NCBI GenBank assembly: GCA_018668695.1
Contig: JABJBS010000327.1
Span: 1-36,960 of the forward strand
Source: Deltaproteobacteria bacterium
Lineage (GTDB): Bacteria > Myxococcota > XYA12-FULL-58-9 > JABJBS01
Reading direction: 5' to 3'
Length of the DNA stretch: 36,960 nucleotides
Positions within the stretch are counted from its first letter, which is position 1. The number at the start of each line of letters is the position of its first letter. A program made the translations under genes and the position numbers. Of this stretch, positions 1 through 36,960 are shown one piece after another. The notes beneath the pieces were generated by a model. That model did no database searches. It was not told where the DNA came from and was given only the letters and a program-made list of their open reading frames with translations.

Positions 1-1062
1 GTCCACAGAAACTTCTAATGGTTCTTCTACAAATATCTCACAGTTGCTTACCGTGTAGGTGACTCGGCCGTCGTTGTACCCAATATCTCCTTCATAAGTG
101 AAGCTATTGAGAACCTCAGGACTTTCAAAACCACATTGTGTATTCGTTGCGACGAGCTTTGCCAGGCCGGCGAAATCTCGAACCGCCAAGCGGCCTGCCG
201 CAAGTCCCAGCTTCTCTTCAAGTGGGCATTCATATGCTACCGGCAAAAATAAATCTTCCACACAGGAAAAGCTATCCGCGAATACTTCTTCATTAAACTC
301 GGGATCAAGCCCATCCTCATCATGCGGCACCGGCTCGTGCTTGCCCCAAACGGTAATATCTCCAGAAATCCTATTTTGATGATCTCCTATATTACCATTT
401 TGCGCTTCAATATTCGAGCTATCTACGTCAACTTCAAAATCACGGTCTCCGGTATCTACATGAACGAGTGACGTGCCGTATGAGATTTCAGAAAACTGAA
501 TATTTGGTGTCAAAATGGAGCAAGTACCGTTTTCACCTTTTGCGAGTAGTGGTTCGATGACCGCTGAAATGGAGCCAGAGATCATATTCATCGCAGCTTC
601 TGAATTCGATTTTTCGGAGATGAAGTTTTCGAAGCGGGCATTCTCGATAATGAATCGCGCCCCGGTTGCTTCAGTAGGAATCACTGCTTTTTCAGGGTTT
701 CCCGTGATACGCCCTTCAACAATTTTTCGAGCAGAGATAATAAGTTTACCCTTTGCACGAGTTTCAACATCATTGCAGTCGGTAGAGAGCGACTCCCAAT
801 CCGTATACTCAATCTCACAATCCGTCACGGTATAAGTCAGAGATCCTGAACCGCCTACTGCTGCATCAGCTTCTGGGTTGTCATTGACCGCTGCACTGGC
901 AAAGCCGCAGACATCATCGTTATTCACAGCCAGTAGCATCGCCCCAACATTGCGGACCGTCAGGCGAGCTACGCCGGTCCCTATTTTGCCGGAAAACCAC
1001 TCGATACAGCCGACTTGGGTGGTCAAAATGACTAATAAGATGATTCTGCTGAATTTGGGCAT
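1..1062 (-). CDS. Partial lipoprotein with an internal repeat (C-terminus outside window)
   Basis: This minus-strand reading frame is open from an ATG at 1062 to the left edge (354 codons, no stop), so the gene continues outside the window. Residues 1-19 form a short basic then hydrophobic signal ending in a lipobox-like TQVGC, with Cys19 as the likely lipidated residue, so an envelope lipoprotein is inferred. Residues about 34-86 and 292-346 resemble each other: each has a V-R-(N/D) start, a CGF, and a T-Y-T-V-(T/S)-(D/N)-C-E-I end. This points to an internal duplication of a roughly 55-residue unit, probably closed by a disulfide. I recognise no family and assign no function. It is divergent from the lipoprotein gene at 1514. 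The frame and lipobox make a real gene likely; the short plus-strand frames here are its antisense shadows. Confidence 0.8.
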   Translation of the reverse strand, partial: MPKFSRIILLVILTTQVGCIEWFSGKIGTGVARLTVRNVGAMLLAVNNDDVCGFASAAVNDNPEADAAVGGSGSLTYTVTDCEIEYTDWESLSTDCNDVETRAKGKLIISARKIVEGRITGNPEKAVIPTEATGARFIIENARFENFISEKSNSEAAMNMISGSISAVIEPLLAKGENGTCSILTPNIQFSEISYGTSLVHVDTGDRDFEVDVDSSNIEAQNGNIGDHQNRISGDITVWGKHEPVPHDEDGLDPEFNEEVFADSFSCVEDLFLPVAYECPLEEKLGLAAGRLAVRDFAGLAKLVATNTQCGFESPEVLNSFTYEGDIGYNDGRVTYTVSNCEIFVEEPLEVSVD

Positions 1063-1513
1063 GATTCTATTCTCTCCGTCATGGAAAATATTGGATGGTC
1101 CTCGAAGTGTTGCAGGGTACGTGCCAGAACCAAGTTCTCCATCATTCTTCAATGTTTTTGGGCTGCCCAATCATTTCTGACGCAGAGCGGCAAAAAATGA
1201 CGCACGGGCCATCTTATAAAATGGGTTAAATACGCCACAATATGACGTGAGGAGTCGTTTTTTTCTAAGTAGATCTAAAACGCGACCGGGCAGTCACTCC
1301 AAGTTATTTCGACGACAAAAAAATAAGTATAGATATTACAGTCACTTAAAAAAACGTTCATTACGCTTAAAACAGGTAAAGTAGGAAGAAAGCGTTCTTT
1401 TGAATACATTATCCTACATTGTCGCACACTAATTGATTGACAGCCTATGACGCGGCGCGTATGGCCAAAATAACAGGATTAATGGGCGATTTCTTGGTGG
1501 GAGACCAGAACCG
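1063..1513. promoter_or_regulatory. Divergent intergenic region with TGACGC-type repeats
   Basis: This 451-bp gap separates two divergent lipoprotein genes and should hold both promoters. TGACGCA occurs at 1178-1184 and 1198-1204, exactly 20 bp apart (about two helical turns). TGACGTG lies at 1243-1249 and TGACGC at 1448-1453. The spacing is suggestive of a regulator binding site but this is unproven. I saw no clear -35/-10 pair and no credible gene. Confidence 0.35.
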
Positions 1514-3802
1514 ATGCAGCAGAACTTCAAAAACAATAGGGCACTTTTGTGCAAAAGTTTAGTGACCATGTCGTCACTAATTCTTCTTTCAGCATGTCAG
1601 ATTCAGGGGCAACCCTCAGGCGCCGGCCAGTGTGCCCAAGCTTGTTCGGCATCGAACGACTGCAGTCTTGGCCAAGTTTGCTCATCATCAGGTTGCTGCG
1701 AAGCCTTCCAAGCGAGTACCGGCCCCTGCGAATCCGGTCATCCAGACTGCACGACCATCGACGAGGTATGTGACGAGCTCAGTGGTGGTTGCGTATGCGA
1801 GATCATCGCCAACGGCGACTACCAACTCGCAGATATTCTACCAACAGTGATCCTGGCGGGACCTCAAATAACTAACCTTGATGCAAAGGTCAGTGCAGCA
1901 GAAGGCGATGTGATTACCCATCACGGTTTCACGCTCTATGCTGATGACCCCAGCTGCATCACAATCGATGCAAATCAGATTGTCGGTTCACCCTACCCCT
2001 GCTCCACAACGCTGGTCGCTGAGTTTGGGAAGGCTGCTATTTGTGAAGCACATATTCTCAATGTGGGAGAGCCTTCATCAGACAGTGTAAGGGTACTGAC
2101 ATACGATGAGTCCACCGGCGCTCCCGTAGCTAGAGCTACAGTCATCATTGACCAGAACAACGATGGCCAAACTGACGCCATCGTACCCACCACCAGTGAG
2201 ACTGGAATGACCCACTTTGAGCTTGGCGACGAGCAAAGAGCATCACTGACTGTTATGGCGAAGGGTTATCACTACGTCTCGTTTATTGGCCTCACGCTCG
2301 AAGAAGGCAAGACTCTTCACATTCCTCTCACGCCTGTGAATACGACCGCTCTTCGATCAGGTGTCAGCGGCACCATTGACTTCTCCGCTCACCGTGAAAA
2401 CCAAATGAACGGCCTTGCTGAGTCCATTCAGCTGGCACTTGTCGCTCCTTCATTTCCTCTACGCTCACTTGTGCAATTCGATATTGATACAATTTTGGGA
2501 GGGCCAATGCCCTCCGTGGATTGTGTGGAAAATGCAGGCGCGCCGGGATGCTATGACTTAGGGATTCCAGGGGTCACCAACCAACAAGTTCCACTCTGGG
2601 GTGGCATGTTTTTCTCTTTTCAAGCCTCAGCCATGAAGCCTTTCTTTGAGATCAGATCGAGCCCTGGTTCACGTGCCCTCTGGAGCTTAGGCGGTGAATG
2701 GAGTTACGAAGAGATTGCACCATTGGCTGAGCGCATGATGGCCGCACCGGAGTGCATCACAGACCTAAGCACTTGCCTGAAAGACTATCGATATCGCTTA
2801 GCATCCAGCTTATTGCGTGATTGGTCACCCATGATGGCAAGACTGAGTTTTGGTTTTCAAAGTAATCTGCCACTGCATTCCATGCATCAGGCAGAATGGG
2901 ACAACTACATCAATACTCCCTACGGACCAGAGCGCAGCAGCTTTAGCCAAATACCTTTACTCGATTCAGCGCACGGCTCACGTCATACCTTAGAGCTCAA
3001 AAACCCGGCGACAAATTATACAGAGATCATTTTACCCGAACTGCCAATGGGCCCTGTAGGGCATCCTACCGACGCGTTGATTGCCCTTACAGGGGTTACA
3101 ATGAATGGCAGTGGGTTTATCCCAACCGGTGTCGCTGCAGGCTTCGACTGCTATGGCGACGATTGCCACCTGAATCGCGATGGTCATGACCAAGTGCTCA
3201 ATGGCCAACCCATTTGTCCTGAGGATAGTTCCGATGACTCTGAAACCTGCGGCGAGAATATTTTAGGACATCAAGCAGCGGGAACCATTGGTCTCTTCCA
3301 TGCGAAGACTGACGAAAGCCTCCAAGAACACACTCAGAAAACCATCATCATGGCCATGCCACTCGACGTACCCTATGAACATGGACTCAGCGCGACCGGT
3401 TTGATTCTGGAAGGTTCGTTGCCACAGGAAGCGGTTAATCTCGAAGGTTTATCTTTTCCATCGCACCTCGAATTGGAACTCGCTCCAGAGACCCGCTCTA
3501 TCACCATGGGCAATTCGCACGACAACCTCAATGTTATAACCGTCTATCCTGCAGAGGAAAATCGTGAAGGACCTCATTGGACAATCTACGCCAAAGGCAA
3601 CTCCAGTCACTACACCTTACCAAACGCTATTGGGTCGTTTGGTGACCCGTTGGCCAGTATTCACGCAAGCCGATTTTTACGATGCTCAAACATGTATCTC
3701 AAATCGGGAAATAGTATTGAGAATTCTCTATCTAGTTCACGGGGAATGAATCAGTTATTTAACAATGCTCTTGGATTCGCAACTCACCATCAGACGTGGT
3801 GA
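1514..3802 (+). CDS. Large Cys-rich envelope lipoprotein
   Basis: This 762-residue protein has a basic N-terminus, a hydrophobic stretch and a lipobox LLSAC (Cys at about 28), so export and lipidation are likely. Residues about 38-100 are very Cys-rich, with repeated C-x(4-6)-C and CC patterns like small disulfide knots. Around residues 195-275 is a beta-sandwich-like segment with an A-P-V-A-R-A-T-V motif and a D-Q-N-N-D-G-Q-T-D stretch, resembling carboxypeptidase-regulatory-like domains with a possible Ca2+ loop. The remainder is unrecognised. The ATG at 1514 follows a GGGAGA at a reasonable distance. It is likely a surface protein of the kind common in predatory or social Myxococcota, but no function can be assigned. 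It ends 36 bp from a convergent minus-strand gene. Confidence 0.85.
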   Translation: MQQNFKNNRALLCKSLVTMSSLILLSACQIQGQPSGAGQCAQACSASNDCSLGQVCSSSGCCEAFQASTGPCESGHPDCTTIDEVCDELSGGCVCEIIANGDYQLADILPTVILAGPQITNLDAKVSAAEGDVITHHGFTLYADDPSCITIDANQIVGSPYPCSTTLVAEFGKAAICEAHILNVGEPSSDSVRVLTYDESTGAPVARATVIIDQNNDGQTDAIVPTTSETGMTHFELGDEQRASLTVMAKGYHYVSFIGLTLEEGKTLHIPLTPVNTTALRSGVSGTIDFSAHRENQMNGLAESIQLALVAPSFPLRSLVQFDIDTILGGPMPSVDCVENAGAPGCYDLGIPGVTNQQVPLWGGMFFSFQASAMKPFFEIRSSPGSRALWSLGGEWSYEEIAPLAERMMAAPECITDLSTCLKDYRYRLASSLLRDWSPMMARLSFGFQSNLPLHSMHQAEWDNYINTPYGPERSSFSQIPLLDSAHGSRHTLELKNPATNYTEIILPELPMGPVGHPTDALIALTGVTMNGSGFIPTGVAAGFDCYGDDCHLNRDGHDQVLNGQPICPEDSSDDSETCGENILGHQAAGTIGLFHAKTDESLQEHTQKTIIMAMPLDVPYEHGLSATGLILEGSLPQEAVNLEGLSFPSHLELELAPETRSITMGNSHDNLNVITVYPAEENREGPHWTIYAKGNSSHYTLPNAIGSFGDPLASIHASRFLRCSNMYLKSGNSIENSLSSSRGMNQLFNNALGFATHHQTW

Positions 3803-3838
3803 TGGTTTCAATTGTTGAGGGGAAGATTGGGTAGGCTA

Positions 3839-4444
3839 TTAAGCCATCACATTTAGAACGCCGCCTACTGGAAGAGATCCAGATCGAAGCGCGTGTCCAT
3901 TTGGATCATAACCCGATGCGTTCTTCATCGACGTAAAAAAACTCTTAGACATATTTGCCGCACTGCCTGAATCGAAAGCAGCACCAAATTGCTTCGAATT
4001 TTCCATCGAAGCTTTCGAGTTGGATTTACTGACCTCAGCATTTCTCTTTGAACCCTCAAGCGCTAAGTCGTCAGCACTTGGCCCGTCGATCGGGCTTTTC
4101 GCCTTCGGGCCCGCTGGGTCCGATTTCGCTTTGGCCAAGGCATCCATGGGATCGTAGGGTTGAGCGTTCTTTTTCTTAATGAGTGCGAGGTGTAAATTAG
4201 CTTTTTCGGGGTTCTCGGCAGCTTCTTTACTTACCTTTGCGTGTAAGCTCTCTTCAGGCTTGCCCGCTTCAGCCATTTCTTTAGCTTTTTCAAGGTGAAT
4301 TTGCTGTTCAGTCTTACCCACGGGGCCCATGCGGACCTTTTCCGCCACCTCTAACGCGGTGAGGGATTTCGGCATTGTCGACTTTTTCAATCGACTGTTC
4401 ATTGCCTGACTGCCAAAGGCCGAAACGCCTCCGATACTGCCCAT
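3839..4444 (-). CDS. Hydrophilic Ala/Lys/Ser-rich protein of unknown function
   Basis: This 201-residue protein is rich in Ala, Lys, Ser and Glu and has no membrane segment or Sec signal. The middle (about 35-110) looks helical and charged, and residues about 110-150 contain Pro/Gly/Asp-rich linkers. An AGG lies 6-9 nt upstream of the ATG at 4444. The composition resembles secreted or filament-associated proteins that use no cleaved signal, but I recognise no family. It is convergent with the lipoprotein gene to its left. The frame is free of competitors, so a real gene is likely, with function unknown. Confidence 0.6.
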   Translation of the reverse strand: MGSIGGVSAFGSQAMNSRLKKSTMPKSLTALEVAEKVRMGPVGKTEQQIHLEKAKEMAEAGKPEESLHAKVSKEAAENPEKANLHLALIKKKNAQPYDPMDALAKAKSDPAGPKAKSPIDGPSADDLALEGSKRNAEVSKSNSKASMENSKQFGAAFDSGSAANMSKSFFTSMKNASGYDPNGHALRSGSLPVGGVLNVMA

Positions 4445-4584
4445 AAGATACCTGCCCTGAGATTGCTGAAATTGGGGTGCAATCCCACTACATTTAAAAT
4501 TCTAGCAGCATGGATCAAAATGAGACTAATTCTAAGCACAAAAAAACGCCTTCGCAGCGCGTCATTGTCCGAAAAAAGGATCTT

Positions 4585-4605
4585 TTTGACCTATTTTGGG
4601 TCAAA
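4585..4605. repeat. Inverted repeat TTTGACC-N7-GGTCAAA
   Basis: Perfect 7+7 bp inverted repeat with a 7-bp spacer, on one helical face as expected for a dimeric regulator site. The same half-site recurs at 4851-4858 and 5015-5022. It lies far (about 580 bp) upstream of the dehydrogenase start, so its target is uncertain; the divergent minus-strand gene starting at 4444 is closer. Confidence 0.5.
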
Positions 4606-4912
4606 TCCGGCTTACTCAAAACTGTTTCATTCTCAGAACAGCTCACATGACTCGTTTTGACAAATTCGACAGAGCCCGTAAGAAAGGCCTCATATCACCC
4701 GGGGTGACCCAGAACCACTACTGTCCCATTATAAAACGAAACAATTTATCGGCAATAAAAAGAAACTGTCTCAAGTCGCAACAAGCAATAAAAGAGCGAG
4801 CAAAACCTGTCAATTATTCGGCCAAATGGGCCACCAAAAACATGACCGCTGGGTCAAACGAGCGCCGGTTACCCTGCATAGAGTGGCAACCAACAGATCG
4901 ACAAATCGAAAC

Positions 4913-4986
4913 TTTTGCCCAAAACCGTCGGATTTAGTCGAAGAAAAGTTCCATTTGGCGTGTCAAAAACTCCATTTTGGGCAAAA
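4913..4986. repeat. Inverted pair of a 12-bp element (TTTTGCCCAAAA)
   Basis: TTTTGCCCAAAA at 4913-4924 and its exact reverse complement TTTTGGGCAAAA at 4975-4986. The second copy is embedded in a longer hairpin-like sequence (CCATTTT...AAAATGG, 4972-4990). Centre-to-centre distance is 62 bp, about six helical turns. Could support looping by a bound regulator; this is inference. Confidence 0.5.
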
Positions 4987-5020
4987 ATGGTGAAATCAGG
5001 GTTCATTGTTAATGTTTGAC

Positions 5021-5039
5021 CCAAAGGTCTTGACCTTGG
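5021..5039. promoter_or_regulatory. Palindromic operator-like site
   Basis: The sequence CCAAAGGTCTTGACCTTGG is a near-perfect palindrome (core AAGGTC-TT-GACCTT). It overlaps the end of a TTTGACCC motif and lies about 150 bp before the acyl-CoA dehydrogenase start. A TetR- or GntR-type fatty-acid regulator would be a natural guess, but no regulator gene is adjacent. Confidence 0.45.
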
Positions 5040-5187
5040 AAAAACCATATGATGAATCTGGACTCAGGGAATGACATGATGCGGCATAGCCGTTTCGGGC
5101 TTGGAGTCAGTGACACACAATGGGTGGGTCCGCACTTCAATACGCATAACCAGACGCGCATATTCCAGCAGTACAAAGGGCCATACA

Positions 5188-6957
5188 ATGCAAATTTATA
5201 AGTTACCTGTTGAAGACATTCGATTCATTCTAGAAACATTTGGTTACGAAGCACTCACCGAGCTTGAAGGGTACGAAGCGTACGACCTCGAAACGACCAT
5301 GGCTATGATCGAAGAGTCTGGCCGCTTCGTTGTAAACGAGTTCCTTCCTCTCAACCGCACGGGTGATATCGAAGGTGTAACGTACAACCCCGAAGATCAC
5401 AGCGTCACAACGCCCAAGGGCTTTAAAGAGCTTTACGCCAAGTTCGTTGAAAGCGGAATGATTGGGATTTGTCATCCCGAGGAGTTCGGCGGCGGCGGAG
5501 CACCCAACATCATCGGTGTGATGTTAAGCGAAATGGCTATGTCTACAAACAAGAGCTTTGCCATGGCCTCGGGGCTCAGTAATGGCCTTGTAGAAGCCCT
5601 CTTGCACCACGGAACAGACGAGCAGAAAAAATACTATCTTCCTAAATTGGTATCGGGCGAATGGACAGGCACCATGTGTCTGACAGAGCCTCAGTGCGGA
5701 ACCGACTTGGGCTTGATGAGCACCAAAGCCATTCCCGAAGGTGACCACTTTTTACTCACAGGTCAGAAAATTTGGATCACGTTTGGAGAGCATGACCTCA
5801 CCGACAACATTCTCCACTTGGTCCTCGCGAGACTTCCTGACTCACCTCCTGGGATCAAAGGAATCAGCCTCTTCGTCGTGCCCAAATTCTTAGACAACGG
5901 TGACCGCAACTCAGTACAGTGCGGCGGTCTTGAACATAAGATGGGAATCCACGCATCACCAACCTGTGTCATCGACATGGAAGATGCACACGGCTGGCTT
6001 GTAGGGGAACCCCACAAGGGCATGCGCGGCATGTTTACGATGATGAACCATGCTCGCCTCAACGTAGGTCTCGAGGGTGTTTCTCTTGGTGAAATCGCCT
6101 ATCAAACGGCGCTGGAATACGCCAAAGACCGGCGACAGAGTCGTGCGCTTGATAAAGCGAAACAAGACAAAGACCACACCGCTGACAATATTCTCGTTCA
6201 CCCAGATGTTCGACGGATGCTTCTCAATATTAAGTCAACCAACGAAGGCATGCGTGCACTGGCTTACTGGGTGGGCATTCACCTCGACCACGCTCGTAAC
6301 AATACCGATGAAAAAATTCGTGAAGACTCATCAGATCTGGTCGCTCTCCTTACTCCCGTGGTGAAGAGCTTTCTCACTGAACGTGGCTTCTACAACATCT
6401 CAGAAGCAATGCAGGTTTGCGGTGGTTCTGGGTTTACCGTGGAATGGTCCATTGAACAGTATCTACGTGATTTAAGAATCGCGATGATTTACGAGGGAAC
6501 CAATCACATCCAGGCTCTTGACCTTGTGGGTCGTAAATTGCCTATGGGTATGGGCCGCCTCTTTAAGAAGTTCGCTGGAATCATCACCGAGCACATCCAA
6601 GAGCACAAAGACAACGATGCAATGACCGAATTCTTGGAGCCCTTAAAAGACGCTTCCAAGAAGCTCACTGCGGTTACCATGGATCTTTCAGCGAAGGCGA
6701 TGCAAGATCCTGAAGTGGCTGGAGCAATTGCTTCCAACTACTTAAACCTCTTCGCCTACACAGCACTTGCTTATGTCTGGTCTGTGTCGGCCGCAGCATC
6801 ACTTGGCCGCGAAGGAAGCTTCTACACAACCAAGGTTAAAACAGCGCGGTACTACTTCCAAAACGTTCTTCCAGAGATGAATGGACTTTTGGGCGTCATT
6901 GCTGCTGGTAAAGACCACATGATGTCGTTTACCCCGGAAGAGCTAGAGTCTCGCTGA
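5188..6957 (+). CDS. Acyl-CoA dehydrogenase (large FadE-like type)
   Basis: This FAD enzyme should catalyse alpha,beta-dehydrogenation of an acyl-CoA in beta-oxidation. I place the start at the ATG at 5188, after an AAAGGG, because the MQIYKLPVEDIRF N-terminus matches the usual beginning of this subfamily; an ATG/GTG-type start at 5101 would add 29 unrelated residues. At 589 residues it fits the roughly 600-residue bacterial subgroup with a C-terminal extension. Visible motifs are a flavin/substrate segment M-C-L-T-E-P-Q-C-G-T-D (about 163-173), YAKDRRQSRA (311-320), CGGSGF (411-416) and IYEGTN (434-439), whose Glu436 is the likely catalytic base. It stands alone, with no thiolase or hydratase next to it. 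Substrate chain length cannot be read from sequence. Confidence 0.93.
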   Translation: MQIYKLPVEDIRFILETFGYEALTELEGYEAYDLETTMAMIEESGRFVVNEFLPLNRTGDIEGVTYNPEDHSVTTPKGFKELYAKFVESGMIGICHPEEFGGGGAPNIIGVMLSEMAMSTNKSFAMASGLSNGLVEALLHHGTDEQKKYYLPKLVSGEWTGTMCLTEPQCGTDLGLMSTKAIPEGDHFLLTGQKIWITFGEHDLTDNILHLVLARLPDSPPGIKGISLFVVPKFLDNGDRNSVQCGGLEHKMGIHASPTCVIDMEDAHGWLVGEPHKGMRGMFTMMNHARLNVGLEGVSLGEIAYQTALEYAKDRRQSRALDKAKQDKDHTADNILVHPDVRRMLLNIKSTNEGMRALAYWVGIHLDHARNNTDEKIREDSSDLVALLTPVVKSFLTERGFYNISEAMQVCGGSGFTVEWSIEQYLRDLRIAMIYEGTNHIQALDLVGRKLPMGMGRLFKKFAGIITEHIQEHKDNDAMTEFLEPLKDASKKLTAVTMDLSAKAMQDPEVAGAIASNYLNLFAYTALAYVWSVSAAASLGREGSFYTTKVKTARYYFQNVLPEMNGLLGVIAAGKDHMMSFTPEELESR

Positions 6958-7312
6958 GTAATCTAAGGCGTCTCACGGCGCCTCACAGCATCTCTCATAT
7001 GATCATCATCCATCCATAAAACTTGGGCTCTCGTCCGAGCAATGCGTCATTATCGGCCCTGCCACTTCTATTACATAGGTAAACCCTCGAAATTAGGGAG
7101 CTATCGGCGCACTGGTTTATTTTTTACCCAAGATACGACCGAGCAGTGTATTTCTAAGACACACTGCGGGGTAGCAGTATGGCGCAGAGGCAACGCCTGG
7201 GATCTTGGACCGACATTCTCCAAATATCCCGAAGAGTTTTTAACTCCGCCTGCTCTCGAAATTTTGGCCTAAGGCCAGTCGTTTTTAGAACTTTAAATTT
7301 TGGAGCTTATAT
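6958..7312. promoter_or_regulatory. Intergenic region with a 25-bp inverted repeat
   Basis: No credible gene is present; the open frame at 7042-7272 lacks a ribosome site and family features. GCAGTGT at 7143-7149... is matched by ACACTGC ending at 7167, a perfect 7+7 bp inverted repeat with an 11-bp spacer. A short palindrome TGGCCTAAGGCCA follows near 7264-7276. GGAG about 8 nt before 7313 is the ribosome site for the next gene. Confidence 0.35.
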
Positions 7313-8770
7313 ATGCCTACGATTCATTCCACAGGGATCAATCCGACCAATCTCAATATCAACCAACCTGCCAACCTTCCAACACCGCTGAACGCACCGA
7401 CCACCTCAGGTGCAGCCGACGGCTTCTCAATGGGCGGTACTCAACACGCTGACCAAATTCTCAATAGCCTTGGACTCTCGGCTATCGATACCACTGGACT
7501 CATGAACCAGCTTAGCCCTTCTCAGCATCAAGCCCTTACCCAGCTCGGTGGCCAGGCTCTGTCTATGAGTACCTCTGAGTTGCAAAGTGCATTTTCAAGC
7601 TTTGTCAGCGGTACACCTGTTGTGGATTATCAAGATGTAAACGCGCTGGTTCAGCAAGTGCTTCGTGAAGCCTACACACAAAACACCGAAGACCTTCGTA
7701 TGTATGCGGAGAAGGTAAAATTCTACAACAAGGTAAAGCAGGCACTGCGCGATGAACTTAACACCGCACGCAAGTCTCTAACAGCAGCAGGGCCTGGAGA
7801 GCCGGAGACCACACTCAATGCACCTTTCTCACCCACGCATACTTCATCTACATACACGGGTAATCAAGATATTCAGCAATGGTCAGGTGTACGCGATTCG
7901 CATATTCGGTCCGCTGATGCCAAGTTCAGCACCGGTGACTTTGCCGGCGATTGGCAGATAACGAGTGGCAACCGTTGGGATCCACTGGCGATCGACTTAG
8001 ATGGCGATGGACAAATATCAACCATCGATGCTGCAAACGGTGTTTTCAATTTAGCCAGTAATACTGAATCACAAGGCGTCAATGGTGCATGGAGTTCCAT
8101 TCAAGGTGGAAATGTAGCGGCCGGCGCCTCTATCACACAGTCGAGTAGCGGACTTTTGTTTAACGGAACCCAAGAGCGGCAAGTAGACACGAAGTTTACA
8201 GAGTGGTTCGGCCCAACAGAAGGCATTGTCGTGTTCGACCGTAACGGTGACGGCACCATCCAAGGCACTGACCTCTTCGGCGATAAAAATGTAACAGGTC
8301 GCGATGTCGCCGACGGTTACGAAGACTTGGCACTGCTCGACACCAACAATGACGGCGCCGTGGATTATAACGACCAAGATTTTCACAGCCTTCAAATCTG
8401 GCAGGATGCCAACAGCGACGGCATCGCTCAGGAGGGCGAGCTCACAAGCTTGTTTCAAAATGGACTCACCTCTTTGGCCACGCAGGCAAGCGGCGGAGCG
8501 GCTGCAGGTGAAAATGCAGATATCATCGCGGCATCCAACAATCTCGGTGCAGTTAATTCTGAAGGCGCTCTATTCACCAAGGGACAGCTTGGGGATTATA
8601 TCAAACAGGTTGAGGACCAACTCAACTCAGTTGGCGACGACGCGCAGCTTGCAAACGTCGATCTTCAAAACATGCTCCAGAAGCAGCAACAAACGCTTCA
8701 AATGATGAGCAACATCAGTAAATCGCTGCATGATACGGCTATGTCAGTTATCCGTAAAATGGGCGGCTAA
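7313..8770 (+). CDS. EF-hand Ca2+-binding protein with coiled-coil ends; possible type III-type secreted filament protein
   Basis: This 485-residue protein has no Sec signal. Residues 1-60 are Pro/Thr/Asn-rich and probably disordered. Residues 108-155 form a strongly helical segment (DVNALVQQVLREAY, then YAEKVKFYNKVKQALRDEL). Four canonical 12-residue EF-hand loops follow, at 228-239, 309-320, 343-354 and 365-376, in a layout like the Ca2+ module of RTX-type exported proteins. The C-terminus (about 425-485) is again helical and Gln/Ser/Met-rich, ending in KSLHDTAMSVIRKMGG. The pattern of helical ends around a variable middle, and the C-terminal sequence style, resemble EspA-like type III secretion filament proteins; this is inference by eye. 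No secretion apparatus genes are in the window. Clear GGAG ribosome site. Confidence 0.75.
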   Translation: MPTIHSTGINPTNLNINQPANLPTPLNAPTTSGAADGFSMGGTQHADQILNSLGLSAIDTTGLMNQLSPSQHQALTQLGGQALSMSTSELQSAFSSFVSGTPVVDYQDVNALVQQVLREAYTQNTEDLRMYAEKVKFYNKVKQALRDELNTARKSLTAAGPGEPETTLNAPFSPTHTSSTYTGNQDIQQWSGVRDSHIRSADAKFSTGDFAGDWQITSGNRWDPLAIDLDGDGQISTIDAANGVFNLASNTESQGVNGAWSSIQGGNVAAGASITQSSSGLLFNGTQERQVDTKFTEWFGPTEGIVVFDRNGDGTIQGTDLFGDKNVTGRDVADGYEDLALLDTNNDGAVDYNDQDFHSLQIWQDANSDGIAQEGELTSLFQNGLTSLATQASGGAAAGENADIIAASNNLGAVNSEGALFTKGQLGDYIKQVEDQLNSVGDDAQLANVDLQNMLQKQQQTLQMMSNISKSLHDTAMSVIRKMGG

Positions 8771-9670
8771 TTGTTAGACCTGCAACAACTTATCGAACCT
8801 CTCTCCTTGGAAGAGTTCCTGGAACGTGACTTCAGTCGCAATTGGAGACACTTTCAAGGAGAGCCTGGCCGGTTCACGAATCTCATTTCAGAAGAGCTTG
8901 TGCTCAAAAGCATTGATTCGCGTGATATCACCGCGAATAGGCTCACCATGCTCCATGGCGGTGAACTTATTGCCCAAGAACTCTACGCATCACCCGGTTC
9001 GGCTCCTACACTTATTCGTCCTGAGGCCAAACGTATCAAGCATCATCTCAACCAGGGCGCGGTTCTTCTTCTCACCCACGCAGAACAACTGCATCAACCT
9101 CTCTGGGATGCTGCTGAGTCGATTGGGAACCAGCTCGAGGAATCGGTGACCGTTAATGTGTATCTTGGCGGGCCGCAATCAAAGGGGTTTGGCCTTCACA
9201 TCGACCACCATGACGTATTGGTGATGCAGGTTGAAGGGCATAAAAGCTGGGAAGTTCGAGAGCCCAGCCTTAAACACCCTCTGCTCCTACCCGACCATAT
9301 CACCGAGCCACCGGACGAAAAGCTCTGGCAAGGAACTCTCGCCAGCGGAGAGATGCTCTACTTGCCACGTGGTTACTGGCACAAAGCACATGCACAAGAC
9401 GCTACCTCTCTCCATCTCACTTTCGGGATACAACCTTGCACAGGTCTTCACTTCCTAGGCTGGATACGCAAACGGCTCTTGTCCAGCGAAGCCTTTAGAA
9501 ATGATATTCCGCGGCACAATAAGGACACGATGAAAAATTACCTCGAGTCTCTCGCGGCAGCAGTTCAAGAACTTCACGATACAGAGCACCTTGAACTCTT
9601 TTTAAAAGAACATGCGGACCGCATTCATTCAGAGCGAACGAAACTTAAAATAACCCTTCAATCCCAGTAA
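8771..9670 (+). CDS. JmjC/cupin-4 family Fe(II)/2-oxoglutarate oxygenase
   Basis: A 299-residue protein of the ribosomal-oxygenase-like cupin family (YcfD/MINA53 type), members of which hydroxylate ribosomal proteins. Visible iron ligands are H143-x-D145 in GLHIDHHDVLVMQVEGHKSW and a distal His, probably H204 in GEMLYLPRGYWHKAHA. N-terminal PLSLEEFLERDF and W25 fit the family start. The start is a TTG at 8771 immediately after the stop of the upstream gene (TAATTG), so the two are likely cotranslated. The substrate is unknown: a ribosomal protein is the family expectation, but the adjacent EF-hand protein is an alternative target suggested only by context. Confidence 0.85.
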   Translation: MLDLQQLIEPLSLEEFLERDFSRNWRHFQGEPGRFTNLISEELVLKSIDSRDITANRLTMLHGGELIAQELYASPGSAPTLIRPEAKRIKHHLNQGAVLLLTHAEQLHQPLWDAAESIGNQLEESVTVNVYLGGPQSKGFGLHIDHHDVLVMQVEGHKSWEVREPSLKHPLLLPDHITEPPDEKLWQGTLASGEMLYLPRGYWHKAHAQDATSLHLTFGIQPCTGLHFLGWIRKRLLSSEAFRNDIPRHNKDTMKNYLESLAAAVQELHDTEHLELFLKEHADRIHSERTKLKITLQSQ

Positions 9671-9686
9671 TACTCAGGAGAGTAAG

Positions 9687-10121
9687 ATGCGAAATTATGG
9701 CACCAACTCCGCCTACGCAGTCATGCGGATTCTAACCATGGCAAATATCGTCAAGCGAACCATGAGCGACAAGCAAATGCGTCTACTTCGCGATATCGCA
9801 GCCGCTCAACAACTAACTCAAGATGATGTTCTACGAGTTGTAGCCGAATATGAAATTGATGCTGCACAAAGCGGCGAGTCCGGACCTTTTTTCAATGCCG
9901 ACCGGTCACTTCCCCAAGCTCTGGTTCATGGTGCCTTAGATGAGATTCAAGGTGAATCTTTACAGCTCCAGGTAAGCCAAATCATGCACGCTCTACTCAC
10001 ACTTTCAGGTAGACCTCATAAAGATGAGGTACTCTTTGTTGAAAACGCCGTTGGCTACTGGGGCATTGGTGAAAGCTGGCGCACCTGGCTGCTTAATCAA
10101 CCCACGCCGGTCGCGACCTAA
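9687..10121 (+). CDS. Small helical TerB-like protein
   Basis: This 144-residue protein starts at an ATG preceded by AGGAGA. It appears all-helical, with segments MSDKQMRLLRDIAAAQQLTQDDVLRVV and ALDEIQGESLQLQVSQIMHAL. The style resembles TerB-like or related acidic helical domains, but the match is weak and I assign no function. It follows the oxygenase by 16 bp in the same direction, so it likely belongs to the same operon as the EF-hand and oxygenase genes. Its TAA stop interlocks with the TAG stop of aceK on the other strand, a 4-nt convergent overlap at 10118-10121. Confidence 0.65.
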   Translation: MRNYGTNSAYAVMRILTMANIVKRTMSDKQMRLLRDIAAAQQLTQDDVLRVVAEYEIDAAQSGESGPFFNADRSLPQALVHGALDEIQGESLQLQVSQIMHALLTLSGRPHKDEVLFVENAVGYWGIGESWRTWLLNQPTPVAT

Positions 10122-11857
10122 TATTTACGTTGACGGTCTTTTTGGTAAGGGAAGATTTCGATAAATTCACCACGCGCATGCACCTCCTGCATATCTCTCC
10201 AAAACCCTGGCGTAAAAATGTCGCCATGCGTCTCTTCAAACTCGCCCATACAAGTTCCCGGGATGCCAACAAATGAGCGAAACTCTTCCGGGAAGATATC
10301 GTTCTCGGCCACAGCAAACCAAGTCTCGGCTTCCATCTCTTCAAAGTCATAACGAGGTTTTGGCATGACTCGAAAATTACAATCGCTAAGCACACACAGC
10401 TCATCGTAGTCATAGAAGACCACACGACCATGCCTGGTGACTCCGAAGTTCTTTAGGAAAAGGTCACCCGGAAACAAGTTGGCCGCCGCAAGCTCCTTCA
10501 GCGCCATGCCATAGTCTAAAATCGCCAGCCGGCTGGACTCTTCGTCGGCGGTAGTCACATATACATCCAGAGGAACAACACGGCGCTCCGTGTAGAGGTG
10601 CTTAATGAAGACACTCTCCCCTTTCACACTTACCGTACTGGCAGCTGTTTGGCACAACTCCTCTAAGACTTCGGGGTCAAAACGGTCTTTGCGAAATTCC
10701 AGCGCTACAAACTCTTGAGCATCAACTAAGCGCCCGACTTTGTCGTGCTTAAAAACTAACTCGTAACAATCAAGAACCCGTTGACGGTCCGTTTTCTTAG
10801 GAGGCAGGAAGGAGTCTCTAATCACTTTGAACACGACACCATAGGAGGGCAAAGTGAAAACCACCATCACCATCCCTTTTTTACCTTTGGTAAATTCAAA
10901 GCGGTCACTTGAACGAGCCATGTGCCAACGTAAATTGCGGTGCAGCTCAGTCTTTGCGTGCTTGTAGTGGCCGATGGACGCATAAAGTTCATCAATGCGT
11001 TTAAGTGGCATAATCGTGCTGAGAAATTCAATCATCTTTCGGTGATGCTTTGCATTCACGAAGAAATAGGAGTGCGCAAAACTAAATAAGATGCTGACGG
11101 AGTCTTCATCAAGCAAGACCGCATCCAGAACAATGGCATCATCTCTATTTCTCAAACAAAAAACGATGGGTAGGCATTCATCTTCTGCGCTAAGCCGGCC
11201 AATGATGTAGGCACCGCCATCGCGGTAAAAAACAGCCGTCAGGAAATCAAGGGAACGAATGTAACCCAAAAGGCCGACCTCCTTGAGACGTTGATTGACC
11301 GCCTTAGATACGTCAGCGGAAATGCTATCCAAATCTGCGAAAGGAGTTTGGAAGCTACAAAAACTCAAAACTGCAGAAACCAGGTTCTCACAGGAGTCCT
11401 GCCATGGGTAACGCAGATGAGACGGCAATTCGGGCATCGCGGTATTAATCTCAAAATCGGAATCATAAAATTCAATGCCGGCATCCAACCCGACGGTCCC
11501 ATGCACTCGGCGAGTCACCGAATTATAGAAAGTCATGGCGAGTTCAACGTCATAGCGAATTTCAATCAATTCGCAGTAGCTCTCCTTGGCATCCACCCAA
11601 AGCGAATTGTTTGTGTAGTTCTCTCCCAAAAGGCCTGCCAATTCTGCAGCTACACGCTTGGCGCGAATATCATAAAGCTCCAATCGCTCTGTCGCGTCTT
11701 GGTCGGCTCCTCGGTAGTCACGCGTCTCGAATCGTTCTCGTGCCCGAAGCGTAATCTGGATGAAATCCTCTTGATAGCGTTCAAACGCGGCATAAACCGA
11801 ACTCGCCACAGCCAGAGGTGCGGCTTCACGCGACAGTTTTGCTCCTGAAAAAGCCAT
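10118..11857 (-). CDS. aceK: Isocitrate dehydrogenase kinase/phosphatase
   Basis: AceK reversibly phosphorylates isocitrate dehydrogenase and so directs carbon between the TCA cycle and the glyoxylate shunt. The 579-residue product matches the usual family length. The N-terminal regulatory part contains RFETRDYRGADQDATERLELYD. The kinase-like part shows a glycine-rich/Lys segment (KGKKGMVMVVFTLPSYGVVFKVIRD) and the catalytic LFPGDLFLKNFGVTRHG followed by VVFYDYDEL, both diagnostic. I prefer the ATG at 11857, preceded by AGGGGA at about 9 nt, over an ATG/TTG-type start at 11923. No aceA, aceB or icd is adjacent, unlike the enteric aceBAK operon. A palindromic sigma-54-like promoter element lies just upstream at 11886-11911. 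Confidence 0.95.
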   Translation of the reverse strand: MAFSGAKLSREAAPLAVASSVYAAFERYQEDFIQITLRARERFETRDYRGADQDATERLELYDIRAKRVAAELAGLLGENYTNNSLWVDAKESYCELIEIRYDVELAMTFYNSVTRRVHGTVGLDAGIEFYDSDFEINTAMPELPSHLRYPWQDSCENLVSAVLSFCSFQTPFADLDSISADVSKAVNQRLKEVGLLGYIRSLDFLTAVFYRDGGAYIIGRLSAEDECLPIVFCLRNRDDAIVLDAVLLDEDSVSILFSFAHSYFFVNAKHHRKMIEFLSTIMPLKRIDELYASIGHYKHAKTELHRNLRWHMARSSDRFEFTKGKKGMVMVVFTLPSYGVVFKVIRDSFLPPKKTDRQRVLDCYELVFKHDKVGRLVDAQEFVALEFRKDRFDPEVLEELCQTAASTVSVKGESVFIKHLYTERRVVPLDVYVTTADEESSRLAILDYGMALKELAAANLFPGDLFLKNFGVTRHGRVVFYDYDELCVLSDCNFRVMPKPRYDFEEMEAETWFAVAENDIFPEEFRSFVGIPGTCMGEFEETHGDIFTPGFWRDMQEVHARGEFIEIFPYQKDRQRKY

Positions 11858-11885
11858 CTCATAGTCCCCTAAGTGCCTAAAATTA

Positions 11886-11911
11886 CTTGGCATGGCACAA
11901 GTTATGCCAAG
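11886..11911. promoter_or_regulatory. 8+8 bp inverted repeat overlapping two opposed sigma-54-like (-24/-12) promoters
   Basis: CTTGGCAT at 11886-11893 and ATGCCAAG at 11904-11911 form a perfect inverted repeat. On the minus strand TTGGCATAACTTGTGCC has GG-N10-GC spacing and would start transcription about 27 nt before aceK. On the plus strand TGGCACAAGTTATGCC also has GG-N10-GC and points to the gene at 12054. Both match 8-9 of 11 consensus positions. It could instead be a simple dimer operator. Confidence 0.45.
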
Positions 11912-12053
11912 CACACCCAACACTCAAGGAGCTGAAAGTCTGGCTGAACGGCTCAAAAAACAGGCAGCCTCAAACTTTTGAGAAACTCTTAGGATTTTCG
12001 ACCGATAACTTAATTAACCAGGGAATGAATTCTGGCATAAACCGAGCAAAATC

Positions 12054-12464
12054 ATGAGTAATGCCTATTCACACAAAGCGCTGCAGGCGGCCAGTTTAAC
12101 AAGTGTCGTTGGATGCGACCCAGACGGAGTGGTGGATAATAGGCCTGGGATATCCCACCCCAACATGCCCCGAAACAAAAGCGCTCTTAAGGACGCTAAG
12201 AGCCTGGCTTCGCGCGACCTTTTTTCAAGAGATCCACAACATGGCCGTGATCTCGTGAACAATACGCATAAAACACCCGGCAAACAGACAGATGGAAAAT
12301 GGGTCATTGGAATTGGAATGCGTAACCCCGCCGGGCCAAACCGTAAACTTAACCGGAAAAAGCGCAAGCAAAACGGGGTATGGGTCGCTGATGACGAGAT
12401 GACGCTCGAGCCGCTGGATGGCCCGGAGACGATCAACGAAGGCCCAGACAACCCAGACACTTAA
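12054..12464 (+). CDS. Small hydrophilic hypothetical protein
   Basis: This 136-residue frame starts at an ATG at 12054 without a clear ribosome site. The product is basic in the middle (a KLNRKKRKQ patch near 97-105) and acidic at the C-terminus, with many Asn, Pro and Asp residues and no signal or membrane segment. I recognise no family. A competing minus-strand frame (12065-12460) covers the same stretch but is Ser/Leu/Arg-rich in the manner of an antisense shadow. The plus frame is favoured because it abuts the next plus-strand gene and keeps an amino-acid composition typical of a soluble protein. Confidence 0.45.
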   Translation: MSNAYSHKALQAASLTSVVGCDPDGVVDNRPGISHPNMPRNKSALKDAKSLASRDLFSRDPQHGRDLVNNTHKTPGKQTDGKWVIGIGMRNPAGPNRKLNRKKRKQNGVWVADDEMTLEPLDGPETINEGPDNPDT

Positions 12465-12551
12465 GACCAAGTGTATTCCATTCTGGCTCCAACCTCCCCG
12501 ATTCCGCTATGCTTAGAACCAAGCAACAACGTTTACCAGGGAATTCAGGAT

Positions 12552-13001
12552 ATGCGGGAAGTTGTTATCTCCGAGACGACACGTCAGGTAATTATGCGAA
12601 TGGTCCGCGAGGTCTATTTCATGAACGCACTCGAAGATGCCGAGGTTGAGCTCATTTTGGGTGCGCTCAAGCTCATGGGATACAACGAAGGCGAGACCAT
12701 CATTAAAGAGGGTTCTGAGGGCAACAGCTTTTATATCATCCTCGAGGGAGACGTTCGGGTCGTAGTCGGCAAAAAGTTTCTACGCTCTGGTAAAGAAGTT
12801 GCCCGGCTTGGTCCTGGTGATTTTTTTGGAGAGACCGCCCTGGTTTCAAATCAACCACGTAATGCCACGGTGATTTGTGACGGTACTGTTCGAGCCGTAA
12901 AACTTGAGCGTTCCGCGTTTGAAAGCTTAAAAAGTAGTAATGATAATTTCAGTAAAGCGATGGATCACATCGCAGAGCATCGTCAGCTCAAAACGAGTTA
13001 G
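12552..13001 (+). CDS. Single-domain cyclic-nucleotide-binding protein
   Basis: This is a stand-alone cNMP-binding (CAP_ED) domain of 149 residues with no HTH or kinase attached. Visible features are the beta-barrel EGETIIKEGSEGNSFYIILEGDVRVV and the phosphate-binding cassette FFGETALVSNQPRNATV, with the key Glu and Arg that contact the ribose and cyclic phosphate. It should bind cAMP or cGMP and act through a partner. I chose the ATG at 12552, preceded by AGGGA at about 11 nt; a GTG at 12471 would add 27 residues with no domain character. Regulatory-subunit-like single domains of this type are common in Myxococcota (established for the lineage in general; assignment here is inferred). Confidence 0.87.
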   Translation: MREVVISETTRQVIMRMVREVYFMNALEDAEVELILGALKLMGYNEGETIIKEGSEGNSFYIILEGDVRVVVGKKFLRSGKEVARLGPGDFFGETALVSNQPRNATVICDGTVRAVKLERSAFESLKSSNDNFSKAMDHIAEHRQLKTS

Positions 13002-13072
13002 CTCGCTTAGCCCAAAGCAACTATCACCAACAATATCTGGATTTGATTTTCGTAAGGCTGGAAAGTCAGGCT

Positions 13073-13161
13073 TGGTGCCGCCTCCCGGAATCGAACCGGG
13101 ACGGGAGTTTAAGCCCGACGGATTTTAAGTCCGTTGTGTCTACCAGTTCCACCAAGGCGGC
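13073..13161 (-). tRNA. tRNA-Leu (anticodon UAA)
   Basis: On the minus strand the gene begins GCCGCCTTGGTGG and ends AGGCGGCACCA. The acceptor stem GCCGCCT pairs with AGGCGGC, the T-arm reads CCGGTTCGATTCCGG, and a long class II variable arm is present. The anticodon loop GGACTTAAAATCC places UAA at the centre, giving Leu. The terminal CCA is encoded (13073-13075 on the plus strand). It is 89 nt long, typical for tRNA-Leu. Confidence 0.97.
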
Positions 13162-13194
13162 ACGTGTAGCCTGATTTCCTGATGCTTTGTCATT

Positions 13195-13209
13195 TTCTCA
13201 AATTGAGAA
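13195..13209. promoter_or_regulatory. 15-bp perfect palindrome upstream of tRNA-Leu
   Basis: TTCTCAAATTGAGAA is a perfect 7+1+7 palindrome centred about 40 bp upstream of the tRNA 5' end, within the expected promoter region. It may be an operator or simply the transcribed spacer between the upstream gene and the tRNA. Confidence 0.35.
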
Positions 13210-13239
13210 TCTCACAAGCAACCTAAATATCGTAGGATT

Positions 13240-13260
13240 AAAACCGCTGGATACGGTTTT
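13240..13260 (-). terminator. Probable intrinsic terminator of the 13267-13716 gene
   Basis: AAAACCG and CGGTTTT form a perfect 7-bp stem around a 7-nt loop, starting 6 bp past the stop codon of the minus-strand gene. On that strand the right arm ends in TTTT followed by AATC. The stem is AT-rich, so efficiency may be modest. Confidence 0.55.
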
Positions 13261-13266
13261 ACCAAA

Positions 13267-13716
13267 TTAAATGAAAGGCTTGGAATCTGTTGACAGATTA
13301 ACGGGAGCCACTTCTTCTATTGGTTGGGCCTCAACGACCTCTGGACTTGCTTCAGTACCAATTTCTACGGGTGCCGGTACGGCTGCCGCGACAGGAGTCG
13401 CTGCTGCAGGGACCGCCGCTAAAGGTACTTCTTCAACGTCAGACTCTACTGGAGCAGATTTTGCCCAAAATGGAGGCTGCGCGTAAACAGGAACTCCATC
13501 GTCAGTAGTCTGAACAGTCTCATCTACACGTGGCAGCTGCTTCTTACGAGGCAGACTCACGTCTTGAGGTTGTTCCTGTGGTTTGGGTTCCTCTTGCACT
13601 GAAATAGCATCAATGATCAGAGACCCGACCCAATCGCTCATTTTGAGACCGCGAGATTTACAATAAACCTTCGCTAGCGCGTGGGCGTCATTCGATAAGT
13701 GCACGACCTTTGACAC
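13267..13716 (-). CDS. Ribbon-helix-helix-like protein with a Pro/Ala-rich tail
   Basis: I start this gene at a GTG at 13716, because GGAGGT lies 7 nt upstream; the ATG-like start at 13767 lacks such a site. The product is 149 residues. The first 40 residues (SKVVHLSNDAHALAKVYCKSRGLKMSDWVGSLI) have the strand-helix-helix pattern of small RHH DNA-binding proteins. The rest is disordered: Gln/Pro/Glu-rich then Ala/Pro/Val-rich (A-A-V-P-A-A-A-T-P-V-A-A style), ending in Asp/Ser. Such architecture fits a nucleoid-, partition- or scaffold-associated protein, but no specific role can be assigned. It precedes tRNA-Leu on the same strand. Confidence 0.65.
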   Translation of the reverse strand: MSKVVHLSNDAHALAKVYCKSRGLKMSDWVGSLIIDAISVQEEPKPQEQPQDVSLPRKKQLPRVDETVQTTDDGVPVYAQPPFWAKSAPVESDVEEVPLAAVPAAATPVAAAVPAPVEIGTEASPEVVEAQPIEEVAPVNLSTDSKPFI

Positions 13717-13831
13717 TGCAGTTACCTCCGTGGATTTAAGTACCGCTCGAGATTCTAGGCTCAACAAGAGCTAGATGTTTATCCCTAGTTGCCACCAACA
13801 TTCAACCATAAGCGACGCTTATAATCATGTG

Positions 13832-14270
13832 GATGCAATTAAAGCAGGAAGCCAGCTACCATAGACCACCGCATGTGACCAGAGCTCAGACTCAATTACT
13901 CAATGGTTTTGGGTGTGTGCAAAAGCGAAAATCAGCACACCAAACAATCCAACGAAATTTGGGGGGTATGATTATTAATCACTCGGGAGATTGTTTGATG
14001 CGCTGGGGGGGAAACTCGAATTGGTTGACGGCAGGAGTCTTCGGGAAACGATAACACATGCGGGTACGCGCTAAGTTCTCAAGCCGAAATTGGCCTTTGA
14101 ACTATGTATCACCTGCTCTTTTAAGGTTTCCTGCCAGACCATCCGGCAGTGCCCATTGAAACCAAAATTAAGCTCCCGACGACTCTCCGTCCGTCAGCAA
14201 GCGCGATTGGGAAGGTCATCCGTATGCCCGGGGGGACTCACGTTTCGTTCACAGCTTCGCGCTTGCTACT
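13832..14270 (+). other. Gene-free region with several strong inverted repeats; possible structured RNA
   Basis: From 13717 to 14458 no gene is convincing. A perfect TATAAT lies at 13820-13825, without a good -35. Downstream are nested or adjacent stems: GTGTGC/GCACAC (13915-13920 with 13935-13940), CAAACAATC/GATTGTTTG (13941-13949 with 13989-13997), TGATTA-T-TAATCA (about 13969-13981), GGTTTC-CTGCC with GGCAG...GAAACC (14125-14163), and an 11-bp perfect pair AGCAAGCGCGA/TCGCGCTTGCT (14196-14206 with 14257-14267). It matches none of tmRNA, RNase P RNA, SRP RNA, or tRNA-Sec by their hallmark motifs. Strand is a guess from the TATAAT. Confidence 0.35.
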
Positions 14271-14458
14271 AGTGATTGCACGGTGTGTGCCAAAGTGAAG
14301 AAAAACAATCTTATATAGTAAAAAGTAAGTAAATTCAGGATCTTAACAAATTTAGGCGCTCAACGGCCAAAACCGATCGCCAACGTACAAGTTCGGCGCT
14401 GAGAACAAAATTAACCTACAAGGTTCGTGATTTCGAACTTGACGGTGAAGGCCTCTGT

Positions 14459-15697
14459 ATGAGGGAATCCACCATAATGACGAAGCAAAAAACCCTCCCA
14501 AAATTTGCCCATGTAATTGACGAGGTTTGCGGAACTTTAGGGGTTGTCGGGGACGACCTCTTAGCCCATCTCCAACGCGAGATACCTTCGAAAATACTGT
14601 TTAGACGTGCCCAAGACGTCGTCCTGCTCTCAGGCCATACAGGGACCGGTAAAGAGGTTGTTGCCTCTACCTGTCACCATGTAGCCAAAAAGGGATTAGG
14701 ACGTACTGGAGAGCTCGTTGAAGTCAACTGCGCCAACTTGGGCGGCGGTGTCTTCGAGAGCCAACTCTTTGGCTACAAAAAAGGTGCATTTACCGGCGCT
14801 GACCGTGATTTTGCGGGCCTCGTGGGCCGTGCAGGAGGCGGAACACTGGTCCTCGATGAGATCCAGTCTCTTGAGCCACAAGACCAGGCAAGATTACTTC
14901 GCTTTTTAGGCGAGCGAGAATACCGCTCAGTGGGCGATGACAAAGTTCGCTCGAGCGATGCACTCATTATTCTGTCGACCAACCGAGACCTATCCGAAAT
15001 GGTTGGAAATGGTGAGTTTCGCCGTGACCTTATGGATCGTGCACCGGCGAAAATCTACATCCCATCGCTCTACGAGCGGCGCAGAGATATCGGGCAACTG
15101 GCGCAAAGCTTTGCCATGCAGGTTTCAAAAGACATGGGCATGGAAGATGAGTTCTTCGGTTTTACGAGACGCGCCCGAGCCGATATCGAAACCGCTATTA
15201 TTCGTTCGAACGAAGTGAGTATTAGACGTTTACGCGAAGTGATTCGCAACGCCGTATTCTCAGCTGCCGTTGAAGAGATGCCAGAAGCGCTCGACAGCGA
15301 CTGGATGCTGCCCATCCTCGAGAGAGAATTTACATTCTCCATCGCGGACCGAGATGCACAAGACCAAGACGAACTAGACCGCGAATTTGATATGTTGGTT
15401 GCTCGAACCAAGCTCAAAGAAGTCGCAGCACATCATCATGTAAGCCCGCAATCATTGAACAAATTGGTCGCGGCAGTGCACAGCCTCATTGACGATATGG
15501 ATAACCCCAATCGGACGTATCGCAACATCACGGAGCGGACCCATAGGCTCTCTAAAGTCGCGTTATGGCTGGTTTCTGGGGCTGAAACCCAGGCTCAGTT
15601 CAGACGCTACTTCGGCAAACACAACTCAGAGATGCCGACCAAGAGCGTTGCACACCAGATTTATTACGAAGTGTTTCCGAAGGAGCGTAGGGGATGA
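14459..15697 (+). CDS. Sigma-54-type AAA+ ATPase without sensor or clear Fis-type domain
   Basis: The product (412 residues) carries the central domain of sigma-54 activators, which use ATP hydrolysis to open the promoter complex. Walker A is GHTGTGKE (59-66), the sigma-54-contacting loop is GAFTGA (109-114), Walker B is TLVLDEIQ (129-136), and an Arg-finger region RRDLMDR lies at 188-194. Sensor II-like IRRLREVIRN follows at about 255-264. There is no N-terminal receiver, FHA, GAF or PAS domain. The C-terminus contains only a weak helix-turn-helix-like KLKEVAAHHHVSPQSLNKLV. The start may be the ATG at 14459 or 14477; both have purine-rich upstream sites. It overlaps the next gene by 4 nt (ATGA). 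Confidence 0.9.
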   Translation: MRESTIMTKQKTLPKFAHVIDEVCGTLGVVGDDLLAHLQREIPSKILFRRAQDVVLLSGHTGTGKEVVASTCHHVAKKGLGRTGELVEVNCANLGGGVFESQLFGYKKGAFTGADRDFAGLVGRAGGGTLVLDEIQSLEPQDQARLLRFLGEREYRSVGDDKVRSSDALIILSTNRDLSEMVGNGEFRRDLMDRAPAKIYIPSLYERRRDIGQLAQSFAMQVSKDMGMEDEFFGFTRRARADIETAIIRSNEVSIRRLREVIRNAVFSAAVEEMPEALDSDWMLPILEREFTFSIADRDAQDQDELDREFDMLVARTKLKEVAAHHHVSPQSLNKLVAAVHSLIDDMDNPNRTYRNITERTHRLSKVALWLVSGAETQAQFRRYFGKHNSEMPTKSVAHQIYYEVFPKERRG

Positions 15698-16476
15698 ACG
15701 CCGCCGCGAGCCATACGGTTGTAGAGTCAGAATTGGCTTATGACCTCTTGCAAGACCACACCGAACTGGTATTAGCTCTACTAGAGCGCCCAATGCCCAA
15801 GGGTGAAGTCATAGAGATGCTCGGGACCGAAACTCCTTTGAAGCGTCTTCTAAAGCATGGGCTTGTTTCCCAGGAAGGCAATACCATTTACGCCGTCGCC
15901 GAAGCCTACACACAGGCCCGGCAAGAAGGCATGGTAACATTTCTAGAACGATATATTCTGCCATCGCTTAGCGCGAGCCTATCCGTAGGTTCTGATGTCG
16001 ACCCCGGTGGCATTGCAAATGTGTGGTCAGTTCCTCTGAAACTTTCACCGAAAGAATTAGATACTGTCCGCCCAGATAATATTGATGAATTTTTTGATGA
16101 ACTTTTGAAAGCCAGTGATTTACCCGCCCAGGGAATACTGTCACGCCTAAGCGTTTTGGTTATCGGCACCTCGAGAGAGATTGATAGCGAAATTTCAAAA
16201 GAAGATGCAATTCTTAAGCAGTTAAAGTGTGCTTCCATTCAGCGCTCAACTGCCGACGAAAAGCATTTAGCGATTTTATCGCAATTTGATTGTCTAGCAG
16301 ACAGCGGACGGTTTGAAGCAGCCCGAGATGTTGTGCAGAAGCTAGTCGATAACGTGGATGTTCAAAGAGCAACCACGCCCAGTGAAGCAAATTACCACCT
16401 AACCGTGGCCACCCATTGGCGATGTACCGCCGCCAGTGGACTGGATAACGAGGTGGAAGCGAGTCAGTTATGTTGA
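15694..16476 (+). CDS. Unknown protein with possible N-terminal winged helix, partner of the ATPase
   Basis: This 260-residue protein begins at an ATG overlapping the upstream TGA (ATGA), so it is translationally coupled to the sigma-54-type ATPase. Residues about 18-70 (LLQDHTELVLALLERPMPKGEVIEMLGTETPLKRLLKHGLVSQEGNTIYAV) have the helix-helix-turn-helix-wing pattern of winged-helix DNA-binding domains. The rest is helical with no recognised family; residues 190-250 may be a TPR-like helical repeat. I infer that it could supply DNA binding or signal input that the ATPase lacks. It shares the operon with the tagged secreted protein at 16470, which it overlaps by 7 nt. Confidence 0.65.
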   Translation: MNAAASHTVVESELAYDLLQDHTELVLALLERPMPKGEVIEMLGTETPLKRLLKHGLVSQEGNTIYAVAEAYTQARQEGMVTFLERYILPSLSASLSVGSDVDPGGIANVWSVPLKLSPKELDTVRPDNIDEFFDELLKASDLPAQGILSRLSVLVIGTSREIDSEISKEDAILKQLKCASIQRSTADEKHLAILSQFDCLADSGRFEAARDVVQKLVDNVDVQRATTPSEANYHLTVATHWRCTAASGLDNEVEASQLC

Positions 16477-16862
16477 AGAAAAAAGTAGTAAATCTTATTC
16501 TCGTAATCGGTATGGGCCTAGTTCTTGGTCTCATGCCTGCCATGGCAGCCGCAGGTGGAATTATCACCCACGGTCGCATGACTTCTGAGAATGGACTTGA
16601 ACAAGAAGACGATGAGCAATCAGACGATGATGGTCTCAGCGAAACTCAAATTAAGAATCAACTGTATCTACTGGTATCGATGATTCTAAATGGACATGAG
16701 AGTTTTGCCACCACAAGTGAAGATGCTGAAGATAACGGCAGCACCTTGGCAGCATCGCCTGACGATGACACCGAAGCCGGTGGATGCCAGCAGTTTCCTG
16801 TATCTTCTCTTACGAGCCTATTGGGATTCGCGTGGCTCATGAGATTACGCCGACGCCGTTAA
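16470..16862 (+). CDS. Small acidic secreted protein with MYXO-CTERM-like C-terminal tag
   Basis: This 130-residue protein has a signal peptide (KKK then a hydrophobic run to AMA-AAGG, cleavage near 26-28). The mature part is strongly acidic (EQEDDEQSDDDG, SPDDDTE). The C-terminus has a Gly-Gly-Cys at 104-106, a hydrophobic segment at about 108-124 and an R-L-RRRR end. This order (Cys-containing motif, membrane segment, Arg cluster) is that of C-terminal sorting tags such as MYXO-CTERM, although the Cys motif is not the standard one. I infer surface anchoring after processing. It overlaps the previous gene, so it is the last gene of a three-gene operon, followed by a strong terminator. Confidence 0.75.
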   Translation: MLKKKVVNLILVIGMGLVLGLMPAMAAAGGIITHGRMTSENGLEQEDDEQSDDDGLSETQIKNQLYLLVSMILNGHESFATTSEDAEDNGSTLAASPDDDTEAGGCQQFPVSSLTSLLGFAWLMRLRRRR

Positions 16863-16878
16863 GCTAAAATGTTAAAAA

Positions 16879-16899
16879 GGCTCTGATTCTTTCAGAGCC
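16879..16899. terminator. Bidirectional intrinsic terminator between convergent genes
   Basis: GGCTCTGA and TCAGAGCC form a perfect 8-bp stem around a 5-nt loop. The plus side continues AATTTT and the minus side reads out into CCTTTTT, so it can end both the 16470 gene and folK. The folK stop codon (TGA on the minus strand, 16892-16894) is itself the base of one stem arm. Confidence 0.8.
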
Positions 16900-17407
16900 A
16901 ATTTTCCCTTACCTCAAAAGTTTCATCAGGCGCTCGCACCAATTCAGCTGCGAGCTGACCTACCGTCTTGCCAAACCCCGGCACCATGAAGTCTGAAGCG
17001 ATATCGACCAGAGGATCTAAGACGAAGGCTCGACGATGCATTTCACAATGAGGAATTGTGAGAGTGTCGCTGTTGACGCTTTGGTTGCCGTAAAGAATGA
17101 TATCAAGATCGATGGTTCTTGATTCCCAGCGTTTGTGACGAACCCGGCCCAAGGAATTCTCAACCGATTGAATTGCACTTAAGAGTGGCACCGGCTTCAG
17201 TGAAGTTTCAACTTCAATCACGCAATTCCAGTACGCAGGTAACTCACCACTGCTGTTATCAGCCAGCAAAGCTTTTGTTTGATAAGCTCTCGAGCATTGT
17301 TTCAGGACGACTTCTTGCGAAGCCAATTGGGTGATTGCACAACGAAAGGCATCGAGGACGTCCCCAATGTTTCCACCAAGAGCAATAAAGATTCGATTCT
17401 CAGACAT
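16892..17407 (-). CDS. folK: HPPK, 2-amino-4-hydroxy-6-hydroxymethyldihydropteridine pyrophosphokinase
   Basis: FolK transfers pyrophosphate from ATP to the hydroxymethyl-dihydropterin, a step of folate synthesis. Its 171 residues match the family size. Diagnostic segments are ALGGNIGD near the N-terminus, VENSLGRVRHKRWESRTIDLDIILYG with the pterin/Mg-binding Arg and the D-x-D pair, and IPHCEMHRRAFVLDPLVDI. The ATG at 17407 overlaps the end of dapB by 8 nt, so it is translationally coupled as the last gene of the minus-strand operon. Confidence 0.96.
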   Translation of the reverse strand: MSENRIFIALGGNIGDVLDAFRCAITQLASQEVVLKQCSRAYQTKALLADNSSGELPAYWNCVIEVETSLKPVPLLSAIQSVENSLGRVRHKRWESRTIDLDIILYGNQSVNSDTLTIPHCEMHRRAFVLDPLVDIASDFMVPGFGKTVGQLAAELVRAPDETFEVRENWL

Positions 17408-18179
17408 CGCCCATCAAAACGTCGCGCATCCCGTATTTACCCGGAGCCTTACCAACTAACCAATGCGCTGCTCGCACTGCGCCTGCTGAGAAAATAGTAG
17501 CGGAGGTAGAACGATGTGTGAGTTCAATTCGCTCGTTGTCTCCAAAAAAGAATACCGTGTGGTCACCGCTTACGTCGCCGCCGCGCATCGCCGCGTAACC
17601 AAGCTCGTCTTTGGCTCGAGGCTCCGACATACCCGAGCGCCCCACCACTTCTTGCAATTCCCCGCGGCCAGCTGCAACAGCCTCACCAAGGGAGCGTGCG
17701 GTTCCACTGGGTGCATCGCGCTTATGCTTGTGATGAATCTCAAAAATCTCAGCATCGAAGTCGGCTAAACGCTTGGAAGCAAGCTCTACAAGCTCCATCA
17801 AAACCGTGACACCCAGACTGCAGTTTGAGGTCTGTATCATGGCTACACTCGCTGATGCACTGTCCACAATACCCTGCTCTGCCGCAGACAACCCTGTAGA
17901 TGCCAGTAGATAAGGAATTCTTTTCTCAACACAAATCGGCAGTGTTGAGGCACAACCTGAAGGTGCCGAGAAATCAATGACGACCTCTACATTGTGAAGA
18001 GCTTTATGAGGGTCCTCGGTGACGATGAAATCATTGATAGGCATACCTACCTGATCGCTGAGTACACTGTGCACGGTCATTTCACGGTTCGCGTTAACGG
18101 CATCGATGACCAGCTTACCCATACGACCCAGGCCACCAACGATACACACTCGAATAGGATTATCTCGTCTTTTCATCAT
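17400..18179 (-). CDS. dapB: 4-hydroxy-tetrahydrodipicolinate reductase
   Basis: DapB reduces the dihydrodipicolinate precursor with NAD(P)H in the diaminopimelate/lysine pathway, needed for peptidoglycan. At 259 residues it is normal length. The N-terminal nucleotide motif GGLGRMG is followed by VVIDFSAPSG, and the catalytic segment EIHHKHKRDAPSGTA holds the His pair and Lys expected for the family. It starts 3 nt after the stop of the aminotransferase-like gene and overlaps folK. No other dap genes are in the window. Confidence 0.96.
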   Translation of the reverse strand: MMKRRDNPIRVCIVGGLGRMGKLVIDAVNANREMTVHSVLSDQVGMPINDFIVTEDPHKALHNVEVVIDFSAPSGCASTLPICVEKRIPYLLASTGLSAAEQGIVDSASASVAMIQTSNCSLGVTVLMELVELASKRLADFDAEIFEIHHKHKRDAPSGTARSLGEAVAAGRGELQEVVGRSGMSEPRAKDELGYAAMRGGDVSGDHTVFFFGDNERIELTHRSTSATIFSAGAVRAAHWLVGKAPGKYGMRDVLMGDV

Positions 18180-18182
18180 ACT

Positions 18183-19370
18183 TTATCCATACACCCGTAT
18201 TAGGGCTGCTTCTAATTGTGCGATACCTCGGCCGATAGCGTCTGGCCGTACATCCAGCGTTGGTCGTAATGATACTGACCTTACTCCACTTGGCAATAAG
18301 ATTAAATATTCTTCTAGGCATGCGCGAATAAGAGCATCACGTTCCCCAGCACTTGGTAGATCGAAAGCGCCGCGCAGCCCTCGAGAACGAGCGTTGCTCA
18401 CTGCCGGAAACTTAATGGCTAGCTCCGTAAGAATGGTGTCGAGATAACGCCCCATCAAACCAGCGTGGCCCATCAACTGCTCATTCTCCATCGCATCCAG
18501 AATCGCATTACAGCGGCTCCACTGCATCTGATCCGGAACACTCTCTGAATCAGGAAGTAATTCCAGCAGCTCCTGTGCCAGCAAGACCCCGCCAAGCTCA
18601 GCAATCCCACCAAAGATAATCATATCGGGCTTTGCCCCTAAGTGCTGGCAGTCCCACCAACATCCACTGCGGCCAAAACCGGAGTCGACTTCATCAACAA
18701 TCAAAAGCGCCTGAGTGCTATCGCAAAGCCGTCGAAGCGCCTGGAAGAATTCGGGTCGTAGGTAATGGTCGCCTCTGGAGCTCTGCACAGACTCCACAAT
18801 CAAAGCGGCAACACATGAATCCGCGTCGCGAATGGCTTGCTCCAGTGAGCGCAAAGCTTCAGCTTCCTCTACATTGAGTTCTTGAGTCTCAGCATCATAA
18901 GCAGAGGGAAGCGACGGACAAGCCAAACCTTCTTCAAGCATCGCAGGGTGCTGAGCTGCATTACGGTTTCCAGAGAAATGGATAATTTGAGCGTTTTTTC
19001 CTCGCCACTTCGATGCCAGCCCCAATGCATAGGCTAAGGCGGTATCACCTGAGTCAAAAAGCCTTAACCCGGTAAACCCGTCGGTCATGGCACTCTGAAG
19101 CATCCGCTGACTCAGTTGGCTAAGCATCTCACTGCTGGATGGCTCAAGGGATGAGGTCGGTGCTTTGTGACGTTCAACGAGTCCACGGTGATTAAAACCT
19201 AATGCTCGCTCTCCAAAAAGCCCGGTGAGATCGAGATAATCGTCGCCAGTTTTACTCTCGCAAAACCACGCTCCCCTACTGCGGGGCAGATCGAGACAAA
19301 TCTCAATGTTGGTGCCTGGAATTTTACATTCAATGGCATGGGCCGAAGGACCATCTAACTGAACAGCCAT
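18183..19370 (-). CDS. Class III aminotransferase-like protein lacking the PLP lysine
   Basis: This 395-residue protein has the fold signature of class III (acetylornithine/lysine 6-aminotransferase type) enzymes: LDLTGLFGERALGFNH near 47-62, an ALIVESVQSSRGDHYL segment, and DEVDSGFGRSGCWWDCQHLGAKPD. The PLP-ring Asp of DEV is present. In the active-site strand, where family members have an A-F-G-K-K or L-A-K-G with the Schiff-base Lys, this protein reads IIFGGIAELGG, without any Lys; I read this directly on the minus strand. It may therefore be catalytically inert or use PLP differently. It sits between an exporter and dapB, which suggests a link to lysine/diaminopimelate metabolism but does not prove one. 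Confidence 0.85.
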   Translation of the reverse strand: MAVQLDGPSAHAIECKIPGTNIEICLDLPRSRGAWFCESKTGDDYLDLTGLFGERALGFNHRGLVERHKAPTSSLEPSSSEMLSQLSQRMLQSAMTDGFTGLRLFDSGDTALAYALGLASKWRGKNAQIIHFSGNRNAAQHPAMLEEGLACPSLPSAYDAETQELNVEEAEALRSLEQAIRDADSCVAALIVESVQSSRGDHYLRPEFFQALRRLCDSTQALLIVDEVDSGFGRSGCWWDCQHLGAKPDMIIFGGIAELGGVLLAQELLELLPDSESVPDQMQWSRCNAILDAMENEQLMGHAGLMGRYLDTILTELAIKFPAVSNARSRGLRGAFDLPSAGERDALIRACLEEYLILLPSGVRSVSLRPTLDVRPDAIGRGIAQLEAALIRVYG

Positions 19371-19399
19371 ATCGGGCCCCTAACAGGCCCACCATCAGA

Positions 19400-20602
19400 T
19401 CACAAGGCGCTAAAACGAGGCTCAGAGCCTGACGCAAACGTGCGGTAAGCGCGCCATAGAGCCAGAGCCGTCAGACCAGCAGCAACTTGGTAAGGAAGAT
19501 TTTCTCCTGATAAATCAAAGAGAATACCGGCGCATAGAGGCCCTACAACTCGGGCCAGCGATTGCACGGACTGATAAGCTCCCATGGTTGCCCCTTGAGC
19601 TGAGTCTTGAGCCAAGCGAGAAACCAAACTCAACAGTGTTGGCGCTACCAAGGCCTGGCCACCTCCGGCAAGTGCGGTCGCGAAAAGAAAGAAAGGCCAA
19701 ACTCCAACGGGCGTGACCGGAATCAAAACCATCGCTGCCAGCACCATCGAAATCCCGGCCTTGAGAAGCGTCGCTTCTGAAAAAATCATCACCAGACGAC
19801 GTAATAACAGCCCTTGAACCAAGGCCAATACAACACCAATGAACGTAAACACGCGGCCGGCATAGAGCGTCGTCTGGGTTGGATTAAGTTCAAAACGCCG
19901 CTCGATAAATAAAACGTAAGCCATCTCAAGCATGGAAAATGCGACCACTTGCACAAATGCGATGGTCAGAATTTTTTCAAAAAGTGGATTGCGGCGCATG
20001 ACCTTCAGACTCGCCCAGAAACCGGTTCGTATCCGGGAGTCCTGCTTTGGAGCGGTCTCCGGTAACACGATAACGGCGGCCAGAAAGTTGACCGTTGCCA
20101 GTAAAGCCGCGCCCCAAAACGGAGCAGCTATTCCAAGCACACTAAGTTCACCGCCAATAATAGGCCCCAACACAAAACCGATACCGCGAGCCGCTCCAAG
20201 CATCCCCATGCCAACAGAGCGTTCCTCGCCATCTGTCATGTCGGCTATATAAGCCGCAGCCACTGCAACATTAGAAGTGAGGATTCCCGAGAGCACTCGA
20301 GCCACCAAAAGCCAAGCGTAACTTCCAGCCATAGCAGCAAGGGCCAAAGAGACCGCATTACCGCCGATTGAAATCATTAAAACGGGTTTACGCCCCCATT
20401 TATCAGAGAGTCTTCCCCACCATGGTGAGACCAGCATCTGCATCAGGGAATACGAGAGAAATAAAATCCCAATTTGCACACCGCCTGCACCGAAGTCTTC
20501 GGCGTAGCGAGTGAGTAAGGGCAGGATAAGTCCAAAGCCTATAAAATCGACACATACGGTGAGGAAAACAACGAACTTGCGAGCACTCGGAGAAGCTACC
20601 AC
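19400..20602 (-). CDS. MFS drug-efflux-type transporter (TetA-like)
   Basis: About 400 residues with some twelve hydrophobic segments, as expected for the major facilitator superfamily of inner-membrane antiporters. The motif A segment GRLSDKWGRKPVLM lies in the loop after helix 2, and the motif C-like GPIIGGELS in helix 5, as in TetA/Bcr-type exporters. I take the GTG at 20602 as the start: it overlaps the queE stop (TAGTG), while a TTG at 20629 would add nine residues inside queE. The substrate is unknown; operon position with queE and an amino-acid enzyme homologue may hint at a metabolite, but tetracycline-like drugs are also possible. Confidence 0.88.
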   Translation of the reverse strand: MVASPSARKFVVFLTVCVDFIGFGLILPLLTRYAEDFGAGGVQIGILFLSYSLMQMLVSPWWGRLSDKWGRKPVLMISIGGNAVSLALAAMAGSYAWLLVARVLSGILTSNVAVAAAYIADMTDGEERSVGMGMLGAARGIGFVLGPIIGGELSVLGIAAPFWGAALLATVNFLAAVIVLPETAPKQDSRIRTGFWASLKVMRRNPLFEKILTIAFVQVVAFSMLEMAYVLFIERRFELNPTQTTLYAGRVFTFIGVVLALVQGLLLRRLVMIFSEATLLKAGISMVLAAMVLIPVTPVGVWPFFLFATALAGGGQALVAPTLLSLVSRLAQDSAQGATMGAYQSVQSLARVVGPLCAGILFDLSGENLPYQVAAGLTALALWRAYRTFASGSEPRFSAL

Positions 20603-21294
20603 TAGACACCCCGCTGGCGTGGGTCCCAAATATACTTATGCATTTGCAGCTGCATACGCACCGCTAGGTTGTCTTCGACAATCCATTCCACCAGCGTTTC
20701 AGGTCTAAGCTTCTCAAAAACGGTACCCATGAGAAGCTCACATCGTCCCGCCAAGCGATGCTCTTGAATCGCATTGCGGGCCCATTCATAATCTTCTCGG
20801 CTCTGGAGCACAAACTTCACCTCATCGTGAGGCGCTAACTTTTCCACATTGCTCCAATCATTGGCTCCAACCTCACCACTTCCTGGTGCCTTGAAATCAA
20901 CAATCTTTACTACCCGAGAATCAACCTGACCAATATCCAACGAACCACTCGTTTCCAGAAGCACTTGAAAGCCTGCATCTAAAAACTTCGTCATCAGCGG
21001 TAAGACTGCCGGTTGTAAAAGAGGCTCTCCACCGGTGACCTCCACCAAGCGCGGTCCCATTTCGGACACCTGGTTAAAGACTGCATCGATTTCCATAACG
21101 TTGCCCTTACCGAAGGCATGGGCCGTATCGCACCAGGTACAACGCAAGTTGCAGGCCGTGGTCCGAATAAAAGTGCATGGTAACCCTGCGAAAGTGGATT
21201 CACCTTGGATCGACGCGTAAATCTCATGAATCATGAGTTTGTCGACCTTGAGGTCTTGTAAGGGCCTAAGCCGTTTTTCCATACTCACGGGCAT
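20602..21294 (-). CDS. queE: 7-carboxy-7-deazaguanine synthase
   Basis: QueE is a radical SAM enzyme that contracts carboxy-tetrahydropterin to 7-carboxy-7-deazaguanine on the way to queuosine. The 230-residue product has the iron-sulfur motif C48-x3-C52-x2-C55 (ACNLRCTWCDTAH), the GGEPLLQP segment and an early IHEIYASIQGES, all typical. The annotated ATG at 21294 follows AAGGA; an ATG at 21234 (MIHEIYAS) is the alternative start. It is the first gene of the five-gene minus-strand operon. No queC, queD or queF is nearby. Confidence 0.95.
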   Translation of the reverse strand: MPVSMEKRLRPLQDLKVDKLMIHEIYASIQGESTFAGLPCTFIRTTACNLRCTWCDTAHAFGKGNVMEIDAVFNQVSEMGPRLVEVTGGEPLLQPAVLPLMTKFLDAGFQVLLETSGSLDIGQVDSRVVKIVDFKAPGSGEVGANDWSNVEKLAPHDEVKFVLQSREDYEWARNAIQEHRLAGRCELLMGTVFEKLRPETLVEWIVEDNLAVRMQLQMHKYIWDPRQRGV

Positions 21295-21420
21295 CGGTTT
21301 TCGATTCCTTGAACAATGCAGAATAAGAAGATCGAAAGCCTCCTAATGGATGGCACCTTCGTTGACAAGACCTCAATCACGCCATGAGAATCGTCAGAGG
21401 GCCGTTCTAAGAGTGCGATC

Positions 21421-22050
21421 ATGAAAAATAAACGATTTATAGCACTTGCCGGCAACATTGGTTGCGGTAAGACCACAGCCGCCAAGCTCATCAGCCGTCA
21501 TTTTGGATTCGAACTCTTTGACGAGCCAGTCATCGATAACCGGTTTTTAGTGCCATATTATGCAGATATGGCCCGGTGGTCGTTTACTCTGCAGCTCGAG
21601 TTCCTAATCAAAAGAATCACTCACCACGAGCTGATTGATACTGTGGCAAAAAGCTGTATCCAAGATCGTACCCTCATTGAGGACCCTGAAATCTTCGCCA
21701 AATACCTCCACGGCTTGGGTCACATGACCGACGACGAATTGGAGCTTTACTTTGAATACTTTGAACGACTCAACCGCGGCGTGAGACAACCCGATAAAGT
21801 CATTTGTTTTCAATGCAAAGACGTCAGCATTCTTCTCGACCGAATTAAAACGCGTGGTCGCCAAGAGGAACAAAGTATCAAGTCTGGATTCCTCGAAGGC
21901 CTCAACGGCTATTACACAGCGTTTCCAAGCAGCGTTCGAACAAAGCATAAAATCGACGTCATGACTTGGGATGTAAGTAAGTGGAATATCCACGACCCCG
22001 TACAAGCCGATGCTTTCCTCAAGGAATGTGAAGGTTTCTTCGAAGCCTAA
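21421..22050 (+). CDS. Deoxynucleoside kinase
   Basis: This 209-residue protein belongs to the deoxyadenosine/deoxyguanosine kinase family, which salvages deoxynucleosides with ATP. The P-loop is GNIGCGKTT (11-19), the catalytic segment is DRTLIED in place of the common ERS motif, and the LID-like Arg-rich region is RIKTRGRQEEQ. FDEPV near residue 34 carries the usual catalytic Glu. Its stop overlaps the mutY stop on the other strand by 4 nt (22047-22050). The preferred base cannot be read from sequence. The gene is divergent from queE across 126 bp containing a TTGACA at 21362. Confidence 0.88.
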   Translation: MKNKRFIALAGNIGCGKTTAAKLISRHFGFELFDEPVIDNRFLVPYYADMARWSFTLQLEFLIKRITHHELIDTVAKSCIQDRTLIEDPEIFAKYLHGLGHMTDDELELYFEYFERLNRGVRQPDKVICFQCKDVSILLDRIKTRGRQEEQSIKSGFLEGLNGYYTAFPSSVRTKHKIDVMTWDVSKWNIHDPVQADAFLKECEGFFEA

Positions 22051-23093
22051 AGTACGGTTTGCGTCGCCAAAATCGCTTTACGGGCCAGCCCGCTAAGGGG
22101 TGCTTCTAACGGTAAGCGGTAACGTTTACCTGACGAAGCTCGAGAGCGAGGCAATTTGCCAAGTGAATAAATCACGGCCTCAACATTTCGATGCGTCAAA
22201 ATATGTCGAACGGTCATCAATGGTTCAGAAGTATCCACGGAGACCTTATTAGCTAAGTCAGCCATTGCTTCTTCCATCGTATCACCTTGGCCGCTTGGCA
22301 ACTCCCAAAGACCAGACCAAAGACCATCGAGCCCTCGCTGCTCAAGCCAAAGGCCACTTTTATTTTCATGCCAGGCAAAGGCTATAAAGAGTGATTTTCT
22401 TTTAGCACTTGGCCGAGGTGCTGGGTACGCCTCCGGCGCCCCCTCTTCATACGCTCCACAATCTCGCTGCACACAACACTCACCGCACCGGGGAGCCACA
22501 GGCTTGCAAACCGTTGCACCCTGCTCCATCAACGCTTGGTTAAAATCCCCAGGTTGCTTACCCTTCACCATCTCCGTGGTGGTTGCCCAAAGCGTTTTCT
22601 TGAGCGTTTTATCTTCCTTGTCACCTGGTAAAACAAAGTAGCGGGCGAGAAAGCGAACCACGTTCCCGTCCACCAGTGGCGCCTCTTCTCCAAATGCAAT
22701 GGAGGCGATTGCTCCAGCTGTGTACCGACCTATGCCCGGAATCGCTTCAAGCTCACTTGCCGTAGACGGGATAACTCCACCGAGATTCTCCATCACATAG
22801 CAGGCCCCACGGCGAAGATTTCGAGCCCGCCGATAATAACCGAGGCCGGCCCAGGCTTCACAAACCGATTCCTCGGAAGCTGCCGCTAAATCTTCAACAC
22901 TTGGAAACTCATCCAAAAACTGATGGTAGCGCGGCAAAACCGTTTTAACCTGAGTTTGTTGAAGCATTATTTCGCTGACCCAGATCGAATAAGGGTCAGA
23001 TGTGTGCCGCCAAGGCAGATCACGCTTGTTCGCTTGGTAAAAAGCCAATAATCGGCTTCTAAAACTCTTTGGTATTTTCGGTTGTTCAAGCAT
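22047..23093 (-). CDS. mutY: A/G-specific adenine glycosylase
   Basis: MutY removes adenine mispaired with 8-oxoguanine. The 348-residue protein shows the helix-hairpin-helix/catalytic domain with SEIMLQQTQV (Glu41 is the catalytic acid), GIGRYTAGAIASIAFG, and LVDGNVVRFL with Asp142. A 4Fe-4S cluster is formed by C196-x6-C203-x2-C206-x5-C212. The C-terminal half is the NUDIX-like 8-oxoG recognition domain (LWSGLWELPSG). The ATG at 23093 shares two bases with the ATG of the divergent truA-like gene (CATG), leaving no intergenic space for promoters. Confidence 0.96.
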   Translation of the reverse strand: MLEQPKIPKSFRSRLLAFYQANKRDLPWRHTSDPYSIWVSEIMLQQTQVKTVLPRYHQFLDEFPSVEDLAAASEESVCEAWAGLGYYRRARNLRRGACYVMENLGGVIPSTASELEAIPGIGRYTAGAIASIAFGEEAPLVDGNVVRFLARYFVLPGDKEDKTLKKTLWATTTEMVKGKQPGDFNQALMEQGATVCKPVAPRCGECCVQRDCGAYEEGAPEAYPAPRPSAKRKSLFIAFAWHENKSGLWLEQRGLDGLWSGLWELPSGQGDTMEEAMADLANKVSVDTSEPLMTVRHILTHRNVEAVIYSLGKLPRSRASSGKRYRLPLEAPLSGLARKAILATQTVL

Positions 23094-23928
23094 GACTAGG
23101 TTGTCTTTACACCCATTTGAAACATTCGACCAGCAGGTAAAGACTGCCGGGCGAAGCCAAGTACTTATTCGGTTAAGTTACCGCGGCGCCCCATTTTACG
23201 GTGTTCCGCCCCAGCCGGGGCTGCCAAGTGTTACCGGCGCACTGCAAGAGCAAATGACAAGAACCTTCGGGCAACCTCTTAAGGCTCTTACATTTACAGC
23301 CAGAACCGATAAGGGTGTAGACGCCGACGTAAACTTTGCAACTGGCTGGCTCAAAACTGGACCGTCCATTCCCTCCACCGGTCTGCGAATTGAATCGTCC
23401 CAAGGCGGCCTCGGTGAGCTCGAAATCGCTCCCGTCCCGCAGGATGTTTTCGCCCGAACAATAAGTCTCTCCAAAACATATACCTATCGCTTCAGAGATA
23501 ATTTTCTCGCGGGCTCAAGAGAGGGTGTGGCCTATTGGGATATACATCCCAAACTTGATATCGAGCTGATGCAAGAAGCCGCACAACACATTACCGGCAA
23601 CCACAACTTCGAAAGCTTTCAGGTCCGGCCCGGAAAAAAGCCGACCAATACTAACTGCACCGTACTTTCTGGCTGCATCAAGCGCTGCGATACCGCTGAA
23701 GGATCTCAAATCATTTTCCAGGTCTGCGGTGAGAGCTTTTTAAGAAGAATGGTGAGAACACTGGCGGGAACGTTGGCTGAAATTGGCTGCGGGCTTATGC
23801 CGCCGTCGGCGATGAAAGAGTTACTCGAAAATCCAAACCCTATGTGGATAGGTCCTACTGCTCCTGCCCGTGGACTCAAACTGACACACATCGAGCTCAA
23901 AAAAAATCTACTCCATCTTTTTGATTAA
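23092..23928 (+). CDS. truA: tRNA pseudouridine synthase A-like protein
   Basis: TruA makes pseudouridine at positions 38-40 of tRNA anticodon stem-loops. The 278 residues fit the family, with the central NFESF segment, an RRMVRTLAGTLAEIG segment, and the catalytic Asp in ARTDKGVDA (Asp73). That motif deviates from the canonical GRTDAGVHA at four positions, and the early W-Q of the usual Y-x-G-x-x-x-x-G-W-Q is replaced by VPPQPG. This may be a diverged orthologue or a paralogue. Its ATG overlaps the mutY ATG; no internal start is better supported. Its TAA overlaps the MlaF-like stop on the other strand by 4 nt (23925-23928). Confidence 0.85.
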   Translation: MTRLSLHPFETFDQQVKTAGRSQVLIRLSYRGAPFYGVPPQPGLPSVTGALQEQMTRTFGQPLKALTFTARTDKGVDADVNFATGWLKTGPSIPSTGLRIESSQGGLGELEIAPVPQDVFARTISLSKTYTYRFRDNFLAGSREGVAYWDIHPKLDIELMQEAAQHITGNHNFESFQVRPGKKPTNTNCTVLSGCIKRCDTAEGSQIIFQVCGESFLRRMVRTLAGTLAEIGCGLMPPSAMKELLENPNPMWIGPTAPARGLKLTHIELKKNLLHLFD

Positions 23929-24659
23929 AGAGGCCCGCTGTCGGCGCCTTGAAGAAACTGCTTCACCACCGGCACCTCACTTACCGAAATAGCCTCCACC
24001 GTCCCATCAAATACAACACAGCCCTCATGCAGCATAATCACCCGTTCGCAAACCGGGAATAAAACGGCTAAGTCGTTACTAACGATTAAAGTGGGTGCCT
24101 TAAGCCGACTTGATTGCTTTACAATCAGCTCTAAAGTTAGTTCTGAAGTGAGCGGGTCAAGACCAGCGGTTGGTTCGTCAAATAAACCTATCTTCGGTTC
24201 GGCAATGGTAGCCCGTGCAATTCCAACTCTCTTACGCATCCCACCGGAGATATCTCCAGGGAATTTTTTGGATGCATCTTTGAGCCCCACATCATCCAGA
24301 CGCTTTAAAACTCGCTCTTGGATTTCAGTCTCGTCAACGGCACGCCTTCTCAGCGGAAACGCTACATTCTCAAAAACAGACATCGAATCAAAAAGAGCAT
24401 CGTTTTGAAAAGCCATCCCGACGTTGCGCTGCCAATCTGAAAGGCCGCTTTCATCGGCATAGTTTAGCGTTTCACCATGGGAGCGAATTGAACCTGCCGT
24501 TGGTTCAATCAAACCAGCAACGACCTTTAACAAAACCGACTTTCCAGACTCCGGGGGGCCTATGAGACCGCACCGTTCGCCCGGTTGTAATTCGAATGAA
24601 ATATCCGATAACGCCGGCGCAGCGGTGGAACCTAAGCAAAGTTGCTCTACACTGATCAT
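23925..24659 (-). CDS. MlaF-like ABC transporter ATPase
   Basis: This ATP-binding subunit (244 residues from the ATG at 24659) contains Walker A GPPESGKS, a Q-loop FQNDALFDSMSVFENVAFPLR typical of the MlaF/phospholipid-trafficking family, signature DISGGMRKRVGIARA, and Walker B IGLFDEPTAGLDP. It should energise lipid transport between the membranes with an MlaE-type permease, which is not adjacent. The start overlaps the stop of the TPR lipoprotein (ATGA), so translation is coupled; an upstream start at 24692 would lie inside that gene. The Walker A has Pro in the usual Gly-x-x-x position (GPPESGKS), as is seen in some Mla ATPases. Confidence 0.87.
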   Translation of the reverse strand: MISVEQLCLGSTAAPALSDISFELQPGERCGLIGPPESGKSVLLKVVAGLIEPTAGSIRSHGETLNYADESGLSDWQRNVGMAFQNDALFDSMSVFENVAFPLRRRAVDETEIQERVLKRLDDVGLKDASKKFPGDISGGMRKRVGIARATIAEPKIGLFDEPTAGLDPLTSELTLELIVKQSSRLKAPTLIVSNDLAVLFPVCERVIMLHEGCVVFDGTVEAISVSEVPVVKQFLQGADSGPL

Positions 24660-25705
24660 CGTTTGATAACCGACTGAGCCTGACGGACCCATCGTGACTC
24701 GGGGTATTTTTTCAAAAATATTTCAAGTTCTTTAATTTGCCGCGTTCCTTCAGCCAGAAGCGCCGACAGGTAGGCTGCATCGTCGCAAAGACGAGACTCC
24801 GGAGCTTTCGTAATCAAATCGAGATAAGCTTGACGGGCTTCGGGCCGCTTACCCATCGAGCTTAATATTTTCCCACGCATCATCATCGCTTCGTCAAAGA
24901 AGATACTTTCATAAGAGCCTATAAAAAATGAAGATTCTCGCCGCAGGATAAATAGCTCTAAAACGCTTAATGATTTTTCTGGGTTTCCCGCCAAGCGGTA
25001 GGCGTCAGCTCTTACAATAGCAACGTCGTCCCACCAAACACTTTGGTCGAGGGCTGGCCACACACTCTCGAAAACACGCAATGCTTCTTGGGGTTTATCG
25101 AGTTCTAAATAAGCCTTTGCCCGCTCGAGTGCCACAATGGCTACGACCTGCGTACTATTATTATCAGGAGAGCATCGAGCAACCTTCTCTTGATAAGTTC
25201 TCTGGTCCCAGCCTTGCCACGCTTTCATTCTCTCGCCAGCCGGCAGACTGCTCCAGTACCCTTTCAGGTAATTGATTGCCTTAAGTCCAGCAGGCGTTCC
25301 CGGACACTCTAAACTCAGCCTCATAAAACCCAAGAGGCGACGCTCTAGAGGCTGCTCTGCGTAAAAACGGTAAAGTGCGAGAGCATAGAGATCAGCCCTT
25401 ACTGGTGATTGAAGATTTGACTCAAGTTCCTTTGCATACTGCTCATAACAGAGCCGGGCCGCTGGAGAGTCAGTTCCACTTTCAAGTGCCACCAATTCAC
25501 ATCGCATGAGTCCTGCTTGAGCACGTTCCGTTGATGTACCATTTTGATAGATCTTATCGAGGCTATGACGTGCGGATGCAGTGTCTCCATTACGGAGATG
25601 CTCATCGATGATTGGAAATTCTTTGGAATACTTCGAAACAAGAGCGGGGGCGCATGACGCCTGAAGTAAAATCAACACGCTGAGTGCAGTGACGATGGGC
25701 CTCAA
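24656..25705 (-). CDS. TPR-repeat lipoprotein
   Basis: This 349-residue protein has a signal ending in a lipobox LLQASC (Cys about 18) and is otherwise helical repeats of TPR type, for example ALRVFESVWPALDQ, EKSLSVLELFILR and EARQAYLDLITKAP. It is likely a periplasmic or outer-membrane scaffold. It is the gene immediately upstream of, and translationally coupled to, the MlaF-like ATPase, so a role in envelope lipid or outer-membrane assembly is possible. I know no specific name for it. Confidence 0.8.
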   Translation of the reverse strand: MRPIVTALSVLILLQASCAPALVSKYSKEFPIIDEHLRNGDTASARHSLDKIYQNGTSTERAQAGLMRCELVALESGTDSPAARLCYEQYAKELESNLQSPVRADLYALALYRFYAEQPLERRLLGFMRLSLECPGTPAGLKAINYLKGYWSSLPAGERMKAWQGWDQRTYQEKVARCSPDNNSTQVVAIVALERAKAYLELDKPQEALRVFESVWPALDQSVWWDDVAIVRADAYRLAGNPEKSLSVLELFILRRESSFFIGSYESIFFDEAMMMRGKILSSMGKRPEARQAYLDLITKAPESRLCDDAAYLSALLAEGTRQIKELEIFLKKYPESRWVRQAQSVIKR

Positions 25706-25724
25706 GGACCCAATGCCTCGAATG

Positions 25725-26999
25725 TTAAATTGCAGGAGTTGCCTCTAGCAGGTCTGCGTAGAGTGGATACTTTGCGGTGAGTTCTTTAACCTTGCCGCGC
25801 ACAGCCTCAAGGTGTTCATCATTTTCCGGATGTAAAAGCGCTTCACCGATGAGCTCACCAATACGTGCCATCGCTTCTTCTTTCATCCCGCGTGATGTTA
25901 CCGCTGGTGTGCCAACGCGGATACCGCTTGTCACGAATGGCTTCTCTGGATCGAAAGGAATCTTGTTTTTGTTAACTGTAATCCCAGCCTTATCCAGCGC
26001 CTTCTCAGCAACCTTGCCCGTCATAGACTTAGGACGAAGGTCTACAAGCATTACGTGGTTGTCGGTGCCACCTGAAACCAGGCGAAAACCCTGAGCAACC
26101 AGCGCTTCACCGAGAGCTTTTGCATTCTTGCAAATTTGCTCTTGGTACTCTTTGTAGTCGGGCTTCATCGCTTCTTTGAAAGCAACTGCTTTAGCCGCAA
26201 TCACGTGCATCAACGGTCCACCTTGGATTCGGGGACACACTGCACTGTTGAGCTGCTTCGCATACTCTTCTTTAGCCAGAATGATACCGCCACGAGGACC
26301 CCGCAGAGTCTTGTGAGTTGTACTGGTCACATAGTCAGCGTAGGGCACTGGACTTGGGTGCACACCGGCAGCAACAAGGCCTGCGATATGAGCCATGTCG
26401 ACCATAAATTTCGCGCCCACTTCTTTAGCGATGGCACTGAACTTTTCGAAATCTAATACACGTGAATAAGCACTTGCACCGGCAATAATCATTTTGGGCT
26501 TGTGCTCAAGCGCCAACGAACGAATCTCATCATAGTCGAGCTGTTCGTTGTCTTCTCGAACGCCGTACGGAATGAAATTGTAAAGACGTCCAGAAAAGTT
26601 TACGGGTGAGCCGTGTGTGAGGTGTCCACCGGCATCAAGATCCATTGCCAAAACAGTGTCACCTGGTTGGAGCGCCGACATGAACACCGCCATGTTGGCT
26701 TGCGAGCCAGAGTGCGGCTGAACATTTGCGTACTCCGCGCCGAAGAGCTCTCTCGCTCGGTCTTCAGCCAACCGTTCTGCAACATCGACCATTTCACAGC
26801 CGCCATAGTAACGGCGCCCCGGCATACCTTCGGCATACTTGTTTGTGAGTACTGTGCCTGCGGTTTCCAGGACCGCGCGGCTTACAAAGTTTTCACTGGC
26901 GATAAGCTCAATACCTTCGGCTTGCCGTACCAACTCGTTGCGTACGGAGGTATAAATTTCAGGATCTTCGGTTAATAGATGACTAAGCGGGTTCATCAT
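25725..26999 (-). CDS. glyA: Serine hydroxymethyltransferase
   Basis: GlyA interconverts serine and glycine with tetrahydrofolate, supplying one-carbon units. The 424-residue sequence has [16 protein letters not shown]-type opening ([11 protein letters not shown]), [15 protein letters not shown], and the PLP lysine in [14 protein letters not shown], all strongly diagnostic. The start ATG at 26999 overlaps the rpiB stop (ATGATG over TGA). It lies in the acpP-rpiB-glyA-TPR-mlaF-like operon. Confidence 0.98.
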
Positions 27000-27433
27000 G
27001 ACTCCAGTTCAGTAACGAGATCGACGCGGCGCTGATGGCGGCCACCTTCAAATTGCGTATTGACGAATGCGTCAACAATATCAAGTGCCGTGCCTGAGCC
27101 GAGCACACGCTCTCCCAAACACAAGACATTCGCATTATTATGAGCCCGGGTCATGCGACCCATGTAGGCGTTGAAACAAAGTGCAGCACGGATGCCATTT
27201 ACTTTATTGGCTGCCATCGACATGCCGATACCCGAACCACAAACCAGAATGCCCAGTTCGGCAGTCTCACTCGTAATCGATGAGGTCACCTCTTTGGCAA
27301 AATTGGGGTAATCCACAGAATCGGACGTATGGGTCCCACAGTCTTGAACCTCGTGACCATTCGTTTTCAAATGGTCGACAATGAGATTCTTAAGCAGGTA
27401 GCCACCGTGATCAGCGCCAATTGTAATTTTCAC
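26996..27433 (-). CDS. rpiB: Ribose-5-phosphate isomerase B
   Basis: RpiB interconverts ribose 5-phosphate and ribulose 5-phosphate in the pentose phosphate pathway. Family marks are [11 protein letters not shown] near the N-terminus, the active-site [13 protein letters not shown] with the catalytic Cys, and [17 protein letters not shown] prefer a GTG start at 27433 (145 residues), with GAGG at about 7 nt; a TTG at 27445 would overlap acpP by four bases and lies at the stop of that gene. The stop overlaps glyA by 4 nt. The rpiB-glyA pairing is common in bacteria. Confidence 0.95.
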
Positions 27434-27441
27434 TTTGATCC

Positions 27442-27687
27442 TCAAGTCTGATTGGTCAGAATATATTCGACAGCATTTCCAAATGTGCGAATGTTTTCTG
27501 CTTCATCGTCAGGGATGTCAAAGCCAAACTCTTCTTCAAGGTTCATGACAAGCTCTACGATGTCGAGCGAATCAGCACCCAGATCATCAACAAATGAGCG
27601 TTCGGCTTTGACAACTTCTGCCTCTACGCCAAGTTGTTTCACAACAATGTCTTTCACTCGGGCTTCGATTTCTTTACGTTCGAGCAT
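27442..27687 (-). CDS. acpP: Acyl carrier protein
   Basis: This 81-residue acidic protein carries the acyl chain in fatty-acid synthesis on a phosphopantetheine attached to Ser40 in [36 protein letters not shown] is the typical helix III/IV part. I chose the ATG at 27687, with GAGGAA 7 nt upstream; a TTG at 27693 would add two residues. No fab genes are adjacent; it heads the operon with rpiB and glyA instead. Confidence 0.96.
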
Positions 27688-27693
27688 TTTCAA

Positions 27694-27908
27694 TTTCCTC
27701 AGATACCGTTTGGATTCAGGCTGATCTTCTAAAGCATCGCTTTACAAGGTTCAAGCTGAGCTTTTCCTGCCTTAGAAGCGTCACAAATTCAAGCCAATCT
27801 TTGAAGTCCGACCGTCACAAGTACGTGGCAAAGGATCCTTCAACATATTTTCGCCGTTACAAATTCAACAAATGGCAATAATCACTCATGATTTTCGGAA
27901 ATTTGGGC
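27694..27908. promoter_or_regulatory. Upstream region of the acpP operon
   Basis: On the minus strand a weak promoter-like TTGAAC and TAGAAG, 17 bp apart, lie 40-70 bp upstream of acpP, with a 6-bp hairpin TAAAGC-GAT-GCTTTA between and around them. This is only suggestive. No gene is present. Confidence 0.3.
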
Positions 27909-27941
27909 AAAAAAAAGGGTTGGTGAAACACCAACCCTTTT
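27909..27941 (-). terminator. Intrinsic terminator of groESL
   Basis: On the minus strand AAAAGGGTTGGTG-TTT-CACCAACCCTTTT is a long perfect stem with a triloop, followed by a run of eight T. It starts about 24 bp past the groEL stop codon and is the strongest terminator in the window. Confidence 0.93.
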
Positions 27942-27964
27942 CAATGCATTTTAGATGCGAGGGA

Positions 27965-29623
<1,659 letters not shown>

Positions 29624-29660
29624 TTAAATCGTTAAGTAGTTAACCGGTTTTTTAACCTGA

Positions 29661-29951
29661 TTACTTTTCCATTACGCCGAGGATTTCGTCCTCGCGCAGG
29701 ATCAGATGATCTTCACCGTCGATTTTGACTTCAGAACCAGAGTACTTGCCGAAAAGGATGCGATCACCTTTTGCAAGATCCATTGGGATCTGAGTGCCAT
29801 CTTCAAGACGCTTGCCGTTGCCCATAGCAACTACGAGGCCTTCTTGTGGCTTTTCCTGAGCCGAATTTGGGATGATGATCCCGCCGGCTGTCTTCACTTC
29901 GCTGTCAACTCGCTTGACCAAAATGCGGTCCTGCAGTGGACGAAACTTCAT
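29661..29951 (-). CDS. groES: 10-kDa co-chaperonin GroES
   Basis: GroES caps the GroEL ring. From the ATG at 29951 it is 96 residues, with [15 protein letters not shown], the mobile-loop segment [18 protein letters not shown] and [29 protein letters not shown]. The GGAGG six nucleotides before this ATG supports it over the in-frame ATG at 29963, which is itself part of that ribosome site (ATGGAGG). It is the first gene of groESL. Confidence 0.98.
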
Positions 29952-29968
29952 TTCTGCCTCCATCTGTC

Positions 29969-29990
29969 GGCACCTACTTTTTGAGGTGCC
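29969..29990 (-). promoter_or_regulatory. Hairpin in the groES 5' leader
   Basis: On the minus strand GGCACCT and AGGTGCC form a perfect 7-bp stem with an 8-nt loop, ending about 7 nt before the GGAGG ribosome site of groES. The leader is about 110 nt from the predicted start. An RNA-level heat-response role is possible but unproven; the stem does not itself sequester the ribosome site. Confidence 0.5.
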
Positions 29991-30068
29991 CGGTGTCGTA
30001 AATGGTAGCCGGCCGATTGGTATGCTTTACAAGCTCCCTGACCGCTCCCCTTTTGAATTTGCTGCGCG

Positions 30069-30096
30069 AATATAAGTGCAACCGTTTTTTTGTCAA
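30069..30096 (-). promoter_or_regulatory. Sigma-70-type promoter of groESL
   Basis: On the minus strand a perfect -35 TTGACA (30096-30091) is followed after 16 bp by TATATT (30074-30069). Transcription should start near 30062, giving a leader of about 110 nt. No CIRCE element (TTAGCACTC-N9-GAGTGCTAA) was seen in the region. Confidence 0.8.
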
Positions 30097-30306
30097 GGTC
30101 GTAAAGCTTCTTCATTGAAGATTCTAATCACATGTTTTTATTAGAGTTTTAGAACTTATCTGGCAGTCTTGTGGTCAGAGTGCCAATAAATAGTTGAAAC
30201 GATCGTAATCGACTCTCCGAAACGTGCACTTTTACAAATGCTTGCCCATCGCGATTGAGCTGGATAATGTGCCGGAATAAGGCATCAACGCCGCGAAGGA
30301 CCCATC

Positions 30307-30591
30307 ATGCTCAAGCTTCCCAAATCATTGATTTTTATCATTTTCGCTTTCTTTCTCGGCTGTGCTGAGTCCCCTGTAGATACGTCCTGTGATGAAGATT
30401 CCGACTGCTTCAACGACGACAACTACATACAATACGTATGTGATATCGCCCAAAGCGATACCTGCCAGCGCTCATGCACGCTTGAAACCGAGAGCGCTGA
30501 TTGCCTAGCCTCGCAAGAATGTGAGGTCACTGGCGACTCAGAACGAGGGATTTGCCGTCAAAAGACAGCTGCAGATACCAGCGAGAACTAA
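30307..30591 (+). CDS. Small Cys-rich lipoprotein
   Basis: This 94-residue protein has a signal sequence with lipobox FFLGC (Cys about 19) and eight further Cys in a DEDSDCFNDD-type pattern. The C-x-x-D-x-D-C layout recalls that of the larger lipoproteins at 1514 and 35471, suggesting a shared small disulfide-rich module. AAGGA precedes the ATG. It is too short for functional assignment. It is divergent from groES. Confidence 0.75.
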   Translation: MLKLPKSLIFIIFAFFLGCAESPVDTSCDEDSDCFNDDNYIQYVCDIAQSDTCQRSCTLETESADCLASQECEVTGDSERGICRQKTAADTSEN

Positions 30592-30780
30592 TCCATGGGC
30601 AGTGGCTTGTAGTGACTCCCAGATTTATGCTCTAAATGTTTCTGAAGGGTGTGCGAAGAAAGGTCAGCTGCGTAAGCGGTTTATTTTCATCGACATACCG
30701 CAAGTAAACGGTCATTATTTATAATGAAACCGGGTAACAATGAAGAGTCTGGTGGCTCTCGGATCGGGTAGGACAGAACA
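30592..30780. promoter_or_regulatory. Upstream region of the receiver gene with a palindrome around a TATAAT
   Basis: TCATTAT at 30712-30718 and ATAATGA at 30721-30727 form a perfect 7+2+7 inverted repeat. A perfect -10 hexamer TATAAT sits within it (30720-30725), but no good -35 lies 16-18 bp upstream. A regulator bound to the palindrome could activate or block this promoter for the gene at 30781. Confidence 0.4.
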
Positions 30781-31140
30781 GTGAAAATTCTAGTCGTTGA
30801 CGACAGTGGTGGTATGAGAGACTTGGTTCGGCGTGCCGTTGCCAGCTCCAACTCCGGAGATCACGAGTTTCTTGAAGCAGCCAATGGTGTTGAGGCACTC
30901 AAAAAAGTGCTCACAGAGAAGCCAGATCTGGTAATCAGCGATTGGTACATGCCGGAGATGAGTGGCTTAGCACTTCTTCGTGCAATCCGGGCAAACGGGT
31001 CCAACGTTAATTTTGGAATCATCACAGCCGACAGCTCTGAAGAAATCCAAAAAACAGCGACCGATGCAGGCGCCAACTTTGTGATTCGTAAGCCTTTTAC
31101 GGCCGACAAATTTAACGAAGCGCTCGCAACGTTAAGCTAG
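30781..31140 (+). CDS. Stand-alone response-regulator receiver protein (CheY-like)
   Basis: This 119-residue single receiver domain should be phosphorylated at Asp54 (DLVISDWYMPEMSG). The acidic pair DD (7-8), the switch Thr82 (IITADSS) and Lys104 (IRKPF) are all present, so it looks active. The start is a GTG at 30781 with AGGA about 7 nt upstream. There is no output domain and no histidine kinase nearby. A role in chemotaxis-like motility or phosphorelay is possible; nothing in the neighbourhood decides it. Confidence 0.92.
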   Translation: MKILVVDDSGGMRDLVRRAVASSNSGDHEFLEAANGVEALKKVLTEKPDLVISDWYMPEMSGLALLRAIRANGSNVNFGIITADSSEEIQKTATDAGANFVIRKPFTADKFNEALATLS

Positions 31141-31189
31141 CTCTCTGAGTATCTCCCCGTCTGCGCCATGCAAATGCATGGATTTAAAG

Positions 31190-31225
31190 GTTGCCACTCA
31201 CCCGGCAACTTCCTAGAACCTCCTT
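31190..31225 (+). promoter_or_regulatory. selA leader: 6-bp hairpin and anti-Shine-Dalgarno-like octamer
   Basis: GTTGCC (31190-31195) and GGCAAC (31204-31209) form a perfect stem. ACCTCCTT follows at 31218-31225, directly before the selA ATG. This is identical to the 16S rRNA 3' tail rather than complementary to it, so selA has no normal ribosome site. It may be coincidental. Confidence 0.45.
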
Positions 31226-32596
31226 ATGTCTGACCCTTCTATAGAATCCGCTCTGCGGTCTCTTCCTGCTGTAGGCCGTCTCGCCGAGGATGAAAGCCTC
31301 AGCGAATGGTCGGCTAAGCATGGACATCCTGCCGTTGTGGCGGCAGCACGTAAAATCATCGACCAAGCACGCCAGGAAATTCTCGCCAAAAAACCTTGTC
31401 CCGATTTGAAGAGCCTTACGCTTGAAGTACAAGCACTGCTCGAAACGCCGCCGCGTCCCTTTCAAAAAGTAATCAATGCGACCGGTGTTTTACTCCATAC
31501 GAACCTAGGGCGTTCCCCAATTGCCGATGCGGCCTGGAACGCCATGGACCAAGCCCGAGACTACTGTGACCTTGAGTTCGACCTTGAAAACGGTAAGCGT
31601 GGTTCAAGAATGCGCGGCGTCTCTACCCCCCTGGCCGAGCTGACCGGTGCCGAAGCAGGCATGGTCGTCAACAACTGTGCAGCCGCTCTTCTACTCATGG
31701 TTACAGGTCTCGCTGGCAACAAACCCACCGCAATTTCTCGCGGACAAATTGTAGAAATTGGCGGCGGTTTTCGCTTACCCAAGATGATGGAGGCAAGTGG
31801 TAGCCAGCTCATGGAAATAGGCACCACCAATCGGACCCATCTCTACGATTATGAGGAAGCTATTCAAGACGGCGCTGGCCTTTTGTTGTCTTTGCACCGT
31901 TCGAACTTTAAAGTCGAAGGCTTTGTCACTGAACCCAAGTCAGAAGAAATCATCGCCCTGGGTAAAGAGCACGGAATCCCCGTCGTCATGGATCTTGGGA
32001 GCGGCTGTTTGGTTGATACCACCAAGTACGGCCTACCCGCGGAAACAACGGTCCAGTCGATTGTAAAACTTGGCTTTGATGTGGTTGCGTTCTCTGGCGA
32101 CAAACTTCTTGGCGGTCCCCAAGCGGGCTTTCTCGTCGGCTCGAAAGAAGCGATTGCCAAACTTCAAAAACACCCTCTCGCTCGCGCACTTCGCTGCGAC
32201 AAAATGCAGCTTGCCGCCGCAATCGCCACCCTGGAACTCTACCTACGCGGCGAAGCCGAACAGTCTATCCCTCTTCTTCGCAGCATGAACCAAACACAAT
32301 CCCAGCTGCGTGAGCGCTGCCTCCAATGGCAGAGCATTTTACAGACGGGTGAAATTATTGAGACTCCAGATGCCGCAGGTGGTGGAACCTTGCCTGGTGG
32401 TGAACTGCCCGGACTGGCCTTATCTCTAGAGGTTAAAAGTCCAGACAGAATGTTGGCTAAAATGCGTAAGGCAACTCCTCCTATTATAGCTCATATAGTA
32501 GATGATAGAGTTTTGATTCACCCTCGCTCTGTTCATCCTGACGACGATGTCTTACTTGCTGAGTCCATCCGAAAAATTCTAACGTCCAAACCATAA
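31226..32596 (+). CDS. selA: L-seryl-tRNA(Sec) selenium transferase
   Basis: SelA uses selenophosphate to turn seryl-tRNA(Sec) into selenocysteyl-tRNA(Sec). The 456-residue sequence has the family start ALRSLPAVGRLA, the VINATGVLLHTNLGRSP segment, RGQIVEIGGGFRLP, and the PLP lysine Lys293 in FSGDKLLGGPQAG. It is 8 bp upstream of selB, as in many bacteria. Neither tRNA-Sec (selC) nor selD is in this window, so the system must be completed elsewhere. Confidence 0.98.
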   Translation: MSDPSIESALRSLPAVGRLAEDESLSEWSAKHGHPAVVAAARKIIDQARQEILAKKPCPDLKSLTLEVQALLETPPRPFQKVINATGVLLHTNLGRSPIADAAWNAMDQARDYCDLEFDLENGKRGSRMRGVSTPLAELTGAEAGMVVNNCAAALLLMVTGLAGNKPTAISRGQIVEIGGGFRLPKMMEASGSQLMEIGTTNRTHLYDYEEAIQDGAGLLLSLHRSNFKVEGFVTEPKSEEIIALGKEHGIPVVMDLGSGCLVDTTKYGLPAETTVQSIVKLGFDVVAFSGDKLLGGPQAGFLVGSKEAIAKLQKHPLARALRCDKMQLAAAIATLELYLRGEAEQSIPLLRSMNQTQSQLRERCLQWQSILQTGEIIETPDAAGGGTLPGGELPGLALSLEVKSPDRMLAKMRKATPPIIAHIVDDRVLIHPRSVHPDDDVLLAESIRKILTSKP

Positions 32597-32604
32597 AGAG
32601 CACC

Positions 32605-34533
32605 ATGTCTCACATTGTTATAGGCACAGCGGGTCATATTGACCACGGCAAAACATCTTTGGTTGAAGCCTTGACCGGCCAAAACACCGACCGACTTAAA
32701 GAAGAAAAAAAACGTGGTATAACCATCGAGCTTGGTTTTGCTGGCTGGCAAATAAGCGACAGTATTCAAGCAAGCATAGTTGATGTGCCGGGACACGAGC
32801 GACTGGTTCGTACGATGGTTGCCGGAGCCGGTGGACTCGACCTCGCCATGCTTGTCATCGCTGCAGATGATGGTGTGATGCCCCAAACGAGGGAACACCT
32901 AGACATTCTCAGATTACTACAAGTTCAACAAGGCATCGTGGTCATCACCAAATCAGATATCGTTGATGCCGAACTGCTTGAACTTGTCGAAGAAGATATT
33001 CGCGAAACCATTGCAGACACTCCCTTTGCAAACCACCCGGTTGTCACTGTCTCAAGCAAAACGGGTGATGGTCTTGAGTCCCTGCGAACAAACATTATCG
33101 AACTGGTAAGCAAACTCGACCGGCGTGTCATTGAAGGGCCGGCCTTTCTTCCACTGGACCGGGTTTTTAGTAAAGAGGGTTATGGAACTGTTGCCACGGG
33201 AACCACGTTACGGGGCACACTCCATGAAGGCGACTCCGTCGAACTTTTAGGAAGCGACACCTTTGCCATCACGGACCTTAAAGTCAGAGGCCTCCAAGCA
33301 TTGGGTCAGCCTCAAACCGAAGTGACTGCCGGCATGAGAACCGCCGTTAATATCTCAGGAAAACGTACCGACGAAATCAAGCGCGGTATGATTCTCACCA
33401 CGACTGGTTCTTTTGAAGCTGTTGATAGCTGCATCGTTTGGGTAGAGCTTCTGGCACATGCCAAGCCTCTTAAAGGCGAAGTTTTAAGCATTCATTTAGG
33501 AACATGTGAACGAGAAGCAACGGTCATTCCCCTGGGCTGCGACGAGATTGCTCCTGGTGAAAGTGGTGGTCTTTTATTACGACTCAAAACCCCCGTCGCT
33601 TGTTTTGCGGGACAACGTTTCGTTCTACGCCGCCCCGGCGTTAGCGTTCAAGCCACAGTGGGTGGCGGAGAAATTCTCGATCCCCATCCGGCCCAAGGCA
33701 AAGGTTCCGTCGCTCTCGCGACCAGCCAACTGGCGTTGCTGCGAGGCAATCGCCGTGAACGCATCATTGCACTGGCCAAAGAATCACGGGCCCGAGGGCT
33801 TGCCCGCAGCGAGTTGATTCGCCGAATTCCAGCCGGCGAAGTTGGTAAAGAAGTCGATGTCCTCACAAAAAAAGGAAAACTGGTTCAAATCTCGGGGGGT
33901 GCAGACCGTTGGATTTCAACTGAACTGGCCGACGACCTGGTTCGAAAAGTCATTGGTATGGTTGAGAAGCATCACAAAGCGGATGCAATGAGCCCGGGGA
34001 TGATTGAAGCGGAAATTGAAACTCAACTGCCTCCGCCAGAACAGCATCTGGCTCAAACCATTGTGGACCGCGCAATCTCGCAGAAAAAACTTTTCAGACA
34101 AGAAAGCATTGTCGCGATTCCAGGGATGGGCGCCGCGGTAGATCCTCAATCTAAGATACTGATGGAGAAGATCATGGCGCTACTGGAGAAGACCCCCTTA
34201 ACGCCGCCTAATGAAAGTGATCTGCTTAGCGAGTTACGCATCGACCAAAAACAGGGTCGTCAGCTTCTGGGATATTTACGGCGCAACGAAGAAATCATCA
34301 AAGCAAACCCTGAGATTCATTACAGTCACGCCGCATTAAAAGATATTGAGCTAAAAATCGTAAAGGGCTTCGAAAGCAAAGCAGAACTGACCGCATCAGA
34401 GCTCAAAGATATACTTGGAGCGATCAGTCGTAAGTGGGCCATTCCATTGTTTGAGCTTCTCGATAAGCGCCACGTCACGATCCGAAGAGGCAATGTGCGA
34501 ACGCTACACCCCAGCCGCCAGCCATCGAATTAG
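32605..34533 (+). CDS. selB: Selenocysteine-specific elongation factor
   Basis: SelB is the EF-Tu-like GTPase that delivers selenocysteyl-tRNA at UGA codons marked by a SECIS hairpin. The 642-residue product has the P-loop [19 protein letters not shown], the switch II DVPGHER, the NKxD equivalent TKSD, and C-terminal winged-helix regions (about 380-640) that bind SECIS RNA. It starts 8 bp after selA with only a weak AGAG. Its TAG stop interlocks with the TAA stop of dedA on the other strand (34530-34533). Confidence 0.97.
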
Positions 34534-35162
34534 GCCTCAGCGCCTCCAGGAGGGTCTTGCGGAGTGCTATCTGAAGCAAAAAGTTTGCGATAAAGTACAA
34601 AACCCAGCGTGGCAAGAATCAATGCGGCCACTATCCCGCCATATTCCTCAAGGAAACCAAGTGCCTGGGCGATCTGGTCACGCATGATGTAACCCACTCC
34701 GAGCTGTATTGGCAGTGTTAGGCACGCCCCAAGCGCGGTGCCAAGCATGAACTTGAGCGGGTGAATACCGGAGTAACCTGAGAAAAAGGTAATCGGTAGC
34801 CGGGCCCCGATACTCAAACGCTGAATGAAACCCGCCTTATTTCCGTACTTTCGGATTGTAACCATCGCTTTCTCAATTTTACGCGGGTCTTTAAAAAGGA
34901 GGGTTTGAATTCGAGCCCCGAGGCTGTGCTGAGTCAGGCGACCGATACTAAAGGTCAACATATCGCTCATGATGGCACCTAAATATAAAGCGATAACATA
35001 TTGATAGGGAGGATATGGGTTTTCTCCGCGACCCAGAAGTCCGCCGGCCCAAATCGCCAGCCCGTCCTCACTGACCGGTATACCAAGGCCTGCCAACATC
35101 AGGAGCCCAAAATAAAAAACGGGATGAGCACCCTGGACCCATTCGAGAACTTTACCAATCAT
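34530..35162 (-). CDS. DedA family membrane protein
   Basis: This 210-residue protein has the DedA/VTT fold: hydrophobic helices around a central segment GRLTQHSLGARIQ and a FIQRLSIGARLPITFFSGYSGI that matches the conserved F-x-R-x-x-P-x-x-R-x-x-x-x-x-x-G region. Family members act as lipid flippases or membrane-homeostasis proteins at the inner membrane. It is convergent with selB, overlapping by 4 nt. The usual G-x-R/E-x-x-x-R layout is partly modified (S-I-G-A-R-L-P), so orthologue subtype is uncertain. Confidence 0.87.
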   Translation of the reverse strand: MIGKVLEWVQGAHPVFYFGLLMLAGLGIPVSEDGLAIWAGGLLGRGENPYPPYQYVIALYLGAIMSDMLTFSIGRLTQHSLGARIQTLLFKDPRKIEKAMVTIRKYGNKAGFIQRLSIGARLPITFFSGYSGIHPLKFMLGTALGACLTLPIQLGVGYIMRDQIAQALGFLEEYGGIVAALILATLGFVLYRKLFASDSTPQDPPGGAEA

Positions 35163-35470
35163 ATCAATCGCCTATTGTCGTTTCGAACATCTCAACGCTC
35201 AGGGACGTTACCACAAACTACTCATCGGCTTCATAGGCTGCGAAGGTATGTTCATGCAACTTCGAAAATCCCGATTCATTGGGCCCATCTTCGTAAATCG
35301 GTGCTTGAAAATAACGATCGGAGGGAATAGACAGGCCTATAACAGGGTTCTGCTCCCTGCAAGGTTGCAAGAAGTCCGGTAGCTTTCTTGCGAAATCGTA
35401 AAAGTTTGACAATATCATGCACAACGCTGGTTAGACTTCACCAGTTTTGAGTTCAGGAGAACATTGATTC
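35163..35470. promoter_or_regulatory. Divergent dedA/pal region with stem-loops
   Basis: No credible gene is present; a 68-residue minus-strand frame (35218-35424) lacks support. GCAAGAA (35367-35373) and TTCTTGC (35385-35391) form a perfect 7-bp stem, next to CAGGG/CCCTG (35343-35347 with 35355-35359). TTGACA at 35406 may be a -35 for pal but no good -10 follows. GGAGA before 35471 is the ribosome site for pal. Confidence 0.35.
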
Positions 35471-36286
35471 ATGAGACGCCCAAATCTCCAAATTATCCAC
35501 GCTATTTCCATGGGCTTACTCCTGCTCTCTATCGCAGCATGTAAACCCGACGTTAACGTTTGTGAAAACAATGATGATTGTCAGCTCGAAGGCACCGCCG
35601 GCGAAGTCTGTATTCAAGGTATGTGTCAACAATGCCTCGACAACTCACAGTGTGTTGCCGCAAACGGAGAGAACTCTGTCTGCAATGGCGGACGCTGCGA
35701 AGAACAAGCTCAGGCTACTGCTGAACCTCAATGCACGGTTAACGAAGATTGCCAAAGCGGACAAAACTGTACTGAAGGTGCATGTGTTCAATCCGCACTT
35801 GATGCGGCCGCTATGGTAGGACGGTCTTGCAATCAAAACCCAGACTGTGCCGGCGGCTTTTGCGTAGCAGGAACTTGTAGCCTCGAACCAGATCCTAAAA
35901 TTGAATTTCAAAACAAGTGCCGGACGTTCTTTGCTCAGACCAATAGCAAAGCACAAGAAAATCAAGAGTCCGTTTACTTTGAGTTCAATGACGATGCACT
36001 CACCACGGGTGGACGCGAAAAATTAGAATTCACTGCCGAGTGTCTGAAATCCGTCGACGGCGTAAGCCTCGTCCTTGAAGGACATGCTGATGACCGCGGT
36101 GCACCAGAATACAACCTCGGCCTTGGCGATAAGCGTGCTCGTAACGTGTTACAGTACCTCACCAACCTCGGCGTTTCCGCAAATCGATTAGACTGGCGTT
36201 CCAAAGGTGAGAACGAGCCACTTTGCATGAATCCTACGGAAGATTGCTGGGCTCAGAACCGCCGAGTGGAGTTGATTGCTCGCTGA
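35471..36286 (+). CDS. pal: Pal-type peptidoglycan-associated lipoprotein with Cys-rich N-terminus
   Basis: Pal anchors the outer membrane to peptidoglycan in the Tol-Pal system. The protein has a lipobox LSIAAC (Cys24) and an OmpA-type C-terminal domain (about 164-271) with VYFEFNDDALT, the peptidoglycan-binding GHADDRGAPEYNLGLGDKRARNV and the final NRRVELI. Unlike typical Pal (short linker), about 140 residues of Cys-rich repeat (C-x4-D-C, C-x-G-x-C) separate lipid and OmpA domain. The length is 271 residues. It is followed 55 bp later by a cpoB-like gene, which supports the Tol-Pal assignment. tolQRAB are not in the window. Confidence 0.85.
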   Translation: MRRPNLQIIHAISMGLLLLSIAACKPDVNVCENNDDCQLEGTAGEVCIQGMCQQCLDNSQCVAANGENSVCNGGRCEEQAQATAEPQCTVNEDCQSGQNCTEGACVQSALDAAAMVGRSCNQNPDCAGGFCVAGTCSLEPDPKIEFQNKCRTFFAQTNSKAQENQESVYFEFNDDALTTGGREKLEFTAECLKSVDGVSLVLEGHADDRGAPEYNLGLGDKRARNVLQYLTNLGVSANRLDWRSKGENEPLCMNPTEDCWAQNRRVELIAR

Positions 36287-36341
36287 TCGTTGAAGTGAGT
36301 ATCAAGCCAAGTTCATTGAAGTTGCTGTTAGGAGTTATTTC

Positions 36342-36960
36342 ATGCCTTTGAATCAGCCTCTTAAGTTACTTAAGTCCTCCGCACTCTTTGCCCTTGCTCT
36401 AAGTTGCAGCGGCTGCTTCTGGGTTCCTGCTGAAACAGGCGTCCGGATGCAATCTGATATCCGCGGACTTCAAGACAACATGCGCGCGGCCAATAAGCAC
36501 CTGGAACAACAGGCAGCTCACCTGGAAGAACAAAGCGCGCAGCTGGCCACTCAGATGAAAGAAGCGGCTGATAAAGTCGCTGAAGTCGCTGAAGCTCTCC
36601 AAAGTCTAAACCGTGCGGCACGAATGACCGATGCAGACCTTGGCGTCCAAATCGAGCGGCTGATTAAAGAAGTTCAAGAGCTTCGCGGCTCAGTGGAACT
36701 CTCTGATTACCGCCTGGGTAAGATGGAAGGTCAGCTTGAGGGTGATCAAAGTTTAGTTGCTCGAATTGAGAGCTTAGAGAAAGAGCAAAATGCTCTACCG
36801 ATTGCTACCAAAGCCTCATCAAAATCAAGAAGCACCAAAAAAGTAAGCTCGAAAAAAGCTACGCCAGCTAAAAGTAAAACCAAAGCGAAAACGACAACAG
36901 TCGCTAAAGCAGCAAGTCCTACGCCCAAGGCTAAAAAGCCACCTCAGGGTAAAAAGGAAC
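36342..36960 (+). CDS. CpoB/YbgF-like coiled-coil protein (partial)
   Basis: Open to the right edge (206 codons, no stop), with AGGAG before the ATG at 36342. The N-terminus has a signal ending in a lipobox-like LSCSGC or a Sec site. Residues about 35-120 are a heptad-like coiled coil (Q-M-K-E-A-A-D-K-V-A-E-V, R-L-I-K-E-V-Q-E-L). The end seen here is a Lys/Ala/Ser/Pro-rich linker. CpoB/YbgF proteins have this N-terminal coiled coil and a C-terminal TPR domain, which would lie beyond the window. Position behind pal supports the assignment, without proving it. Confidence 0.7.
   Translation, partial: MPLNQPLKLLKSSALFALALSCSGCFWVPAETGVRMQSDIRGLQDNMRAANKHLEQQAAHLEEQSAQLATQMKEAADKVAEVAEALQSLNRAARMTDADLGVQIERLIKEVQELRGSVELSDYRLGKMEGQLEGDQSLVARIESLEKEQNALPIATKASSKSRSTKKVSSKKATPAKSKTKAKTTTVAKAASPTPKAKKPPQGKKE

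Follow-up and report, generated by a model that had tools for sequence, protein, structure and literature searches.

A trio of overlapping genes from a myxobacterium-like genome raises the question of whether a sigma-54 activator can be divided between an ATPase motor and a separately encoded partner, and of what such an activator might have to do with the cell envelope. The window, by which we mean the whole stretch of DNA analyzed, comprises positions 1 to 36,960 of contig JABJBS010000327.1, forward strand (Deltaproteobacteria bacterium; Myxococcota; XYA12-FULL-58-9; JABJBS01; assembly GCA_018668695.1). The genes lie on its plus strand at 14459-15697 (ATPase), 15694-16476 (partner) and 16470-16862 (a small exported protein). 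A preliminary description had placed three overlapping genes at 14459-16862; its coordinates are correct, as are both overlaps, which are 4 nt (ATGA) between the ATPase and partner genes and 7 nt between the partner and third genes. It had also proposed that the activator is split between the first two, an idea we consider possible.

When 195 genomes of the phylum were searched with profiles, six, drawn from three families, had the trio with order and coupling kept. Four are among the eight genomes of the window's order: the window's own (G000), G004, G006, and G007, where the trio is spread across two contig ends. The other two, G187 and G188, belong to a distant family; there too the ATPase gene is followed by that of the partner and then by that of a small MYXO-CTERM-like protein, and the overlaps are 1–4 nt. 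The ATPase and partner genes are adjacent and overlap by 1–4 nt in all six, and the third position is always taken by an exported MYXO-CTERM-like product. Absence of the trio from relatives, which the preliminary description had named as evidence against its reading, is thus refuted, and because orthologous trios occur in five other genomes the trio does not reflect chance. Strong matches to the C-terminal domain of the ATPase and to the partner are found in these same six genomes of the 195, and only together.

Identity to the window proteins is 45–61% for the ATPase, 24–41% for the partner and, where computed, 26–31% for the third protein. The neighboring genes vary: folK and dapB flank the trio in G000, G006 and G007, ExbB/ExbD-like genes lie 3' of it in G004 and G007, and a giant metalloprotease gene adjoins it in G187 and G188. 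Since the order is kept down to 24% partner identity and with differing flanks, the trio travels or persists as a unit. No relative of the ATPase was found on plasmids.

The first gene encodes a 412-aa AAA+ ATPase of the sigma-54-activator type (14459-15697, plus strand; PF00158, Sigma54_activat, E 7.3e-44). Translation likely starts at the ATG at 14477, giving 406 aa; we favor this start because GAGGG lies 14 nt upstream of it, in sequence that the ATG at 14459 overlaps. Orthologues are 56–61% identical within the order and 45–47% in the distant family. Walker A (GHTGTGKE, residues 59-66, 14633-14656, plus strand) is largely invariant across the six orthologues, and the alignment also supports Walker B (LVLDE, residues 130-134, 14846-14860, plus strand). 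The GAFTGA loop that contacts sigma-54 (residues 109-114, 14783-14800, plus strand) is GAYTGA in two orthologues. All catalytic and sigma-54-contact motifs are intact in the six. EVSIRRLREVI replaces the usual PWPGNVREL, and the sensor-2 arginine is kept. The sigma-54 gene rpoN is present in the window's genome and in the other trio-bearing genomes of the order. Of the features expected of a sigma-54 enhancer-binding protein (bEBP), the window protein thus has the AAA+ core with Walker A and B and the GAFTGA loop, and rpoN lies in the same genome.

About 50 residues precede the AAA+ core, and they match no N-terminal sensor or regulatory domain. Profile matches in the PDB (ZraR, PspF, NtrC1) are all confined to the AAA+ part. 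The best NCBIfam match is to the AAA region of RtcR (E 1.5e-54); it spans residues 50-272, again only the AAA+ part, and at 185.8 bits falls far below the equivalog cut-off of 650. The preliminary description had read the three motifs and the missing sensor correctly. However, its term 'minimal' was too strong, as the protein continues past the core into a conserved domain of 138 aa.

This C-terminal domain (residues 275-412, 15281-15694, plus strand) aligns across the six orthologues and carries the motifs SYRN, KxALWLxSGA and EMPxKSVAxQIY. It is lineage-specific: the six trio genomes match its profile with E of 2.7e-59 or lower, and the next best of the 195 genomes has E 0.006. The domain is not of the Fis/HTH_8 type, in agreement with the earlier reading that no clear Fis-type DNA-binding domain is present. 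Pfam gave no HTH_8 or Fis match in the C-terminus, and hhalign against true bEBP C-termini gave a probability of 1%, compared with 99% when those C-termini were aligned with one another as a positive control; one family member was kept out of the template set, as its inclusion produced an artefactual 99%. A full C-terminal HTH, which the preliminary description had named as the contrary finding, is therefore not seen in its Fis form, but a weak HTH-like segment is present (KLKEVAAHHHVSPQSLNKL, 15416-15472, plus strand). Weak Pfam HTH matches cluster at residues about 318-340 (E 0.1–0.2; PF13542 at E 0.13 and PF01527 at E 0.16, with HTH_26 at E 0.11 in another family member), and the only profile alignment to a Fis-type HTH, which is non-significant, falls on the same segment. 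Much of the invariant sequence of the domain follows it. Given the conserved domain and this segment, the ATPase may itself bind DNA. PDB profile searches with the C-terminal domain or the partner returned only chance matches (ATP synthase b, designed helical proteins), and single-sequence structure models (pLDDT 49 for the C-terminal part of the ATPase, 37 for the partner) were too poor for use.

The partner (15694-16476, plus strand) is a 260-aa protein with a weak winged-helix-like pattern at its N-terminus followed by a second domain. The window protein has no match in Pfam, and strong matches to the partner profile are limited to the six trio genomes. The preliminary description had seen a winged-helix-like start. 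We find this to be weak: the first 75 residues fit the fold by eye, most clearly in G188, and one of five homologues has a single weak match to SelB-wing_2 (E 0.05). Weak matches to the partner profile in Myxococcaceae were rejected as orthologues, since they proved to be the C-terminal end of a long protein that resembles acyltransferases.

The third gene (16470-16862, plus strand) encodes a small, acidic protein that is exported and ends in a MYXO-CTERM-like tag; an acidic secreted protein with a C-terminal sorting tag had been proposed. In the six homologues a signal peptide precedes a mature N-terminus that is conserved as AGG(I/V)I-x-x-GR; an acidic stretch of variable sequence, a GC motif, a hydrophobic stretch and terminal arginines follow. 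In the window protein the stretch GGIITHGR...EAGG contains 19 D/E against 2 K/R, and the tag consists of GGC, a hydrophobic stretch and RLRRRR. The MYXO-CTERM architecture (cysteine motif, transmembrane stretch, arginine-rich end, signal peptide) is thus found in the sequences of all six, and the models for it match homologues below threshold (TIGR03901, E 0.004; TIGR03382, E 0.04). For the window protein, the only match is to the tail of a MYXO-CTERM-anchored family (E 0.018). Proteins of this kind are exported via the type II system and cleaved by myxosortase (PMC11980579).

Conserved non-coding blocks, identified with blastn, separate the ATPase gene from a divergent gene (13267-13767, minus strand; likely start near 13713) that also precedes the trio in G004, G006 and G007. 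Its product has a ribbon-helix-helix-like N-terminus (SKVVHLS..AH..AK..C...L.MSDWV) and a conserved end (GVPVYAxPPFW), and has no significant match in Pfam. The block nearest the trio is a promoter-proximal inverted repeat, AGGTTCGTGATTTCGAACTTGACGG (14421-14445, plus strand), with the core GTTCG-N6-CGAAC at 14423-14438. In each of the order's four trio genomes it lies directly 5' of the ATPase gene, with two copies in G007, and the exact core occurs 0–4 times per genome.

A second of these blocks, on the minus strand at 14023-14198, had gone unmentioned in the preliminary description. It is a Y-shaped structured RNA built around a three-way junction, either a gene of its own or a leader, and is supported by folds and a covariance model. 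The other copies are at L024:9638-9797 (+), L025:7549-7694 (+) and L026:1738-1896 (+), and the divergent gene begins 190–310 nt downstream. All four copies form a closing stem and two arms, P2 and P3, mostly capped by UGG triloops. The bulge on the 5' side of P2 reads A(A/U)UGGGCA in three copies and UGGGCA in the remaining one, and the 3' side of P3 contains a conserved GUACCC segment.

The folds are unusually stable (z-score -6.7 for the window and -4.4, -5.2 and -7.5 for the homologues), with no shuffle equally stable. A covariance model built from G007 alone recovers the copies in G004 (E 2e-8), G006 (E 2e-4) and the window (E 4e-4). In the resulting alignment both partners differ at 41 of 60 pairs, against 18 ± 3 in shuffles, and 91% of cells pair, against 44–51% when slid; because the alignment was fitted to the structure, these counts are biased in its favor, but the folds, which are independent of it, give the same picture. 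The four-sequence model finds one match in each of the four trio genomes of the order and none in the order's other four. Outside the order it gave one weak match, in G051 (E 3e-4, 104 nt), and no copy was found near the trio in G187 or G188. The co-occurrence of RNA and trio within the order could reflect simple linkage. With no plausible match in Rfam and strong covariation, the RNA is a candidate for a new structured RNA family. Two other identities were rejected: 6S RNA is located elsewhere in the window's genome, G004 and G007, and the plus-strand reading folds 6–22 kcal/mol worse in all four copies.

A sigma-54-like -24/-12 site, TGGCACACACCGTGCA (14277-14292, minus strand; score 17.5/19), lies upstream of the RNA in the window. 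In both the window (shuffle frequency 0.001) and G006 (0.003), the distance from such a site to the RNA, on the strand of the RNA, is 84–94 nt. None was found upstream of the RNA in G004 or G007, so that two of the four loci have a convincing site.

Three further features of this region were observed. A 22-nt block, TTGATCAGGGGTCCGACAGATC, lies between the RNA and the ribbon-helix-helix-like gene in L024, L025 and L026 (family f5) and is absent from the window; it is a possible promoter or operator. A tRNA gene adjoins the divergent gene as part of the conserved synteny (13076-13161, minus strand, in the window; L026:2443-2527 (+)), and window positions 12471-13001 (plus strand) encode a protein with a single cyclic-nucleotide-binding domain (PF00027, E 3e-21) and no output domain.

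Considered together, the trio and the nearby RNA suggest a specialized switch for the cell envelope. In our preferred reading, to which we give about an even chance from the sequence data, the trio is a lineage-specific regulatory module in which a sigma-54 activator is controlled in trans by its partner and serves the envelope. The sequence describes a motor of the sigma-54 enhancer-binding-protein type without a sensor of its own. From the strict pairing and the translational coupling we infer that the co-translated partner would bind the ATPase, probably at the unusual C-terminal domain, and gate or aim it; a winged helix could make contact with DNA or with the ATPase. The motor would then open sigma-54 promoters, possibly including that of the RNA, which in the order genomes is a candidate target, with a sigma-54-like promoter at two of four loci. 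The exported third protein would link the switch to the envelope, its surface-anchored form being either the output of the switch or an envelope-side signal. A tie of this kind would be in keeping with sigma-54 in general, which is associated with the bacterial exterior (PMC3162934).

The division of labor first proposed, with DNA binding moved to the partner, is only partly supported. The trio is a real conserved unit, with constant pairing of ATPase and partner, their coupling and an exported third product; however, the ATPase is not truncated and the winged helix of the partner is weak. In its full form, a coupled motor with a new adaptor domain and a winged-helix partner that targets DNA, together driving the Y-shaped RNA and the surface protein, we judge it unlikely. 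A more credible competitor, though still one we would place behind an even chance, is that the activator is whole: a non-Fis HTH in the ATPase would bind DNA, and the partner would do no more than inhibit the ATPase or sense a signal, in the way that PspA acts on PspF and HrpV on HrpS. The conserved 138-aa domain with its HTH-like segment (VSPQSLNKL), on which several weak Pfam matches and the sole Fis alignment converge, favors this reading. However, every one of these matches is non-significant, and the best-conserved part (SYRN...ALWLxSGA...MPxKSVAxQIY) lies outside the segment and resembles a protein-contact surface.

The ATPase might instead work from solution without binding DNA, like FlgR, CtcC and FleT, and the partner might have nothing to do with the motor and instead bind DNA to repress the operon. 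There is precedent for bEBPs without a DNA-binding domain, FleT lacking both ends (PMC7175178, PMC3162934), and the conserved inverted repeat directly 5' of the ATPase gene would suit whatever regulator controls the locus as an operator. We think this improbable, since the ATPase is not truncated after its AAA+ core and the strict co-occurrence of C-terminal domain and partner argues for a direct link. Least probable, with only a slim chance, is a bEBP descendant that has lost its sigma-54 function and whose remodeling activity is directed at the envelope or at the Y-shaped RNA. TyrR and DhaR are bEBP homologues that do not contact sigma-54 (PMC3162934), and both the GAYTGA of two orthologues and the ExbB/ExbD-like genes 3' of the trio in two genomes could be read in this way. 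However, all six proteins keep the loop, the change from F to Y occurs in the functional TouR (PMC3162934), and rpoN accompanies the trio in the order.

Control of the motor in trans by its partner, the reading we prefer, would place the locus within a known kind of system, the sensorless bEBP, to which the pairing of C-terminal domain and partner and a candidate RNA family would be added. PspF and HrpR/HrpS, the group IV bEBPs, likewise have an AAA+ core with GAFTGA and no N-terminal regulatory domain, and are controlled in trans by proteins (PMC7175178), as is proposed here. However, they end in an HTH, whereas the window ATPase ends in a lineage-specific domain and has its partner in an overlapping gene. 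FleT of Cereibacter sphaeroides lacks canonical regulatory and DNA-binding domains and forms a hetero-oligomer with another protein (PMC7175178, PMC11999139). The window ATPase resembles it in lacking an N-terminal regulatory domain. It has no HTH_8 match but does have the weak HTH-like segment, and it has an additional C-terminal domain; the partner of FleT, FleQ, is itself a bEBP, whereas the partner here is not an AAA+ protein. The similarity to RtcR is limited to the AAA+ part, the N-terminal region of RtcR being absent.

In Myxococcus xanthus, a sigma-54 promoter is predicted for the Pxr sRNA, which adjoins an NtrC-like gene (PMC5684412), an arrangement comparable to that of the window. 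However, Pxr consists of three stem-loops, and PxrR belongs to the response regulators and has a kinase, whereas the RNA described here has a Y-shaped three-way junction and is divergent from the ATPase gene. The third protein has the same signal peptide, cysteine-containing GC motif, transmembrane stretch and arginine-rich end as MYXO-CTERM surface proteins such as TraA (PMC11980579), but its mature part is very short and its gene belongs to the operon of a sigma-54 activator.

In almost every sigma-54 activator described, the DNA-binding domain is part of the same chain, and FleT is the only one that a review lists without either end domain (PMC7175178). A further means of aiming or gating sigma-54 machines would be represented by a motor whose C-terminal domain is of a different kind and which always occurs with a partner outside the AAA+ proteins. 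The fixed exported third gene connects sigma-54 control to the cell surface in a way that can be tested.

Several observations concern the genes beside the trio. In both distant-family genomes (L060, L061) the adjoining metalloprotease is lipoprotein-like, about 1600 aa long and has an HExxH-type motif; L060 contains two copies of its gene, which flank the trio. The ExbB/ExbD-like genes form ExbB-ExbD-ExbD-like operons directly 3' of the trio at L024:5036-6697 (-) and L027:5481-7149 (-). The window's own genome encodes only distant ExbB relatives, which are located elsewhere.
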